DNA of 64,000 nucleotides from positions 864,001-928,000 of the forward strand of contig NZ_CP007202.1 in assembly GCF_000941055.1 (NCBI RefSeq), given 5' to 3'. The position numbers and the translations under genes are program-made. Source of the DNA: Siansivirga zeaxanthinifaciens CC-SAMT-1 (lineage in GTDB: Bacteria; Bacteroidota; Bacteroidia; Flavobacteriales; Flavobacteriaceae). Under the pieces are notes generated by a model, which saw only the letters and a list, made by a program, of their open reading frames with translations, did not search any database and was not told the origin of the DNA. Positions 1 to 64,000 of the stretch are shown one piece after another; within the stretch, counting starts at the first letter, position 1, and each line of letters starts with the position of its first letter.

Positions 1-441
1 TTTTTTGGTTGTAAAAGTATATGTAGGATATGCCCAAGCCCAATCTTTAATTTGTGTGGCTTTGGTTGGTTTTTCGCCACGCATCATTTGTAATGGAATG
101 TAAAAATCTTCGGTAGAACCATCGGTGTAAGTTACCGTTAAATCTATGGGCATGGGCATTAAACCGATACGTTCTAGAGTTACTGTTTTATCTTCAATCG
201 ATTTTACCCCATAATCAATAGTATTTGTGGTTTGAGCAAAATCTACTAAATACCATTCCAGTTCTAAATCTGAAACTTTTTCTGCACAACGAATAATACT
301 ATTTGGCGTAGGGTGTTTAAAAGCCCACTCGTTAAAATACGTTTTTAGGGTTTGTTTTAAATTTTCATCACCAATAATTATTAAAATAATTTTAAAACGT
401 TTTTTTTTATAAAACTTAATCTTTTTTTGGTTGGTGGTCAT
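1..441 (-). pseudogene. Duplicated 3' fragment of the M1 peptidase gene (runs off window)
   Basis: Positions 1-378 are identical, base for base, to 611-988 inside the M1 peptidase gene at 539-2380 (offset 610), corresponding to about residues 465-589. The match continues to the window edge, so its full length is unknown. Beyond 378 the homology stops abruptly. Reading outward, an ATG at 441-439 is in frame with the duplicated part and would add a lysine-rich leader of about 23 residues. The fragment lacks the HExxH catalytic region, so it cannot be an active peptidase. It is probably a remnant of a recent unequal recombination. An assembly artefact at a repeat is the alternative. The identity is seen directly; expression is unknown. 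Confidence 0.8.
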
Positions 442-481
442 GGGTTATAAGCTTTATATAAAAATATGAATTTATTTAATA

Positions 482-518
482 AAAAAAGAGGCTTAGTATT
501 AATTAAACACTAAGCCTC
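482..518 (-). terminator. Rho-independent terminator of the M1 peptidase gene
   Basis: A perfect 10-bp stem (GAGGCTTAGT at 489-498 with ACTAAGCCTC at 509-518) has an 11-nt loop and, on the minus strand, is followed by a T run (482-488). It lies 20 bp after the peptidase stop codon and separates that gene from the duplicated 3' fragment. Confidence 0.85.
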
Positions 519-538
519 AATTAATTGTTGTAAATAAA

Positions 539-2380
539 TTATTTTGAATTATTCTCTTTGTTAATATCGGCCATAAGTTCTTTAGGGTCTATCTGTACAT
601 TTTTCACACTTTTTTTGGTTGTAAAAGTATATGTAGGATATGCCCAAGCCCAATCTTTAATTTGTGTGGCTTTGGTTGGTTTTTCGCCACGCATCATTTG
701 TAATGGAATGTAAAAATCTTCGGTAGAACCATCGGTGTAAGTTACCGTTAAATCTATGGGCATGGGCATTAAACCGATACGTTCTAGAGTTACTGTTTTA
801 TCTTCAATCGATTTTACCCCATAATCAATAGTATTTGTGGTTTGAGCAAAATCTACTAAATACCATTCCAGTTCTAAATCTGAAACTTTTTCTGCACAAC
901 GAATAATACTATTTGGCGTAGGGTGTTTAAAAGCCCACTCGTTAAAATACGTTTTTAGGGTTTGTTTTAAATTTTCATCACCAATAATATATCCTAATTG
1001 CGCTAAAAACACTTCGCCTTTACTGTATGCAGAAATACTATACGCTTGGTTATATTGATAACGATCTGCATGCGTTGTTAAGGGTTGTTCTTTGCCAGAT
1101 TTTGCTAAATAGATATAACCTTTATAAGCACTAGCAGTGGGGTTTGGGTTATTTTCGTTCATGATGTCGTTCATAGCCCAATCGCTAATATAGCTGGTAA
1201 AACCCTCGTCCATCCATTCATGACGCGCTTCGTTTGAAGCTAATAAAAACTGAAACCAGGTATGAGCCATTTCGTGAGCCGTTACACCCACTAAACTACC
1301 GTAACTACGATTTCCTGTAATTAAAGTACACATGGCATATTCCATACCGCCATCGCCACCTTGAATAACCGAATATTGATCGTAAGGGTACTTGCCAACG
1401 TTTTTAGAGTAATATTGCATTAATTCAACCGTTTTTGGTTGCATTTTTTTCCAGTTTTCTAATTTCTGGGCATCTAAAGTGCTTTTGTATAAGAAGTGTA
1501 GGGTAGGACCATCGGGAACCTGCATGGTATCGTGAATATAATCTGGATCTGCAGCCCATGTAAAGTCGTGAACATTAGGCGCTTTAAAATGCCAGGTTAA
1601 TTTATCTGATTTTGGCTTATTAACCGTGCCTGTTTCGTAACCAAAACCTACTTCATTCGGATTTTGAAGATAACCAGTTCCGCCAACGATATAATTTCTA
1701 TCAATATGAAGCGTCACATCAAAATCACCCCAAACCCCATGAAATTCGCGACCAATGTATGGGTCGGCATGCCAGCCTTCAAAATCGTATTCTGCTAATT
1801 TTGGATACCATTGCGTCATTGATAATGCCACTCCTTCTTTATTATTTCTACCAGAACGACGTATTTGAATTGGTACTTGCCCATCAAATTCCATTTCAAA
1901 AGTTACACGTTCTCCTGGTTGAATAGGTTTTGCTAAATCAACCTCCAAAACGGTTCCTGCAGTTTCATATTTTAGTTTTTTACCATTTTGTTTTAACGAT
2001 TTTACTTTTATATAGCCTATTTCGTCTGGGTTTAATTTACTTATTCTATCTCCAACTCTTGGGTCTGGATCGGCAATGGTTAGAGAGCGTACATCCATTT
2101 CGCTTCCCGGTTGAAAAGCATTAAAGTATAAATGATAATACACATGGGTTAACACATCGGGGGAATTGTTAGTATACACCAATTTCTGTGTGCCTTTATA
2201 TTGATAGTTGTTAACATTCATATCAATATCCATGGTATAATCTACATGTTGTTGCCAGTAGGTTGGGTTTGTAACGGGTGGTTGTATCGATGCCTGATAA
2301 TGTTTTGATGAATTTGGTTTATAGGCATAACAGGACCACAAAACCAATAAACTAAAAACAGATACAAATAATCTTTTCAT
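539..2380 (-). CDS. M1 family metallopeptidase, lipoprotein
   Basis: This is a zinc-dependent aminopeptidase of family M1 that probably trims peptides at the cell envelope. A hydrophobic leader ends in a lipobox with Cys17, so the protein should be membrane-anchored. The N-terminal beta-sheet domain is followed by the substrate motif GGMEY (344-348) and the zinc site HEMAH (369-373), with the third ligand Glu392 exactly 18 residues later, as in the family HExxH-x18-E pattern. The length of 613 residues fits bacterial M1 enzymes with a shortened C-terminus. The IS256 copy starts only 23 bp upstream of the ATG, so the native promoter has probably been displaced and read-through from the transposase gene may drive it. 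The 3' end is duplicated at 1-378. Confidence 0.9.
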   Translation of the reverse strand: MKRLFVSVFSLLVLWSCYAYKPNSSKHYQASIQPPVTNPTYWQQHVDYTMDIDMNVNNYQYKGTQKLVYTNNSPDVLTHVYYHLYFNAFQPGSEMDVRSLTIADPDPRVGDRISKLNPDEIGYIKVKSLKQNGKKLKYETAGTVLEVDLAKPIQPGERVTFEMEFDGQVPIQIRRSGRNNKEGVALSMTQWYPKLAEYDFEGWHADPYIGREFHGVWGDFDVTLHIDRNYIVGGTGYLQNPNEVGFGYETGTVNKPKSDKLTWHFKAPNVHDFTWAADPDYIHDTMQVPDGPTLHFLYKSTLDAQKLENWKKMQPKTVELMQYYSKNVGKYPYDQYSVIQGGDGGMEYAMCTLITGNRSYGSLVGVTAHEMAHTWFQFLLASNEARHEWMDEGFTSYISDWAMNDIMNENNPNPTASAYKGYIYLAKSGKEQPLTTHADRYQYNQAYSISAYSKGEVFLAQLGYIIGDENLKQTLKTYFNEWAFKHPTPNSIIRCAEKVSDLELEWYLVDFAQTTNTIDYGVKSIEDKTVTLERIGLMPMPIDLTVTYTDGSTEDFYIPLQMMRGEKPTKATQIKDWAWAYPTYTFTTKKSVKNVQIDPKELMADINKENNSK

Positions 2381-2403
2381 AGAAGGTATAAATTTAAAAA
2401 AGA

Positions 2404-3738
2404 GACACTATCCCGTAAAGTGTGTAAGTTAAAAATCGAGGGTTTAACTTTTTTAAAGTTGAACCCTTTTTTCAAATATAGTTAAAAACTGGTTTAAAAT
2501 AATGCCCCAGTTCCTAATAGGCATCGACCATTTTTTGGTAGCCTCTCTAAGGGCTAAAAAAGTGGACTTCATAACAGCTTCATCTGTTGGGAATGAGAGC
2601 TTGTTTTTAGTGTATTTTCTGATTTTTCCATTAAGGTTTTCAATAAGGTTCGTAGTGTAAATGATTTTTCTAATTTCTAAAGGAAATTCATAGAAAGCGG
2701 TAAGTTCTTCCCAGTTATCTCTCCAGCTTTTAATAGCGTAAGAGTACTTGTGTTCCCATTTCTGAGCAAAGTCTTCTAGGGCGGCTTTTGCTGCACTTTT
2801 GGTGGGTGCATCGTAGATGCTTTTCATGTCCTTTGTAAATTCTTTCTTGTCTTTCCAAACAACATACCGACAAGCATTACGAATCTGGTGTACCACGCAG
2901 ATTTGGGTTTTAGATTCAGGAAAAACGTTTTTAATGGTGTCGGTAAAACCGTTAAGATTATCTGTGGCCGTGATAAGCAAATCCTGAACGCCTCTGGCTT
3001 TCATATCGGTTAGTACACTCATCCAAAAGGCTGCCGATTCATTCTTCCCCAACCAAAGCCCTAAGACTTCCTTTTTACCATCTCTACGCAGTCCTACGGC
3101 GATGTACATGGTTTTGTTAATGACTTTGGAGTTCTCCCGAACCTTAAATACGATGCCATCCATCCAAGTAATTAAATATACGGGCTCCAGAGGTCTGTTT
3201 TGCCAAGCAACAATATCATTGGTAACTTTATCTGTGATACGTGATATGGTAGATGTGGATACATCAAAATCGTAAACTTCTCGGATTTGCTCTTCAATAT
3301 CAGAATTACTCATACCCTTGGCATAAAGGCTGATAATGACGTTTTCTATGCCATCAACCATGTTAGTGCGTTTAGGAACCAGCATAGGGTTAAAAGAAGC
3401 GTCCCGGTCTCTGGGAACTTTAATATTAGTCTCTCCTAAAGCTGTTTTTATCTTTTTAGACCCATAGCCGTTACGGGTATTGCTATTATCGGATTGCTGA
3501 TGCTTCTCATAGTCTAAATGAGCATCAAGTTCCCCTTCTAGCATCTTTTCAATACCTCGCTTTTGAATGGATTTTAGAAAGGAGGTCAGTTCGTCTCCTG
3601 TTTTAAACTGTTTTAAAAAATCGTCGTTTAGAAAATCTTCTTTCTTCATAAGTGTGTAAATTTTAAAATTAAACAAAAAAATATCGAGGGTTGCAACCCT
3701 CGATATTTTTAACTTTACACACTTTGTGAGATACTACC
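2404..3738 (-). mobile_element. IS256-family insertion sequence, copy 1 (no target duplication)
   Basis: This 1335-bp element carries one transposase gene. Its ends form imperfect inverted repeats that start GACACTATCCCG on the left and, read inward, GGTAGTATCTCA on the right; both continue into AAAGTGTGTAA. Just inside the right end, upstream of the transposase, is a long perfect palindrome centred on GAGGGTTGCAACCCTC (about 3681-3714), which could block incoming transcription. A second hairpin (2440-2466) overlaps the transposase stop and may terminate transcription. The 8-9 bp flanking the two ends do not match, unlike copy 2, which suggests a deletion or recombination after insertion. The copy at 19230-20564 has the same length and differs by at least one base in the right-end palindrome. 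Confidence 0.9.
2453..3676 (-). CDS. IS256-family transposase (copy 1)
   Basis: This is a DDE transposase of the IS256/Mutator class (Pfam Transposase_mut), 407 residues, a normal length for the family. Recognisable parts are the N-terminal region with a TRNGYGSK motif, the DRDASF stretch, a first catalytic Asp in [11 protein letters not shown], a second in TATDNLNGF, and the C-terminal Glu in [19 protein letters not shown], which is typical of the family. The protein is identical to the one at 19279-20502, so both copies are recent and probably active. An internal ATG ten codons in ([11 protein letters not shown]) is an alternative start and may be the true one, because the first codons overlap sequence next to the right-end palindrome. 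Confidence 0.93.
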
Positions 3739-3744
3739 ACCTAA

Positions 3745-3872
3745 AACAATGGCTATAAGTAATTGCTTGTTCTCGCCTACTTCTGAAAATCCTCTCGGAT
3801 TTTCAGTTTGGTGTGTACTTGCTAAGTTAAGTGCTAACCCACGCAACTACTCATAGCCGAGACCTTAGTAAT
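3745..3872 (+). repeat. Cassette-boundary-like palindromic element A
   Basis: This intergenic stretch is a long imperfect palindrome. Outer arms GGCTATAAGTAATTGC (3751-3766) and GCAACTACTCATAGCC (3843-3858) pair with two mismatches. Between them sits a perfect 10-bp hairpin, CTGAAAATCC / GGATTTTCAG (3783-3806), with a TCTC loop. It ends in GAGACCTTAG. Element B at 4843-4980 shares the layout and the ending (TAGACCGTTAG) as well as a TTGCTAA...CTAACC block. No protein is likely here, although an open frame runs through it into the next gene. Similarity in form to integron attC sites is an inference. Confidence 0.6.
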
Positions 3873-3890
3873 ACATTTAAAAATACACCC

Positions 3891-4319
3891 ATGAGACTAA
3901 TAATTTCTACCTTAATATTAATTTCAAACTTAACCTTATTCTCTCAATCAATTAACTTTTATGGTGATTATTATCGCTCACTTGGGAAAGAAGGAGTCCA
4001 TTTTATTGAATATAAATTGACTTTAAATCAGGATGGAACATTTATCTTCCACTCTTATTCAAATAATAAACAAGGCATTCCACCCGAAGTAAATAAATAC
4101 GGAAAAGGGAAATGGATTGCGAAAGACAAAGTGATTACTTTCTTTTCAAACAAACAAAAAGACTTTGATGAAAAATATACTTTAGATTTTAATAACTCTA
4201 AAGCTAGATTTGTAACCAAACATCCTAGAGACAAAACTGACCGAATAATTAAACCAAAGCTTCAGTTTTTTGAGTCTGAAATTTTTTGGATAAAAACAAT
4301 TGATATATTTAAAATATAA
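3891..4319 (+). CDS. Small secreted protein of unknown function
   Basis: The product is 142 residues with a clear signal peptide (MRLIISTLILISNLTLFSQS), so it is probably exported. The mature part resembles small bacterial proteins that report a reaction to stress by a beta-rich fold (phrases such as LTLNQDGTFIFHSYSN and GKGKWIAKDKVITFFSNK), a pattern often seen in lipocalin-like or DUF-type hypothetical proteins; no family is assigned. I start it at the ATG at 3891, because an in-frame upstream ATG at 3831 would place 20 codons inside palindromic element A and would hide the signal peptide. It is the first gene of the cassette-like island and has no obvious promoter of its own. Confidence 0.7.
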   Translation: MRLIISTLILISNLTLFSQSINFYGDYYRSLGKEGVHFIEYKLTLNQDGTFIFHSYSNNKQGIPPEVNKYGKGKWIAKDKVITFFSNKQKDFDEKYTLDFNNSKARFVTKHPRDKTDRIIKPKLQFFESEIFWIKTIDIFKI

Positions 4320-4437
4320 AAATGCATTACAACAAAGAACTGAGGTAAAAAACAAATCTTTTAAAACTAAGCAAGTTTCTTTATACGTAAACATTTAGCA
4401 ACATTTCTATTAAACTACAATATACATTTAAAAAATT

Positions 4438-4836
4438 ATGAAAAATTTTATCGGCATATGCTTTTTAACAGTCGCTTTTAGCAGTTGTGACCCTACAGTT
4501 TCTATGGAAGCCAACATTATAAACCAAACTACACAAGATTTAGCAGTTGAATTTATATCGTTAGACCAAAACTTGAACAAAACGTTGGAAATTTCCAACA
4601 ATAATGTCAAGCGATTTCAAGAAGGATTTGATGTGGGAAATGACTTTATTGAACCTTATCTTATTGAATATGATTCTGTTGTAGTTAAAAATAGTTCTGA
4701 ACAAATCTTAAAAGTTTATAAACCGAATGATAGCGGCAAGAACATTTTCAAAATAGATGCATATTGGATATCAAGCGAACCTTCAAAGAATTTTTTCAAA
4801 TATGAATATGAAATTACTAGTGAAGATTTAGAATAA
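4438..4836 (+). CDS. Small lipoprotein of unknown function
   Basis: The product is 132 residues. A short hydrophobic leader ends in a lipobox with Cys17 (AFSSC), so it is probably a lipoprotein. The rest is acidic and mostly polar (ANIINQTTQDLAVEFISL, then KVYKPNDSGKNIFKIDAYW), with a predicted beta-rich character and no motif that I recognise. It sits 118 bp downstream of the secreted protein in the same direction, without an obvious palindromic element between them. Palindromic element B begins just after its stop codon. Together with its neighbours it looks like a cargo gene of a cassette-type island; its role is unknown. Confidence 0.7.
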   Translation: MKNFIGICFLTVAFSSCDPTVSMEANIINQTTQDLAVEFISLDQNLNKTLEISNNNVKRFQEGFDVGNDFIEPYLIEYDSVVVKNSSEQILKVYKPNDSGKNIFKIDAYWISSEPSKNFFKYEYEITSEDLE

Positions 4837-4842
4837 AAACGT

Positions 4843-4980
4843 TTGCCAATAATGTATAATAGCAATTTCTAAAGATACGACATGCGTCCGAATCCACTCG
4901 AAATTGCTAAAGCCAGTTCCTAACCGAAAATTATTAAATTTATTCCCTTAACTTACGGTTATACTAGACCGTTAGATATA
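4843..4980 (+). repeat. Cassette-boundary-like palindromic element B
   Basis: The element has an inner perfect 9-bp inverted repeat, AGCAATTTC (4861-4869) with GAAATTGCT (4900-4908), and outer arms GTATAA (4854-4859) and TTATAC (4959-4964). It ends in GACCGTTAG (4967-4975), only 20 bp before the start codon of the Mrr-like gene, which leaves little room for a separate promoter. Layout and terminal motif match element A. Confidence 0.6.
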
Positions 4981-4995
4981 ATTTGAACAAACAAA

Positions 4996-5877
4996 ATGGA
5001 AATACCAAAATTTCATGAAACATTTATACCGATTCTAAAGGTTTTAGAAGACGGTGAAACTTTACAAGCAAGAGTGATGTATCAAAAGTTAATTGATAAG
5101 TTCTATTTTAAGCTAACTAAAGAACAACTTGAACAGAAAACAAAAAGTGGAGATAGTCTAATTATAAATAGAATTGCTTGGGGAAAATCATACCTAAAAA
5201 AAGGAGGATATATTGAGTTTCCGAAAAGAGGATTTGTTAAAATCACTGAAAAAGGTAAAAACCATAATTCAAATAATCTTACTCTTAAACAAGTTGAAAA
5301 CTCTGATAATTTCTTAGAATTTTATTCTGAAGAAGATCCAAAAGAAAATTCAAGACCATCAAAAATATCAAATGCTTCACCTCAGGATTTAATTGATGAA
5401 GGGTTTAACTCTATAGATATACAGGTAAAAGATGAACTTCTTGAAAAATTAAAAAAAATAGACCCTTTTTATTTTGAAAGAGTAATCTTAAAACTATTAA
5501 ATAAAATGGGATATGGTGACTTTATAGAAACCTCTAAAACTGGTGATGGTGGAATAGATGGAATAATTAATGAAGACAAACTTGGTCTTGACAAAATCTA
5601 TATACAAGCAAAAAGATACGGAGAAAATAAAGTCCGAGAAAAGGATATAAGAAATTTTATTGGAGCAATGAGTGGAGACACACAAAAAGGTGTCTTCGTT
5701 ACCACTTCAACTTTTGATAAAGGTGCTATAAAAAAAGCTAACGATGCTCATCACACAATAATATTAATTGATGGGTCTAAATTAGTTGATTTAATGCATC
5801 AATACAATGTAGGAGTTCAGATTAAAATGATTTATGAAGTTAAAGAACTTGATAACGATTTTTTTGATAGCGAATGA
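4996..5877 (+). CDS. Mrr-like type IV restriction endonuclease
   Basis: This is a 293-residue nuclease of the Mrr type, which in other bacteria cuts modified foreign DNA. Residues 1-90 resemble the Mrr N-terminal winged helix (LQARVMYQKLIDKF...GYIEFPKRGFVKITEKGK). Residues 150-275 are the Mrr_cat domain: FYFERVILKLLNKMGYGDF, then GDGGIDG (183-189, likely catalytic Asp187) and the Q-x-K core IYIQAKRY (Gln204, Lys206), a known variant of PD-(D/E)xK. It ends with an ATGA overlap with the HNH gene, so the two are translationally coupled. The position directly after a palindromic element and the very AT-rich sequence suggest horizontal transfer. The target modification cannot be read from the sequence. 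Confidence 0.85.
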   Translation: MEIPKFHETFIPILKVLEDGETLQARVMYQKLIDKFYFKLTKEQLEQKTKSGDSLIINRIAWGKSYLKKGGYIEFPKRGFVKITEKGKNHNSNNLTLKQVENSDNFLEFYSEEDPKENSRPSKISNASPQDLIDEGFNSIDIQVKDELLEKLKKIDPFYFERVILKLLNKMGYGDFIETSKTGDGGIDGIINEDKLGLDKIYIQAKRYGENKVREKDIRNFIGAMSGDTQKGVFVTTSTFDKGAIKKANDAHHTIILIDGSKLVDLMHQYNVGVQIKMIYEVKELDNDFFDSE

Positions 5878-6203
5878 TTATGGCAAATAAATGGGGAATT
5901 CCAATAGAAGTAGAAAATATTGTATTAGCAAGGGATAAATCCTGTGTTTATTGTGGAGTTACTTTCACCAAGGATGGTAATTCAAGAAAAACAAAACAAT
6001 CTTGGGAACATATTGTGAATGATATTAGAATTAATGGAACTGATAATATTGCACTTTGTTGTATGTCCTGTAATGCGAGTAAAGGAGCTAAATTATTAGA
6101 GAATTGGCTTGAGAGTGCTTATTGTAAAAACAAAGGAATAACCAAAGAAACTGTGGCAATTACAGTAAAAAAAGCTATTGAAAACCCACCTAAATTAAAA
6201 TAA
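5874..6203 (+). CDS. HNH endonuclease, coupled to the Mrr-like gene
   Basis: This small HNH nuclease has 109 residues. It shows the zinc-binding pair C24-x2-C27 (SCVYCG), a core histidine in SWEHIV (His46), Asn58 in TDNIALC and a second pair C63-x2-C66 followed by NASKG, the standard layout of the HNH domain in restriction and phage proteins. The likely start ATG at 5874 overlaps the Mrr-gene stop as ATGA; a second ATG at 5880 is possible. Coupling to an Mrr protein suggests the two act on the same DNA target, perhaps as a two-part modification-dependent defence unit. That joint role is an inference. A palindromic repeat element follows about 25 bp downstream. Confidence 0.85.
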   Translation: MIMANKWGIPIEVENIVLARDKSCVYCGVTFTKDGNSRKTKQSWEHIVNDIRINGTDNIALCCMSCNASKGAKLLENWLESAYCKNKGITKETVAITVKKAIENPPKLK

Positions 6204-6226
6204 AAACTACAATCCAAACTACAAAC

Positions 6227-6361
6227 CCCGCGTTAGCGATTACTCATAAATTTTATTTTAAACTTGGAAATCGTGAATGCTAAGCATTTGTAGTGGAAAG
6301 CCCACAGCGAGGCACGAGCGAGGACTTGAAACGAAAAGCGCGACCCGTTAGGGTAACGCCC
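6227..6361. repeat. Long GCGTTAG...TAACGCC palindromic repeat, copy C
   Basis: The element opens with CCCGCGTTAGCGATT and closes with CCCGTTAGGGTAACGCCC. Between them are GTAGTGGAAAGCCCACAGC and GCGCGACCC. The stretch at 30287-30427 has the same ends and the GTAGTGGAAA block, so this is a dispersed repeat. Both copies lie just beyond the 3' end of a minus-strand gene. It may act as an mRNA 3' structure. Confidence 0.6.
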
Positions 6362-6387
6362 AATAATTAAAAAATAAAAGCTAGTAT

Positions 6388-6861
6388 TTAAAATTGCCTA
6401 GTGGTTTCGTTTTGAGGTTTATAGGTGTTGTTGTGAAATTTTTCGAGAAACTTTTTGTGTCGCTCCATGAGTTTTTGGGTAATGTCATTTATATCGGTAA
6501 AGCCAGAACCGAAATCGCTGTCGAAAAAATCGTCCTTAAAAAACGGATTCGAAAACAGGGAATCTTGAGGAAATAACCTTGTGAATTCGTCCTGCTCTGC
6601 CCCAGAAAATCCTTTAAAAATATGCGATTTAAACGATTGTTGTATGCGGTCGTTGTTGTGTGAGGACCACGAATATATACTATCGTATTTTATTAGGTTT
6701 CCGTTTTCGTCGAATTCTTTATCGACTTTCCAACTGCCTTTGGGTTCTTGCTGTATTTTTTGGGATTGCTCTTGTTGTAAAGCTACATCTGGCTTTTTAC
6801 TTTGACTTTGACAACCTACACTTAATATGGATGCCATTACTAGAAGCAAATACTTTTTCAT
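6388..6861 (-). CDS. Lipoprotein of unknown function next to hsp20
   Basis: The product is 157 residues. It has a lipoprotein leader with Cys17 (LSVGC) and a Gln/Lys-rich linker, followed by a polar, phenylalanine-rich region (DSLFSNPFFKDDFFDSDF) and a charged C-terminus with a predicted helix (QKLMERHKKFLEKF). I do not recognise a family. It lies 96 bp downstream of hsp20 in the same direction and could be cotranscribed with it, which would tie it to envelope or protein-folding stress. That is context only. The F/D-rich stretch resembles client-binding or scaffold regions of J-domain-like proteins, but no J domain is present. Confidence 0.7.
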   Translation of the reverse strand: MKKYLLLVMASILSVGCQSQSKKPDVALQQEQSQKIQQEPKGSWKVDKEFDENGNLIKYDSIYSWSSHNNDRIQQSFKSHIFKGFSGAEQDEFTRLFPQDSLFSNPFFKDDFFDSDFGSGFTDINDITQKLMERHKKFLEKFHNNTYKPQNETTRQF

Positions 6862-6957
6862 GATATACCTTTTTAAGTTAAACTGTTTTAAATATTGGAG
6901 GCTAGCAGGCTAACCTCCAATGTTATAAAAGTTAATGCATTAAAAATTTACTATCTA

Positions 6958-7434
6958 TTAAGAAATTTGAATGGTTCTTGCCGGTTTTTGTTTGGCTTCT
7001 TCTTTTTTAGGTAATAAAATGCTTAAAATACCATCTTTGTAGGTCGCATTAATTTTTTCTTCGTTTACGGTTTCTGGTAAAGTGAATGTTCGTTTAAAAG
7101 AAGAATAGCCATACTCTCTACGGGTATAATTTGCGTCTTTTTGCTCGTTTTCTTCTTTTATTTCTGTAGAAATAGATAATAATTGATTGTCTAGATCTAT
7201 ATGGAAATCTGATTTTTTAAGTCCGGGAACAGCCATATCTACAATGTATGCATCTGCTGTTTCTTTAATATTTACTTGTGGTAAGGTAATACCTTTATTA
7301 AAGTTTGAGGTAAATACCGATGGTAAATCGCGGTTAAAAATATCATCTAACCAATTAGACCATGTAGGGAAGTTTAGATTTGAATTATTGTTTACTAAAC
7401 TTCCGTTTTTAGGAACACTTACTAAATTGCTCAT
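6958..7434 (-). CDS. Hsp20 / alpha-crystallin small heat-shock protein
   Basis: This is an ATP-independent holdase chaperone that binds unfolding proteins in the cytoplasm. The 158 residues contain an N-terminal aromatic region (FPTWSNWLDDIFNRD) and then the alpha-crystallin domain from about residue 45 (LPQVNIKETADAYIVDMAVPGLKKSDF) to the conserved A-x-x-x-n-G-I-L signature near residue 137 (YKDGILSILLPKK). The C-terminal RTIQIS carries the I-x-I type anchoring motif. The upstream 190 bp hold two CAAAATGACA repeats and palindromes, suggesting heat-shock control. A lipoprotein gene follows downstream in the same direction. Confidence 0.93.
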   Translation of the reverse strand: MSNLVSVPKNGSLVNNNSNLNFPTWSNWLDDIFNRDLPSVFTSNFNKGITLPQVNIKETADAYIVDMAVPGLKKSDFHIDLDNQLLSISTEIKEENEQKDANYTRREYGYSSFKRTFTLPETVNEEKINATYKDGILSILLPKKEEAKQKPARTIQIS

Positions 7435-7526
7435 AATTACAAAATTTTAAATTAAACATTATTTCAAATGGAATTCTTAAATGAATTCGCTGCATTAAAA
7501 ACAAATAAAATGCCAAATTAAAAAAA

Positions 7527-7612
7527 GCATGTTTTAAGCGATTTACTTAACAAAACATGCTTATTTTGATACAAAATGACAGATTTTTGATGAAAATCTT
7601 GTCAAAATGACA
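7527..7612 (-). promoter_or_regulatory. Putative heat-shock control region of hsp20
   Basis: Two identical decamers, CAAAATGACA, lie at 7572-7581 and 7603-7612 (on the hsp20 strand TGTCATTTTG, 31 bp apart). The distal one is part of the palindrome TGTCAAAATGACA (7600-7612). Closer to the gene, GCATGTTTT and AAAACATGC (7528-7560) form a stem. The order suggests an operator or activator site for the minus-strand gene. The cognate regulator is unknown. Confidence 0.45.
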
Positions 7613-7623
7613 TTTTTTTGAAT

Positions 7624-8964
7624 TTAAAAACTGATGCCTTTTATTTTCTTATAGTCTAAAATGGCTTTGCTGTCTGACAATAACGACACGTAAAAACACA
7701 CACTCGATAAACGCTCGTACAAGCTATCGCTTTGGGTGTTAATTGTTTTTGGCAATCCTTTTAAAATTAAGGTATCGTAATTTGATGCGGTGACGTTATA
7801 CGTGTTATTTACTGCTGTAGTATAGGTTTTTAAAAGGGTATTTATAACCCCATAACCTGCAATTTCTTTATCGACAACCTCGGTAGACTGGTATATGTTT
7901 TCGATGCTTATTTTTATAACATCTTTAATTTGAGCTTCGTATTTGCTTTTATCGAGCAGGGCACAGTCGAAGGTGCCGTTTAAAATAGCATCTTCGTTTT
8001 TCATGAAAATATCGACGGCTTCGTTTATTAAGGTTCCTATAGCCAAGGCACGCAAATAGCCAATTCTATCTTTTTTTGTGGTGAGGGCATAATAATTTTC
8101 AGGGCGAATGTTATCTCGAATGATTTTTGATAAATACTCTAAAGCAAATTCTTCTTGTATGAGACCTAAATTGATGCCATCTTCAAAATCGATAATGGTG
8201 TAGCAAATATCATCGGCAGCCTCTACAAGAAATGCCAACGGGTGGCGCGCAAAACTTAAGTGGGTTTCACTGCGATTTATGAGTCCGAGTTCCTGAGCGA
8301 TGTCTATATAGGCGTCTTTTTCACTTTGGAAAAATCCGTATTTTTTATCGGCAATATGCTTGGTTGGTTTATTGGGCAACGATTCTTTTGGGTATTTAGT
8401 AAAGGCTCCCAAAGTGGCATAACTTAAACGTAACCCACCTGGGCGACCGTCGCGGCTTTCGGTTAATATTTTGAATCCGTTAGCATTACCTTCGAAATCG
8501 CATAAATCTTGATATTCTTTTGGGCTTAACAATGCTTTATATTGAAGCCCTTTTCCGGTTTTAAAAAATTCGCCTATGGCCTTTTCGCCCGAATGACCAA
8601 ACGGCGGATTCCCAATATCGTGTGCTAAAGCCGCAGCAGCAACAATGGCCCCGAAATCGTTGGCCTGATACCCATGAACGTTTTGTAAATGCGGGTGTTT
8701 TTCTAATAATTTTTTACCTACCAATCGTCCCAGAGAACGCCCAACAACACTAACTTCTAAGCTGTGCGTTAATCGTGTATGCACAAAATCGGTTTCAGAT
8801 AAAGGAATTACCTGGGTCTTATCTTGAAGACTTCTAAACTCTGATGAAAAAATAATACGATCGTAATCGACCTCAAACCCCAAGCGGGTTTCGTCTTGTT
8901 CTTTTCTTATTCTTTTATTGTTATCGCCAAAGCGTTTTAAAGATAATAAATCTTCCCAATTCAT
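7624..8964 (-). CDS. dgt: Deoxyguanosinetriphosphate triphosphohydrolase (dGTPase)
   Basis: The enzyme hydrolyses dGTP (or dNTPs) to deoxynucleoside and triphosphate, tuning nucleotide pools and sometimes limiting phage. It has 446 residues, the usual length. The HD-domain residues are visible: the first His in TRLTHSLEVSVVGRSLGR, the HD pair in AALAHDIGNPPFGHSGE, and a downstream Asp in EAADDICYTIIDFEDG. The N-terminus NWEDLLSLKRFGD and the RSLQDKTQVIPL segment are characteristic of the dGTPase subfamily rather than other HD proteins. It starts at an ATG preceded by its own short leader; the divergent gene begins 190 bp to the right. The window also holds nrdA, nrdB and dCMP deaminase, so dNTP metabolism is well represented. 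Confidence 0.93.
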   Translation of the reverse strand: MNWEDLLSLKRFGDNNKRIRKEQDETRLGFEVDYDRIIFSSEFRSLQDKTQVIPLSETDFVHTRLTHSLEVSVVGRSLGRLVGKKLLEKHPHLQNVHGYQANDFGAIVAAAALAHDIGNPPFGHSGEKAIGEFFKTGKGLQYKALLSPKEYQDLCDFEGNANGFKILTESRDGRPGGLRLSYATLGAFTKYPKESLPNKPTKHIADKKYGFFQSEKDAYIDIAQELGLINRSETHLSFARHPLAFLVEAADDICYTIIDFEDGINLGLIQEEFALEYLSKIIRDNIRPENYYALTTKKDRIGYLRALAIGTLINEAVDIFMKNEDAILNGTFDCALLDKSKYEAQIKDVIKISIENIYQSTEVVDKEIAGYGVINTLLKTYTTAVNNTYNVTASNYDTLILKGLPKTINTQSDSLYERLSSVCFYVSLLSDSKAILDYKKIKGISF

Positions 8965-9056
8965 AGCATCGTCTTAAGTGTTGGCAAGATAATTAAAATC
9001 GTGAAAAAACATAAGCTTATAAAACAGAGTTGTTATTTAAATTAAAGCGCATCTGT

Positions 9057-9133
9057 TAACATTAGGGTAACATTAACATTATAATTGTTTAATGTTTAAG
9101 TAACATTCAGTTTTTATTAATGCCTTTAATTTG
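9057..9133 (+). promoter_or_regulatory. Predicted PhoB box array and promoter for the gene at 9155
   Basis: Heptamers at an exact 11-bp period are TAACATT (9057), TAACATT (9068), a degenerate unit (9079), TAATGTT (9090) and TAACATT (9101). The last unit ends 22 nt before TTTG (9130-9133) of the -7 element TTTAATTTGC. The same spacing recurs at 9769, 12734 and 16111. Confidence 0.65.
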
Positions 9134-9154
9134 CTGTAAATTATAAAAGTACTA

Positions 9155-9541
9155 ATGAAACATTTAATTTACATATTTACACTACTAGTAACTTCTTTCG
9201 TATTTAGCCAAAATACAGGTATGGTTGTAGGGCAAATTATGGACAATGAATTAAATGACACACCACTAGTTCTTGCCAAAGCTGCCCTAAAAGATACAAA
9301 CGTAGCGGTAGATACCGATTTAACTGGTATGTTTGTTATAGAAAATTTAGAAGCTGGCGATTATACTTTAGTTTGCAGCTTTGTTGGTTACGAAACTAAA
9401 GAAATTAACATTCATGTAGATGCTAACGTACCTACCGAATTAAAATTAGCGCTCGAAGCCACTACAATTTCTTTAGCAGATTTAGCTTCGCTTACCGAAG
9501 TAGCTCAAAAAACAGACAAAACTACAGCTGTTTTAAATTAA
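9155..9541 (+). CDS. Stand-alone CarboxypepD_reg-like secreted protein
   Basis: The product is 128 residues: a signal peptide ending near FVFSQ, then one carboxypeptidase-regulatory-like beta-sandwich domain (VVGQIMDNELNDTPLVLAKA, DLTGMFVIENLEAGDYTLVC, FVGYETKEI), then a short tail. The domain closely resembles the N-terminal extension of the TonB receptor that starts 283 bp downstream, but the plug and barrel are absent. It is a complete gene with its own start, stop and Pho-box promoter, rather than a truncated receptor. It could be a periplasmic partner or competitor for a receptor N-terminal interaction. That function is an inference. Confidence 0.75.
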   Translation: MKHLIYIFTLLVTSFVFSQNTGMVVGQIMDNELNDTPLVLAKAALKDTNVAVDTDLTGMFVIENLEAGDYTLVCSFVGYETKEINIHVDANVPTELKLALEATTISLADLASLTEVAQKTDKTTAVLN

Positions 9542-9724
9542 TTTACACTTAAGCTTTTTTATAGTTTAGCATTCTCATTATTAAAATGACATTTTTGTAT
9601 TTGTAATTTTTATAATGGTACTAGCTATTTGTAATCTTTAGATTCTAAACCCTCTCTAATTTAATTTTATAATTAAACGTGTTTATTTTAATGTTAAATT
9701 ATTGTACTTTTCAACTACATTTCT

Positions 9725-9801
9725 TAACATTTAGATAACCCTATTGTTACTATTGTTTAACCTATTAGTAACATCCTATTCACATACTATTTCGTTCTTT
9801 G
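9725..9801 (+). promoter_or_regulatory. Predicted PhoB box array and promoter for the TonB receptor gene
   Basis: Five units occur at an exact 11-bp period: TAACATT (9725), TAACCCT (9736), TTACTAT (9747), TAACCTA (9758) and TAACATC (9769). The last unit ends 22 nt before TTTG (9798-9801) in GTTCTTTGC. This is the clearest array in the window. Confidence 0.7.
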
Positions 9802-9823
9802 CGCCAAGATAAAAACTAAAAGA

Positions 9824-12580
9824 ATGAAAAAAATCACCCTATTATTAATGCTGTTTACAGCAACAATAATGCAAGCACAAAACACTGGTTCTGTGGCTGG
9901 TAAATTAACCGATAAAGAATATAACGACGAGCCTTTAGCCTTTGCTAACGTATTAATTAAAGGCTCTACAAAAGGTACAACCTCTGACTTTGATGGTTTA
10001 TACAGTATTGAAAATTTAGCGCCAGGCGCATACACTTTAGTTATTAGTTTTGTTGGATACGAAACTCAAGAATTGCCTATTACAATAGTTGCAGGCAAAG
10101 TTACTACCGTAAATGTACCCATGGGTGCAAGTGCTGCTTCATTAGACGAAATTGTTATTACAACAACGACAAAACGTGAAAGTGAAACTGCCTTATTATT
10201 AGAACAGAAAAAAGCTATAGAAATAAAAACATCTATTGGTGCACAAGAACTAGACAAAAAAGCTGTATCCAATGCAGCTACTGCTACACTTAAAGTTGCA
10301 GGTGTAAACAAAAAAGAAGGCTCTAGTAAAATTTATGTAAGAGGTCTTGGTGACAGATATAACAGTACTACGCTTAATGGTTTGCCTTTACCTTCTAACG
10401 ACCCTACAAATAAAAATATAGATTTATCACTATTCGGAACAGACATTATAGAAAGTGTAGGTATCGGTAAAGCTTTCTCTTCATACATGTCTTCTGATGT
10501 TTCTGGAGCAAATATTGATATTGTAAGTAAAGAAATAACTGAAAAGTCTTTATTAAAAGTAGGTATTTCAACAGGTGCTAATACTCAAACAACTTTTAAA
10601 GATTTTAAAGAAATAGATGGTGCTAACTGGTTTGGTGTAAACTCTAATACCAAACATAAAATTAGAGACCTAAACGTTTATAGTTTTGACAATAGTTATT
10701 CACCTAATTCAGGAACTGCAAATCCAAATGTTGGTATATCATTAAATTATGGTAAAAGATTCACACTTTCTGATGAAAGTAACATTAGCTTATTTTTAGT
10801 TGGTACTTTTGGAAATGAGTATACATACCAAGAGGGTCGTTCTTCTAATATTATTGATGTTGGTAACGTAGGAACTATTTTCGACACGAAAACTTACAAT
10901 TACGAAGCTTCAAAAATGTTAATGGGTAACATCGCTTACAAAATAAACAATAACCATAAAATTAGTTTCAATCATTTGTTTGTTCACTCAAACAATCAAC
11001 AAATTGAAGATTTTACAGGAACAACAACAGATGTTGGTAGAGATAACGATGATAACCGATTAATAAATTTAGTTTTACAAACAGAAGTTCAAAACAGATT
11101 GTTTGTTAATCAATTATTATCTACTAATAACTTTGGAGCATCTACAGATGTTAACGCTGCTGTAAGTTATAATGCTATTTATAATGATGAGCCAGATAGA
11201 AGAAAAAACACGTTCATTATTGATAATGATTCAAACACTACTAGAATTTCACAAAACGCTGTAAGAGATAATAGTAGATTTTATGGTAATTTATTTGAAA
11301 CCAATATCGCAGGAAACTTAAATGTTGTTCGCTATTTAGGAAACAGAGACGAAAACAAAGGAAAATTAACTTTAGGATACAATGGAAGTATCGCCGATAG
11401 AAAATTTGATGGTATTTACTTCGACCACAACTTTAATAGTCCAACCACTACCTTTGTTGATGTTAATAATTTAGATCAAACATTTAACCAAACCAACTTA
11501 AATAACGGTGTTTTTGGTGTAGAAACTTCTAGAGGAAGAAACAGTAATGATGCTGAAACCTATTTACCTCAATTATACGATGCAGAAAAAACAGTACATG
11601 CTGTATATGGTGATGTTATTTACAAGTTTGGCGAAAAACTAACAGCCAATTTTGGATTAAGAGCAGAAGATATTAAAATGAATGTGTCATGGGATACAAA
11701 CATTAGTTTCCCTGGTTTTTCTAATAATAGTAACATCGATTTAAACAAGCAATATGTGCTTCCTTCATTAAATTTAAAGTATGTATTAAATGATAAAGTT
11801 AACTTTAGAGCTTCGAGTAGTGTAACGTATACATATCCACAATTTAAAGAAATTGCGCCTTTTACTTACGAGGGAATTAACTTTCAAGAAAGTGGTAATC
11901 CTGCTTTAGTTGCGTCAGATAACTACAACGCCGAGATTAAATTTGAATTATTCCCTAGCAAAAGTGAATTATTATCTGTGGGATTGTTTGGTAAATTAAT
12001 ACAAAACTCCATTAACCGTCTTGAAAGAAATTCGGCAATTGAAAGAGATTTTACCTTTGATAATTCTGGTGACGCTACTGTATTTGGGGCAGAAATTGAA
12101 ACCAAATGGGATATAATTAATAACGACATTAATGAAGACAAAACTAAAACGTTAAGCGTAGGCGCTAACGTTACATTAATGAAAACAGAGTTAAAATATA
12201 ATACCTCTAACACTTCATTTAATTACACTGGAAGCAGTTCTCAACTTGAAGGTGCATCACCATTTACTTTAAATACAGATATATCATATCAATTTAAAAA
12301 CGTTGGTAACTCTACCATAGCATCACTTGTATTTAATTACCAAAGTGATAAAGTATTTAGTATTGGAACTAACTTTCAAGAAAATATAATTGAAAAGGGT
12401 GTACCTATGGTAGACTTTATTTTTAGTCATCAATTCTCGAAAAAAATAGCTGTTAAGTTTAACGCTAAAAACATACTTAATCCAAGTTTTGAAACATACC
12501 GAGATATTCCAGAAAAGTTAACCATGAGCTTCTATAAAAAAGGAGCTACTTTTTCTGCAGGAATTAGTTTTAATTTATAG
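9824..12580 (+). CDS. TonB-dependent outer-membrane receptor, probably for a phosphate-containing ligand
   Basis: This is a 918-residue outer-membrane transporter powered by TonB. In order it has a signal peptide (ending near MQAQ), a CarboxypepD_reg-like domain (about 20-105, with FVGYETQEL), a linker, a plug domain (about 130-240, with IYVRGLGDRYNSTTLNGLPL) and a beta-barrel ending in an aromatic strand (GATFSAGISFNL). It lacks a SusD-type partner; instead a beta-helix lipoprotein gene follows. Its Pho-box promoter and the porin and PiT genes downstream point to a role in phosphate or organophosphate uptake. The substrate is inferred from context only. Confidence 0.85.
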   Translation: MKKITLLLMLFTATIMQAQNTGSVAGKLTDKEYNDEPLAFANVLIKGSTKGTTSDFDGLYSIENLAPGAYTLVISFVGYETQELPITIVAGKVTTVNVPMGASAASLDEIVITTTTKRESETALLLEQKKAIEIKTSIGAQELDKKAVSNAATATLKVAGVNKKEGSSKIYVRGLGDRYNSTTLNGLPLPSNDPTNKNIDLSLFGTDIIESVGIGKAFSSYMSSDVSGANIDIVSKEITEKSLLKVGISTGANTQTTFKDFKEIDGANWFGVNSNTKHKIRDLNVYSFDNSYSPNSGTANPNVGISLNYGKRFTLSDESNISLFLVGTFGNEYTYQEGRSSNIIDVGNVGTIFDTKTYNYEASKMLMGNIAYKINNNHKISFNHLFVHSNNQQIEDFTGTTTDVGRDNDDNRLINLVLQTEVQNRLFVNQLLSTNNFGASTDVNAAVSYNAIYNDEPDRRKNTFIIDNDSNTTRISQNAVRDNSRFYGNLFETNIAGNLNVVRYLGNRDENKGKLTLGYNGSIADRKFDGIYFDHNFNSPTTTFVDVNNLDQTFNQTNLNNGVFGVETSRGRNSNDAETYLPQLYDAEKTVHAVYGDVIYKFGEKLTANFGLRAEDIKMNVSWDTNISFPGFSNNSNIDLNKQYVLPSLNLKYVLNDKVNFRASSSVTYTYPQFKEIAPFTYEGINFQESGNPALVASDNYNAEIKFELFPSKSELLSVGLFGKLIQNSINRLERNSAIERDFTFDNSGDATVFGAEIETKWDIINNDINEDKTKTLSVGANVTLMKTELKYNTSNTSFNYTGSSSQLEGASPFTLNTDISYQFKNVGNSTIASLVFNYQSDKVFSIGTNFQENIIEKGVPMVDFIFSHQFSKKIAVKFNAKNILNPSFETYRDIPEKLTMSFYKKGATFSAGISFNL

Positions 12581-12582
12581 TA

Positions 12583-12610
12583 AAAAAAACCTCTTTGAGG
12601 GTTTTTTTAC
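12583..12610 (+). terminator. Terminator after the TonB receptor gene
   Basis: Directly after the stop codon, an A run and CCTC pair with GAGG and a run of seven T residues. This implies that the beta-helix lipoprotein gene downstream is transcribed separately from its own promoter. Confidence 0.75.
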
Positions 12611-12681
12611 TATAAATACCTTTCATGTAAACTCGATGGAAATAAAACATTACGGTTCGTATTAAAAATAACCTTAACCAA

Positions 12682-12766
12682 AAACATTAATTTAACATTA
12701 GCCAAAATTCTTAACGAAAAACTAATGTTCACATAAAACTATATTTAAGCACTTAGAGTTTCTTTG
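12682..12766 (+). promoter_or_regulatory. Predicted PhoB boxes and promoter for the beta-helix lipoprotein gene
   Basis: Two groups of 11-bp phased units are present: AAACATT (12682) with TAACATT (12693), and TAACGAA (12712), TAATGTT (12723) and TAAAACT (12734). The last ends 22 nt before TTTG (12763-12766) in GTTTCTTTGC. Units are weaker than in the receptor promoter. Confidence 0.55.
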
Positions 12767-12803
12767 CTTAAAATTCTAATAAATACAAAACCTAAAAAAT
12801 AAA

Positions 12804-13997
12804 ATGAAAACTTTAAAAAATTTATTCTTAATCGCAACTGTAATTTCTATTTTTTCTTGTTCAACTGTTGATGATAACAGAACTATCGATCCGGGACAAG
12901 GAGAAAACCCAATTACAGGTAATGAATTAAATGGCAATATAACTACAGACTCTAAATTATTAGCATCTGTAGAATATACAATTACCGGCTCTTTAACTGT
13001 TAAATCTGGTGCTACTTTAACCATTGAGCCTGGTACAGTTATAAAAGCTAGAAGCGGAAGAACCGATGTGTTTTTAGCAGTAGAAAGAGGTGCTAAATTA
13101 ATTGCTAAAGGTACGGCTGCAAAGCCAATCAGATTTACATCAGACGCTACATCTCCTAAAGCTGGAGATTGGGGAGGTATTGTAATTGCTGGTAAAGCAT
13201 CTTCTAACAAAGGAACAGATGTACAATCTGAAGTAGCGGGTTTACTTTACGGTGGTACTGTTAATGATGATGATTCTGGTGAATTAAGTTATATTATTGC
13301 AGAATATACTGGTGCTAAAATTAACGGAGAACAAGAATTTAACGGAATTTCTTTCTTTGGTGTTGGTAGTAAAACTATTGTTAATAATATAGTAGTTAGC
13401 GATGGTAACGATGATGGTGTTGAGTTTTTTGGTGGTACTGTTAATGTAAATAACGTATACTGTGCTAATATAGGTGATGACATGTTTGACTGGACAGAAG
13501 GTTACTCAGGAACTATAACAAACGCTTTTGGTGTTCGTAATGATGGTTTCGATACAGCTTCTAACGACCCAAGAGGACTTGAAGGCGATAGCAACAGTGC
13601 AGATATCACAGCTTTACCAATTTCTAAACCAACATTAAAAAATGTTACTATATTAAACCTTAATCCAGATGTAGCTCTTACAGGTGGTGCAGAGATTAGA
13701 AGAGGTACTGAGGCTACTATTGATAATATTTTATTCGCTGCTTACGGAACGGCATCTTTTGGAAACAGAATTGATACAGCAGACGGAAATGGTAACGGTA
13801 TTTTAACTATTACCAATGCTTTTGCTCAAGGGAATGTAGGTAACGATAAAATTGGTGGTGCTATTACTGGTACAGTAACTACCATAACAGATGGTATCAC
13901 AGTTCCTTCAAACAATACTATCACTACAAAAACAGGCGTAGGTGCAGACTTAAGTGCTTTTGCATGGGCTAACCGTACTTTTGTTGTAACAAAGTAG
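12804..13997 (+). CDS. Beta-helix-like lipoprotein of the phosphate locus
   Basis: The product is 397 residues with a lipoprotein leader (SIFSC, Cys19). The body has repeated short strands typical of a right-handed parallel beta-helix (GSLTVKSGATLTIEPGTVIK, GGIVIAGKAS, GISFFGVGSKTIVNNIVVS, DGVEFFGGTVNVNNVYC). Related proteins in Bacteroidota are often found beside TonB receptors and are sometimes mislabelled as transporters. It lies 223 bp after the receptor with its own terminator and Pho-box promoter. It may be the surface-exposed binding partner of the receptor in place of a SusD protein, which is an inference. Confidence 0.75.
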   Translation: MKTLKNLFLIATVISIFSCSTVDDNRTIDPGQGENPITGNELNGNITTDSKLLASVEYTITGSLTVKSGATLTIEPGTVIKARSGRTDVFLAVERGAKLIAKGTAAKPIRFTSDATSPKAGDWGGIVIAGKASSNKGTDVQSEVAGLLYGGTVNDDDSGELSYIIAEYTGAKINGEQEFNGISFFGVGSKTIVNNIVVSDGNDDGVEFFGGTVNVNNVYCANIGDDMFDWTEGYSGTITNAFGVRNDGFDTASNDPRGLEGDSNSADITALPISKPTLKNVTILNLNPDVALTGGAEIRRGTEATIDNILFAAYGTASFGNRIDTADGNGNGILTITNAFAQGNVGNDKIGGAITGTVTTITDGITVPSNNTITTKTGVGADLSAFAWANRTFVVTK

Positions 13998-14015
13998 TAT
14001 TCGATAAAAACAAAT

Positions 14016-14046
14016 AAAAAAGCCTCCCAAATTGGGAGGCTTTTTT
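14016..14046. terminator. Bidirectional terminator between convergent genes
   Basis: A 7-bp stem (GCCTCCC / GGGAGGC, 14022-14040) is flanked by an A run on the left and a T run on the right, so it can end transcription from the lipoprotein gene on the plus strand and the MORN-like gene on the minus strand. Confidence 0.85.
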
Positions 14047-14070
14047 ATTTCATTTCATGTCTAACTAACT

Positions 14071-14427
14071 TTAAATGCCCTGCTTGTTTTTAACTTCAGA
14101 TTCTTTTAAATTAGCTATAACATTTGCGTTATAATCTACTTCTTTTACAGTTTCTTTTGTGTAATAAAACCATTTGCCGACTTTTTTACCATTATCATAA
14201 TTTCCAGAAATCGTTTTTTCACCATCTGCAGAAAAGCTTAACCACTCACCTTGTAATTTACCATCTGTAGTGTAATAACCTGTTTGGCTTACAGCTCCAT
14301 TGTCATGATAATAAACAACCTCTATTAAATTGGTTTCTTTGTTAAACTTTAAATCTCTCTTTTGTTCTTTTTGAGCAAAAGATACCACAGTAATTAATAA
14401 GGCAAAAAATAAAACTAACTTCTTCAT
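14071..14427 (-). CDS. Secreted MORN-repeat (YwqK-like) protein
   Basis: The product is 118 residues with a signal peptide (MKKLVLFFALLITVVSFAQ). The mature part contains three MORN-variant repeats with the Y-x-x-G-x-x-x-G-x-W pattern (YYHDNGAVSQTGYY, YTTDGKLQGEWLSF, YDNGKKVGKWFYY). Such proteins are often named YwqK-family antitoxin components, but nothing here supports a toxin-antitoxin role. It is the only minus-strand gene inside the phosphate locus. A perfect -7 element TATATTTG lies at 14462-14455 on its strand, and an array of AACATT repeats at an 11-bp period lies immediately upstream, so it is probably part of the same regulon. Confidence 0.75.
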   Translation of the reverse strand: MKKLVLFFALLITVVSFAQKEQKRDLKFNKETNLIEVVYYHDNGAVSQTGYYTTDGKLQGEWLSFSADGEKTISGNYDNGKKVGKWFYYTKETVKEVDYNANVIANLKESEVKNKQGI

Positions 14428-14454
14428 AATTATGGGGTTTTTATATTATTATAT

Positions 14455-14522
14455 CAAATATATATAATTCATAACTTTAAAACAACATTCACATAACATT
14501 AAATTAACATTGAAAAAACATT
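14455..14522. promoter_or_regulatory. AACATT repeat array upstream of the MORN-like gene
   Basis: Units at 14472 (TAACTTT), 14483 (CAACATT), 14494 (TAACATT), 14505 (TAACATT) and 14516 (AAACATT) are exactly 11 bp apart. Relative to the minus-strand gene (-7 element TATATTTG at 14462-14455) they are inverted compared with the other arrays; relative to the plus strand they are in the usual orientation. Which transcript they control is open. Confidence 0.55.
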
Positions 14523-14569
14523 TAATTGAATATCAATATTATACATATTAATATTTAACATTGAAATAT

Positions 14570-14660
14570 TAATAATTACTTAATATTAGCATTACATTAA
14601 AATTACCTTAAACGTTGATATTTGTTATAGTCTTAAGACAAATTTAGTATTTCATATAAT
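14570..14660 (+). promoter_or_regulatory. Second phased box array and possible promoter
   Basis: Units TAATAAT (14570), TAATATT (14581), TTACATT (14592) and TTACCTT (14603) follow the 11-bp period. A weak -7-like element (TAGTATTT, about 14646) lies downstream. This could drive a short transcript that ends at the terminator at 14702-14730. Confidence 0.35.
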
Positions 14661-14732
14661 CTATTAGTTTTTGTCGACTACATTATTATGAATTTCTAGT
14701 GAGACTGCCTTGGCCAAGGCAGTCTTTTTTGT
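14655..14732 (+). ncRNA. Candidate phosphate-regulated small RNA
   Basis: Between a plus-strand box array and a strong terminator there is about 80 bp with no usable reading frame (the only ATG, near 14688, is followed by a stop after three codons). A stand-alone terminator inside an intergenic region, with the porin promoter located after it, suggests a short untranslated RNA. No homology to a known RNA family is claimed. Confidence 0.35.
14702..14731 (+). terminator. Strong orphan terminator upstream of the porin gene
   Basis: A perfect 24-bp palindrome (AGACTGCCTTGG at 14702-14713 with CCAAGGCAGTCT at 14714-14725) is followed by six T residues. No coding gene ends here on the plus strand, so it terminates either a small RNA or an upstream leader. 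Confidence 0.85.
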
Positions 14733-14741
14733 TAAGATATT

Positions 14742-14785
14742 TAACAATTAGGAAACATTAAGTTAACATTGAAGTTGGTTATTTG
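14742..14785 (+). promoter_or_regulatory. Predicted PhoB boxes and promoter for the porin gene
   Basis: TAACAAT (14742), AAACATT (14753) and TAACATT (14764) are 11 bp apart. TTTG (14782-14785) in GTTATTTGC lies 11 nt after the last clear unit, that is, in phase with one degenerate unit in between. The TTTG is also why the in-frame TTG at 14783 is not the translation start. Confidence 0.6.
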
Positions 14786-14809
14786 CAGCGACAAAAACTA
14801 AAAATGATA

Positions 14810-16012
14810 ATGAAAAACTTAAAAGCAATTTTAATTGTTATTCTTGTTGCTACACTACAAATTAATGCTCAAGACACTGCTCCTATTACAGAAAACACTA
14901 AAAAAGAGTGGTTCGAATCTTTTAAAATAAGAGGCTATGCCCAAGTGAGGTATAACGGTTTGTTTCAAACTAACCCAGACTTAGGCTGCGAACAATGTGA
15001 CAAATCTTGGGGTGGAGATAGTCAATTTTTCTTCAGACGTATTCGATTGGTTTTTTACGGACAAATTCATCCCAGAATATACTTCTACATTCAGCCCGAT
15101 TTTGCAAATGCAACTGGCGGAAATCAACAATTTGGACAAATTAGAGACGCCTACTTCGATGTAGGTTTAGATCCAAAAAACGAATTTCGTTTTAGAATTG
15201 GACAAAGTAAAGTGCCTTTTGGTTTTGAAAACATGCAATCTAGCCAAAACAGGTTGCCTTTAGACCGTAATGATGGTTTAAATAGTGCTGTGAAAAACGA
15301 ACGTGATTTAGGGATCTTTTTTTATTGGGCACCTGAAGAGATAAGAAAGCGCTTTTCTATGCTTACTAGAGAGGGCTATAAAGGAACTGGAGATTATGGT
15401 GTTTTTGGTTTGGGTGTTTATAATGGTCAAACTGCCAACGTCGCCGATTTGAATAATAAAAAGCATGTGGTAGCTCGATTAACTTATCCATTTAAAATGG
15501 GCTCCCAAATTTTTGAACCAGGAATTCAAGCATATACTGGTCAACATACTATAGATCCTGATGATATATCCGATGGCGTTCAAACAACTGATGACAATAC
15601 ATATATAGACCAACGCTTAGGGTTTACAGCTGTTTTATATCCTAAGCCATTTGGTTTTCAAGCTGAATACAATTTTGGTAGAGGTCCTGAATTTAATAAA
15701 GAAACCCAAGCCATAAGTGTTGAGAAATTACATGGTGGTTATCTTCTATTAAATGCAAAATGCTCAATTAAAAACCAGTTAATATATCCATTTACTCGAA
15801 TTCAATACTACAATGGTGGTAAAAAACATGAGTTAGATGCTAGAAGTTATGAAGTAAAAGAATTGGAATTAGGTGTGGAATGGCAACCTTATAAAAACTT
15901 TGAAATTGTGGCTATGTATACCTTTTCGGATAGAACTTATGAAGATTTTATTAATCAAGACAACAACCAAAAAGGAAGCTTGTTGCGATTACAATTTCAA
16001 GTGAACTTTTAA
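14810..16012 (+). CDS. OprP/OprO-like phosphate-selective porin
   Basis: This is a beta-barrel outer-membrane channel of the phosphate-selective porin O/P family. I start it at the ATG at 14810 (400 residues; an ATG two codons upstream at 14804 is also possible), which gives a clean signal peptide ending LQINAQ. Family features are the N-terminal strands KIRGYAQVRYNGLF, the FFFRRIRLVFYGQIHPRIYF segment, the FRIGQSKVPFGFEN motif and the terminal aromatic residue in LRLQFQVNF. A CEQC motif near residue 60 is unusual and could form a disulphide in a loop. It is followed by the PiT gene, so outer- and inner-membrane phosphate uptake are adjacent. Confidence 0.88.
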   Translation: MKNLKAILIVILVATLQINAQDTAPITENTKKEWFESFKIRGYAQVRYNGLFQTNPDLGCEQCDKSWGGDSQFFFRRIRLVFYGQIHPRIYFYIQPDFANATGGNQQFGQIRDAYFDVGLDPKNEFRFRIGQSKVPFGFENMQSSQNRLPLDRNDGLNSAVKNERDLGIFFYWAPEEIRKRFSMLTREGYKGTGDYGVFGLGVYNGQTANVADLNNKKHVVARLTYPFKMGSQIFEPGIQAYTGQHTIDPDDISDGVQTTDDNTYIDQRLGFTAVLYPKPFGFQAEYNFGRGPEFNKETQAISVEKLHGGYLLLNAKCSIKNQLIYPFTRIQYYNGGKKHELDARSYEVKELELGVEWQPYKNFEIVAMYTFSDRTYEDFINQDNNQKGSLLRLQFQVNF

Positions 16013-16099
16013 TTCATTTAAAGAATTTATTTCTACGAAGAATCAATATTCTCTTAAAAAATTATACTAAGTATTTACTGTTTGTGAAATTAAAAAATA

Positions 16100-16143
16100 T
16101 AACAATTACGTAACTTAGCATTCCAAAATACATTAGATATTTG
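16100..16143 (+). promoter_or_regulatory. Predicted PhoB boxes and promoter for the PiT gene
   Basis: TAACAAT (16100) and TAACTTA (16111) are 11 bp apart, and the second ends 22 nt before TTTG (16140-16143) in GATATTTGC, the same spacing as at the receptor promoter. Confidence 0.6.
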
Positions 16144-16160
16144 CAAACTTATTTTTTATT

Positions 16161-18461
16161 ATGGACAATATTTACTTATTAATGATAGTTGCCCTAGCGG
16201 TATTAGCCATTGCCGATTTAGTGGTGGGTGTTAGCAACGATGCAGTTAACTTTTTAAATTCTGCTATTGGATCTAAGGCTATTTCATTTAAAACAATTAT
16301 GATAGTTGCCAGTATTGGCGTTGCCTTAGGAGCTGTTTTTTCAAGTGGCATGATGGAGGTTGCAAGATCTGGAATTTTTAACCCTCATGAATTCATGTTT
16401 AATGAAATCATGATTATTTTCATGGCGGTAATGATAACAGATATTCTGTTATTAGACTTTTTTAACACCGTAGGAATGCCAACTTCTACTACCGTTTCTA
16501 TAGTTTTCGAATTATTAGGAGCTTCAGTAGCTATGGCACTTATTAAAATAGGGCATAATGGTGGAACTTTTTCTGATGTAGTAAACTACATAAATACATC
16601 TAAGGCTACCGAAATCATTTTTGGCATCTTATTATCAGTAGTTATTGCCTTTTCTGTGGGTGCAATGGTTCAATGGGTATCAAGGTTGTTATTATCATAT
16701 AACTATGAAAAACAGGCCAATTGGGTTGGTGCTATTTTTGGTGGTATTGCCATTACATCTATTACCTATTTTATTTTTATGAAGGGTATTGGGGGAACAT
16801 CCTATGCAAAAGAAAGTTATGATATTATAGGCGGCTCAACCATTAAAGAATTTTTAAGTAAGCAAGCACCATTAATTATTTTTGTAAGTTTAATTTTTTG
16901 GTCATTGTTATCTTATGCCTTAATCGCTTTTGCTAAACAAAGTATTTACAAAATTGTAATTATTATAGGAACCTTTGCCTTGGCATTAGCTTTCTCTGGT
17001 AACGATTTAGTTAACTTTATAGGTGTACCAATTGCTGGTTGGCAATCTTACACAGCTTGGGCTGGTTCTGGCGTATCCCCTGAAGCCTTTAGCATGGGTT
17101 TTCTTGCCGATAAAGTTCCAACTCCAACCTTTTTATTGGTTGTAGCAGGTTTTGTTATGGTCGCTACTTTATGGTTTTCTAAAAAAGCAAAAACAGTTAC
17201 CGAAACCGAAATTAACTTATCAAGAGAAGGAGATGGTAAAGAACGTTTTCAACCTAACTTTTTATCTCGTGGTTTTGTTAGATTAGCCGTTGGAGCTTCA
17301 GAAATGTTATCCTATATATTACCACAAACTTGGCAAGCTAAAATTGACAAACAGTTTGAAAAGCCTGTAATTAACTTAGTCAAATCTAAAACACATGAAT
17401 TACCAGCTTTTGATATGGTTCGTGCAGCAGTAAACCTAATGGTAGCTGCCATTCTTATATCGTTAGCAACCTCAATGAAATTGCCTTTATCTACTACTTA
17501 TGTAACATTTATGGTGGCTATGGGTTCCTCTTTGGCCGATCGTGCTTGGGGTGCAGAAAGTGCTGTTTATAGAGTTGCAGGGGTGTTAAATGTTATTGGT
17601 GGTTGGTTCTTTACTGCCATTATAGCCTTTGTTGCTGCCGCCATAATAGCTTATTTGTTAAACTGGAATGTTGCCGCTATGGTACCTGTTCTACTTTTAG
17701 TAGCTATTTTACTATTAGTTAGAAACTATATCGCACATAGAGAAAAATCGAAAGAAGCAAAAGCTGAAGATAGTTTAACTAAAGCTGAAAGCAGCTCTAT
17801 CCAGGGTGTTATAATTGAAAGCGCTAAAAATATTGCGAGTGTTATTAAACGCGGAAATAAAGTTTATACAAACTCCATTAATGGTTTAGCTAAACAAGAT
17901 TTACAACTATTAAAGAAGAACAAAAAGCAAATAGTTAAATTATCTAGTGAAGTAGATGAATTAAGAGATAACATCTTTTATTTTATTAAGAATTTAGATG
18001 ATTCAAGTGTTGGAGCAAGTAATTTTTACATTCATATTTTGAGTTATTTACAAGACATGACACAATCTTTAGAGTATATATCTAATGTAAGTTATAAGCA
18101 TGTTAACAATAATCATAAAAAATTAAAATTTAACCAAATAAAGGAGTTGAAAGAAGTAGACGAACGTTTTGAAGTATTATTTAATAATACGAGAAACGCT
18201 TTTGAAACTCAATCTTTCGAGGAGATTGGAATAATTTTAGGTAGAAAAACTGAAATAACCTCTTTAGTAACAAACAAAATACAGAAACAAGTAGAACGCA
18301 CCCGTACCGAAGAATCGAGTCCGAAAAACACCACGCTTTACTTTAGTATTTTATTAGAAACTAAAGATTTATTAAATGCCACTATGAATCTTTTAGAAGA
18401 ATATCATAACGCGCATGATGCTAAGGTAGCTCCTGCAAGAATTAATAAAGACCAAGAATAA
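16161..18461 (+). CDS. PiT-family inorganic phosphate transporter with fused PhoU-like domain
   Basis: The product is 766 residues. Residues 1-535 form a PiT permease that moves phosphate across the inner membrane using an ion gradient. Both family signature halves are visible (VGVSNDAVNFLNSAIGS near residue 25 and ALAFSGNDLVNFIGVPIAG near 275), with more than ten hydrophobic segments. Residues about 555-760 are soluble and helical, resembling the DUF47/PhoU-like phosphate-regulatory fold (SVIKRGNKVYTNSINGL, NIFYFIKNLDDSSV). In other bacteria this domain is often a separate gene next to pit. A Pho-box promoter precedes it and a terminator follows it. Confidence 0.9.
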   Translation: MDNIYLLMIVALAVLAIADLVVGVSNDAVNFLNSAIGSKAISFKTIMIVASIGVALGAVFSSGMMEVARSGIFNPHEFMFNEIMIIFMAVMITDILLLDFFNTVGMPTSTTVSIVFELLGASVAMALIKIGHNGGTFSDVVNYINTSKATEIIFGILLSVVIAFSVGAMVQWVSRLLLSYNYEKQANWVGAIFGGIAITSITYFIFMKGIGGTSYAKESYDIIGGSTIKEFLSKQAPLIIFVSLIFWSLLSYALIAFAKQSIYKIVIIIGTFALALAFSGNDLVNFIGVPIAGWQSYTAWAGSGVSPEAFSMGFLADKVPTPTFLLVVAGFVMVATLWFSKKAKTVTETEINLSREGDGKERFQPNFLSRGFVRLAVGASEMLSYILPQTWQAKIDKQFEKPVINLVKSKTHELPAFDMVRAAVNLMVAAILISLATSMKLPLSTTYVTFMVAMGSSLADRAWGAESAVYRVAGVLNVIGGWFFTAIIAFVAAAIIAYLLNWNVAAMVPVLLLVAILLLVRNYIAHREKSKEAKAEDSLTKAESSSIQGVIIESAKNIASVIKRGNKVYTNSINGLAKQDLQLLKKNKKQIVKLSSEVDELRDNIFYFIKNLDDSSVGASNFYIHILSYLQDMTQSLEYISNVSYKHVNNNHKKLKFNQIKELKEVDERFEVLFNNTRNAFETQSFEEIGIILGRKTEITSLVTNKIQKQVERTRTEESSPKNTTLYFSILLETKDLLNATMNLLEEYHNAHDAKVAPARINKDQE

Positions 18462-18479
18462 ACAGGTTTAAATAAATAA

Positions 18480-18507
18480 AAAACACCTCTATGGAGGTGT
18501 TTTTTTA
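18480..18507 (+). terminator. Terminator after the PiT gene
   Basis: A 9-bp stem (AAACACCTC / GAGGTGTTT) with a 3-4 nt loop is followed by a T run, about 20 bp after the stop codon. Confidence 0.85.
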
Positions 18508-18565
18508 TGCAGTTATTTAAGAAATAAGTCTAATTAGTTAATTACTTTTACAAAAAATTAAACAT

Positions 18566-18847
18566 ATGATTTCTACAAACGAATATTTTGAAGGCAATGT
18601 TAAGTCTTTAGGCTATGTAACTGCTTCAGGCAAATCTACTTTAGGTGTTATGAATCCTGGCGATTATGAATTTGGCACCTCACAACATGAAACCATGCGT
18701 GTTATTGAGGGTGAAATGACGGTTAAATTACCAGAATCAAACGATTGGAATACGTTTAAAGCAGGAGATACTTTTGAGGTAGATGCCAACAAATCTTTTC
18801 TAGTTAAAGTAAGTGTTCAAACTTCGTATTTGTGCCAGTACAAATAA
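18566..18847 (+). CDS. ppnP: Pyrimidine/purine nucleoside phosphorylase PpnP
   Basis: This 93-residue single-domain cupin is of the PpnP (formerly YaiE, DUF1255) family, which phosphorolyses a broad range of nucleosides to base and ribose-1-phosphate. The full family length is present. Signature stretches are NEYFEGNVKSLGYVTASG, MNPGDYEFGTSQHETMRVIEG, and the C-terminal FKAGDTFEVDANKSFLVKV. It has its own terminator. Phosphate is its co-substrate, but no Pho boxes are seen upstream. It sits at the right end of the phosphate locus and just before the accessory insertion. Confidence 0.9.
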   Translation: MISTNEYFEGNVKSLGYVTASGKSTLGVMNPGDYEFGTSQHETMRVIEGEMTVKLPESNDWNTFKAGDTFEVDANKSFLVKVSVQTSYLCQYK

Positions 18848-18867
18848 AACTAACAACATAACCAAAC

Positions 18868-18902
18868 TAAAAAAGCACCTCTTTCGAGGTGCTTTTTTTT
18901 AT
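18868..18902 (+). terminator. ppnP terminator; direct repeat of 21304-21337
   Basis: The stem AAAGCACCTC / GAGGTGCTTT with a short TTTC loop is followed by eight T residues. The 34-35 bp unit recurs with one T fewer at 21304-21337, so the accessory region between them is flanked by a direct repeat. Confidence 0.8.
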
Positions 18903-19229
18903 GCAGCATTCCAAAGAGACTTAATTTCTTCGCATATAAATTCAATCTCCGAAAGTGTTTTTGATAAGTTATTTGGAACTTTAATAACACTTTCACCAAA
19001 GACATCTATTGACAAACAAAATTCCTCTAAAACAATTTCACCTTCGCTAGCAACTACTTCACTAAGATATTTACTTAATAAACTTGATATATATCTAGAT
19101 TGAACTTTATCAAATATATTATTCTTTGATATGTGAATTTTAACAGCTCCTAAAAAAATCTTTTCACCGATTTTTATTTTAAAGATAACATCTGGTGAAA
19201 TAATAATTTCAACACCATTAAGCTCAATT
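18899..19229 (-). pseudogene. 3' part of a gene split by IS256 copy 2
   Basis: This is the C-terminal part (about 107 residues from LNGVEII to LWNAA) of a 225-residue protein whose N-terminal part lies at 20560-20919. Removing the IS and one copy of the 8-bp target duplication joins the halves in frame across ...KSIE|LNGVE.... The fragment is beta-strand and amphipathic helix-rich, with no recognised motif. A GTG at 19234-19232, inside the IS end, could in principle restart translation, but no ribosome-binding sequence is evident. The family is not recognised. Confidence 0.8.
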
Positions 19230-20564
19230 GACACTATCCCGTAAAGTGTGTAAGTTAAAAATCGAGGGTTTAACTTTTTTAAAGTTGAACCCTTTTTTCA
19301 AATATAGTTAAAAACTGGTTTAAAATAATGCCCCAGTTCCTAATAGGCATCGACCATTTTTTGGTAGCCTCTCTAAGGGCTAAAAAAGTGGACTTCATAA
19401 CAGCTTCATCTGTTGGGAATGAGAGCTTGTTTTTAGTGTATTTTCTGATTTTTCCATTAAGGTTTTCAATAAGGTTCGTAGTGTAAATGATTTTTCTAAT
19501 TTCTAAAGGAAATTCATAGAAAGCGGTAAGTTCTTCCCAGTTATCTCTCCAGCTTTTAATAGCGTAAGAGTACTTGTGTTCCCATTTCTGAGCAAAGTCT
19601 TCTAGGGCGGCTTTTGCTGCACTTTTGGTGGGTGCATCGTAGATGCTTTTCATGTCCTTTGTAAATTCTTTCTTGTCTTTCCAAACAACATACCGACAAG
19701 CATTACGAATCTGGTGTACCACGCAGATTTGGGTTTTAGATTCAGGAAAAACGTTTTTAATGGTGTCGGTAAAACCGTTAAGATTATCTGTGGCCGTGAT
19801 AAGCAAATCCTGAACGCCTCTGGCTTTCATATCGGTTAGTACACTCATCCAAAAGGCTGCCGATTCATTCTTCCCCAACCAAAGCCCTAAGACTTCCTTT
19901 TTACCATCTCTACGCAGTCCTACGGCGATGTACATGGTTTTGTTAATGACTTTGGAGTTCTCCCGAACCTTAAATACGATGCCATCCATCCAAGTAATTA
20001 AATATACGGGCTCCAGAGGTCTGTTTTGCCAAGCAACAATATCATTGGTAACTTTATCTGTGATACGTGATATGGTAGATGTGGATACATCAAAATCGTA
20101 AACTTCTCGGATTTGCTCTTCAATATCAGAATTACTCATACCCTTGGCATAAAGGCTGATAATGACGTTTTCTATGCCATCAACCATGTTAGTGCGTTTA
20201 GGAACCAGCATAGGGTTAAAAGAAGCGTCCCGGTCTCTGGGAACTTTAATATTAGTCTCTCCTAAAGCTGTTTTTATCTTTTTAGACCCATAGCCGTTAC
20301 GGGTATTGCTATTATCGGATTGCTGATGCTTCTCATAGTCTAAATGAGCATCAAGTTCCCCTTCTAGCATCTTTTCAATACCTCGCTTTTGAATGGATTT
20401 TAGAAAGGAGGTCAGTTCGTCTCCTGTTTTAAACTGTTTTAAAAAATCGTCGTTTAGAAAATCTTCTTTCTTCATAAGTGTGTAAATTTTAAAATTAAAC
20501 AAAAAAATTTCGAGGGTTGCAACCCTCGATATTTTTAACTTTACACACTTTGTGAGATACTACC
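19230..20564 (-). mobile_element. IS256-family insertion sequence, copy 2, with 8-bp target duplication
   Basis: The element is 1335 bp, like copy 1, with the same terminal inverted repeats. It is flanked by GCTCAATT on both sides (19222-19229 and 20565-20572), a target duplication of the size usual for IS256. It interrupts a coding sequence. Compared with copy 1, the right-end palindrome has a single A-to-T change (AATTTCGAGGG instead of AATATCGAGGG). Confidence 0.95.
19279..20502 (-). CDS. IS256-family transposase (copy 2)
   Basis: The 407-residue protein is identical to the transposase at 2453-3676, with the same three acidic catalytic positions (in [15 protein letters not shown] and [11 protein letters not shown]). 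The identity and the intact target duplication indicate a recent insertion. It is transcribed in the same direction as the gene it interrupts. A hairpin (about 19266-19292) overlaps its stop codon, which would limit read-through into the 3' half of the interrupted gene. Confidence 0.93.
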
Positions 20565-20919
20565 GCTCAATTGACTTTGATTCTACTTTTTTAATAACCT
20601 CAAAAGTTTCGCTCTTAAGTGAATGAGGGAGTTTTAAACTAACATATCTTTCTAAAGCTTCTAATGAAACTGTCCTGTCATGAATTTGCCTTGATTTTAT
20701 AGGTTTTCTGAGTTTTAATTCTTCTATACCTTTAAAAACAGGTTCTAAATCGCAATTATTCTCAATCGATTTTCTGATTCTAGATTTAGGTAATTGATAC
20801 CATGATATCCTAAACTTGTTAGGTTGCTTTTGTTGTCTGATAATAGTTCGCTTTTTTGATTCTGTTGCTTTAGAAAAATCTGCAAACTGATTAATTGAAA
20901 TTAAAATTTTTTTTGTCAT
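20560..20919 (-). pseudogene. 5' part of a gene split by IS256 copy 2
   Basis: The first 118 codons belong to the interrupted gene; the frame then reads Arg and stop inside the IS end. The restored gene (20919-20565 joined to 19221-18899) is 678 nt, 225 residues plus stop, in a single frame. The N-terminal region is basic (TESKKRTIIRQQKQPNKFRI, then LPKSRIRKSIENNC) and could contact nucleic acid, but I recognise no family. Upstream lie a perfect 10-bp inverted repeat (20936-20963) and, further out, a promoter-like element resembling that of nrdB. It is probably recently inactivated. Confidence 0.8.
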
Positions 20920-20935
20920 GTAAAATTTCTATTAC

Positions 20936-20963
20936 GTAAACTCATGTTTGTTAATGAGTTTAC
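20936..20963. promoter_or_regulatory. Perfect inverted repeat upstream of the split gene
   Basis: GTAAACTCAT and ATGAGTTTAC form a perfect 10-bp inverted repeat with an 8-bp spacer, 17 bp upstream of the start codon and without a T run. This fits an operator or an mRNA 5' structure rather than a terminator. A second smaller repeat (TGTTGAT / ATCAACA, 20984-21007) lies next to it. Confidence 0.45.
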
Positions 20964-21041
20964 TTGTTAATAAATCTCATTATTGTTGATAATTAAAAAA
21001 ATCAACACTTTAATAGAATATTTAACTTGGCTAGAAGATTC

Positions 21042-21172
21042 TAATTTTGTACGTTTGAAGAACAAAATAGTAGATGAGTTAATCTCACTTCTACATAATT
21101 ACAAATTTGGATCCGACACCTAAATTGTAAATTAAAAACCAAGAGGGATATTTCTAAATGTCCCTTTTTTTA
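21042..21172 (+). ncRNA. Candidate small RNA with promoter and terminator
   Basis: A perfect -7 element TAATTTTG lies at 21042-21049 and a terminator at 21144-21171. The roughly 115 nt between have no reading frame of note but contain two further pairings: GTAGATGAG...CTCACTTCTAC (21070-21094) and TTACAAATTT...AAATTGTAA (about 21099-21129). Three stems in a row ending in a terminator suggest a structured RNA. No family match is claimed; Rfam models such as Flavo-1 and 6S would be the first to test. Confidence 0.45.
21144..21171 (+). terminator. Terminator of the candidate small RNA
   Basis: AGGGATATTT and AAATGTCCCT pair with one wobble and a very short loop, followed by seven T residues. 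No plus-strand gene ends nearby. Confidence 0.7.
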
Positions 21173-21220
21173 TTTATTTTTTTAACTCTTCTTTATATAA
21201 AACTAAATTAATTTAAAACT

Positions 21221-21289
21221 CAAATTTAAGTCTACCTCATTAAAAATAAAAGGTATAGATATAAACATTCTTGAAAAGTTTTGAACAAT
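21221..21289 (-). promoter_or_regulatory. Promoter-like element matching the nrdB promoter
   Basis: A 50-bp box (21240-21289) matches the nrdB upstream box (25755-25804) at 46 of 50 positions. On the minus strand a perfect -7 element TAAATTTG (21228-21221) follows at the same 15-nt distance as in nrdB. It would drive leftward transcription across the candidate small RNA toward the split gene. Confidence 0.55.
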
Positions 21290-21303
21290 AATTCATACAA
21301 TTT

Positions 21304-21337
21304 TAAAAAAGCACCTCTTTCGAGGTGCTTTTTTTAT
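21304..21337 (-). terminator. nrdA terminator; direct repeat of 18868-18902
   Basis: The stem AAAGCACCTC / GAGGTGCTTT lies about 60 bp after the nrdA stop codon; on the minus strand it is followed by a T run. The sequence is nearly identical to the ppnP terminator. Confidence 0.8.
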
Positions 21338-21395
21338 ATAACACTTAATTTAAAAATTTATCTCTTAGCCAGATAACCTCGAGATCGTATTTGCT

Positions 21396-23885
21396 TTACG
21401 AACCACACATTAAACAATCGTCTCCTTCTGATGCCTTAGCCTGCGCAATTAACGCTTTCATTTCTTCGGCAGTCATAGGTTCTACATTAGATTCTGCTGT
21501 ATTGGTTTGTTGTGCAAATTTAGCTGCGTTATTAACCGCAATCTGTCTTTTTTGTTCTTGTTTTGCTGAGTCTGCTTCATTAACCACCACCACTTCTTCT
21601 GCAGTAGGCTCTTCTTTTTTAGTTGTAGATAGAGTAAATTTAATAGCATCAACAGCACTCTTAGTACGTAAATAATACATACCGGTTTTTAAGCCACTTT
21701 TCCATGCATAGAAATGCATCGATGTTAATTTAGCCATGGTCGCTCCTTCCATAAATAAGTTTAGCGATTGCGACTGGTCTATGAAGTATCCACGCTGACG
21801 AGACATATCGATAATATCTTTCATGCTTAACTCCCAAACCGTTTTGTATAAGTCTTTAATATGCTGCGGAACATCTACATTTTGTACAGATCCGTTAGCA
21901 CGCATAATATCTTGTTTTAAACCATCGTTCCAAAGGCCTAGCTCTACTAAATCTTCTAATAAATGTTTGTTTACAACAATAAATTCTCCAGACAATACAC
22001 GTCTTGTATAAATATTAGACGTATAAGGCTCAAAACACTCGTTATTTCCTAAAATTTGAGATGTAGAAGCTGTTGGCATTGGCGCAACTAAAAGCGAGTT
22101 ACGTACCCCATGTTTAAGTACTTGTTTACGTAATTTATCCCAATCCCAGTTACCGCTTAATTCTTCATCTTTAATATTCCAAAGATTATGTTGAAATTGG
22201 CCTTTGCTAATTGGAGAACCTTCATACGTTTGATAAGGACCATCTGCTTTGGCTTCTTCCATACTTGCTGTTACAGCAGCATAGTAAAGTGTTTCGAAAA
22301 TATCTTGATTTAATTTTTTAGCCTGATCGCTTGTAAAAGGCATACGTAATTGAATAAACGTATCTGCCAATCCTTGAACACCTAAACCAATAGGTCTGTG
22401 ACGCATGTTTGAATTTTTCGCCTCTACAACCGGATAGTAATTTCTATCGATAACACGGTTTAAGTTTTTGGTTACGCGTTTGGTTATACGGAATAATTCT
22501 TTATGATCGAATTCGCCATTTTTAACAAACATTGGAAGTGCTATCGATGCTAAATTACAAACAGCAACCTCATCTGGTGATGTATATTCTAAAATCTCGG
22601 TACATAAGTTAGAAGAACGAATGGTTCCTAAATTTTGCTGATTTGATTTACGGTTTGCAGCATCTTTATATAACATGTAAGGCGTACCCGTTTCAATTTG
22701 AGATTCTAATATTTTCTCCCAAAGCTCACGTGCTTTAATAGTTTTACGGCCTTTACCTTCGGCTTCGTATTTTAGGTATAAAGCTTCAAAAGCTTCACTG
22801 TGTACTTCATCCAGACCTGGACACTCATTAGGACACATTAACGTCCAAGGGCCATCTTCTTGGACACGCTCCATAAATAAATCTGAAATCCACATCGCAT
22901 AAAATAAATCGCGAGCACGCATTTCTTCTTTACCGTGGTTTTTCTTTAAATCTAAGAAATCCATAATATCGGCATGCCAAGTTTCAATGTACATGGCGAA
23001 ACTTCCTTTACGTTTTCCACCACCTTGGTCTACATAACGCGCCGTATCGTTAAATACTTTAAGCATAGGTACAATACCATTACTAGTACCATTTGTACCC
23101 GCTATATAGCTTCCCGTTGCGCGAATATTGTGTATAGCTAAACCAATACCTCCAGCAGATTGCGAGATTTTAGCTGTTTGTTTTAAAGTATCGTAAATAC
23201 CGTCGATACTATCGTCTTTCATTGTTAATAAGAAACAAGACGACATTTGCGGTTTAGGTGTACCCGAGTTAAAAAGTGTAGGCGTTGCGTGCGTAAAATA
23301 CTTTTTAGACATAAGTTCGTAGGTTTCAATAACCGATTCTAAATCGTTTAAATGAATTCCTACGGCAACACGCATAAGCATATGTTGTGGGCGTTCTGCT
23401 ATTTCGCCGTTTAATTTTAGTAAGTAAGAGCGTTCTAAAGTTTTAAAACCAAAGTAATCATAACCAAAATCGCGATTGTATATAATAGTAGAATCTAAAA
23501 CATCTTTGTTTTCCATGATTACCTCATACACATCATCTGCTAAAAGTGGCGCATTTTTACCAGTTCTTGGGTTTACATAGGTATACAAATCGTGCATAAC
23601 CTCACTAAACGTTTTTTTCGTGTTTTTGTGTAAGTTAGACACCGATATACGCGCTGCTAAACGTGCGTAATCTGGATGTGCCGTGGTCATGGTTGCAGCA
23701 ATTTCTGCAGCTAAATTATCAAGTTCACTGGTTGTAACACCATCGTATAATCCTTCAATAACTCTCATGGTTACTTTTAAAGGATCTACAAGTTCGTTTA
23801 ATCCGTAACATAATTTACGAACCCTAGCCGTAATTTTGTCAAACATGACTTGCTCTTTTCTGCCGCCTCTTTTTACTACATACAT
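21396..23885 (-). CDS. nrdA: Class I ribonucleoside-diphosphate reductase, alpha subunit
   Basis: This is the catalytic subunit that reduces ribonucleoside diphosphates to deoxy forms for DNA synthesis. It has 829 residues. An N-terminal ATP cone ([20 protein letters not shown]) allows allosteric control. The barrel carries [27 protein letters not shown], and NLCTEI (second redox cysteine), with [26 protein letters not shown] near residue 600 (split here into recognised blocks [13 protein letters not shown] and FEPYTSN). The C-terminal CLMCGS is the mobile thiol pair that passes electrons from thioredoxin or glutaredoxin. The region 730-800 is an Ala/Glu-rich linker. It is third in the order nrdB, methyltransferase-like gene, nrdA, all on the minus strand. 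Confidence 0.97.
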
Positions 23886-23921
23886 GGTTTTTGGTTAATT
23901 TAAGTTAGTATTATATTGGTA

Positions 23922-24671
23922 TTATTTTTCTAATTTTTCTAGAACAGTGGTCTTCTTTTCTAAAAATTTTAGAATAATAAAAATGACTCCTGTTACTATT
24001 GTTGCGTTAAACTCCCAACTGTCTGTTAATAAAACAGTGCCTGTTTTAACATAATTTTCAACAAAAGCGAAAAGGTAAAATAACAGACATAACAGGAATA
24101 ACCCATTACGCTCCTTTTCTAAAACGCGTCTCCAATTAAATGGAATGTTTGGTTTTTTATAATTTAAATGTTTAGGAACAAAAATTGGCGTTTTTTCAGT
24201 CCAATCCAGGTAAACAGATTTAAATTTATCTCTTAAAAATTCTTCTTCGGCGTAAATGATGCGCTCGTAGTACATCCAAAAAACGAATGTAAATAACACT
24301 ACAAACCACAAATTACCTGTTAGCATACACACAGCTAACCACATTAAATAATTCCCTACATACAACGGGTTTCTAATAATAGAATACAAACCGGTTGTGT
24401 TTAGTGTGTCTGCAATAAGTTTATCTTTTCTACCTGAAGTATTTACAGGGGTATAACCAACTGTAAAACAACGAATAAGTAAACCTAAAAAACCAACAAA
24501 CACACAGCTACTTTTTAATATTTCTGATATTGTTGATGAACTATGTTCTTTAAAATATGCTGCCTCGTAACCTATCATTATAAGACCAGCGACTAAAAAT
24601 AACACAGGCAAATAGCCTCTGTATTTAAATAAAAAACCGCCTTGAGCTTTTAACTCTTCACGTAATGCCAT
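23922..24671 (-). CDS. Membrane methyltransferase-like protein between nrdB and nrdA
   Basis: The product is 249 residues with about six hydrophobic segments. Residues 90-160 match the isoprenylcysteine carboxyl methyltransferase / phospholipid methyltransferase fold: TTGLYSIIRNPLYVGNYLMW, then YYERIIYAEEEFLRDKF, the usual E-E-x-x-L pattern of SAM-dependent membrane methyltransferases. The substrate is unknown; candidates are a lipid head group or a cysteine thiol. Its position between the two ribonucleotide reductase genes, with gaps of about 30-40 bp, implies cotranscription. No functional link with nucleotide reduction is known to me. Confidence 0.75.
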   Translation of the reverse strand: MALREELKAQGGFLFKYRGYLPVLFLVAGLIMIGYEAAYFKEHSSSTISEILKSSCVFVGFLGLLIRCFTVGYTPVNTSGRKDKLIADTLNTTGLYSIIRNPLYVGNYLMWLAVCMLTGNLWFVVLFTFVFWMYYERIIYAEEEFLRDKFKSVYLDWTEKTPIFVPKHLNYKKPNIPFNWRRVLEKERNGLFLLCLLFYLFAFVENYVKTGTVLLTDSWEFNATIVTGVIFIILKFLEKKTTVLEKLEK

Positions 24672-24699
24672 ATTGTTTAATTATAAATCTTAATAAAAA

Positions 24700-25680
24700 T
24701 TAAAAATCGGCATCAAAAGTAAACTTGTCTTTATCTTCTTCTTTGTTTAATACCCCTGCTTTTTGATATTCAGATACACGTTTTTCAAAGAAATTTGTTT
24801 TTCCTTGTAACGAAATCATATCCATAAAATCGAATGGGTTTGCGGTGTTGTACTCTTTTTCACAACCTAATTCAGACAGTAATCTATCGGTTACAAACTC
24901 TAAATACTGCGACATTAATTTGGCATTCATACCAATTAAACTCGCTGGTAAAGATTCTGTAATAAACTCACGTTCTATATCTAAAGCATCTACAAGAATT
25001 TCTCTTATTCTGGCTTTAGGCACTTTATTTACTAAGTGTTTGTTATGTAAATGCACAGCAAAATCGCAATGCACACCTTCGTCGCGAGATATTAACTCGT
25101 TAGAGAAGGTTAATCCTGGCATTAAACCTCTTTTCTTTAACCAGAAAATAGAACAAAACGCCCCAGAAAAGAAAATACCCTCTACAGCTGCAAAAGCTAT
25201 TAAACGTTCTGCAAAACTTGGCGATTCAATCCATTTTAGAGCCCACTCGGCTTTTTTCTGAATTGCAGGAAAGTTATCTATGGCATTAAATAATAAATCT
25301 TTTTCTTTTTCGTCTTTTACATACGTATCAATTAAAAGCGAATAGGTTTCACTGTGAATGTTTTCCATCATGATTTGGAAACCATAAAAGAATTTAGCCT
25401 CACTATATTGAACTTCATTCACAAAGTTTTCAGCTAAATTTTCATTTACAATACCATCACTAGCTGCAAAAAATGCCAAGATGTGTTTAATGAAATAACG
25501 CTCGTCATCATTTAATTTATCTTTCCAATCTGAAAGGTCTTGATGTAAATCGATTTCTTCTGCTGTCCAGAAGCTCGCCTCAGATTTTTTGTACCACTCC
25601 CAAATATCATGATGTTGAATTGGAAAAATAACGAATCGATCTTTATTTTCTTGCAGAATGGGTTCTATTGCTTGAGACAT
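24700..25680 (-). CDS. nrdB: Class I ribonucleoside-diphosphate reductase, beta subunit
   Basis: This is the radical-generating diiron subunit, 326 residues. Iron ligands and radical region are visible: [15 protein letters not shown], then [20 protein letters not shown] (with Glu and His ligands and the likely radical Tyr), [17 protein letters not shown], and [16 protein letters not shown]. This layout is closer to the eukaryote-like R2 branch than to the E. coli enzyme. The C-terminal tail FTFDADF is the docking segment for NrdA. The promoter contains a 50-bp box (25755-25804) that also occurs at 21240-21289. Confidence 0.97.
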
Positions 25681-25735
25681 TTTTTTTAGTTTTTATTTAA
25701 ATAATTAATGAAAATCAGGACTGATTTGGGAATAA

Positions 25736-25804
25736 CAAAGATTGAAAATTGAAGTTAAAAATGAAAGGTATAGTTATAAACATTCTCGAAAAGTTTTTAA
25801 CAAT
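25736..25804 (-). promoter_or_regulatory. nrdB promoter with a 50-bp conserved box
   Basis: The box (25755-25804) contains an inverted repeat GTTATAAAC...GTTTTTAAC (one mismatch) around TTCTCGAA. A -7-like element AATCTTTG (25743-25736) follows 15 nt downstream of the box. It does not resemble the NrdR consensus. The near-copy at 21240-21289 shows the box is a unit, so a shared regulator is likely. Confidence 0.55.
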
Positions 25805-25922
25805 TAAAAAAACTCTTTTGAAAATGAAGTTTCAAAAAAAAATAATTAATTATTTGATTTACAAGTATTTAATTTTTTTGAAAACACAAAAAGTTTACAG
25901 AAAATTTAATTTTATATGGTTT

Positions 25923-25947
25923 TAAACCCCTAGTTTTAAAGGGGTTT
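25923..25947 (-). terminator. Terminator after the DUF3109 gene
   Basis: AAACCCC and GGGGTTT form a stem about 20 bp beyond the stop codon of the DUF3109 gene, separating it from nrdB. Confidence 0.65.
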
Positions 25948-25967
25948 TAGGCCGAAATTTTAAGTTA

Positions 25968-26531
25968 TTAAAACTTATTAGCAACCTTCTCTAACTCCAT
26001 GTACCAGTCTTCGCCAAATTTTCTAATTAAGGCTTCTTTTACAAATTTGTAAATAGGAATTTGAAGTTCTTTACCTAAAGAACAGGCATCGTCGCAAATG
26101 TGCCATTTGTGATAATTTACTGCCGAAAATTCGGTGTAATCTTGAACGCGAACAGGGTATAAATGACAAGAAACTGGTTTTTTCCAAGAAACTTCGCCTT
26201 GGTTGTAGGCTTCTTCAATAGCACAAAGGGCTACATTTTTTTTATCGAAAATAACATAGGCACAGTCGGCGCCATTAATAAGTGGTGTTTCAAAATCGCC
26301 TTCTTCAGAGGTTGTATAAACGCCTTGTGCTTCAATTGCAGCAATACCCTCTTTTCTTAAAAAAGGTTTTACTTTGGGATAAATGTCTTTTAAAATCTGA
26401 GTTTCGTGTGCTTCTAAGGGTGCACCTGCATCGCCATCAATACAACAAGCGCCTTTGCATGCCGACAGATTGCACAAAAAATCTTTTTCAATAATATCTT
26501 CTGAAACGATGGTTTTTCCTAACTGAAACAT
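25968..26531 (-). CDS. DUF3109 family cysteine-rich protein
   Basis: The product is 187 residues and belongs to the DUF3109 family, widespread in Bacteroidota and of unknown function. The N-terminal cysteines Cys20, Cys25, Cys29 and Cys30 (LCNLSACKGACC), together with later ones in PVSCHLYPVR and HICDDACSLG, resemble a metal or iron-sulphur site as in the YkgJ-type CxxCxxCC proteins. It is soluble with no signal peptide. It lies upstream of nrdB in the same direction, but a terminator and about 290 bp separate them. A link to the ribonucleotide reductase metal site is possible but unsupported. Confidence 0.85.
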   Translation of the reverse strand: MFQLGKTIVSEDIIEKDFLCNLSACKGACCIDGDAGAPLEAHETQILKDIYPKVKPFLRKEGIAAIEAQGVYTTSEEGDFETPLINGADCAYVIFDKKNVALCAIEEAYNQGEVSWKKPVSCHLYPVRVQDYTEFSAVNYHKWHICDDACSLGKELQIPIYKFVKEALIRKFGEDWYMELEKVANKF

Positions 26532-26638
26532 AAATACACCTATATTGGAGTTGGCAAAAATAACGAAACTTTAGCGTTTATTAATACTGTTATTCATGTT
26601 ATTAAAATACTTTTGCATCAAATTTTAAAAGTAGAGCT

Positions 26639-27226
26639 ATGCAACTTAATTTTAAGGAAATATTCACAGCCTTTATGGTGCTTTTTGCTGTAATTGATAT
26701 TGTAGGAAACATTCCTATTATAATAGATTTAAGAAAAAAAGTTGGCCACATACAAAGCGAAAAAGCATCGATTGTTGCTGGTATTATTTTAGTTTTCTTT
26801 TTATTTTTAGGAAAAAGTATTTTAAACTTAATAGGCATCGATGTGAACTCGTTTGCAGTAGCAGGTTCGTTTATTTTATTTTTTATTGCTTTAGAAATGA
26901 TTTTAGGCATAACGCTTTATAAACATGAAGAACTTTCTGCCGAAACTGCTACTATATTTCCGTTGGCATTTCCGCTTATTGCCGGACCTGGAAGTTTAAC
27001 AACTTTATTATCGTTAAGAGCAGAATTTAAAACCGAAAACATAATTGTTGCTGTATTTCTAAATGTTATTGTTATTTTTATAGTATTAAAAACATCGACA
27101 AAAATTGAACGTATTATTGGGCAAAACGGCATTAATATTATTCGTAAAGTTTTTGGCGTGGTATTATTAGCCATTGCAGTTAAATTGTTTGCTCATAACA
27201 TACAGGCCTTATTTAATATTAATTAA
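26639..27226 (+). CDS. MarC family inner-membrane protein
   Basis: The product is 195 residues with six predicted membrane helices and matches the MarC/UPF0056 family: FKEIFTAFMVLFAVIDIVGNIPI at the start, FFIALEMILGI, FPLAFPLIAGPGSLTTLL and NIIRKVFGVVLLAIAVKLF at the end. The length is normal. The function of MarC proteins is not established; they are no longer thought to mediate multiple antibiotic resistance. It is the first gene of a likely operon with the small membrane protein at 27241 and the flavoprotein at 27448. The divergent DUF3109 gene starts about 110 bp to the left. Confidence 0.9.
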   Translation: MQLNFKEIFTAFMVLFAVIDIVGNIPIIIDLRKKVGHIQSEKASIVAGIILVFFLFLGKSILNLIGIDVNSFAVAGSFILFFIALEMILGITLYKHEELSAETATIFPLAFPLIAGPGSLTTLLSLRAEFKTENIIVAVFLNVIVIFIVLKTSTKIERIIGQNGINIIRKVFGVVLLAIAVKLFAHNIQALFNIN

Positions 27227-27240
27227 TACAAAAAATAACC

Positions 27241-27444
27241 ATGAAAATTTTCACCATAATTATAAGCGTTTTATCTGTAGCTCTTATTGTTTTTAACTTA
27301 ACAAAAGTAAATTATAGTGCGCCGTTAGAAGGCAATAGCACCGTTGCTTTAATTACTATTTTAGCATCGCTTTGTGCTTTATTTATTGTGCTAATACTTT
27401 ATGTTTCTAAACGTATTGAAGCCAAAGTAAAAAACCAAAAGTAA
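27241..27444 (+). CDS. Small two-helix membrane protein
   Basis: The product is 67 residues with two hydrophobic segments (about 3-20 and 34-55) separated by a short polar loop with NYSAPLEGN, and ending in a basic tail (SKRIEAKVKNQK) that is probably cytoplasmic. No family is recognised, though similar small proteins accompany marC in flavobacteria. The 14-bp gap from marC and the 3-bp gap to the flavoprotein gene indicate one transcript. Confidence 0.75.
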   Translation: MKIFTIIISVLSVALIVFNLTKVNYSAPLEGNSTVALITILASLCALFIVLILYVSKRIEAKVKNQK

Positions 27445-27447
27445 ATT

Positions 27448-28056
27448 ATGTTTGATGCGCTTATAATAGGTGGTGGTGCTGCAGGCTTATCTTGTGCTTT
27501 GGTTTTAGGATCTGCAAAAGAAAAAGCCTTTGCAAAAAACAAACGCATTGGCATTGTAATACATCAAAAAACTTCGCATTTACAAACCGCTTTATTTAAT
27601 AATGTATTAGGTCTGGAACCAGGTACCTTGGGTGCCAATATTTTAAAAAATGGCAAAAAACAACTTGCTAAGCTATATCCGCATGTTGAACAAATTGACA
27701 GAGAAAAAGTTTTAGAAATTTCTAAAATTGAAGATGTATTCTTGGTGCAAACCAACAAAAACAGCTACCAAGCTAAAATAGTTGTTGTTGCTGTGGGTTA
27801 CACTAATTTAATGAGCCTAAAAGGTTTAGAATCTTACATAGCACCTCATCCCAGATCGCCCATTGAAAAAGACAGGATTTGGTTAAAAAACACCGATCAT
27901 ATTGTTGATAAAAACCTTTATGTAGCAGGATCGTTAGCCGGTTGGCGCAGCCAGTTTGCTATTTGTGCTGGTAGTGGCACCCACGTTGCTACAGATATTT
28001 TAACGCTTTGGAATGGTGGAAATCACACCAAGGTACATGATAAGATTGCACTATAA
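27448..28056 (+). CDS. Small FAD-dependent oxidoreductase, thioredoxin-reductase-like
   Basis: The product is 202 residues. It starts with a Rossmann FAD motif (ALIIGGGAAGLSCALVLG) and ends with a second FAD motif, NLYVAGSLAGWRSQFAICAGSGTHVATDI, here recognised by its NLYVAGS and GSGTHVA blocks, the usual layout of the FAD domain of thioredoxin-reductase-like proteins. The NAD(P)H domain is missing and there is no CxxC redox pair. It is therefore an FAD-domain-only protein, and the substrate is unknown. It is the last gene of the marC operon and meets the ctpA-like gene tail to tail, with no gap. Confidence 0.82.
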   Translation: MFDALIIGGGAAGLSCALVLGSAKEKAFAKNKRIGIVIHQKTSHLQTALFNNVLGLEPGTLGANILKNGKKQLAKLYPHVEQIDREKVLEISKIEDVFLVQTNKNSYQAKIVVVAVGYTNLMSLKGLESYIAPHPRSPIEKDRIWLKNTDHIVDKNLYVAGSLAGWRSQFAICAGSGTHVATDILTLWNGGNHTKVHDKIAL

Positions 28057-29649
28057 TTAATTACCCAATTTACTTAATTCGATAACCTCTTCAATCATGA
28101 TGTCGCGCTGATTTAAAACTTGATTAAAAGCGCCTTCGCCATATAATTGATCGGCTAGATTGGCTTTAATATACTGTTTAACTTCGTCGTGATAAGCCAC
28201 AAAGGTTACCTTAGAATCGGTACGTTCGTTTACATATTCTTGAAACTGAAACACCATATCGTCGCTTATTTTATAATTTTCGATAAACTCTTTTTTAGAA
28301 AGGCCCTTGTAGGCATTTCTATTTTTTTCTAGCATTTCGAAAATAAAATAACCAATAAACCCGCGACGCTCTAAAAAAGTAAGGGTTTCGTTTTGCATGC
28401 TATTATCTATAGGCACAAACACATCGGGGATAATACCGCCGCCGCCGTAAACTATTTTACCTTTTGGTGTTTTAAACTTTAAAGAATCGGCTACTTTAAT
28501 TTTATTAGCATCGAGAAGTTCACCACTTTCAAGACGCTCGAAATAATCGTCGTAATAGGTGTCGTTTCCTTTATTGTAAGGTCGCTGTATAGAACGTCCT
28601 GTAGGAGTGTAATATCTAGAAACTGTTAAACGTACAGCACTGCCATCGCCTAAATCCATTTCGCGTTGTACCAAGCCTTTTCCGTAGGAGCGGCGACCAA
28701 CAATGGTACCCTTATCGTTATCCTGCAAAGCCCCGGCAACAATTTCGCTTGCCGATGCCGAGTTTTCGTTAATAAGTACAAATAATTTGCCTTTCTGGAA
28801 ATCGCCTTTATCGGTTGCGAAGCTTTTTTCGATATTACCGCGTTTGTTTTTAGTGAACAAAATGAGTTTATCTTCTTCTAAAAATTCATCTACAATATCT
28901 TCGGCAATGTTTAAAAATCCACCGGGATTGTCTCGCAAATCTAAGGCTAATTCTGTGGCGCCTTCTTTTAATAAATCGTTTAAGGCCTTTTTAAACTCTC
29001 TGTATGTAGACTCTGCAAATCGATTAATTTTTATATAACCCAATGTATTGGTTAGCATATAGGCTGCATCGACACTTTTAATGGGGATAACCGATCGTTT
29101 TACTGTAAAGTCTAACAATTTAGGCTCGCCTTTTCTAAAAACCTTTAAATTAACATTGGTTCCAATAGAGCCTTTAAGTTTGTTTATAATCTCGTCGCTT
29201 TTAAGTTTTGCCCCATAAAGTGTGTCGCCATCGGCTAAAAGAATTCTGTCGCCACCTTTAATACCGGCCTTTTCACTTGGCCCGTTTGCAATGGCGCGAA
29301 CTACCGCAATAGAATCTCGGTAGGCATAGAAACTAACCCCAATACCTACGAAATCGCCTTTCATGTTTTCGGAGACACTTTGCATGTCTTCTTTTGGAAT
29401 ATAAACAGAGTGCGGATCGAGATTTTCAAGAATACCATTTACGGTAACATCGACGATGCTGTCGGTATTAATATCGTCTACATAATCGTAATCTATATAA
29501 TCTATAAGCCTGTTTAGTTTGTCTTTTTTACTGTTTGAAGAAAATAAACGATCGCCAGAATCGGCAAAATGAAGTTTTCCTCCAATAAAAATTCCAGCCG
29601 CTACTGCGACTCCCAAAATTAAAGGCAAATATTTTTTTTTGTACGGCAT
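28057..29649 (-). CDS. C-terminal processing peptidase (S41 family, CtpA-like)
   Basis: This is a periplasmic serine protease that trims or degrades envelope proteins. It has 530 residues, with an N-terminal membrane anchor or signal (about 7-23), a PDZ domain (about 95-180, GIGVSFYAYRDSIAVVRAI, KAGIKGGDRIL), and the S41 catalytic core with LDLRDNPGG, the Ser299/Lys324 dyad in SASASEIVAGA and YGKG, and a C-terminal helical extension. Its start codon lies one base after the dCMP deaminase stop, so they share a transcript. The function in this organism is inferred from the family. Confidence 0.92.
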   Translation of the reverse strand: MPYKKKYLPLILGVAVAAGIFIGGKLHFADSGDRLFSSNSKKDKLNRLIDYIDYDYVDDINTDSIVDVTVNGILENLDPHSVYIPKEDMQSVSENMKGDFVGIGVSFYAYRDSIAVVRAIANGPSEKAGIKGGDRILLADGDTLYGAKLKSDEIINKLKGSIGTNVNLKVFRKGEPKLLDFTVKRSVIPIKSVDAAYMLTNTLGYIKINRFAESTYREFKKALNDLLKEGATELALDLRDNPGGFLNIAEDIVDEFLEEDKLILFTKNKRGNIEKSFATDKGDFQKGKLFVLINENSASASEIVAGALQDNDKGTIVGRRSYGKGLVQREMDLGDGSAVRLTVSRYYTPTGRSIQRPYNKGNDTYYDDYFERLESGELLDANKIKVADSLKFKTPKGKIVYGGGGIIPDVFVPIDNSMQNETLTFLERRGFIGYFIFEMLEKNRNAYKGLSKKEFIENYKISDDMVFQFQEYVNERTDSKVTFVAYHDEVKQYIKANLADQLYGEGAFNQVLNQRDIMIEEVIELSKLGN

Positions 29650-29650
29650 G

Positions 29651-30082
29651 TTAGGCTTCTATTTCTTCGATGTGTTGCAGTTCTATACCTGCTTTTTTCA
29701 AGAATTTTAATCCGGAATCGTCTTTATAAGCTTGTTTGTAAACAACTTTTACAATACCAGCCTGATGAATTAATTTACTACATTCTTTGCAGGGCGACAT
29801 GGTTATGTAAAGCGTGGCGCCTTGGCAGGATTGTGTGGAGGCAGCTACCTTTAGTATGGCGTTGGCCTCGGCATGTAAAACGTACCATTTGGTGTAGCCT
29901 TCGTCGTCTTCGCAGAAATTTTCGAAACCCGAAGGTGTGCCATTGTAACCATCGGAAATAATCATGCGGTCTTTAACAATAAGCGCGCCCACTTGTCGGC
30001 GTTTACAATACGACAATTTACCCCACTCTTCTGCAATTCGTAAATAAGCTTTATCGTATTTTAATTGTTTACTTTTTAACAT
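29651..30082 (-). CDS. dCMP deaminase family protein
   Basis: This is a zinc-dependent deaminase that converts dCMP to dUMP for thymidylate synthesis. It has 143 residues, the usual size. The zinc site is complete: the H-A-E motif in VLHAEANAI and the P-C-x-x-C motif in SPCKECSK. The conserved RRQVGALIVKD and GYNGTPSGFENFCED segments are typical of the dCMP (ComEB-like) branch rather than tRNA adenosine deaminases. It is the first gene before the ctpA-like protease. Upstream are 355 bp holding the palindromic repeat D. Confidence 0.92.
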   Translation of the reverse strand: MLKSKQLKYDKAYLRIAEEWGKLSYCKRRQVGALIVKDRMIISDGYNGTPSGFENFCEDDEGYTKWYVLHAEANAILKVAASTQSCQGATLYITMSPCKECSKLIHQAGIVKVVYKQAYKDDSGLKFLKKAGIELQHIEEIEA

Positions 30083-30286
30083 ATATATTTTTTATAGGGT
30101 TTACACTCGTGTGCAAACCGCCTTTTCGCTTTTAAACAGAATATAAAAAGGGATTAAATGTAAGACATTCACCATTTTCTATGTTTAAAATTACCTATTA
30201 AATACTATATAACGAATATACTTTGTTCGTATTTTAATTACAACTGAAGTTATTAAAAGTTTAACGAAAGTTTATACTATTATGGG

Positions 30287-30427
30287 GGTTGCGTTAGGGA
30301 TTGTAGTGGAAATCCTTTTTTGTTTTCTAGAAAGCTTGTTAGTTAACTAACCTTTTGAAAACAAAAAAGATTGCAACGTAAAGCCCGACCGCAGCCAATA
30401 GCGCAGCATTTGGCTGGGGTAACGCCC
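30287..30427. repeat. Long GCGTTAG...TAACGCC palindromic repeat, copy D
   Basis: The ends are GGGTTGCGTTAGGG and GGGGTAACGCCC. Inside, TTTTTTGTTTTC and GAAAACAAAAAA form a perfect 12-bp stem, with the perfect palindrome GTTAGTTAACTAAC in the loop. It shares ends and the GTAGTGGAAA block with copy C at 6227-6361. It lies between the HupE/UreJ-like gene stop and the dCMP deaminase promoter region; apart from it I see nothing in the 355-bp gap. Confidence 0.65.
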
Positions 30428-30437
30428 AAATTATTTT

Positions 30438-31034
30438 TTAAATAGATTTTAGGAAATCGCTATGCAAAATCATTGGAATAACCAGACCTACAACAATTGC
30501 AGAAATAACCATAATCCAGTCGCGTTTTGAAAACCTGAATATGGTTTGCACTATGTAACCTATAAGTAATACCACTAAAACGATTATTAGTTGTGCAATT
30601 TCGATGCCTAGTGCGAATTCTAAAAGCAATAGTAACTTACTGTCTGAATCGCCCAGAAGCATTTTAAATTCGCGTGCAAAGCCCAGGCCATGTATTAAGC
30701 CAAAAAATAGGGTTGATAAAAATAATACGCCTACTTTTTCTTTTTGGGCGCCTTTACCTGAGGTAAAAACATTAAATAAAGCGACAATTAAAATGGTTAT
30801 TGGAATTAAGAATTCTACTATGTTGGCGTTTATTCTTACCACATCGTAGCTTGCCAAAACCAAAGAAAGGGTGTGCCCTAAAGTAAACATTGAAACAAGT
30901 AAAAATACGCGTTTCCAGTCTTTAAACATATAAGGAACGGTAAGCACTATAAGGAATAAAACGTGATCGTAGGCATTTATATCGAGTAAGTGATTTATGC
31001 CATATTCTACATTGAACCAAAAATTTTCTAACAT
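30438..31034 (-). CDS. HupE/UreJ family membrane protein
   Basis: The product is 198 residues with six predicted membrane helices. It matches the HupE/UreJ_2 family: GINHLLDINAYDHVLFLIVL at the N-terminus, TLGHTLSLVLAS, and LFFGLIHGLGFAREF. In this family the His and Asp residues in GxxHxxxxDH-like segments are thought to bind nickel or cobalt. No hydrogenase or urease genes are nearby, so here it is an orphan and the metal is unknown. In flavobacteria such orphans are common. Confidence 0.85.
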   Translation of the reverse strand: MLENFWFNVEYGINHLLDINAYDHVLFLIVLTVPYMFKDWKRVFLLVSMFTLGHTLSLVLASYDVVRINANIVEFLIPITILIVALFNVFTSGKGAQKEKVGVLFLSTLFFGLIHGLGFAREFKMLLGDSDSKLLLLLEFALGIEIAQLIIVLVVLLIGYIVQTIFRFSKRDWIMVISAIVVGLVIPMILHSDFLKSI

Positions 31035-31130
31035 TGCTACTAATTAAGATTAGGGGATTTTCAAATATACAATTTATTAGATTCTTTTATGTATTGCTTA
31101 TATTTTTTTAACTTAAAGAAACTAATACTT

Positions 31131-31138
31131 TATATTTG
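31131..31138 (+). promoter_or_regulatory. -7 promoter element of the lipoprotein gene
   Basis: TATATTTG is a perfect match to the Bacteroidota -7 consensus TAnnTTTG, 24 bp before the ATG. It decides the start choice for this gene. Confidence 0.65.
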
Positions 31139-31162
31139 TGCGTTGTATTTTATTTACTTTCT

Positions 31163-31681
31163 ATGAATATTAAAATTTCTAGTGTTTTACTGCTTTTATT
31201 TATTTGTTTGTCGTGCAAGCACAAGCAAGAAGAGCATTTGGTTGAAAATGTAGAACAAAACGAAAGTCAGGTTATTACCGAAAAAGATATTTCTAGACTT
31301 AAATACACCGATTTTATTTTAGATACCAGAACAGAAAAAGCCATTGTAGACTGGAAAGAATATTATACCCTTTTTGATGTTTTAACCAACGTAAAAAAAG
31401 GTGATTTAAGTTATTTTAATGCTGAAGAAAACCCCCATAAAAACCTTTTTAAAAATATGGTGGAAAATATACCAACCGAAGTAGATTCGGATGCGATTAA
31501 AGCCCGGATTCTTGCTTTAGAAACCAAGTTTTACAAACTGGAAACTTTTGCAAATATATCTACCTCAACAAAAAAAGAACTTTTAGGAACCATTAAAGAA
31601 TTTTTGGTGGCTTTTTCTAATTTAAATCTCCAAATGAATAAGAAAATTGAAGGTGACAACATTATAATTGAAAAACCTTAA
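31163..31681 (+). CDS. Lipoprotein of unknown function
   Basis: The product is 172 residues with a lipoprotein leader (LLLLFICLSC, Cys18). The rest is charged and mostly helical, with DFILDTRTEKAIVDWKEYY and a long C-terminal helix. No family is recognised. I place the start at the ATG at 31163. An in-frame TTG at 31136 falls inside TATATTTG (31131-31138), a perfect -7 element, so it must be promoter. It is divergent from the HupE/UreJ-like gene and has a bidirectional terminator at 31700-31732. Confidence 0.75.
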   Translation: MNIKISSVLLLLFICLSCKHKQEEHLVENVEQNESQVITEKDISRLKYTDFILDTRTEKAIVDWKEYYTLFDVLTNVKKGDLSYFNAEENPHKNLFKNMVENIPTEVDSDAIKARILALETKFYKLETFANISTSTKKELLGTIKEFLVAFSNLNLQMNKKIEGDNIIIEKP

Positions 31682-31699
31682 TTCTTAATTTCTATTTAA

Positions 31700-31732
31700 T
31701 AAAAAAGGCATCTTTACTAGATGCCTTTTTTA
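31700..31732. terminator. Bidirectional terminator
   Basis: AAAAGGCATCT and AGATGCCTTTT form an 11-bp stem with a T run on both strands between the convergent lipoprotein and TPR genes. Confidence 0.85.
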
Positions 31733-31747
31733 TTGGGTTTTAAAGTT

Positions 31748-32458
31748 TTATTTCTTTGTTTCGCTTTGCGTTTGCTGCGCTTGTTTTTGTCTTAGCAATT
31801 CTGTTTTACTTAACTGTACAATATTAAAGTTAGGCGCTACTTTTAGGGCATCGTCTAAGATATCTACTGCCGTGTCGATATTCGCTTTTTTATCTTTATT
31901 ATAAGTTAACAAAGCATTTAAATACATAAAAGCTGCTTTTAAAGAAACCTCATAAGGTGTTTGGGTTTCGTAAAAAGCTTTTTTCATATCGTCTTTGGCA
32001 TTTGCTAGACCATAATTAATGTGCTTTTCGGCGGCATCAATTTGTTGGGTTTGTAAGTTTAACTCTGCTAATTCGTAAGCTATTAATGGGTTAGGCTTAC
32101 GTTTAAACATTTCGTCGAAAAATGTAATAGCCAATTTTGGCTGATTTACAGATTTTAATGATATGGCTTTAACCTCTATGGCTATATCAGAATCTGTTGT
32201 GCTTTTCTCTATACCAATGGTGTTAAGGGCTTGCATGTATTTGCCTTCGCTCATGTAAATGTATGCCAAGGTATCTTTTCTAGCCTGCGAAGGCAGCAAA
32301 ATATTAAGATGTGTTAAACCATTAATAATCCCTTGTACATCGCCCTGTTTTTGCATTTCCTTGTAATAATTTTCAAAATGTTTTACCAATTCTGAATTAC
32401 TCTGGGCCTGCATTAAAAAACTTCCTAAAAATAATGTTAATACAAATAATCGTTTCAT
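31748..32458 (-). CDS. Exported tetratricopeptide-repeat protein
   Basis: The product is 236 residues with a signal peptide (MKRLFVLTLFLGSFLMQAQ). The body is a series of helical hairpins with TPR character (ALNTIGIEKS, LAITFFDEMFKRKPNPLIAY, LAELNLQTQQIDAAEKHINY, AVDILDDALKVAPNFN), followed by a Gln/Lys-rich tail. Such proteins serve as periplasmic scaffolds. A partner is not evident from the neighbours: it is a single gene with its own terminator, divergent from the CBS-domain gene. Confidence 0.75.
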   Translation of the reverse strand: MKRLFVLTLFLGSFLMQAQSNSELVKHFENYYKEMQKQGDVQGIINGLTHLNILLPSQARKDTLAYIYMSEGKYMQALNTIGIEKSTTDSDIAIEVKAISLKSVNQPKLAITFFDEMFKRKPNPLIAYELAELNLQTQQIDAAEKHINYGLANAKDDMKKAFYETQTPYEVSLKAAFMYLNALLTYNKDKKANIDTAVDILDDALKVAPNFNIVQLSKTELLRQKQAQQTQSETKK

Positions 32459-32633
32459 GTTTATAATTTATTTAATGCGCTAAAACTATAAAATTTTAAC
32501 ACTTAAAATCATAAAAAAATACTAATTATTTCATTTTCAAATGAAATTCTGAATCTACTATCAACAAATTATAGGTTCGTATTATGAAATTCAAAAAAAA
32601 ATACTTATATTTCAAATTACTAAATTTTAAATT

Positions 32634-33101
32634 ATGGGCATTAAAAGTTTTCAAGGCGCAAGAAAACAGCAGTCTGCAACCGAAGATTCACCTTCATTAA
32701 GAGTAAGCGATTATATGTCGACTAACCTTATTACGTTTTCACCAGACCAATCTATTGAAACCGTTATGGAGGCTTTAATAAAACACAGAATTTCTGGCGG
32801 ACCTGTTGTTAATGAAAAAAATGAATTAATAGGTATAATTTCTGAAGGCGATTGCATTAAACAAATTAGTGATAGTCGTTACTACAATATGCCAATGCAA
32901 GACCGAACTATTAAAGACCACATGGCTTTAAATGTTGAAACCATTGATGGTAATATGAATATTTTTGATGCAGCCAATAAGTTTTTAGAAGCCAAAAGAC
33001 GCCGATTCCCAATAGTTGAAAATGGTAAACTGGTTGGGCAAATTAGTCAGAAAGACGTGCTTAAAGCAGCTATGAAATTAAAAGGGCATAACTGGAAATA
33101 A
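32634..33101 (+). CDS. Tandem CBS-domain protein
   Basis: The product is 155 residues with two CBS domains (about 28-80 and 93-150) that together form a Bateman module, which typically senses adenine nucleotides. Typical stretches are VSDYMSTNLITFSPDQSIETV, HRISGGPVVNEKNELIGIIS, and KRRRFPIVENGKLVGQISQKDVL. The short N-terminus (MGIKSFQGARKQQSA) is conserved in flavobacterial homologues as far as I recall. No catalytic domain is attached, so it is a stand-alone regulator whose target is unknown. Confidence 0.9.
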   Translation: MGIKSFQGARKQQSATEDSPSLRVSDYMSTNLITFSPDQSIETVMEALIKHRISGGPVVNEKNELIGIISEGDCIKQISDSRYYNMPMQDRTIKDHMALNVETIDGNMNIFDAANKFLEAKRRRFPIVENGKLVGQISQKDVLKAAMKLKGHNWK

Positions 33102-33133
33102 TTCTTATTTAAATTTAACAAACAACCATTTCG

Positions 33134-34969
33134 TTATCGTTTTAAAGTAAAATGGGCCTTAAACACACTTGGTATTTGAGTTGTTGGTTCTATATATTCT
33201 ACTGTAAACCAATAATCGTCTGTTGGCATTAAAGCACCTTTAAAGGTTCCGTCCCAACCATTAGAATTGGGTTTTAATGTTTTAATAAGTTTTCCGTATC
33301 TATCAAAAATACAAACTTTAGCCTGTAGTTGATTTTGCATACCTACAATGTTCCAGGTATCATTATAACCGTCGTTGTTGGGCGTAAAATATAAAGGATA
33401 ATCCATCGCCATAATGCTTGTACTGGTTTCTCCACAACCTGATAGGTTTCTTGCAGAGATGATATGTTTTCCTAATGAAACATTTTCAAACACATCGTTT
33501 GTTTGCCAAACACCACCATCGATACGATATTCGAAATCTTGAACTCCAATAGCCGTTGCGGTTACTTTTATATTATTTGCTTCTATGAATGCGTTGGTAA
33601 TAACCTCAGCACTAATTGAGGGTGGCTCGCTTAATATAACGGTTGTTTCAGCATAATTTATGCAATTTGTTGTGCTATGTTTTACTTCAACGGTATAAAC
33701 ACCTTCCGCCTTAGGTATTATATAGGCTTCGGTTTCATTGGCTAAACTAGTACCATTTAATTTCCATTCAAATTCATATGTTGTGGTACTTAAACCAGTA
33801 TCTATAATGGGTGGCGTTGATATTTGCTCGGTACCATTGGTGTTAATGCACAGCGTGTAAGAAGCTTCCAAATTAATTTCGGGCAATGGATGAACTTCAA
33901 TTAAAAAGGCACTCACATCGAAACAAACTGGATTTGTACTAGCTGTATTTTCGACACGTACATAAATAAGTTCGGTTTCCAACGTATTCTGATATTGTAA
34001 TGGAAGCGAATTTATTCCATTAACGGCATCTGTTTCACTTTTATAATAAGTAACTGAAAAATTGGAAGGATTCAAACCGTTTAAAATTTCTTCATTTTTT
34101 AATTCAAAATTAAATACTGCTTGGCCATCGAAGTTATCTCCATAGGTATCGCAAATATTATAATCTGAAATATGTACAGGAATATTAGGGGCTTCATTAA
34201 AATTTATATTAAATACATATTGCTCTAAAACAACCGCATTGGCGTTCATGGCTTCAGCTTTATAAACATTAGATTTTATTACATCTAAACTACTCGAATT
34301 TTGCCCATTAATTAACTTGAAATCGCCTTGATAATCTGCTTCATACCAGTTAAAATTAGTAGCATTATTTGTATTTGCATTTAAGGGTATTGTATCACCT
34401 TCACAGGATGTTTTACTGGAAACAATAGGAGGCTTTAATAAATCGCAGTTGGTAGTTGCGACCCCAGAAGTTTGAGTAACTTTTATATATCCTGGTTTTC
34501 TAGAGAAATTGGTAATCATTAAATAATAATACTCACCCGCCTTGGTATTGGGCAAATTTGCATACTCTATAAAATTTATATTGTAGCTGCAATCGACTCT
34601 TTTGGCGTCTATAAGCTCATTAAAACATGGTGTTTGAAGTTCGTTAAAAGGACCGAAAACAACAAAATCTACATCTAAATCGGCCACACCGTTTAAGGTC
34701 GTACTTTGCTCTATTTTTAATTCAATATCGCCATCTTGAGCTATCTGTAAATAAAACCAAGATGGGTTTAACTGCAAAAACAAACAGCCATAATCTGGGC
34801 CTTTTTCTGCTAAATTAAATCCGCTGGTGTTGGGGTACGAAAACTCACTAGAGCCGCAAAGCGGTTCTGCATCGATACAAAATTTAGCATTTCCCGACTG
34901 ACTATTTGCTTTTAAAAAAATAGCAAAATTTAACAGAACGACTATAAGTGTTCCTTTTAGAAAATTCAT
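33134..34969 (-). CDS. T9SS type B sorting-domain surface protein
   Basis: The product is 611 residues and is exported and then secreted by the type IX secretion system. It has a signal peptide (ending near LKANSQ), repeated beta-sandwich regions, and a C-terminal type B (CHU_C, gliding-motility-type) sorting domain, with YFTPNNDGYNDTWNI, CIFDRYGKLIKTL and NGWDGTFKGALMPTDDYWF. An N-terminal region with CGSSEFSYPNTSGF is shared with other large flavobacterial adhesin-like proteins. The number of repeats is small, so it is a shorter member. The ligand is unknown. Confidence 0.88.
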   Translation of the reverse strand: MNFLKGTLIVVLLNFAIFLKANSQSGNAKFCIDAEPLCGSSEFSYPNTSGFNLAEKGPDYGCLFLQLNPSWFYLQIAQDGDIELKIEQSTTLNGVADLDVDFVVFGPFNELQTPCFNELIDAKRVDCSYNINFIEYANLPNTKAGEYYYLMITNFSRKPGYIKVTQTSGVATTNCDLLKPPIVSSKTSCEGDTIPLNANTNNATNFNWYEADYQGDFKLINGQNSSSLDVIKSNVYKAEAMNANAVVLEQYVFNINFNEAPNIPVHISDYNICDTYGDNFDGQAVFNFELKNEEILNGLNPSNFSVTYYKSETDAVNGINSLPLQYQNTLETELIYVRVENTASTNPVCFDVSAFLIEVHPLPEINLEASYTLCINTNGTEQISTPPIIDTGLSTTTYEFEWKLNGTSLANETEAYIIPKAEGVYTVEVKHSTTNCINYAETTVILSEPPSISAEVITNAFIEANNIKVTATAIGVQDFEYRIDGGVWQTNDVFENVSLGKHIISARNLSGCGETSTSIMAMDYPLYFTPNNDGYNDTWNIVGMQNQLQAKVCIFDRYGKLIKTLKPNSNGWDGTFKGALMPTDDYWFTVEYIEPTTQIPSVFKAHFTLKR

Positions 34970-35173
34970 TTTTTTAAAAGAAGAATAAACTTTTTAATTG
35001 AGTGTTATTTATAATTTACTACGTTAAATAAAGAGGCTATTTATTACTACTAAACTTTAAGAGCAATAGATTTATAAAGATTAATGCAAGTAATATTATT
35101 GGAACCTGTATCATGACCCTGATTTATAGTTAATATTCCTTAATTAACTTATGAAATCTTAACAGTTTTAAAT

Positions 35174-35203
35174 AAAGAACACGCTTTAGTAAAGCGTGTT
35201 CTT
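35174..35203 (-). terminator. Terminator after the T9SS type A gene
   Basis: AAGAACACGCTTTA and AAAGCGTGTTCTT form a stem of about 13 bp about 10 bp after the stop codon, with a T-rich tail on the minus strand. Confidence 0.75.
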
Positions 35204-35213
35204 GTATTATTGA

Positions 35214-36449
35214 TTATTTAGTTACCACCAATTTTTTAACACTGTAGTTACGGTTAGAATCTTCTATTCTGGCTAGGTAAATACCCGAATTTAAGTTAGA
35301 AATATCTACTTTACCATCAAAAATTTTATTTGAATTAAACACTAATTTACCAGTAATATCATAGATATTTATGGAAGTAATCGTATTTAAACTTTTAACT
35401 TGAAGTGTGTTTTTTGCAGGATTAGGAAATAATTTAATGTCGTTTGCAACTGCTTCGTTGTTATTAACTGAAAGCGTTACATAACTAAACTCTGAGACTA
35501 CATTATCGAATGCAACTTTATCTCCAAATAGGGCCCCATCTTTTACTTTTAATCTTACTTGAATTTTATTGAATGGTATGTCTATTGGTTTTGAAAGGGT
35601 GATGTTTTCCCAGGTATTAGCTACAGCCACACTTTTTAATGCCGTATTAAGTGTGTTAATTTTAGCGCCTGAAGCATCAAAAAAGTCGAATAACACCTGA
35701 ACATTAATGGTGGTACTAGAACTGTATAAATCGAAAGAGATATCGATGTTATTAGGACTAACGGTGCTTCCGAAATCGTAAATAGCATTGTCTAAATAAT
35801 TAACTTTGGTTTGATCTTCTGTAAACGATAATTGTCCGGCGTGCGCACTACCATTTCCTGTTGCGTCAACCAAAACAACCTGACCACCACTGGCCGACCA
35901 GCCGTCTAAGGTACCGGTTTCAAAATCTGGGTTTGTAACAAATGCGTTTTCTGTAAAGACTTGACGAAAATCGACATCGTCTACTTCCACAGAGGTACCG
36001 TTGGTGTTATCGTTAACATTAACTCTTAATGTGATACTGCCAGTGCCACTTATTGCAAAAACAGACTCAACATACTCCCAAGTATCGGCTACTTGTATCG
36101 CATAAACATTCCCGTCGATGGTTGTAGATTGCGCATTATCTCTTATAAAAGATTTTGATTTAGCTCCTGCGGCGCCTCGAACCCAATAACCAAATTTATA
36201 ATTTCCTGCTGGCAAACCCGAAATATTATCACTTTGTATACGGCTATTAAAAGTTCCGTTACTCACAATTCTCCATAAACCAGAACCGTCGGCCGTTCTG
36301 CTATCTGTAGAAATATAATCTTGGTTAATTCCTGGGTTGTTACTATTCCAGCCTGCAGTGGTGTTAAATGTAGGGTTTGGCGCTAAATTTTGAGATTGTG
36401 CTATAAAGGATAGCATCGCTCCTAAAAAGAATAAGGTAAATTTTTTCAT
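35214..36449 (-). CDS. T9SS type A sorting-domain protein with carbohydrate-binding-like domains
   Basis: The product is 411 residues, taking the ATG at 36449 as start, which gives the signal peptide MKKFTLFFLGAMLSFIAQS. An ATG 15 codons upstream would bury it. Two beta-sandwich domains follow (about 20-155 and 160-310), resembling CBM4_9/CBM-type modules (NPTFNTTAGWNSNNPG, NPDFETGTLDGWSASGG). The C-terminal 75 residues are a type A sorting domain (VANDIKLFPNPAKNTLQV, INIYDITGKLVF, LNSGIYLARI). No catalytic domain is present, so it is probably a surface binding protein. A specific polysaccharide cannot be named. Confidence 0.85.
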   Translation of the reverse strand: MKKFTLFFLGAMLSFIAQSQNLAPNPTFNTTAGWNSNNPGINQDYISTDSRTADGSGLWRIVSNGTFNSRIQSDNISGLPAGNYKFGYWVRGAAGAKSKSFIRDNAQSTTIDGNVYAIQVADTWEYVESVFAISGTGSITLRVNVNDNTNGTSVEVDDVDFRQVFTENAFVTNPDFETGTLDGWSASGGQVVLVDATGNGSAHAGQLSFTEDQTKVNYLDNAIYDFGSTVSPNNIDISFDLYSSSTTINVQVLFDFFDASGAKINTLNTALKSVAVANTWENITLSKPIDIPFNKIQVRLKVKDGALFGDKVAFDNVVSEFSYVTLSVNNNEAVANDIKLFPNPAKNTLQVKSLNTITSINIYDITGKLVFNSNKIFDGKVDISNLNSGIYLARIEDSNRNYSVKKLVVTK

Positions 36450-36750
36450 GTTACTTAGTTTAAAAGTTAGTTTAATATTTGTTTTTAAACACAAGTAATT
36501 AAGTTAGATAGTAGCTAGGGACGCTTTGATTATTAGGTTGGTAAAACTAAAACTTGCATAGCATCTTGAAGAGGTATAATCTATCAAAAAAGGTTCATTT
36601 TAAGTCAATTACAACCTTAACCATATAAAAACAAGATTATATTGTAAGGCAATTCTAATAAGAAATTCAACGGCTTATAAATTGAAGTTTTCTAGAGAAA
36701 GAAATTTTAAAAAATAGAAATTCCTTTTAAGTGAAGTATTTGAAAGGAAA
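36450..36750. other. Intergenic region without recognisable features
   Basis: About 300 bp of AT-rich sequence lie between the T9SS type A gene start and the zinc-ribbon gene stop. I see no gene, hairpin terminator or repeat that stands out; it must hold the promoter of the T9SS gene. Confidence 0.5.
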
Positions 36751-37101
36751 TTAACTTTCGCGTTTTACCAAAGCATAAAAATCGCCTTCTAGAGGTAAAT
36801 AACCCTGATCGTAAACAAAGTAATATATAGCGCCTGCCTTAGTAGTATAAATGCTTGTAAAATAATTAAAATCGAAACCGTTTTCAATGAGTTTGCTTCG
36901 GGAGGTTTTTGTTTTTTGGTCCGGATTTAAAGCTTCTAAAATTCGATAATTTTTACGTAACCGGTTATTGGTGTTGCGTATTAAATTTTTACTATCCTTA
37001 TTTACATTGTTGTTGTAAGCGTTTCTGCAGGCGTCGCTACAAAATTTTTTATCTACTCTGCCAACAATGTTGTCACCGCATTCTAAGCAACTTTTTCCCA
37101 T
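36751..37101 (-). CDS. Small zinc-ribbon protein, divergent from ssb
   Basis: The product is 116 residues from the ATG at 37101; upstream in-frame codons begin with TTG and are unlikely. The N-terminus has two CxxC-type pairs (SCLECGDNIVGR, KFCSDACRNAYNN), a zinc ribbon like that of DUF2116-type proteins. The rest is basic and helical (RNTNNRLRKNYRILEAL) and ends in a conserved block (YTTKAGAIYYFVYDQGYLPL). It may bind DNA or RNA. It shares a 180-bp divergent promoter region with ssb, which contains phased 10-bp repeats, so the two may be coregulated. Confidence 0.78.
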   Translation of the reverse strand: MGKSCLECGDNIVGRVDKKFCSDACRNAYNNNVNKDSKNLIRNTNNRLRKNYRILEALNPDQKTKTSRSKLIENGFDFNYFTSIYTTKAGAIYYFVYDQGYLPLEGDFYALVKRES

Positions 37102-37144
37102 GATAACCAATTAATTAAGCCAATATACAAAAATTATTTATTCG

Positions 37145-37186
37145 TTTACAAACGACTACAAACATTTACAAACGATTTTAAACAAG
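37145..37186. promoter_or_regulatory. Four tandem 10-bp repeats in the ssb / zinc-ribbon divergent promoter
   Basis: TTTACAAACG, ACTACAAACA, TTTACAAACG and ATTTTAAACA follow one another at a 10-bp period (37145-37184), with the palindrome TCGTTTACAAACGA at the left end. Sites on one face of the helix suggest cooperative binding of a regulator. Confidence 0.5.
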
Positions 37187-37283
37187 TAACTACCGAATAA
37201 CATTTTGAAGCCATCGCATCTTTGCCATGTCGAAACATAAGAACTCGATAGTATTAACTGTTTAACATTAAAAAATTAAAATT

Positions 37284-37616
37284 ATGAGCGCACTTAGAAA
37301 CAAAGTACAGTTGATTGGTAACTTAGGAAACGATCCAGAAATTATTAATCTTGAATCAGGCAAAACATTAGCAAAATTTACAATTGCAACTAATGAAAGC
37401 TATAAAAATAATAAAGGCGAGAAAATTACAGACACCCAATGGCATAATGTAGTGGCTTGGGGAAAAACAGCAGAGATTATTGAAAAATATGTAACTAAAG
37501 GTAAAGAGATTGCCATAGAAGGAAAGCTTACATCCAGAAGCTATGATGATAAAGATGGCAACAAACGTTACATCACCGAAATTGTTTGTAACGAACTACT
37601 CTTGTTGGGTAAATAA
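37284..37616 (+). CDS. ssb: Short single-stranded DNA-binding protein
   Basis: This 110-residue OB-fold protein matches the SSB family across its whole length (RNKVQLIGNLGNDPEIINLE, GKTLAKFTIATNESY, TQWHNVVAWGKTAEIIEKYV, GKEIAIEGKLTSRSYDD). It lacks the acidic C-terminal tail that replication SSBs use to recruit partners and stops at LLLLGK. It is therefore probably an auxiliary SSB for recombination, competence or repair, or an alternative paralogue in addition to the replicative one. A strong terminator follows. The divergent promoter region has phased repeats. Confidence 0.92.
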   Translation: MSALRNKVQLIGNLGNDPEIINLESGKTLAKFTIATNESYKNNKGEKITDTQWHNVVAWGKTAEIIEKYVTKGKEIAIEGKLTSRSYDDKDGNKRYITEIVCNELLLLGK

Positions 37617-37625
37617 TGTTTTGAA

Positions 37626-37655
37626 AAAGCTGCCTCGATTAAGGCAGCTTTTTTT
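37626..37655 (+). terminator. ssb terminator
   Basis: AAGCTGCCT and AGGCAGCTT form a 9-bp stem followed by eight T residues. Confidence 0.9.
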
Positions 37656-37894
37656 TACTTTTTAATTTTCGGTTTTGAATTAAAAAAACTAAGTCGATTA
37701 CTTTCCTTTTAATGATTTCATAATAACACATTAAGCTATGAAATCAACCAGTAATAAAAACATTGTTTATATAACCTTTTAGTACTCTAATTTTAGAGCA
37801 AAATTTTAGATTATTAAATAATTTAAAAAAAATTAAAAAATGGGGTAACAAAATTAGATGTCCCTGTATCTAGTTATATAAACAATAAAATATT

Positions 37895-38407
37895 ATGAAA
37901 AAGATAATTATACATTTAACAACCTTAGTCCTTTTGGCAATTTTTAGTGCTTCATGCGAAAAAGAAGCAACACCTTCAACGCGAAGTACCGATAAAATTG
38001 AAATAACTCTTGATGCTAACAGTTCGGCTATTTTAAGTTATTCAGCTAATATTTCGGCAACAGATTATAATCTACCAGCAACCACTGGAATTGGTTGCTT
38101 GTTTAGAATTGATTCTGAAGATGGAAACGGAAACGTATTTAATTTTAACACCTCTGGCTTATTAAGCGATCCATGTCCTTTAGTTATAGCTACACCTTCT
38201 ACTCGAACCCTTACAGGAAATCAAATACCAAACATTCAAGGTATTGATATTGATTACCAAAATCCAGGAAATTCAATTACAGCTGATTATCGCGTTTTTG
38301 GAAGCAATGTAGGTGATGATATAAAAATAATTTTATACGGGACTTATTACGATTCTTTAGGCAATAGCCATACCATTTATATAGACATTGATGTTTCTAG
38401 AACCTAA
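37895..38407 (+). CDS. Lipoprotein of unknown function
   Basis: The product is 170 residues with a lipoprotein leader (LAIFSASC, Cys21). The mature part is Ser/Thr/Asn-rich with predicted beta strands (KIEITLDANSSAILSYSANI, GIGCLFRIDSEDGNGNVFNF, YGTYYDSLGNSHTIYIDI) and two further cysteines. No family is recognised. It is a single gene between ssb and the nadBA operon and shares a bidirectional terminator with nadB. Confidence 0.72.
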   Translation: MKKIIIHLTTLVLLAIFSASCEKEATPSTRSTDKIEITLDANSSAILSYSANISATDYNLPATTGIGCLFRIDSEDGNGNVFNFNTSGLLSDPCPLVIATPSTRTLTGNQIPNIQGIDIDYQNPGNSITADYRVFGSNVGDDIKIILYGTYYDSLGNSHTIYIDIDVSRT

Positions 38408-38418
38408 GAAAATGAATA

Positions 38419-38456
38419 TAATCAAGGTTACTCAAAAAAGTAACCTTGATTATTTT
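38419..38456. terminator. Bidirectional terminator between the lipoprotein gene and nadB
   Basis: ATCAAGGTTACT and AGTAACCTTGAT form a 12-bp stem followed by a T run on the plus strand; it overlaps the nadB stop codon region. Confidence 0.85.
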
Positions 38457-40009
38457 TTTACATTATCTACATTAAAATAACCTCCTTTATTTTCTTTTCT
38501 ATTTAAAGATTGGTTAATAATAAGATGTGCCACGTTTATCATGTTTCGCAATTCACAAAGTGAAGTTGTAATTTTAGATTCTTTATACAAATCTTCAACT
38601 TCATTGTAAATTAAATCTAAACGTTTTATAGCCTGATTTAAACGTTTGTTACTTCTAACAATACCCACATAATTTCGCATTAATGCTTGAAGTTCTTTTA
38701 AATTATGCTGAATTAATATGTGTTCTTTTGCAATGGTAGTCCCTTCATCATTCCAATCTGGAATGTTTACCTGTACATTTTCAGATTCGTTTTTGCTATG
38801 ATATTTAAAAATATTATGAGCATAAACCAAGGCTTCTAACAACGAATTTGATGCTAATCTATTAGCGCCATGCAATCCTGTTCGAGTACATTCGCCACAC
38901 GAAAACAAATTCGCTATGGTTGTTTTTCCATCTTTATCGACTACAATACCACCACATAAATAATGAGACGCTGGCACTACAGGAATCCAGTCGGTTTTAA
39001 TGTCGATATGATGTTCTAAACACTTATTGTAAATATTAGGAAAATGTTTTATGAAGGCATCCATATCTAAATGGGTACAATCTAAAAACACACAAGGTTC
39101 TCCCGATTTTTTAAGTTCGCTATCAATGCTTTGAGATACGATATCGCGCGAAGCTAATTCTGCACGTTCATCGTACTCTGGCATAAAACGATACCCTTTT
39201 TTATTTCTTAAATAAGCTCCAAAACCTCTAACAGCTTCCGAGATTAAAAATGAAGATTCGCCTTTGGCATCATATAATGCTGTTGGATGAAACTGAACAA
39301 ATTCCATGTCCTTAATCTCAGCTTTAGCTCTGTATGCCATGGCAATCCCATCGCCTGTTGCTATTACCGGGTTTGTAGTATGTCCATAAACACAACCAAT
39401 ACCACCTGATGCTAAAAGCGTACTTTGGGCCTTAATAGTGAAAATATTAGACGATTTTTGATCGAATACATAGGCACCATAGCACGTAATTTCATCTGAA
39501 ATATTTTCTTTTAAATGGTGATTTGTAACTAAATCTAAAACAAAATGATGGGGTAAAATGCTTATGTTTGGTAATTGATGTGCGCGTTTTAATAAAGCGC
39601 GTTCTATTTCGAAACCTGTAATATCTTTGTGGTGTACCACACGGTATTCCGAATGTCCGCCTTCTTTTCCTAAATCGAATGCCCCTTGAGGATCTAAATC
39701 GAAATTAGCACCCCAAAGCAATAATTCTTCTAAACGTTCGGGACCTTCTTTAATAACCATTTTAACGACGTCTTCATCGCACAAACCATCACCAGCAATA
39801 AGCGTATCTTTTATGTGCTTTTTAAAAGAATCGTTTTCTTTATCTAAAACCACAGCAACACCACCTTGGGCATACTTGGTATTAGATTCATCTTCATTAG
39901 CTTTCGTTACAATTACAACGGTTTTATTGGGAAACTTCTCGGCAATTTTAACCGAAAATGTTAAGCCTGCAACACCAGAGCCAATGACTAAATAATCTGT
40001 TTCAATCAT
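38450..40009 (-). CDS. nadB: L-aspartate oxidase
   Basis: This FAD enzyme oxidises L-aspartate to iminoaspartate, the first step of de novo NAD synthesis. It has 519 residues. It has the N-terminal FAD motif VIGSGVAGLTFSVKIAE, the TKANEDESNTKYAQGGVAVV region, the HSEYRVVHHKDITG segment with active-site residues, EMEFVQFHPTALYD-type sequence (here DMEFVQFHPTALYDAKG), and the C-terminal SGECTRTGLHGANRLASNSL. The gene lies 3 bp after nadA, on the same transcript. Confidence 0.96.
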   Translation of the reverse strand: MIETDYLVIGSGVAGLTFSVKIAEKFPNKTVVIVTKANEDESNTKYAQGGVAVVLDKENDSFKKHIKDTLIAGDGLCDEDVVKMVIKEGPERLEELLLWGANFDLDPQGAFDLGKEGGHSEYRVVHHKDITGFEIERALLKRAHQLPNISILPHHFVLDLVTNHHLKENISDEITCYGAYVFDQKSSNIFTIKAQSTLLASGGIGCVYGHTTNPVIATGDGIAMAYRAKAEIKDMEFVQFHPTALYDAKGESSFLISEAVRGFGAYLRNKKGYRFMPEYDERAELASRDIVSQSIDSELKKSGEPCVFLDCTHLDMDAFIKHFPNIYNKCLEHHIDIKTDWIPVVPASHYLCGGIVVDKDGKTTIANLFSCGECTRTGLHGANRLASNSLLEALVYAHNIFKYHSKNESENVQVNIPDWNDEGTTIAKEHILIQHNLKELQALMRNYVGIVRSNKRLNQAIKRLDLIYNEVEDLYKESKITTSLCELRNMINVAHLIINQSLNRKENKGGYFNVDNVKK

Positions 40010-40012
40010 GGT

Positions 40013-40939
40013 TTATTTAGATAGTTCTAACATACGCTCAATAGGCAACAAGGCTCTATCTATAATATGTTCGGGAACATGTATTTGTGGCGATTCGTTT
40101 AATAAACAATCGTAAAGTTTTTGCAAGGTATTCATTTTCATGAAGTGGCATTCACTACATGCACAGGTATTATCTTCTTTGGCTGGCGCAGGAACAAGCT
40201 CTGTATTGGGCATTTCTTGTTGCATTTTATGTAAAATACCTGCTTCGGTAGCTACTATAAATTTTTGGTCCTGATGCTCTTTAACATAATTTATCATGCC
40301 CGAAGTAGAACCAATATAAGTCGCCGTATTTAAAATATGCTCTTCAGATTCTGGATGGGCTATAATTTTATAATCTGGATATTTTTTATGAAGTTCTATA
40401 AGCTTGTCCATTGAAAAAGCTTCGTGCACGATACAACTTCCATCCCACAATAGCATATCTCTTCCTGTTTCTTTGATGATGTAAGCGCCTAAATTTTTAT
40501 CGGGTGCAAAAATAATAGGGGTTTCTTTTGGAATAGAATTTACAATTTTAAGTGCATTTGAAGATGTACAAACAATATCGCTTAAGGCTTTAATTTCTGC
40601 CGAACAATTTACGTAAGTTATAACAACGTGATCGGGATGTGCTTTAGTAAACTTTTCGAAAGCCTCTGGCGGACAAGAATCTGCTAGGGAGCAACCCGCG
40701 TTAACATCTGGCAACACCACTGTTTTTGTTGGGTTTAAAATTTTAGCCGTTTCGGCCATAAAATGCACCCCTGCAAATACAATAATATCGGCGTCGGTTT
40801 CGGCTGCTTTTTGAGACAATCCTAAACTATCACCTACATAATCTGCAATATCTTGAATCTCACCAATTTGGTAATAATGTGCTAATATTACAGCGTTCTT
40901 TTCTTCTTTAAGACGTTTAATTTCTTTAACTAAATCCAT
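40013..40939 (-). CDS. nadA: Quinolinate synthase
   Basis: This [4Fe-4S] enzyme condenses iminoaspartate with dihydroxyacetone phosphate to quinolinate. I start at the ATG at 40939 (308 residues; [20 protein letters not shown]), because the 16 codons upstream do not match the family. The three conserved cluster cysteines lie in [21 protein letters not shown] and [32 protein letters not shown] and HPESEEHIL are other family blocks. It precedes nadB. The pair supplies NAD from aspartate. Confidence 0.95.
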
Positions 40940-41155
40940 TGCAATTAAATCTTTGTAAAAACAGATTAACCTAATTTTAGGCATCAATTATTTTACAAAT
41001 ATCTTAATTAAAATTCTTTTGAATTGAATTTAACTCAAATATTAAAGTAAAATTGCAGACAATTTAGATATTCAACAATTCATTAAATTCTAATTAATCA
41101 AATGCTTTATTAATTAATAAAATTGAAACGTTTATTTTAAAATACAAACACTAGT

Positions 41156-42991
41156 CTATGCTACTACTTGTGTTTTTTCTGTTTGACTTGCTAAATTTTG
41201 TACCGCTAAACTTATATTAAGCAATTCGTTTTCGGCTTTGTTTAACGCACTTATAACCTCGGTTTTAATATCTTGAAATCTATTTTTCACATTGTTAAAC
41301 ATCGTTTTATAATAGGCAATGCCATCGGCCATGTTTTTGGTAAATGTTAAAAAATATTTCTCTTCTTTTTTAGTCATTTCAGCTTTAGATTCCTCAAATT
41401 TTTGCTTCAAATAATCAATATAAATATCAATTTCTTTAATGAATATATTCGGACGATCGTTTCGAGATAACATGTTGTCTCTTCCATAAATATGATCGGT
41501 GATGTTTTTTAGACTCATTATTTTTGAAAAATAGGCCATATTTGGTCCCGGACAAACAGAAACACCCATACCTTCGGTTTTTGTGTCTAAACCATAAGCG
41601 AGCAAAGCCGATGTGCCTAAACCTACGCAAGTACAAGATTTTTCAATAATTTTATTGAAATGCATTTTATAGGCTTCGTTGTTTAAATTTAAGGCATCCA
41701 ACGCTTTAATTTTTAAATATTGGTATTCTCGCGATGCCGTACAAATGCCTTTTTCTTTAAATTCTTTATTTAACGACACAAACTTTTTTGGGCAAGAACT
41801 TCCCGGGCGACCTTTTGCTATTAAAGCCTCTTTTTCTAAATCTTTTGTATTGTTTTTAAGACTGTTAAACGGAATTCCCAAAGGCGAAATATCGCTTAAA
41901 TACAAATCGTCTTCTTTAGCTTTTACCAATAAATTTATAGTGTCACTATCGACTGTTGTTGCTTCGGGCACCAATAAAAACGGGGTTCCCCATCCAATAG
42001 AATCTAAATCGTAATGTTCCAGTAAAAATTCGTGTTCTTCGTTCGTTCCAACACCACCTTGAGCCGAAATTTTAAACTCTAAAGGCAAATTGGGAACAAT
42101 GCGGCCTTGACTTTCTAACTCTTGATTTAACACGGTGGCAATGGTTTCACGCAATTCTTCGCGTTTCTCTTTAAATTCTTGTAAAACAGGCCCTAGAAGA
42201 TACCCATCGGTAGCAAAGGCATGTCCACCACAATTTAAGCCCGACTCAATTCGATACTCCGATACCCATAAGCCTTTTTTTGCTAAAAATTTTCCTTGAA
42301 TTAAAGCCGACCTGTAATCGCTTACTTTTAATATTATTTTCTTTTTAAAAGTGCCTAATTGGGTTGGAAAGAAATCGTTAAACGCACTCATATAAGCGTA
42401 TAATCGTGGATTCAATCCAGCCGACAACACAACCGATGCTTCTAAATTACTGTTAGCAAAGCCACGAAATGCAGCGTGCGCATCGTTATATTCAACTGGT
42501 AATGGGTCGTTTTTTATATAATTATCTTTATCGACTTTGGTCATTATATTAACGTCTATGTTACCTTTTACAAGATTTTGGTTTGCCCAGTTTTTAATTT
42601 CAGACATGGTAAAACCTTTTTCGGTTAAGCGCATAAAGTCTGTTTTAATGGCAGAGCCCGAAGGCAGCATATTTATATAAGCTTTAAATTCTTCGGTCAT
42701 GCCTACAGCACTTTGCTTTAAGGCTTCAAATTTTTTGTCGACTACATCGTTTATTAAATTTAAATAAGAGGTAATTCTTTTGGCTCTAAAATCATCAATC
42801 GCATCTGAAATTTCATGGTAAGGCATTTCAAATTTCTCACTGTACATTTTTCTTAATTTTTCAATTAAAATATCATCTACTAAAGAAACAACCGAGTCGA
42901 TTCCGTATTGAGCTACTTTTAAAGGAGAATCTATAGTGAATCCAATACCCATTACTGGTATGTGAAACGAATGGATTTTGTTAATATGCAT
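41156..42991 (-). CDS. Large conserved protein, TIM-barrel/NPD-like, with cysteine-rich half; unknown function
   Basis: The product is 611 residues, soluble and without a signal peptide. Several blocks resemble FMN TIM-barrel enzymes of the nitronate monooxygenase / enoyl-reductase FabK group: GIGFTIDSPLKVAQYGI (15-31), GLNCGGHAFATDG (251-263), AQGGVGTNEEHEFLLEHY (310-327) and GWGTPFLLVPEATTV (333-347). The second half holds Cys400, Cys417, Cys453, Cys455 and Cys480 (SCTCVG, VCPGPN), possible iron-sulphur ligands, and ends in a predicted coiled coil (515-605). It stands alone after the nadBA operon. The fold is an inference; the substrate and role are unknown. Confidence 0.7.
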   Translation of the reverse strand: MHINKIHSFHIPVMGIGFTIDSPLKVAQYGIDSVVSLVDDILIEKLRKMYSEKFEMPYHEISDAIDDFRAKRITSYLNLINDVVDKKFEALKQSAVGMTEEFKAYINMLPSGSAIKTDFMRLTEKGFTMSEIKNWANQNLVKGNIDVNIMTKVDKDNYIKNDPLPVEYNDAHAAFRGFANSNLEASVVLSAGLNPRLYAYMSAFNDFFPTQLGTFKKKIILKVSDYRSALIQGKFLAKKGLWVSEYRIESGLNCGGHAFATDGYLLGPVLQEFKEKREELRETIATVLNQELESQGRIVPNLPLEFKISAQGGVGTNEEHEFLLEHYDLDSIGWGTPFLLVPEATTVDSDTINLLVKAKEDDLYLSDISPLGIPFNSLKNNTKDLEKEALIAKGRPGSSCPKKFVSLNKEFKEKGICTASREYQYLKIKALDALNLNNEAYKMHFNKIIEKSCTCVGLGTSALLAYGLDTKTEGMGVSVCPGPNMAYFSKIMSLKNITDHIYGRDNMLSRNDRPNIFIKEIDIYIDYLKQKFEESKAEMTKKEEKYFLTFTKNMADGIAYYKTMFNNVKNRFQDIKTEVISALNKAENELLNISLAVQNLASQTEKTQVVA

Positions 42992-43278
42992 GGTAATCGT
43001 TATATTTAGGTTTTAAAAAGAGCTAAAGATATGGCTTAAAGATTCGAGCAAATATGATATTTATCATATACGCCCACGATGTATTAGTAAATGAAAAAAG
43101 CTGTTTTACAATGGCGCTAAACATCACTAATTACAAAGATTTTGATTAAGTAGAGTTTTTTTTTAATTATTCGTAGAAAGCATCAAACAAATAAAAAAAA
43201 TTAATAAATCTTTAATAAGTCTGCAATCTTTAGTCTAAGCTTCCTTACATTTATGATTAATTTTCAATTGAACGATTT

Positions 43279-45867
43279 ATGTCTGTAGAACCAAAATTAT
43301 CGCGATTCAAGCAACAGGTATTGTCTAAATATCAGATATACAACAGTATATTTATGACCTTACCTTTTGATACGATCACAAAAACCGGAGTACTACTCCC
43401 CTTATTTCATGAAACCTGTAAAAAAGGATTTGCAAATGGAGACGATCCTACCAAAATTGTAGATACCTTCTTTGAAAAATACCAAGGGAGACGCTCAAAA
43501 GAAAGTCAAATAAACCTTTTATTTAGATTTATACAATACATCGAGCGCCAAGTTGTATTATTTGATGCTGTCGAAGATGCCGCTTTCCCTATTGTTAACA
43601 ACATGGAAGGTATTGGTACGCTTAGAAACTTAAAAGAATCTGCTTCTTCAAACAATAAACTTGAAGAATTAAAAAAATATTTAGAAGAATTTAAAGTACG
43701 TATTGTTTTAACAGCGCATCCAACACAATTTTACCCTGGAACTGTTTTGGGTATTATTACCGATTTAACCGCAGCTATTAAAAGCAATAACCTTTCTGAA
43801 ATTAATAATCTTTTCGCTCAGTTAGGTAAAACACCGTTTTTTAAACACGAAAAACCAACACCTTACGATGAAGCTAAAAGTTTAATTTGGTATTTAGAAA
43901 ATGTATTCTACCACTCGTTTGGTGAAATATATAACTACATACAACAAAACATTTACGACGACGGCAAAAAACACAATGAAATTATAAATATTGGTTTCTG
44001 GCCAGGTGGTGATCGTGATGGTAACCCATTCGTAAAACCAGATACAACGTTAAAAGTTGCTAGAAAACTAAAACAAGCAGCGCTTAAAAAATATTATGCC
44101 GACTTAAAGAATTTAAGACGCAAACTTACTTTTAGAGGGGTTGAAGAACGTATTATTCGTTTAGAAACCATTATGTATAACTACAGTATAAACATAAATA
44201 CGCCCGAAAAGATTACGGCTAAAGAACTTCTAAAAGAATTATTAAGTATTAGAAATCTTATTGAAGAGAAACACCAATCGCTTTACGTAAACGAAATAAA
44301 TAATTTAATTAATAGAATTCATTTATTCGGATTCCATTTTGCAACTTTAGATATTAGACAAGACAGTAGAATACACCACTCGGTATTTACCAATGTTGTC
44401 GATCATTTAATTGCAACAGGATCGAAAAGTTTCCCAAAAAATTATCACGATTTAACCGAAGCCCAACAAATTGAGATTTTATCTAAAGTTTCAGATGAAA
44501 AAATAGATTTCGATGCCTTCGAAGATGAAATGGTTTACAACACACTTAAAACCATTGAAGTTATAAAAGACATTCAAAAAACAAATGGCGAACGTGGTGC
44601 AAACCGTTACATTATTAGTAACAACCAAACAGCACTAAACGTGATGCAGTTGTTTGCCATGCTAAAAATGGTAGCCTTTAAAGATGAATTAACTGTTGAT
44701 GTTGTTCCGCTTTTTGAAACTATTGACGATTTAGAAAATGCGCCTAAAGTTATGGAGCAACTATATACAAATCCTGTGTATATGGAGCATCTAAAAAGTC
44801 GTGGTAACAGACAAACCATTATGTTAGGTTTCTCTGACGGTACTAAAGATGGTGGTTATTTAATGGCCAACTGGGGTATTTACAAGGCTAAAGAATTATT
44901 AACTGCCATGTCTAGAAAATATGATATTACAGCAATTTTCTTTGATGGACGTGGTGGACCACCAGCAAGAGGTGGTGGAAAAACGCATCAGTTCTACTCT
45001 TCTCTAGGTCCAACTATTGAAGACAAAGAAGTACAACTTACCATTCAAGGACAAACCATTAGTTCTAATTTTGGTACTTTAGATTCATCTCAATATAACC
45101 TAGAACAATTAATAAGTTCTGGTATGTTTAACCGTTTAGGAAAAGAAAATCATAAAATGTCTGATGAGGACAAAATTGTGATGGCCGATTTAGCCGAAAC
45201 CAGTTATGCAGCTTATAAAGAATTTAAAGGTCATGAAATGTTTATTCCTTATTTAGAGCGCATGAGTACTTTAAAATACTATGCTAAAACTAATATTGGA
45301 AGTAGACCATCGAAAAGAGGAACATCAGATAAATTAGTATTTTCCGATTTAAGAGCTATTCCTTTTGTAGGTTCATGGAGTCAATTAAAACAAAATGTGC
45401 CAGGATTTTTTGGTGTAGGTACTGCCTTAAAGAAATACGAGGACAAAGGTGAATTCTACAAAGTAGAACAACTTTATAAAAACTCTAAATTCTTTAAAAC
45501 GCTTTTAGAAAACAGCATGATGTCCTTAACCAAATCTTTCTTCGATTTAACAAAATACATGTCTAAAGACGAAGAATTTGGAGCTTTCTGGAATATTATT
45601 TACACAGAATATACAACTACAAAAGCTTTATTATTAAAGCTAACAGGTTATAAAGAATTAATGGAAAATGAGCCTTCGGGTAAAGCTTCCATTGAAGTTC
45701 GAGAGTCTATTGTATTACCGTTATTAACGATACAACAATATGCATTGAAAAAAATTCAAGAGCTTAATCGTTCTGGAGTTCAAGATGAAGAGCAATTAAA
45801 AATTTATGAAAAAATTGTAACACGCTCTTTATTTGGTAATATTAATGCGAGTAGAAATTCTGCTTAG
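43279..45867 (+). CDS. ppc: Phosphoenolpyruvate carboxylase
   Basis: The enzyme carboxylates PEP with bicarbonate to oxaloacetate, replenishing the citric-acid cycle. It has 862 residues, the usual length. Catalytic motifs are VLTAHPTQFYPG with His147, GFWPGGDRDGNPFV, MLGFSDGTKDGGY and FDGRGGPPARGGGKTH. The C-terminus NINASRNSA fits the family end. It starts with ATG after a 287-bp region that must hold its promoter; I see nothing else there. It has a clear terminator. It is adjacent to the nitrogen-assimilation genes, and its bicarbonate substrate may be supplied by the SulP/carbonic anhydrase pair further right. Confidence 0.95.
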   Translation: MSVEPKLSRFKQQVLSKYQIYNSIFMTLPFDTITKTGVLLPLFHETCKKGFANGDDPTKIVDTFFEKYQGRRSKESQINLLFRFIQYIERQVVLFDAVEDAAFPIVNNMEGIGTLRNLKESASSNNKLEELKKYLEEFKVRIVLTAHPTQFYPGTVLGIITDLTAAIKSNNLSEINNLFAQLGKTPFFKHEKPTPYDEAKSLIWYLENVFYHSFGEIYNYIQQNIYDDGKKHNEIINIGFWPGGDRDGNPFVKPDTTLKVARKLKQAALKKYYADLKNLRRKLTFRGVEERIIRLETIMYNYSININTPEKITAKELLKELLSIRNLIEEKHQSLYVNEINNLINRIHLFGFHFATLDIRQDSRIHHSVFTNVVDHLIATGSKSFPKNYHDLTEAQQIEILSKVSDEKIDFDAFEDEMVYNTLKTIEVIKDIQKTNGERGANRYIISNNQTALNVMQLFAMLKMVAFKDELTVDVVPLFETIDDLENAPKVMEQLYTNPVYMEHLKSRGNRQTIMLGFSDGTKDGGYLMANWGIYKAKELLTAMSRKYDITAIFFDGRGGPPARGGGKTHQFYSSLGPTIEDKEVQLTIQGQTISSNFGTLDSSQYNLEQLISSGMFNRLGKENHKMSDEDKIVMADLAETSYAAYKEFKGHEMFIPYLERMSTLKYYAKTNIGSRPSKRGTSDKLVFSDLRAIPFVGSWSQLKQNVPGFFGVGTALKKYEDKGEFYKVEQLYKNSKFFKTLLENSMMSLTKSFFDLTKYMSKDEEFGAFWNIIYTEYTTTKALLLKLTGYKELMENEPSGKASIEVRESIVLPLLTIQQYALKKIQELNRSGVQDEEQLKIYEKIVTRSLFGNINASRNSA

Positions 45868-45892
45868 ATTTCACACAAATCCATTTTATATA

Positions 45893-45927
45893 AAAAACGC
45901 CTTCAATAATTCTTGAAGGCGTTTTTA
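45893..45927 (+). terminator. ppc terminator
   Basis: ACGCCTTCAA and TTGAAGGCGT form a perfect 10-bp stem, extended by A/T pairs and followed by a T run. Confidence 0.9.
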
Positions 45928-45980
45928 TTAAACACTATTTGGTTTGCTAATTATATAATAAATAAGATTTCTATAAAATA

Positions 45981-46017
45981 AAAAGGGTGCTTTACGTTTT
46001 AATAAAGCACCCTTTTC
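45981..46017 (-). terminator. Terminator after amt gene 1
   Basis: GGGTGCTTTA and TAAAGCACCC (45985-46012) form a 10-bp stem; on the minus strand a T run follows. It lies 20 bp after the amt stop codon. Confidence 0.85.
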
Positions 46018-46037
46018 TATTTGTTTTACACTAATTT

Positions 46038-47279
46038 CTAGTGTTCGTTTAACCTGAAATCTGGATAAGCATCCATTCCATGCTCATGGCCGTCTAGACC
46101 TTCTAATTCTTCTTTTTCAGAAACTCTAATACCCATCGTTTTCTTAAGCGTGTAGATAATTATAAATGAAGTAACTACACAAAATACAGCATAAGCACCC
46201 ACACCAATTAATTGACTTATAAATTGGTTTACACCTGCTAAGTTACCAAATAATCCAACGGCTAAAGTTCCCCATACACCGCAAACTAAGTGAACAGCTA
46301 TAGCTCCAACAGGATCATCTAATTTTAATTTATCTACAAAACTTACTGCAAACACAATTAAAGCGCCAGCAATAGATCCAACAATAACAGCATCTGTAGG
46401 GCTCATTTGGTCTGCACCGGCAGTAATTCCAACTAAACCACCAAGAATACCATTTAAAAACATAGTTAAATCTAGGTTTTTATACATAGCCGTAGACACT
46501 AACATACAAACTACACCACCTGCAGCGGCTGCTAAACATGTAGTTACTAAGGTTAATGAAGTTAATGTAGGATCTGCAGAAAGTACAGAACCACCATTAA
46601 ATCCAAACCAACCTAACCAAAGAATTAAAACACCTGCTGTAGCTAATGGTAAATTATGACCAGGAATGGCTTGTGCTTTTCCATCTTTAAATTTACCAAT
46701 ACGTGGGCCTAATAAACAAACAGCAACAACAGCTGCCCAACCACCTACAGAGTGTACTAAAGTAGAACCTGCAAAATCGTAAAATGGTGTTTCCATCATT
46801 TGTAAAAATCCGCCACCCCATTTCCAAGAACCAGCAATTGGGTAAACCAATCCTACATAAACTAAGGTAAAAATCATGAAAGGAACAATTTTAACACGCT
46901 CGGCAACAGCTCCAGAAACTATAGTAGCAGCAGTAGCAGCAAACATTCCTTGGAATAAAAAGTCTGTCCAATACGTATAACCTTCATTATATGTTAAATC
47001 TAAAACACCTTCTGCAGTTACAGGTGAACTCAATCCAAATCCTGCAAACCCGAAAATTCCAGAAGAACCATCTGCAAATCCAGGATACATTAAATTAAAA
47101 CCAACAAGACAGTATAATAAAAGACCGATGGTGATAATAAAAACGTTTTTAAATAAAATATTAATTGTGTTTTTTTGTCTAGTTAGACCAATTTCTAAAA
47201 AAGAAAATCCTAGGTGCATAAAAAAGACAAGTGCTGTACAGATCATCATCCATACATTATTAGTAGTAAGTAATTCCAT
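46038..47279 (-). CDS. amt: Ammonium transporter (Amt family), copy 1
   Basis: This 413-residue channel for ammonium uptake has 11 predicted membrane helices. Recognisable features are FFMHLGFSFLEIGLTRQKNTINILFKN (first helices), DFAGSTLVHSVGGWAAVVAV with the first pore histidine, FGFNGGSVLSADPT, and AIAVHLVCGVWGTLAVGLFG with the second pore histidine. The C-terminal tail (VSEKEELEGLDGHEHGMDAYP) is the PII-interacting region. It lies 21 bp downstream of the PII gene, a classic glnK-amtB order in reverse, so regulation by the PII protein is expected. Confidence 0.95.
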   Translation of the reverse strand: MELLTTNNVWMMICTALVFFMHLGFSFLEIGLTRQKNTINILFKNVFIITIGLLLYCLVGFNLMYPGFADGSSGIFGFAGFGLSSPVTAEGVLDLTYNEGYTYWTDFLFQGMFAATAATIVSGAVAERVKIVPFMIFTLVYVGLVYPIAGSWKWGGGFLQMMETPFYDFAGSTLVHSVGGWAAVVAVCLLGPRIGKFKDGKAQAIPGHNLPLATAGVLILWLGWFGFNGGSVLSADPTLTSLTLVTTCLAAAAGGVVCMLVSTAMYKNLDLTMFLNGILGGLVGITAGADQMSPTDAVIVGSIAGALIVFAVSFVDKLKLDDPVGAIAVHLVCGVWGTLAVGLFGNLAGVNQFISQLIGVGAYAVFCVVTSFIIIYTLKKTMGIRVSEKEELEGLDGHEHGMDAYPDFRLNEH

Positions 47280-47300
47280 TGTTAGTTGTTTTTTTGATTA

Positions 47301-47639
47301 TTATTTAAGCGTTTCTCCTCCCTTTGCTCCTGTACGAATTCTGTAAACTTCGGTGATATCTGAAACGAATATTTTTCCATCGCCCACTTCTCCTGTTCCT
47401 GCAGAACTTAAAATAGCTTGAATGGTTGCTTCTTCGAAATCGTCATTTACAACTATAGATAAATATCTACGTTGAATATCACTCGTACTATAAGAAATAC
47501 CTCTGTATACATGGCCTATTTTTTCGTTTCCTAAACCAGTAACATCCCAGTAAGAGAAAAAGGTAACACCTACGTCGTGAAGAGCTTCTTTAACCACACG
47601 AAACTTAGATTTTCTAATAATTGCTTCAATTTTTTTCAT
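47301..47639 (-). CDS. PII nitrogen regulatory protein (GlnB/GlnK family)
   Basis: The product is 112 residues and fits the PII family, a trimer that reads 2-oxoglutarate and ATP/ADP and blocks ammonium channels. It has the N-terminal KKIEAIIRKSKFRVVKEAL, the T-loop region (FSYWDVTGLGNEKIGHVYRG, degenerate and without the classic uridylylation tyrosine in its usual context), and the C-terminal GEVGDGKIFVSDITEVYRIRTGAKGGETL motif, seen here as GKIFVSDI and IRTGAKGG. It is the first gene of the pair with amt copy 1. The modified T-loop suggests regulation without uridylylation, an inference. Confidence 0.93.
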   Translation of the reverse strand: MKKIEAIIRKSKFRVVKEALHDVGVTFFSYWDVTGLGNEKIGHVYRGISYSTSDIQRRYLSIVVNDDFEEATIQAILSSAGTGEVGDGKIFVSDITEVYRIRTGAKGGETLK

Positions 47640-47832
47640 GATGTCGTTATTTAATTAGTTTTCAAAAATAAAAAAAATAATCAAACAGGTCTTAAAACAA
47701 GGGGGCAGCATAATTATAAATGATAAATAAACAAAATAACCCCAAAAAAAATAGGGATAGCATTAAAAAAACATAAAATCGTTTTTATTTTATTAAATCA
47801 AAATGTTGGATTATTTTTAAAAAAGACAAAAA

Positions 47833-47858
47833 AAAGCACCTTTAAAAAAGGTGCTTTA
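47833..47858 (-). terminator. Terminator after amt gene 2
   Basis: AAAGCACC and GGTGCTTT form a stem (47833-47858) about 25 bp after the amt copy 2 stop codon, with a T run on the minus strand. Confidence 0.8.
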
Positions 47859-47883
47859 AATATTATAATGTAAGAAATGTTTA

Positions 47884-49176
47884 TTATTCCATTTCTCTTT
47901 GTCTCTTACCTGGGTAAGCAATTGTACCATGTTCAGAAATATCTAAACCAGCTATTTCTTCTGCTTCAGTAACTCTTAAACCTCCACAAGTAACTTTTAA
48001 TATTGTTAAGAATATGTAAGACATTACAATAGCCCAAACAGCGTAAGCAAGAACTCCAATAGCTTGAGAAGCTAATTGAGCAACACCTCCACCATTAAAA
48101 AGACCAATACCAGTATCGCCATCTACACCCCAAAGACCAATTACTAAAGTCCCCCAAGCACCAGCAACACCATGTACAGAAATAGCTCCTACAGCGTCAT
48201 CAATTTTTAATGTTTTTTCTATAAATCCAATAGATAATACTACAAGAATACCACCTATTAAACCTGCTAAAACAGCACCACTTTCACTCATGTTACCACA
48301 ACCAGCGGTTATACTAACAAGACCAGCAAGCGAACCGTTTAAAGTCATTCCTAAATTTGGCTTACCATTTTTAATCCAAGTAAATAATAAAGCACTTAAA
48401 GCACCAGCCGCAGCAGCTAAATTAGTTACTAATACAACTTGAGAAGCAGCCGCAGAATCGTCTCCACCCCAAGCTAATTGAGAACCACCGTTAAAACCAA
48501 ACCATCCTAACCAAAGAATAAATACACCTAAAGTAGCGTACATTTGGTTGTGACCGTGCATTTCAACTGGTTTACCGTTTAAGAATTTTCCAATTCTAGG
48601 ACCAACCATCCATGCAGCAACTAAAGCAGCCCATCCACCAACAGAGTGAACAATAGAAGAACCAGCGAAATCAATAAATTCGGCAGGCATCCATTCTGCA
48701 TTTAACCATCCGCCATTCCATTCCCAACCACCAGCGATTGGATAAATTAAAGCAGTCATGATGATACTAAAAATAGCATATGTTGTATATTTTGTTCTAC
48801 CTGCTATAGCACCAGAAACAATTGTTGCAGCAGTAGCTGCGAATACAGTTTGAAAGAATAAATCGGCAGCTCCTTGAGAGAATACAAATCCTCCCCAGTG
48901 GAAAAAGCCTCCACCCATATCAGATCCATACATTAAAGAATATCCAATGAACCAGAAAGCAAGCGAGCCTACTGCTACATCTAAGAAATTCTTCATGGCG
49001 ATATTTACGGCATTTTTAGAATCTGTCATACCAGACTCTACTAAAAAGAAACCTGCTTGCATGAAAAATACTAAGATACCCGAAATAAGCATCCAAAGCA
49101 TTCCCATGTCGTCCTTGATCGATGCAGCTAATTCTGCAGTATCTTGAATTAAAAGCGCTGTGTTTAATAAAGACAT
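47884..49176 (-). CDS. amt: Ammonium transporter (Amt family), copy 2
   Basis: This second Amt protein has 430 residues and an N-terminal extension (LLIQDTAELAASIKDDMG) before the first helix. The two pore histidines lie in DFAGSSIVHSVGGWAALVAA and AISVHGVAGAWGTLVIGLWG. The tail TEAEEIAGLDISEHGTIAYP again matches the PII-binding end. The two Amt proteins differ throughout, so they are old paralogues rather than a recent duplication, and may differ in affinity. It is upstream of the PII-amt copy 1 pair on the same strand, separated by a terminator and about 240 bp. Confidence 0.95.
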   Translation of the reverse strand: MSLLNTALLIQDTAELAASIKDDMGMLWMLISGILVFFMQAGFFLVESGMTDSKNAVNIAMKNFLDVAVGSLAFWFIGYSLMYGSDMGGGFFHWGGFVFSQGAADLFFQTVFAATAATIVSGAIAGRTKYTTYAIFSIIMTALIYPIAGGWEWNGGWLNAEWMPAEFIDFAGSSIVHSVGGWAALVAAWMVGPRIGKFLNGKPVEMHGHNQMYATLGVFILWLGWFGFNGGSQLAWGGDDSAAASQVVLVTNLAAAAGALSALLFTWIKNGKPNLGMTLNGSLAGLVSITAGCGNMSESGAVLAGLIGGILVVLSIGFIEKTLKIDDAVGAISVHGVAGAWGTLVIGLWGVDGDTGIGLFNGGGVAQLASQAIGVLAYAVWAIVMSYIFLTILKVTCGGLRVTEAEEIAGLDISEHGTIAYPGKRQREME

Positions 49177-49267
49177 AAAAATAGTTTTAAGGGTTAATTA
49201 ATAAGTTTAGAGAATAAAGTAATAAAGCGTTATTACTTTATTCTCTTATTTATTTTGAATTGTATTA

Positions 49268-50287
49268 TTAGAAAGAGTAGATAGCAGCTAATACAAATGA
49301 ACCTAAGCTTTTTGTTGCCGCTAAATCATTATCAATAAATGCATCATCAGAAGCACTATCTAATCTAAATTCTGGTTTAATTGTTAAGTTATCAATTGCA
49401 AAACTCCCTGTTAAAGTTAATGCTAATACACTTGAATCATCAACTCCAGTTCCGATAGCTCCAAAATCTTTGTCTTCTGCAAAATATTCACCTCTTAATC
49501 CTAAAGTGAAAGAATCACTTATAGAATATTGTGGATATAATGCAGCTCCCACAAATCCAGGACCATCATCTTCAACTGTTAAGTAAGCAGCATTAATACC
49601 AAGGAAGAATGAATCAGAAAGATCGAAACCACCTGTAAAATCAATTTCAGTAAAAGATGGATCAAGTAAGAAATTCAAAAACTGTCCTTTGTAGCCTAAT
49701 TGTGCACCAAAAGCATAATCTCCAGTTGGGTTAAATTCAGTTAAATCGGTATCATTCATAACACCTAACATTAAACTAAAATCTTCTGATAATGCTATAT
49801 CCGCTTTTAAACCTGTATGAGAAAAAGGCCCGTAAGAGAATAAATAAGATGTACTGTAGTTAAAGTTAGCCGTTGGAGAAATAACTTCGTATCCTAAAAA
49901 GGTATTGAAGTTACCCATGGTTAATGTTACAGACTCACTTACATTCCAGTATGCATATAATTGATTTAAAATTTGACCTGTTGAAGAATACATAGGAGAT
50001 TGAAAAACAGCATCAGTACCTCTAGGACCAAATACTAAATCGGCAACAAAACCAACTTTTTCACCCTCGTAAGACGCTACAACATTGGCCATACCTAAGG
50101 CAAAGCCAGGTAAATTAGCGAATGAAGAGCCTGGTGCTATAGCATTTTCATCATTTGGAGCTGTTAAGTTAGCTCTATAATAAGCATCAATACTTCCGCT
50201 TATGCTAAATTTAGGTGCTTCAGCTTCTTCTTGAGCAAATAAAGCAGTTGCCATAAAAAGCATAGATAGAGTAAGTAATTTTTTCAT
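49268..50287 (-). CDS. Outer-membrane beta-barrel protein next to the Amt genes
   Basis: The product is 339 residues with a signal peptide (MKKLLTLSMLFMATALFAQ). The mature part consists of alternating amphipathic strands (ISGSIDAYYRANL, VGFVADLVFGPRG, LNQLYAYWNVSESVTLTMGN, LYPQYSISDSFTLGLRGEYF) and ends SFVLAAIYSF, a typical final barrel strand with C-terminal Phe. It resembles the OmpL-type/BBP2 group of putative beta-barrel porins. Its position upstream of amt copy 2 on the same strand suggests nitrogen-responsive outer-membrane permeability, which is inferred from context. Confidence 0.82.
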   Translation of the reverse strand: MKKLLTLSMLFMATALFAQEEAEAPKFSISGSIDAYYRANLTAPNDENAIAPGSSFANLPGFALGMANVVASYEGEKVGFVADLVFGPRGTDAVFQSPMYSSTGQILNQLYAYWNVSESVTLTMGNFNTFLGYEVISPTANFNYSTSYLFSYGPFSHTGLKADIALSEDFSLMLGVMNDTDLTEFNPTGDYAFGAQLGYKGQFLNFLLDPSFTEIDFTGGFDLSDSFFLGINAAYLTVEDDGPGFVGAALYPQYSISDSFTLGLRGEYFAEDKDFGAIGTGVDDSSVLALTLTGSFAIDNLTIKPEFRLDSASDDAFIDNDLAATKSLGSFVLAAIYSF

Positions 50288-50751
50288 AATGTTTAATTTA
50301 AGTTAATAATTTTTTTGGTTAATTTTTCCTTAAGAACAGCGTAAAACTATATCAAAAAAAATTAACCCCCATAAAAAAGGGGGGTATGATTCAAACTTTT
50401 ATTGATATTTTAATTTTAACCCTATTTTTTTATATGTTAATAGTTATTTATGTGATTTTTTGGTTTTTCAACAAATTAATAATTTGAATAATTATCAGAA
50501 TTTACCTTTAATTGGTGCAATTAATTTTGATAATGCAAATTATTATTATCATTAATTCAGTTATCTGTATTTATCATTAAATAATACACATTGAATATTT
50601 ATTAAAAAATATACTATTTATTAACATATACTTATTTTATAAGAGACTTAGCTTCTAAAATCGAAATAATATATACAGCATTATTTTAATTTAAAATCTA
50701 TGATTATCTTCGCTTACTTAGTCACTTTTTATAATAAAATATTTGCCGATT
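50288..50751. promoter_or_regulatory. Divergent intergenic region between the barrel gene and gltB
   Basis: The 464 bp are very AT-rich and contain no gene. Several TTATCA-type motifs cluster here: ATTATCA (50490), TGATAAT...ATTATCA inverted repeat (50528-50550), GTTATCTG (50560) and TTATCATTAA (50571). A -7-like element AATATTTG lies at 50739-50746, next to the gltB start. A nitrogen-responsive control region is likely from context; no sigma-54 site (TGGCAC-N5-TTGC type) is seen. Confidence 0.4.
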
Positions 50752-53700
50752 ATGCTGAAGAAACAAGGAATGTATTTACCAGAATTCGAACACGAAAACT
50801 GTGGAGCTGGGTTTATTTGTAATCTTAAAGGAGAGAAAACAAATCAAATCATACATGATGCTCTTGAAATTCTTGTAAAACTAGAACACAGAGGTGGCGT
50901 TAGCGCCGATGGTAAAACTGGAGATGGTGCAGGATTACTTATAGATATTCCTCACGATTATTTTAAACGCGTTTGTGATTTTAATATTCCAGAAGAAAGA
51001 GAATATGCGGTTGGTATGGTATTTTTGCCTAAAAACAAAAACCAATATAAATTCTGCAAAACTACTTTTGAAAAGGAAATTTTAGAACAAGGATTAGTCA
51101 TTTTAGGATGGAGAAAAGTTCCTGTAGACTCTTCACATTTAGGTGAAATTGCTTTAGCTTCAGAACCTAATATCGAACAAATTTTTATTGGAAAAAAAGA
51201 CCCAATAGATGAAGCTACTTTTAAAGCGAAGCTTTATGCTGCTCGCAAAATAACCGAGCACGCTATTAGAAAGTCTAAAATTTCTGAAAGCAGCTACTTC
51301 TACCTTCCAAGTTTATCTACCACAACCTTAATATATAAAGGTATTATTATGCCTGAAGATATTGGTCCGTATTACACCGATTTACAACAAATCGACTTGG
51401 TAACGCGTTTGGCTCTTGTACACCAACGTTTTTCAACTAACACCATGCCAACATGGGAGTTAGCCCAACCATTTAGATATATGTGTCAAAATGGTGAAAT
51501 AAACACGCTTCGTGGTAATGTAAGCAGAATGCGTGTACGTGAAGAGATCATGAAAAGTGACGTTTTTGGTCCGCAAATAGAAAAATTATTCCCAATTATA
51601 TTACCAGGAAAATCAGATTCTGCCTCTATGGATATGGTTGTAGAATTATTAACTCATACAGGAAGATCGCTTCCTGAAATTATGATGATGATGATTCCTG
51701 AAGCCTGGGAAAAACACAAAACCATGTCTGAGGAGCGCAAAGCTTTCTACGAGTATAATGCTTGTATAATGGAACCATGGGATGGTCCTGCTTCTGTACC
51801 TTTTACAGATGGCGACTACATTGGTGCGCTGTTAGACCGTAATGGTTTAAGACCTTCAAGATATACTGTAACAAAAAGTGGAAAATTAATTATGGCTTCA
51901 GAAATTGGAGTTGTAAATATTGATCCTGAAGACGTTGAAAAACACGGAAGATTAGAGCCAGGAAAAATGTTCTTGGTAGACATGAATGAAGGCCGTATTA
52001 TCGAAGATGAAGAAATTAAAAGTAAAATTGTTTCTGAAAGACCTTATAAAGAATGGTTAGACAAAACAAGATTACATTTAAGAAATGTACCATATACTAA
52101 CGAAACGTGTCCTATTGAAACTATCGATATCAAAACGAGACAGCGATTATTCAATTACACATTTGAAGATATTCAGGAAATTATAACGCCTATGGCCGAA
52201 TCTGGTAAGGAAGCGTTAGGTTCTATGGGTATCGATACACCGTTAGCTGTATTATCAGACAGACCACAATTAATATCAAACTATTTCAAGCAATTATTTG
52301 CGCAAGTAACCAATCCGCCTTTAGATGGTATTCGTGAAGAAATCGTAACAGATATTAGTTTAAATCTTGGTAAAGACCGCAATATTTTCAGCATTACAGA
52401 AAGACAATGTAGAAAATTAAAAATACAAAATCCGGTAATTTCTAATGCCGATTTAGAAAAAATAAGAACCATTTCTATAGACGGGTTTAAAGCCGAAACT
52501 ATTAACATCTTATATAAAAAATCTGAAGGTCTTAATGGTTTAGAAAATGCCTTAGAAGATATTATTTTACAAGTATCTAATGCGCTACGCAATGGAGCTA
52601 ATATTATAATATTATCTGATAGAGGGGTTAATAAAGAGTTTGCTCCAATACCTTGTTTATTAGCATGTTCTTATGTAAATCATCAAATGAACCGTTTACG
52701 TAAACGCTCTTATTTCGATATCATTATCGAATCTGCAGAACCACGTGAACCACATCATTTCGCTACTTTATTTGGTTATGGTGCAAGTGCTATTAACCCA
52801 TACATGGTTAACGAAATTATAAGAATGCAAGTTAAAGAAGGTTTTATAACCGGAATGGACGAGCAAAAAGCCGTTGATAATTTCAACAAAGCTATTGGAA
52901 AAGGTATTCTTAAAATTATGAATAAAATTGGAATCTCTACATTACACTCATACAGAGGTTCTCAAATATTCGAAATCGTTGGTTTCAACTCACAATTTGT
53001 TGAGAAATATTTCCCTTATACGGCTTCAAGAATTGAAGGTATTGGTTTATACGAAATTGAAAAAGAAATTAACGAACGCTACAAATTAGCGTATCCAGAT
53101 AAAGAAATAGATAAACGTTTAGGCTTAAATATTGGTGGTGATTACCGTTGGAGACGAAATGGTGAAAGACACTTATTTAACCCTACAACAGTAGCAAAAT
53201 TACAACAAGCAGTTCGTTTGAGCGATCAAGCAAGTTACGATGTATATGCGAAAGCAATAAACGAACAGGCAGAAAACTTAATGACTATTCGTGGTTTGTT
53301 TGAGTTTGATAACTTAGACCCAATTTCTATTGATGAAGTAGAGCCATGGACAGAAATTGTTAAGCGTTTTAAAACGGGAGCGATGTCTTACGGGTCTATC
53401 TCGAGAGAGGCTCACGAGAATTTAGCAATAGCCATGAACCGTATTGGTGGAAAATCTAACTCTGGTGAGGGCGGTGAAGACAGAAAACGTTTCCATCCAG
53501 ATGTTAACGGAGATAGCAGAAACTCGGCCATTAAACAAGTAGCATCCGGTCGTTTTGGTGTAACATCACACTACTTAACAAACGCGAGAGAAATTCAAAT
53601 TAAAATGGCTCAAGGTGCTAAACCTGGTGAGGGCGGACAGTTACCTGGTGAAAAAGTATTACCATGGATTGCTGCTGCACGTAACTCGACACCTTTTGTT

Positions 53701-55266
53701 GGATTAATTTCTCCACCACCGCATCACGATATTTATTCTATTGAAGATTTAGCACAATTAATTTTCGATTTAAAAAACGCAAATCGTGATGCCCGTATAA
53801 ACGTAAAATTAGTTTCAGAGGTAGGTGTAGGAACTATTGCTGCTGGTGTAGCCAAAGCAAAAGCAGATGTTGTTTTAATTTCTGGTTATGATGGTGGTAC
53901 AGGAGCATCGCCATTAACATCATTAAAACATGCTGGTTTACCTTGGGAACTTGGTTTAGCAGAAGCTCAACAAACCTTAGTTTTAAACAACTTAAGAAGT
54001 CGTATTGTTGTAGAATGTGATGGTCAATTAAAAACAGGTCGTGACGTTGCAATAGCTGCCTTATTAGGAGCCGAAGAATTTGGTTTCGCAACAGCACCTT
54101 TAGTAGCTTCGGGTTGTATTATGATGCGTAAATGTCATTTAAACACATGCCCAGTTGGTATTGCTACTCAAGATAAAGAATTACGTAAAAACTTTAAAGG
54201 TACACCAGAGCATGTTATTAATTTCTTCTACTACATAGCAGAAGAATTAAGAGGCATCATGGCACAGTTAGGATTTAGAACCTTAGCCGAAATGGTTGGT
54301 CAAACTCATAAAATTAATGCCAATAAAGCTATTAATCATTATAAAGCTAAAGGTTTAGATTTATCTGCTATTTTACACAGACCAGAAGTTTATAAACATT
54401 TAACTGTTAGAAATACAGAGAAACAAGATCACGGTTTAGAAGATGTTTTAGATTTCTCGATATTAAAAGATTCTCATAGAGCTTTGTATCGTAAAGAGAA
54501 AATGACTTTAGAATATCCTATAATAAACATTAATCGTTCTGTAGGAGCTATAATAAGTAATGAAATCTCTAAAATTTACGGTCATTTAGGTTTACCTGAA
54601 GATACCTTAAATGTGAATTTCACAGGTTCGGCTGGACAAAGTTTTGGAGCGTTTGGAGCACATGGATTAACATTTACTGTAGATGGTAACACTAACGATT
54701 ATTTAGGGAAAGGATTATCTGGAGCAAAATTAATCGTAAAAAAACCAGCTAAAGCTACATTTAAAGCACAAGACAACATTATAGTTGGTAACGTTTGTTT
54801 ATTTGGTGCCGTTCAAGGTGAAGCCTATATTAATGGTATTGCAGGTGAGCGTTTCGCAGTAAGAAACTCCGGTGCAACAGCGGTTGTAGAAGGTGTTGGA
54901 GATCACTGTTGTGAGTACATGACGGGTGGTAAAGTTGTTGTACTTGGTAAAACAGGTAGAAACTTTGCTGCTGGTATGAGTGGTGGTATTGCTTACGTTT
55001 ACGATCCAGAAAACAAATTCACAAATGGTTTATGTAATACAGAAACTATAGAATTTGAAACAATGTCTGAAGAAGACAAAGCCGAATTAAAAGCATTAAT
55101 ACAAAAGCATGCTCTTTACACAGATAGTGAACTTGGTAAAGCCATCTTAAACGATTGGGAAAACAGCTTAAGTAACTTTGTAAAAGTTATGCCTACAGAA
55201 TATAAACGTGCATTAAAACGTTTAGAAACAGAAGAACAAATGGTTGAAGAATTAACAATAGCATAA
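50752..55266 (+). CDS. gltB: Glutamate synthase, large subunit
   Basis: The enzyme makes two glutamates from glutamine and 2-oxoglutarate. The product has 1504 residues. I start at the ATG at 50752, since an in-frame TTG at 50743 lies in the -7 element. With this start, a 16-residue propeptide precedes Cys17 (HENCGAGF), the nucleophile of the class II glutaminase domain. The central and FMN-binding synthase domains follow ([53 protein letters not shown]). The 3Fe-4S cysteines are in [15 protein letters not shown]. The last 250 residues are the beta-helix GXGXG domain. gltD follows after 4 bp. Confidence 0.96.
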
Positions 55267-55270
55267 TGTC

Positions 55271-56734
55271 ATGGGAAAAGTAACAGGATTTAAAGAATTT
55301 GAAAGACAAGATGAAAGTTACGAGCCAGTAGAAAAGCGCGTAAAAAATTATAATGAATTTACCATTCCTTTAAGCGATGAAGAAATCACAAAACAAGGTT
55401 CACGCTGTATGGATTGTGGTATTCCATTTTGTCACAGTGGTTGTCCGCTTGGAAATTTAATTCCAGACTTTAACCACATGGTGCACCAAGGTGAATGGCA
55501 AAAAGCTTCTTGGATATTACACTCCACTAATAACTTTCCAGAATTTACAGGTCGTTTATGCCCTGCTCCATGTGAAAAATCATGTGTTTTAGGTATTATA
55601 GAAGACCCTATTTCAATAGAAAATATTGAAAAAAATATAGTAGAACGTGCCTTTAAAGAAGGTTGGATAAAACCACAGCCTCCAAAAACAAGAACAGGAA
55701 AAACCGTTGCCGTAGTTGGTTCGGGACCTGCAGGTTTAGCAGCAGCACAACAGTTAAACCGAGCTGGACACACTGTAACTGTTTTTGAAAGAGATGATGA
55801 AGTTGGTGGATTATTACGCTACGGTATTCCTAACTTTAAATTAGAAAAAGGTGTTATAGACCGTCGTATCGCTATTTTAAAAGCAGAAGGCATCATATTT
55901 AAAACCAATGTAAATGTTGGTGTAAATTACGATGTAGAAGAATTAAAAGCATTCGATTCTATTGTACTTTGCGGTGGAGCTACAGAAAGAAGAAGTTTAC
56001 CAACTCCTGGTATTGATGCCGATGGTGTGGTACAAGCTATGGATTTCTTAACGCAACAAACTAAAGTTTTATTTGGAAAAGAAGTTAAAGACCAGGTTTT
56101 AGCTACCGACAAACATGTTATTGTTATTGGTGGTGGTGATACAGGATCTGACTGTGTGGGTACATCAAATCGTCATGGCGCAAAATCGGTTGTAAACTTT
56201 GAGATTATGCCTAAACCACCAGGACACCGTTCGCCAACAACACCTTGGCCATTTTGGCCTTTACAATTAAAAACTTCATCTTCTCACGAAGAAGGGGTTG
56301 AAAGAAACTGGTTAATAAACACGAAAGAGTTTGTTAAAGACGAAAACGGTAAACTAATTGCACTTAAAACAGTAAACGTTGAGTGGAAAATGGTTCCGGG
56401 TCAACGCCCACAATTAATTGAAATTGAAGGTACCGAAAAAACCTGGCCATGTGATCTTGCCCTTTTAGCTCTAGGATTTACAGGTCCTGAAAGTACTTTA
56501 GCTGAAAAATTAGGCGTAGAACTAGATACCCGTTCTAACTATAAAGCAGAATATGGAAAATACAAAACAAATGTAACTAAAGTATTTACTGCTGGAGATA
56601 TGCGCAGAGGGCAATCTCTAATTGTTTGGGCAATATCAGAAGGTCGTGAAGCGGCTAGACAAGTAGATATTTATTTAATGGGTAAATCGGACTTACCATC
56701 AAAAGATGTTACTGGCGATTTAGTAGCCCTTTAA
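55271..56734 (+). CDS. gltD: Glutamate synthase, small subunit
   Basis: This FAD- and [4Fe-4S]-containing subunit passes electrons from NAD(P)H to GltB. The product has 487 residues, the normal length. The N-terminus has two cysteine clusters (CMDCGIPFCHSGCPLGN and LCPAPCEKSCVLG). An FAD motif follows (VAVVGSGPAGLAAAQQLNRAG), then the NAD(P)H motif HVIVIGGGDTGSDCVGTS and the C-terminal FAD contact VFTAGDMRRGQSLIVWAI. The 4-bp gap to gltB and the terminator after it show a two-gene operon. Confidence 0.96.
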   Translation: MGKVTGFKEFERQDESYEPVEKRVKNYNEFTIPLSDEEITKQGSRCMDCGIPFCHSGCPLGNLIPDFNHMVHQGEWQKASWILHSTNNFPEFTGRLCPAPCEKSCVLGIIEDPISIENIEKNIVERAFKEGWIKPQPPKTRTGKTVAVVGSGPAGLAAAQQLNRAGHTVTVFERDDEVGGLLRYGIPNFKLEKGVIDRRIAILKAEGIIFKTNVNVGVNYDVEELKAFDSIVLCGGATERRSLPTPGIDADGVVQAMDFLTQQTKVLFGKEVKDQVLATDKHVIVIGGGDTGSDCVGTSNRHGAKSVVNFEIMPKPPGHRSPTTPWPFWPLQLKTSSSHEEGVERNWLINTKEFVKDENGKLIALKTVNVEWKMVPGQRPQLIEIEGTEKTWPCDLALLALGFTGPESTLAEKLGVELDTRSNYKAEYGKYKTNVTKVFTAGDMRRGQSLIVWAISEGREAARQVDIYLMGKSDLPSKDVTGDLVAL

Positions 56735-56754
56735 TAAAATAAATAATAAAATTT

Positions 56755-56789
56755 AAAAACCCTTTAAAACTATTTTTAAAGGGTTTTTT
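56755..56789 (+). terminator. gltBD terminator
   Basis: AACCCTTTAAAA and TTTTAAAGGGTT form a 12-bp stem with a short loop, followed by a T run. Confidence 0.9.
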
Positions 56790-56900
56790 TGTTTTATATT
56801 AAAAACAAGGAGTTGTCAAACTATTATAATTTCAAATTTTTGTTTTTTTTTACTACTAAGAAGCAGTTTAATCTTATATTTAGTTGTTATTATATGGAAC

Positions 56901-57203
56901 ATGTACAAAAAATTAATCGCAACATATTTTATTTTTCTTTTCATGGTGCTTATTGCAGCTCCATCAATTATTGCTGTTTGCGATGACTCAACTGATACCT
57001 CATTATGCTATTCATTATTAGAAGTAGACGAAGATGGATACAGTAAAAATAAAAATTCTTCTTTTCAATTAGACCAATTAGAAATAACAATAAATTATCA
57101 AACTAGAGCGACGCGAAATTATAATTACAGTTTTAGGAATTATAAGAAACCTAATCGTAACTTAATTTTACCTACTGCTAAAAACAGATATAATATAACT
57201 TAA
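56901..57203 (+). CDS. Small exported protein of unknown function
   Basis: The product is 100 residues with a signal peptide or single helix (MYKKLIATYFIFLFMVLIAA). The mature part has two cysteines (VCDDSTDTSLCYSLLEVDED), then a polar and basic C-terminus rich in Asn, Tyr and Arg (RATRNYNYSFRNYKKPNRN). No family is recognised. It lies 84 bp upstream of the SulP gene in the same direction and could be cotranscribed. The coding call rests on the clear leader and stop-free frame. Confidence 0.6.
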   Translation: MYKKLIATYFIFLFMVLIAAPSIIAVCDDSTDTSLCYSLLEVDEDGYSKNKNSSFQLDQLEITINYQTRATRNYNYSFRNYKKPNRNLILPTAKNRYNIT

Positions 57204-57287
57204 CTGGCATATAATTGCTAAAATAGGTGTATTCAAATGAGTTTTAATTTATTTTAGAATCACCCTAAAATAAAAATACATATCAAA

Positions 57288-58886
57288 ATGTTTAAAAATA
57301 TTAAAAATGACTTACCTGCTAGTATCGTAGTGTTCTTTGTAGCGCTTCCATTGTGTTTAGGTATTGCCTTAGCTAGTGGCGCTCCGCTATTTTCAGGACT
57401 TATTGCAGGAATCATAGGCGGTATTGTAGTGGGAAGGCTTAGTGGCTCTAATGTAGGTGTAAGTGGTCCTGCTGCAGGACTGGCAGCTATTGTATTAACT
57501 GCCATTGGCACTTTAGGTGGTTATCAAAACTTTTTGGTAGCTGTGGTTTTGGGTGGTGTTATTCAAATTTTATTTGGTGTATTAAAGGCAGGTATTATTG
57601 GTTATTATTTTCCTTCGTCTGTAATTAAAGGCATGCTAACTGGTATAGGAATTATTATTATTTTAAAACAAATACCTCATTTTTTTGGTTACGATTTAGA
57701 ACCCGAAGGCGCAGACAGCTTCATAGAATCCTCAGGAGAAAATACATTTTCGGCCATTATTCATATTGTAGATAATATAACACTAAGTTCCATGATTATT
57801 GGCTTGGTGGGACTGACCATAATTGTATTATGGGATAAGGTTTTATATAAAAAAGGTAAAATATTTCAAGTAATTCAGGGGCCTTTAGTAGCTGTTGTGT
57901 TGGGTATTATTTATTTTAATGTTACAAAAGGCTTCGATAATTTATCTATACTCCAAAAGCATTTAGTAAGTGTTCCTATTCCAGAAGATGCCGCATCGTT
58001 TATTGGCCAATTTAGTTTTCCAAATTTTTCGGCTATTACCAACATAGATGTTTGGATTACCGCCTTTACCATTGCCCTAGTAGCAAGTTTAGAAACACTT
58101 TTATGCGTTGAAGCTACAGATAAATTAGATCCAGATAAAAACGTTACCCCTACCAATAGAGAATTGTTAGCTCAAGGAACTGGTAATATAATTTCTGGTT
58201 TAATTGGTGGCTTACCAATAACCCAGGTTATTGTTAGAAGTTCTGCGAATATTCAATCGGGTGGAAAAACAAAAATGTCTGCTATTATTCATGGTTTTCT
58301 TCTGTTAATTTCGGTAATTTTAATTCCGCGCTTGTTAAATATGATTCCCCTATCGGTTTTAGCAGCCATATTATTAGTTGTTGGATTTAAATTAGCCAAA
58401 CCTTCTTTATTTAAGAAAATGTACGATTTGGGCTGGAAACAATCCATTCCATTTTTTGTAACAGTTATTGGTATCATTTTTACTGACTTATTAACCGGTA
58501 TTGGCTTAGGACTTTTAGTTGGTATTGTAGTTATCTTGTTAAAAAGCTACCAAAATTCTCATTTCCTTCATATTGAAGATAAAAGTAATAGCACTCACAA
58601 AATAAAAATGACCCTAGCTGAAGAAGTAACTTTTTTTAATAAAGGTGCTATTTTAAAAGAACTAGACAGGTTACCAAATGACACCATTTTAGAACTAGAC
58701 GTAAGAAAGACCAGGTATTTAGATAATGATATTATTGAAATTCTTGATGACTTCGCATTTAAAGCCAAAGAAAGAAATATTGATATTATATTGATTTCCG
58801 AACGCGGAACCGTAGAAAACCCACCTAGCTATATTGAGTTTTTTAAATTAAGACCCAAAATAGAAGAATTAAAACATAAGATATAG
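57288..58886 (+). CDS. SulP family anion transporter, probably for bicarbonate
   Basis: The product is 532 residues: about 12 membrane helices (residues 1-430) and a C-terminal STAS domain (about 440-532, LDVRKTRYLDNDIIEILDDF). Family stretches are NDLPASIVVFFVALPLCLGIALASGAP (here its LPASIVVFFVALPLCLG part), GPAAGLAAIVL, and ATDKLDPDKNVTPTNRELLAQGTGN, seen here as CVEATDKLDPDKNVTPTNREL. SulP proteins move sulphate, bicarbonate or other anions. The carbonic anhydrase gene four bases downstream makes bicarbonate the most likely substrate, which is context evidence. Confidence 0.88.
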   Translation: MFKNIKNDLPASIVVFFVALPLCLGIALASGAPLFSGLIAGIIGGIVVGRLSGSNVGVSGPAAGLAAIVLTAIGTLGGYQNFLVAVVLGGVIQILFGVLKAGIIGYYFPSSVIKGMLTGIGIIIILKQIPHFFGYDLEPEGADSFIESSGENTFSAIIHIVDNITLSSMIIGLVGLTIIVLWDKVLYKKGKIFQVIQGPLVAVVLGIIYFNVTKGFDNLSILQKHLVSVPIPEDAASFIGQFSFPNFSAITNIDVWITAFTIALVASLETLLCVEATDKLDPDKNVTPTNRELLAQGTGNIISGLIGGLPITQVIVRSSANIQSGGKTKMSAIIHGFLLLISVILIPRLLNMIPLSVLAAILLVVGFKLAKPSLFKKMYDLGWKQSIPFFVTVIGIIFTDLLTGIGLGLLVGIVVILLKSYQNSHFLHIEDKSNSTHKIKMTLAEEVTFFNKGAILKELDRLPNDTILELDVRKTRYLDNDIIEILDDFAFKAKERNIDIILISERGTVENPPSYIEFFKLRPKIEELKHKI

Positions 58887-58890
58887 TCAA

Positions 58891-59517
58891 ATGAAAGCAC
58901 ATACAAGAGAATCACAGGCGACTATGACTCCACAAAAGTCATTACAATTTTTAAAAGAAGGTAATATAAGATTTCAAAATAATTTAAAAGCAAATAGAAA
59001 CCTTTTAGAACAAGTTAACGACACCAGCGATGGGCAGTTCCCTTTTGCAACCATTTTAAGCTGTATAGACTCCAGAGTTTCTGCAGAGTTAGTGTTTGAC
59101 CAAGGTTTAGGCGATATTTTTAGCGTTAGAATAGCTGGAAATTTTGTAAACGAAGATATTTTAGGTAGCATGGAATTTGCCTGTAAAATAGCAGGCACAA
59201 AACTAATTGTAGTTCTGGGTCATACAAGTTGTGGCGCAATAAAAGGTGCCTGCGACGATGCTAAACTTGGCAATTTAACTAAAATGCTTGGTAAAATAAA
59301 ACCTGCTGTTAATGCTGTTAAATTACCCGAAAATCCTAAATTAAGAAATTCTGGCAACATAGAATTTGTTGATGCTGTAGCACAAGTAAACGTTCAATTA
59401 GCCATAGATAATATTCGAAGAGACAGTCCTGTTTTAAAAGAGATGGAGACCAACGGCGATATTATGGTGGTTGGTGCTATGTACAATATAAATACCGGAG
59501 AAGTAACATTCATGTAA
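58891..59517 (+). CDS. Beta-class carbonic anhydrase
   Basis: The enzyme interconverts CO2 and bicarbonate. The product has 208 residues. The zinc ligands are visible in ILSCIDSRV (Cys, with the Asp-Arg dyad) and VVLGHTSCGAIKGA (His and Cys). VRIAGNFVNEDILGSMEFAC is a family block. No signal peptide is obvious, so it is cytoplasmic. It follows the SulP gene by 4 bp and ends at a bidirectional terminator. Together they would import bicarbonate and balance it with CO2 for carboxylases such as ppc in this window. Confidence 0.95.
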   Translation: MKAHTRESQATMTPQKSLQFLKEGNIRFQNNLKANRNLLEQVNDTSDGQFPFATILSCIDSRVSAELVFDQGLGDIFSVRIAGNFVNEDILGSMEFACKIAGTKLIVVLGHTSCGAIKGACDDAKLGNLTKMLGKIKPAVNAVKLPENPKLRNSGNIEFVDAVAQVNVQLAIDNIRRDSPVLKEMETNGDIMVVGAMYNINTGEVTFM

Positions 59518-59528
59518 TAATAACCTCA

Positions 59529-59562
59529 AAAAAAAGCCAACTTTTAAGTTGGCTTTTTTATT
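59529..59562. terminator. Bidirectional terminator between carbonic anhydrase and fbp
   Basis: AAAAGCCAACTT and AAGTTGGCTTTT form a 12-bp stem with a tiny loop and T runs on both strands. Confidence 0.9.
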
Positions 59563-59574
59563 TTATTTAAATGG

Positions 59575-60585
59575 CTATTCTTGCGCCAATCGCATAAATT
59601 CCTCTGCTTTTTCAACCATGTTTTTACTACCACAAATAAATGGTACGCGCTCATGCAGCTCTTTTGGTTGAATATCTAATATTCTTGTAAATCCGTCGCT
59701 AGCCTTTCCGTTCGCTTGTTCTGCCAAAAATGCCATCGGATTACATTCATACAATAAACGTAATTTCCCTTCAGGGTTTTTTGAACTTTGTGGGTACATA
59801 TAAATACCGCCTTTAATCATATTTCTATGAAAATCGGAAACTAAAGACCCTATGTATCTTGCAGTGTAAGGTCTGTCTCCTTCGTCTTTCTGACAATATT
59901 TAATATAATTTTTAATGCCCTGCGGAAATTGAATATAATTCCCCTCATTCACAGAATAAATATGGCCGTCTTCTGGAAATTGCATATCTGGATGTGATAA
60001 ATAAAAAGACCCTATGGCTGGGTTTAAAGTAAAACCATTTACACCTGCACCGGTTGTGTAAACAAGCATGGTAGACGTGCCATAAACAACATAACCCGCA
60101 GCAACTTGTTTCTTACCTTGTTGCAAAAAATCTTCTTTTGTAACAGGAGTTCCAACAGGAGTTACTCTGCGATATATTGAAAAAATAGTTCCTACAGAAA
60201 CGTTCACATCAATGTTTGAAGACCCATCTAAAGGATCTATTAATACAATGTATTTGTTTTGATGATTTTCATCTTGACTGTTAATCGAAATAAAATCGTC
60301 TTCCTCTTCACTGGCGATACCACAAACAATATTTCGCTTTGTTAAAGTTTGAATAAACTTATCGTTTGCATAAACATCCAGCTTTTGTTGGTCTTCTCCC
60401 TGAATATTTACATCTCCAGCAGCTCCAATTATATCGACTAAACCTGCTTTATTTACTTCATGATTTACAATTTTTGCAGCTAAACGAATAGAATTTAATA
60501 AACTAGATAATTCTCCAGAAGAATATTTGAATGCCGTTTGATTTTCAATTATAAACTCTCCTAAAGTTTGCTTTTTATGAGACAT
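59575..60585 (-). CDS. fbp: Class I fructose-1,6-bisphosphatase
   Basis: This gluconeogenic enzyme hydrolyses fructose 1,6-bisphosphate. The product has 336 residues. The metal site is in [19 protein letters not shown], with the upstream Glu pair in [38 protein letters not shown] (read here as [16 protein letters not shown]) and [20 protein letters not shown] are typical. [18 protein letters not shown] is a C-terminal signature. It is a single gene divergent from the GNAT gene. Confidence 0.95.
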
Positions 60586-60701
60586 AGTGGTTGGTTTAAT
60601 TTATACAAATTAACATTTTTTTTTGATGAACTACAACGTTTTAGTAGAAGATTAAGTAATTATTGAACTTTAAACTATATTTGAAAATATTTTTAAAGAT
60701 T

Positions 60702-61181
60702 ATGGATTTTAATATTAGAAAAGCTGTTAAAATGGATATGCCACAAGTGCTATCTTTAATAAATCAACTAGCTATTTACGAAAAAGAGCCCGATGCCGTA
60801 GAAATAACTTTGCAGGATTTAGAAAACGATGGTTTTGGTGACAATCCGGCTTTCTTTTGTTTCGTAGCTGAAAAAAATAATAAAATAGAAGGTATTGCTT
60901 TATGCTATTTTAGATATTCTACCTGGAAAGGTAAAACACTGCATCTAGAAGATTTAATAGTTAATGAAACCATGCGTGGCACGGGAATGGGAACCGCACT
61001 TTTAAATGAAGTAATAAAATATGGCCATAACTTAGGTGTAAAACGCATTAATTGGGAAGTTTTAGATTGGAATGAACCGGCCGTTAATTTTTATAAAAAG
61101 AAAGGCGCTCATATTCTAGACGAATGGCGGGTGGTACACCTTAACGAGAAGGGTATCGAAAACTATATGGCAAACATTTAA
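60702..61181 (+). CDS. GNAT family N-acetyltransferase
   Basis: The product is 159 residues from the ATG at 60702. An in-frame TTG at 60663 is rejected, because a perfect -7 element TATATTTG (60676-60683) lies after it. The acetyl-CoA site is in LEDLIVNETMRGTGMGTALLNEV (pattern R-G-x-G-x-G/A; here MRGTGMGTALL), and RINWEVLDWNEPAVNFYKKKGAH marks the C-terminal end. It resembles the diamine acetyltransferase-like branch, but the substrate is unproven. It is directly followed by the aspartate kinase gene with a 1-bp gap. Confidence 0.88.
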   Translation: MDFNIRKAVKMDMPQVLSLINQLAIYEKEPDAVEITLQDLENDGFGDNPAFFCFVAEKNNKIEGIALCYFRYSTWKGKTLHLEDLIVNETMRGTGMGTALLNEVIKYGHNLGVKRINWEVLDWNEPAVNFYKKKGAHILDEWRVVHLNEKGIENYMANI

Positions 61182-61182
61182 T

Positions 61183-62433
61183 ATGCAGATATTTAAATTT
61201 GGAGGCGCATCGGTAAAAGATGCCAATGGTGTTAGAAATGTAGCTTCAGTTCTGCAAAAAGTGGGCTATAAAGACACGCTTATTGTGGTATCGGCTATGG
61301 GTAAAACAACTAATGCCCTAGAAGTAGTTATAAAAAATTATTTTGAAAATAAAACAGAATTAAACAGCGCGTTACAAGAAGTTATAAAATATCATAATGA
61401 AATAATTTTAGATTTATTTGAAAACGAAACGCATCAGGTTTTTAAAAAAATAAGACTACTTTTCGACGAATTAAAAAGCTTTTTAAAAAGTAATAAATCG
61501 CCAGATTATAGTTTTGTTTACGACCAAGTTATTGGCTACGGCGAGTTGGTTTCTACCCTAATAATAAGCGAATATTTTAATTTTATTGAAATAAAAAATA
61601 ATTGGATTGATGTTAGAGAGCTCATAAAAACCGATAGCTATTTTAGAAGAGCAAACATTAACTGGGAGGCGACGCAACAACTAATATCTAGCAATATATC
61701 AGGAAACACTTTAAACATCACCCAAGGATTTCTAGGAAGCGATGCCAATAACTTTACAACCACTCTTGGAAGAGAAGGCAGCGATTACACAGCCGCCATT
61801 TTTGCCTATTGTTTAAATGCTGCAAGTGTTACCATCTGGAAAGATGTTCCTGGTGTTTTAAATGCCGATCCTCGATATTTTGAAAATGCCCAACTACTTA
61901 ATAAAATTAGTTATCGCGAAGCTATAGAACTCGCTTTTTATGGAGCATCGGTAATTCACCCAAAAACTTTACAACCTTTACAAGGTAAAGAAATTCCGTT
62001 GTATGTTAAATCCTTTTTAAACCCCGAAGCACCCGGAACAAGAATTGGTAAAAATGTAACCCTAGACCCCATGATGCCCTGTTTTATTGTAAAGAAAAAC
62101 CAAGTGCTTATTTCGCTGTCGTCGTTAGATTTCTCTTATATTGTAGAAGAAAATATTAGCGAAATTTTTAATTTACTACATTTATATAAAATGAAAGTAG
62201 ATGTTATTCAAAATTCGGCGATTAGTTTTTCGGTTTGTGTCGATAATATTTATAACAACCTCGAAAAATTATTACATCATTTAAAAGCAAAATTTAAAGT
62301 AACTTGCAACGAAAACGTATCTCTTTACACAATTCGTCATTACAACGACCTAGCAATCATGCAAATTGAGAGTGGTAAAACCGTGTTGTTAAAACAATTA
62401 ACTCAAGAGACCGTACAAATAGTAAGTAAATAA
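61183..62433 (+). CDS. Aspartate kinase (monofunctional)
   Basis: The enzyme phosphorylates L-aspartate, the first step to lysine, threonine and methionine. The product has 416 residues. The kinase core shows FKFGGASVKDANGVRNVASV, VVSAMGKTTNAL, TLGREGSDYTAAIFAYCLNA and VWKDVPGVLNADPR-type sequence (here IWKDVPGVLNADPR), and EAIELAFYGASVIHPKTLQPL. The C-terminal part (about 290-410) is short and weakly conserved compared with two ACT domains, so feedback control may differ. It is not fused to homoserine dehydrogenase. It forms an operon with the GNAT gene and is followed by the acyltransferase gene after 22 bp. Confidence 0.9.
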   Translation: MQIFKFGGASVKDANGVRNVASVLQKVGYKDTLIVVSAMGKTTNALEVVIKNYFENKTELNSALQEVIKYHNEIILDLFENETHQVFKKIRLLFDELKSFLKSNKSPDYSFVYDQVIGYGELVSTLIISEYFNFIEIKNNWIDVRELIKTDSYFRRANINWEATQQLISSNISGNTLNITQGFLGSDANNFTTTLGREGSDYTAAIFAYCLNAASVTIWKDVPGVLNADPRYFENAQLLNKISYREAIELAFYGASVIHPKTLQPLQGKEIPLYVKSFLNPEAPGTRIGKNVTLDPMMPCFIVKKNQVLISLSSLDFSYIVEENISEIFNLLHLYKMKVDVIQNSAISFSVCVDNIYNNLEKLLHHLKAKFKVTCNENVSLYTIRHYNDLAIMQIESGKTVLLKQLTQETVQIVSK

Positions 62434-62455
62434 ACATTTTAGTACATTTACACCC

Positions 62456-64000
62456 ATGAGTAAGCAACAAGATACCGGGTTAGTAACAGCAAAAGAAGTA
62501 GCTAAAGTAATTAATGTTGACAATTATGGTTTTATAGGAACCCTAATTGGTTGGTTACTCATGAAAGTACTTAAAATTTCTACTTTAAATAAATTTTACA
62601 ATCGTAACAAACACCTTCAAGGGGTCGATTTTTTAGATAAAATTTTAGATGAATTTCAAATTAAATTTGAAATCCCCGAAGAAGATTTAAAACGCCTCCC
62701 AAAAGACGGGGCTTATATTACAGTTTCAAATCATCCTTTAGGTGGTATCGATGGTATTCTTCTTTTAAAATTCATGCTCGAGCAGCGAAACGATTTTAAA
62801 ATTATTGCTAACTTTTTGTTGCATCGTATCGAACCCATGAAGCCTTACATCATGCCGGTAAATCCTTTTGAAGACCGAAAAGATGTAAAATCCAGTTTGG
62901 TAGGTTTTAAAAATTCCATTTTACATTTACGCGAAGGGCGACCTTTAGGTATTTTTCCTGCCGGCGAAGTTTCTACGTATAGAGATGGAAAATTAGTGGT
63001 AGACAAACCTTGGGAAGCATCGGCTATGAAATTGGTAAAAAAGGCCGAAGTTCCCGTAGTACCCATTTATTTTCATGCCAAAAACAGTAAATTATTTTAC
63101 AAATTATCGAAAATTAGCGACACCTTTAGAACGGCTAAATTACCATCGGAAGTTTTAACACAAAAAAGACGCACCATAAAAGTTAGAATAGGAAGGCCTA
63201 TTTCTGTTGAAGACCAAAAAGAACATAAATCAATTGAAGAGTTTTCAGAATTTTTAAGAAGAAAAACCTATATGCTATCTAATGCTTTTGAAGAAAAACC
63301 AAAAATATTAGACAACTTATCTTCTACTTTAAAAACACCAAAAGCGCCTAAAAATATTGTTACTCCGGTTAATCCCGACCTCATGAAAAAAGAGGTTGAG
63401 GCTTTAAGAGAAAGCGATTCCCGACTGTTAATAAGCAAAAATTACGAAGTATTTTTAGCCGAACCATCAAAAATACCAAATATACTTACCGAAATTGGGC
63501 GTTTACGCGAAATTACCTTTCGTGCGGTAGGAGAAGGCACCAATGAGGCCATCGATTTAGATCATTTCGATAATTATTACCACCACATGTTCCTTTGGGA
63601 CAACGAAACCAATATTTTGGCCGGAGCATACCGAATGGGCTTGGGCTCCAGAATTTTTGAGCGCTATGGCATCAACGGGTTTTATTTACAAGATTTATTT
63701 AGGTTCGAACCCGAATTGTATAAAATGATGAGCCAGTCTATCGAAATGGGACGTGCTTTTATAATTAAAGAATACCAACAAAAACCCATGCCTTTATTTT
63801 TACTTTGGAAAGGCATTGTGCACATAACTTTACGCTTCCCAGAACACAAGTTTTTAATTGGAGGTGTAAGCATTAGCAATCAGTTTTCAAATTTCTCAAA
63901 ATCTTTAATGATTGAGTTTATGAAATCGCATTACTACGACCCTTACATTGCCCAATATGTGCGCCCAAAGAAAGAATTTAAGGTAAAACTAAAAGATGCC
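62456..64000 (+). CDS. Bifunctional acyltransferase, OlsF-like (partial, continues past the window)
   Basis: The first 515 codons are visible. Residues about 80-260 form a PlsC-type O-acyltransferase domain: SNHPLGGID with His93 and Asp99, GIFPAGEVS and VPVVPIYFHAKNS. Residues about 330-515 resemble the OlsB/hemolysin-A-type N-acyltransferase of the GNAT fold: EIGRLREITFRAVGEGTNEA, FLWDNETNILAGAYRMGLG and GINGFYLQDLFRF. This domain order matches OlsF, which makes ornithine lipids in Flavobacterium and Serratia. An amino-acid lipid other than ornithine is possible. The 3' end is not in the window. Confidence 0.82.
   Translation, partial: MSKQQDTGLVTAKEVAKVINVDNYGFIGTLIGWLLMKVLKISTLNKFYNRNKHLQGVDFLDKILDEFQIKFEIPEEDLKRLPKDGAYITVSNHPLGGIDGILLLKFMLEQRNDFKIIANFLLHRIEPMKPYIMPVNPFEDRKDVKSSLVGFKNSILHLREGRPLGIFPAGEVSTYRDGKLVVDKPWEASAMKLVKKAEVPVVPIYFHAKNSKLFYKLSKISDTFRTAKLPSEVLTQKRRTIKVRIGRPISVEDQKEHKSIEEFSEFLRRKTYMLSNAFEEKPKILDNLSSTLKTPKAPKNIVTPVNPDLMKKEVEALRESDSRLLISKNYEVFLAEPSKIPNILTEIGRLREITFRAVGEGTNEAIDLDHFDNYYHHMFLWDNETNILAGAYRMGLGSRIFERYGINGFYLQDLFRFEPELYKMMSQSIEMGRAFIIKEYQQKPMPLFLLWKGIVHITLRFPEHKFLIGGVSISNQFSNFSKSLMIEFMKSHYYDPYIAQYVRPKKEFKVKLKDA

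Follow-up and report, generated by a model that had tools for sequence, protein, structure and literature searches.

Which regulator reads the TAACATT-like heptamers that precede the phosphate genes of Siansivirga zeaxanthinifaciens CC-SAMT-1, and what might it control besides them? The window analyzed here (64,000 nucleotides of contig NZ_CP007202.1, positions 864,001–928,000) carries on its plus strand the genes for a stand-alone CarboxypepD_reg-like domain protein of 128 aa (dom; 9155–9541; PF13715, E = 9.6e-16), a 918-aa TonB-dependent receptor with a CarbopepD_reg domain (9824–12580; PF13715, PF07715, and PF00593), a 397-aa secreted lipoprotein (12804–13997), a Porin O/P family porin (14810–16012; PF07396, E = 1.6e-29), and a 766-aa PiT phosphate transporter of the PHO4 family (16161–18461; PF01384, E = 8.1e-32). 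The lipoprotein has no Pfam or NCBIfam match and is recognized by gene order in relatives. On the minus strand, a secreted protein of 118 aa (14071–14427) has sub-threshold matches only (e.g. MORN_2), and its gene was found in 14 of 27 related loci. Rfam matches at about 13909–14131 fall below the curated scores and overlie a terminator hairpin. A protein search with the window porin gave a match in 8 of 60 genomes, its own counted, a low number because most genera have another porin at that place.

TAACATT-like heptamers in an 11-bp register lie upstream of five genes of the phosphate locus, in phase with a TTTGC −7 element. The initial annotation had claimed this arrangement, and the claim held, the lipoprotein promoter being the weakest case. 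All arrays are on the plus strand. Before dom (9057–9107), TAAC units start at 9057, 9068, 9090, and 9101, with TTTGC at 9130; an array is also present there in relatives. The receptor array (9725–9786; TTTGC at 9798) has six registers, at 9725, 9736, 9747, 9758, 9769, and 9780, of which 9747 reads TTAC. The porin is preceded by TAACAAT, AAACATT, and TAACATT at 14742, 14753, and 14764 (14742–14770; TTTGC at 14782), and PiT by the two units TAACAAT and TAACTTA at 16100 and 16111 (16100–16117; TTTGC at 16140). Upstream of the lipoprotein the phased units are weak (12712–12740; TAACGAA, TAATGTT, and TAAAACT at 12712, 12723, and 12734; TTTGC at 12763): TAAAACT is hardly box-like, and the better match at 12693, TAACATT, does not share the phase. 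The gap from the last unit originally named to TTTGC is 22 nt at 9130, 9798, 12763, and 16140, and 11 nt at the porin (14782).

Two arrays had been overlooked. One, with five registers (14472–14522), precedes the minus-strand gene and is oriented away from it; a loose four-unit pattern (≤ 2 mismatches, run without a control) recovers this reverse-oriented array in the window and in the 14 loci that have the minus-strand gene. The other (14570–14609; TAATAAT, TAATATT, TTACATT, and TTACCTT) precedes a candidate small RNA described below, its last unit ending 11 nt before TTTG at 14621. A triple TTAACAT pattern (≤ 3 mismatches) has five matches in the 3.3-Mb genome, compared with two for the reversed control, and four of the five fall within 5.0 kb at the window locus, where they represent three arrays, including the reverse-oriented one. 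The fifth precedes an apparent phosphoglycerate mutase gene, as judged by eye. A looser pattern of two TAAC units plus TTTGC (≤ 1 mismatch) stands out less well from its control in this genome, with 27 matches versus 13. The other exact two-unit matches in the genome comprise one that precedes moxR and one inside an ORF.

The phase rule extends to relatives. Among 88 promoters of five gene families in the 27 related loci, we kept the 78 with TTTG and a significant two-unit array; nine of the ten left out lacked TTTG and one had p = 0.08. In 68 of the 78, a multiple of 11 nt separates the best array from TTTG: dom 7/9, receptor 25/26, lipoprotein 10/17, OprP-type porin 11/11, and PiT 15/15. Since these promoters are related sequences, they amount to fewer than 78 independent cases. 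All 26 scored receptor promoters of relatives carry a significant array, as do 17 of 26 lipoprotein promoters (eight lack TTTG and one has p = 0.08). At 63 loci with the candidate small RNA, porin promoters are in phase in 57 of 57 scored and small RNA promoters in 54 of 63, and the region upstream of the RNA has a significant array in 59 of 63. Window units served to train the scoring matrix, and one of these 63 loci is the window itself. The array observation is thus real, and more general than the window alone could show.

The matrix, built from just 16 window units, was also run on 211 "other" upstream regions of the 27 related loci. Its top ten regions, and 11 of its top 12, belong to an OprP-type porin that adjoins PiT in relatives, a gene missing from the window locus; the identity of these 11 porin matches was confirmed by tblastn. 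Across 395 Flavobacteriaceae genomes, the exact pattern gave 861 matches versus 131 for the reversed pattern (6.6-fold) and was present in 348 genomes versus 106. We examined 90 of the 861 (30 plus the next 60 in listing order, not a random sample), and 79 precede PiT (32), moxR (30), the TonB receptor (15, one doubtful at 31% identity), the lipoprotein (1), or the porin (1); eight have no assigned gene and three lie inside an ORF. The excess of pattern matches thus falls before phosphate genes, and before moxR, across the family. The moxR promoters share the two-unit form yet score low by the matrix, and the sharing of this form by the moxR operon means that the motif is not purely a "phosphate" one.

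These counts bear on the view that TAAC...TTTGC has no regulatory role and is merely how strong, AT-rich promoters look in general. Promoters of Bacteroidota usually have TTTG as their −7 element, and both motifs fit a genome of 33% GC. Against this stand the 6.6-fold excess over the reversed pattern, the mere 11 of 90 matches that fall outside the five gene kinds, and arrays of up to six units in register. The scan largely excludes this explanation, which we regard as very unlikely.

PHO boxes elsewhere are 11-nt direct repeats (reviewed in PMC4415409), and the window arrays meet three criteria for such a box: tandem direct repeats of 11-bp period, a fixed helical phase to the core promoter, and a position upstream of phosphate-uptake genes (49 of 90 matches for PiT, receptor, lipoprotein, and porin, with moxR adding 30 of 90). 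Like the boxes of Escherichia coli PhoB, Bacillus subtilis PhoP, and Streptomyces PhoP, they are head-to-tail repeats with an 11-nt unit (PMC4415409). Their unit is TAACATT and not CTGTCAT or GTTCACC, and, unlike those boxes, they are phased to a TTTGC −7 element, run to as many as six units, and occur in a genome without a PstS match. The B. subtilis PhoP unit, TT(A/C/T)ACA, is closer to TAACATT.

The best explanation, very likely in our judgment (probability about 0.8), is that the arrays form a Pho box read by a PhoB orthologue; binding and the response to Pi are inferred, with no data in this organism. In the window genome, phoB-phoR lies at about 450.7–452.4 kb of the contig. A gene for a PhoB orthologue, 59–82% identical to the window genome's PhoB, is divergent from the receptor gene in nine of the 27 loci, and in eight of these, all in other genera, a significant array lies in the region between the two genes (the ninth was unscored). 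The window genome's own PhoB has receiver and Trans_reg_C domains (PF00072 and PF00486), and its top NCBIfam matches are TIGR02154 and NF053854. Both remain under the curated cut-offs (220.1 vs 296.2 bits and 214 vs 270, respectively), so the name "PhoB orthologue" rests only on best match and on gene order relative to the phoBR of Flavobacterium johnsoniae.

The checks suggested with the initial annotation gave mixed results. Boxes upstream of phoBR are positive in the eight loci of other genera, whereas no array is evident by eye upstream of the window genome's own phoB. Boxes at pstS and phoX found little support: the window genome has no PstS (PF12849) or PhoX match, and the PhoX promoters of relatives reached p ≤ 0.04 in only 4 of 26 scorable cases (of 30 loci retrieved, four had too little upstream sequence). 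Several of these PhoX genes seem, by eye, to be preceded directly by coding sequence, which makes the test largely negative but partly uninformative.

In a rival reading, the protein on the arrays is not PhoB but a different member of the OmpR family, or else an activator of unrelated type that recognizes direct repeats. The candidate is the genome's second strong full-length hit with the PhoB model (147 vs 219.5 bits), which we take to be RprY-like; two more matches span most of the model and score only 48 and 40 bits. The two-unit form at moxR promoters and the lack of an evident array at the organism's own phoB would also suit this reading. However, the receptor's neighbours in nine loci are PhoB orthologues, to which the RprY-like candidate is only 33–36% identical; PhoP of Riemerella anatipestifer prefers TTTAACA, although its orthology to the window PhoB is not established by sequence; and most of the non-moxR genes matched are phosphate genes. 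We therefore consider a different regulator unlikely. The Pho-box interpretation of the initial annotation is supported by distribution, by phoB gene order, and by published relatives, PhoB binding being inferred; its assignment of the receptor, the lipoprotein, and the stand-alone domain protein to phosphate acquisition is supported as an inferred part of that reading.

Published work on relatives is partly in line with the PhoB reading. In F. johnsoniae, a pf13715 receptor followed by a lipoprotein lies beside phoBR and is strongly Pi-induced, with fold-changes on Pi depletion of 8.0 and 9.9, apparently log2 (PMC8115612). The window lipoprotein occupies the gene-order position of the low-Pi-induced F. 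johnsoniae lipoprotein FII (PMC8115612), a statement based on gene order only, with no protein comparison. In the window genome the pair sits away from phoBR, beside the porin and PiT, whereas the F. johnsoniae pair adjoins phoBR. OprP of F. johnsoniae is not induced (−1.3; PMC8115612); it sits in the phoBR operon, and its orthology to the porins discussed here is not established. That study gives no binding motif in its text ("motif", 0 occurrences). The DAP-seq motif of Riemerella PhoP, with TTTAACA as its most conserved bases, is the nearest motif in print, and EMSA was performed on phoPR, moxR, and a TonB receptor (PMC9603813); moxR and a receptor also carry the pattern here. The motif was linked to 583 peaks, was compared with that of ArcA, and was tied to aerotolerance and virulence rather than to phosphate uptake, and pstS was up in the phoPR mutant, which speaks against a phosphate reading (PMC9603813). 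Unlike for the window arrays, no 11-bp phasing appears in the relevant passages, and the term "direct repeat" is absent from the text (PMC9603813). In Bacteroides fragilis, PhoB binds the pstC promoter by EMSA and a putative phosphate permease is PhoB-dependent (PMC3547664). PhoRB there uses pst, whereas the window genome has no match to the PstS family PF12849, and the word "consensus" is absent from that paper (PMC3547664). A 2015 report described putative Pho boxes at plcP clusters (PMC4796936). Apart from these and the Riemerella TTTAACA, we found no flavobacterial Pho box consensus in the literature searched.

The second overlooked array leads to the candidate small RNA (14628–14730, plus strand; ends inferred), with a 5′ hairpin, a loop containing TTAGTTTTTGTCG at 14664–14676, and an intrinsic terminator. 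No Rfam covariance model matches at 14560–14740 (E ≤ 1). Our model of the RNA matches in at least 65 of 149 genera, a lower bound because stricter filters were used for this count. The alignment contains five doubly changed pairs, located in the 5′ hairpin and the terminator; covariation contributes only a small term to the fold (−0.38), and the central stem has no double change. What is new here is a conserved small RNA that has a phased array to itself and ends in a covarying terminator, its transcription being inferred without expression data. At 56 of the 63 loci it is followed directly by a called porin gene.

The porin mRNA leader carries an element, CGACAAAAACTAA (14789–14801, plus strand), complementary to the loop of the RNA. 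Of 56 called pairs, 54 show complementarity of at least 11 nt (11–21 nt, G-U allowed) between the RNA and the adjacent porin leader; re-reading the porin start brings out the element in the other two as well, and reveals a porin with the element at one further locus (L244). Of the 54 complementary runs, 53 reach p ≤ 0.05 against shuffled leaders (the other has p = 0.18). Cognate pairs exceed all re-pairings (0 of 2000 reach the cognate mean), and double, compensatory changes are present. The leader search required GACAAAAA(C) after TTTG with ≤ 1 mismatch, and this fixed core means that pairing is freely tested mainly by flanks and substitutions. Its terminator rule left out two loci, and one row (L252) was mis-anchored in the re-pairing test. 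As RNA targets, other window leaders are borderline (15 of 300 shuffles as good for the receptor, 10 of 300 for the lipoprotein), and the dom and PiT leaders gave no target signal in the same shuffle test.

The "small RNA" could instead be the leader of a transcript that continues past the terminator into the porin gene, with the complementarity acting in cis as an attenuating hairpin. Its position directly before the called porin in 56 of 63 loci fits this idea, and readthrough would put both pairing partners on one RNA. Against it are the covarying intrinsic terminator, the phased promoter that the porin has for itself downstream of the terminator (57 of 57 scored), and three loci (L216, L227, and L264) that retain the RNA with PiT next and neither porin match nor leader element between them. 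Two further loci have the leader element without a recognized porin, and one has neither. A cis-acting leader thus appears unlikely, and a separate small RNA remains the preferred reading.

In the mechanism we propose, TAACATT-type units would be half-sites of a Pho box. Phosphate starvation would lead PhoR kinase to phosphorylate PhoB, which would bind in a head-to-tail row, with each 11-bp unit taking one subunit and all of them on the same helix face. Occupied units would keep a distance of a multiple of 11 bp (11 or 22, or 33 or 55 for those farther upstream) from TTTGC, the flavobacterial −7 element, a position from which the nearest subunit could touch RNA polymerase, replacing the −33 element. 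The predicted outcome is induction of the outer-membrane receptor, the lipoprotein, the porin, PiT, and the small RNA, whose TAAT-type array is probably weaker. Base pairing of the RNA loop with the opening nucleotides of the short porin leader would most likely limit porin translation, a feed-forward brake whose weaker boxes may make it act late. The sequences show the arrays, their phase, the genes that they precede, and the conserved complementarity; that PhoB binds and activates, that the RNA is transcribed, and in which direction it acts are inferences.

A positive effect, with the small RNA covering the 5′ end of the porin message and so protecting it from decay, is possible, and there are no data either way. 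Pairing is inferred to span the predicted extreme 5′ end of the message, and PhoB boxes on both genes would make a coherent loop. On the other hand, the porin leader is merely ∼20–25 nt, so pairing should also cover the ribosome landing site, and the brake remains our preferred reading. MicF and OmrA/B, enterobacterial small RNAs that repress porins, likewise have an intrinsic terminator and pair with the 5′ end of porin mRNAs. The candidate differs in being adjacent to its target, in its PhoB-type boxes, in being flavobacterial, and in having no Rfam match.

A bolder reading, toward which we lean only slightly, places an undescribed small RNA in the Flavobacteriaceae PhoB regulon on phased TAACATT boxes. 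Its loop would pair with the start of the message for the neighbouring phosphate porin, making it a brake or shield under its target's own switch. In this reading the moxR (Bat-type) operon, too, is driven by boxes of this family, which would tie phosphate sensing to envelope stress. In soil as in the sea, Bacteroidota act as major scavengers of phosphate, and few such RNA–target pairs are known among them. The box and its phase rule would make regulons predictable in hundreds of genomes and allow unknown receptors and lipoproteins to be assigned to phosphate, while the small RNA offers a concrete, widely conserved target for studies of RNA control in Bacteroidota. A poorly mapped phosphate control circuit thereby becomes testable.

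The window genome, a single 3.30-Mb contig from the Flavobacteriaceae in which the window spans G000:C1:864001-928000, carries a locus in the order stand-alone CarbopepD_reg domain, TonB receptor, lipoprotein, 118-aa gene (minus strand), candidate small RNA, Porin_O_P porin, and PiT phosphate transporter. The initial annotation had described five arrays of TAACATT-type heptamers in this locus, with an 11-bp period and a TTTGC element 22 or 11 nt past the last unit. All five were present where it had placed them, and both the period and the spacing held; the lipoprotein array is the weakest. Across the genome, a three-unit pattern with ≤ 3 mismatches gave five matches, four of them (three arrays) inside a 5.0-kb stretch of this locus, compared with two for the reversed control, and a two-unit pattern allowing one mismatch showed a modest excess in this genome alone (27 vs 13 control matches). 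Outside the locus there is just one strong triple array (L005; G000:C1:1779040-1779068, minus strand), upstream of a gene resembling, by eye, a phosphoglycerate mutase. Just downstream of the locus, the ORF at 19279-20502 appears by eye to encode a Mutator-type (IS256-like) transposase.

A search of the genome contig collection with the receptor as query yielded 27 related loci, the nearest in Mariniflexile gromovii (porin 96% and PiT 93% identical), and arrays occur in these relatives before the stand-alone domain, receptor, lipoprotein, porin, and PiT genes. When a matrix of the 16 window units was scored on 211 upstream regions of genes outside the query set, the OprP-type porin took all of the top ten places and 11 of the top 12; this porin adjoins PiT in other genera, but the window locus lacks it and has another porin in the same place. 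The phase rule was met in 68 of 78 significant promoters (88 examined, five gene families). The genes that the initial annotation had named as a check gave evidence against it: among PhoX promoters of relatives, only 4 of 26 scorable ones reached p ≤ 0.04, the window genome yielded no PstS, and no array is evident upstream of its phoB.

We further searched 395 Flavobacteriaceae genomes for the exact pattern TAAC-N7-TAAC-N25-TTTGC, using the reversed pattern as control. Summed over all genomes, there were 861 matches vs 131 reversed, in 348 vs 106 genomes. Ninety of the 861, taken in the tool's order, were inspected: they lay upstream of PiT (32), moxR (30), the receptor (15, one doubtful), the lipoprotein (1), and the OprP-type porin (1), the remainder being unassigned (8) or within an ORF (3). 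Because the control rate predicts ∼14 chance matches per 90, nearly all of the excess in this sample falls to these five kinds of gene. The window genome has a TAAC-11-TAAC element before moxR at the same 22-nt distance to TTTGC (L044; G000:C1:1008934-1008978, minus strand), and the gene after moxR is DUF58-like by eye. The moxR element has only the two-unit form and a low matrix score, and its membership in the box set therefore rests mainly on the reported binding of the moxR promoter by Riemerella PhoP (PMC9603813).

The PhoB model gave two strong full-length matches in the window genome (219.5 and 147 bits); the better of them, here called the window PhoB, falls below curated PhoB cut-offs. 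Downstream of it come a PhoR-type kinase and a gene that by eye resembles a glycosyltransferase, an order like that of the Flavobacterium johnsoniae phoBR operon (PMC8115612). Orthologues of the window PhoB (59–82% identity) are divergent from the receptor at nine related loci (L020, L021, L025, L032, L034, L036, L037, L039, and L040), and the shared intergenic region holds a significant array in all except L039, which was unscored. Phosphate depletion of F. johnsoniae gave fold-change values of 8.0 and 9.9 (apparently log2) for the receptor and lipoprotein next to phoBR, and OprP did not rise (PMC8115612). Riemerella anatipestifer PhoP, whose sequence was not compared with the window PhoB, prefers TTTAACA and in EMSA binds the promoter of its own gene as well as moxR and a TonB receptor (PMC9603813).

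Nineteen loci, the window among them, share a conserved element of ∼105 nt in the stretch separating the porin from the minus-strand gene; it comprises a 5′ hairpin, an AT-rich stem, and an intrinsic terminator. Of the 24 pairs in its consensus fold, five show double changes, confined to the 5′ hairpin and the terminator; no such pair occurs in the central stem, and covariation contributes only a small term. Rfam gave no match at this position at E ≤ 1. A model built from 18 sequences matched 66 places in 65 of 149 genera (E ≤ 0.001), some of the matched genomes possibly being training genomes or near them. TAAT-type phased units lie upstream of this candidate small RNA, with a significant array in 59 of 63 loci; in 54 of the 63, the distance between the best array and TTTG is a multiple of 11 nt. 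Phase is kept in all 57 scored promoters of the porins downstream of it. Another array of 11-bp units, at 14472-14522 and in the opposite orientation, precedes the minus-strand 118-aa gene; with a loose pattern, it was found in the window and the 14 loci carrying that gene, which it might repress, or it might serve the small RNA side.

The loop of the small RNA, TTAGTTTTTGTCG, is the exact complement of a porin leader element, CGACAAAAACTAA, located where the porin mRNA is predicted to begin. Eighteen of 19 loci showed this duplex, and shuffled leaders were as good as the real one in none of the shuffles at 11 of these 18, in 1–2/200 at six, and in 11/200 at one. Of the 66 model-matched places, 63 were examined, the other three being loci already in the set; a porin was called next to the small RNA at 56, and pairing of ≥ 11 nt (G-U allowed) was present at 54 of these. 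Re-reading the remaining loci revealed a porin preceded by the element in three further cases (L244 and the two exceptions) and the element without a recognised porin in two; it was absent in four, L255, L216, L227, and L264, of which the last three retain the small RNA with PiT as the next gene and no porin match in between. Over 57 anchored pairs, the cognate mean exceeded all 2000 re-pairings (14.60 vs a mean of 13.99), and two-sided changes occur, e.g. in L268, L258, and L260. GACAAAAACTAA occurs eight times in the window genome, only the porin leader and the reversed small RNA copy being in such a context.

Since some loci keep the RNA without a porin, further targets are conceivable. At 9798-9827, the receptor leader of the window, like that of some relatives (L018, L019, L028, and L041), carries GATAAAAACTAA, a G-U variant of the target, and its support is borderline (15/300 shuffles as good). 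One genome, G147, has two copies of the small RNA (C1:1063473 and 1180742; L240 and L241), both followed by the same leader element, with a recognised porin at one only. The leader element is present at both porin types. In the window and M. gromovii, the porin (14810-16012 in the window) occupies the place held in most related loci with PiT by the distant OprP-type porin, yet its box, leader element, and small RNA are of the same kind, which looks like a gene replacement behind a conserved promoter.

The arrays have the same architecture as known PHO boxes, and their units are related to the already published Riemerella PhoP motif TTTAACA. The literature searched showed neither the phase to a -7 element of flavobacterial type nor the set of phosphate genes that follows the boxes, and no description of the small RNA was found there. 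In the most likely mechanism, which is inferred, PhoB-P would sit head to tail on the array, touch the polymerase at a fixed helical phase, and switch on the uptake genes and the small RNA, which would pair with the porin mRNA at its 5′ end. The sign of that effect is inferred and no data decide it; because the porin leader is only ∼20–25 nt long, we lean towards the small RNA repressing the porin rather than protecting its message.
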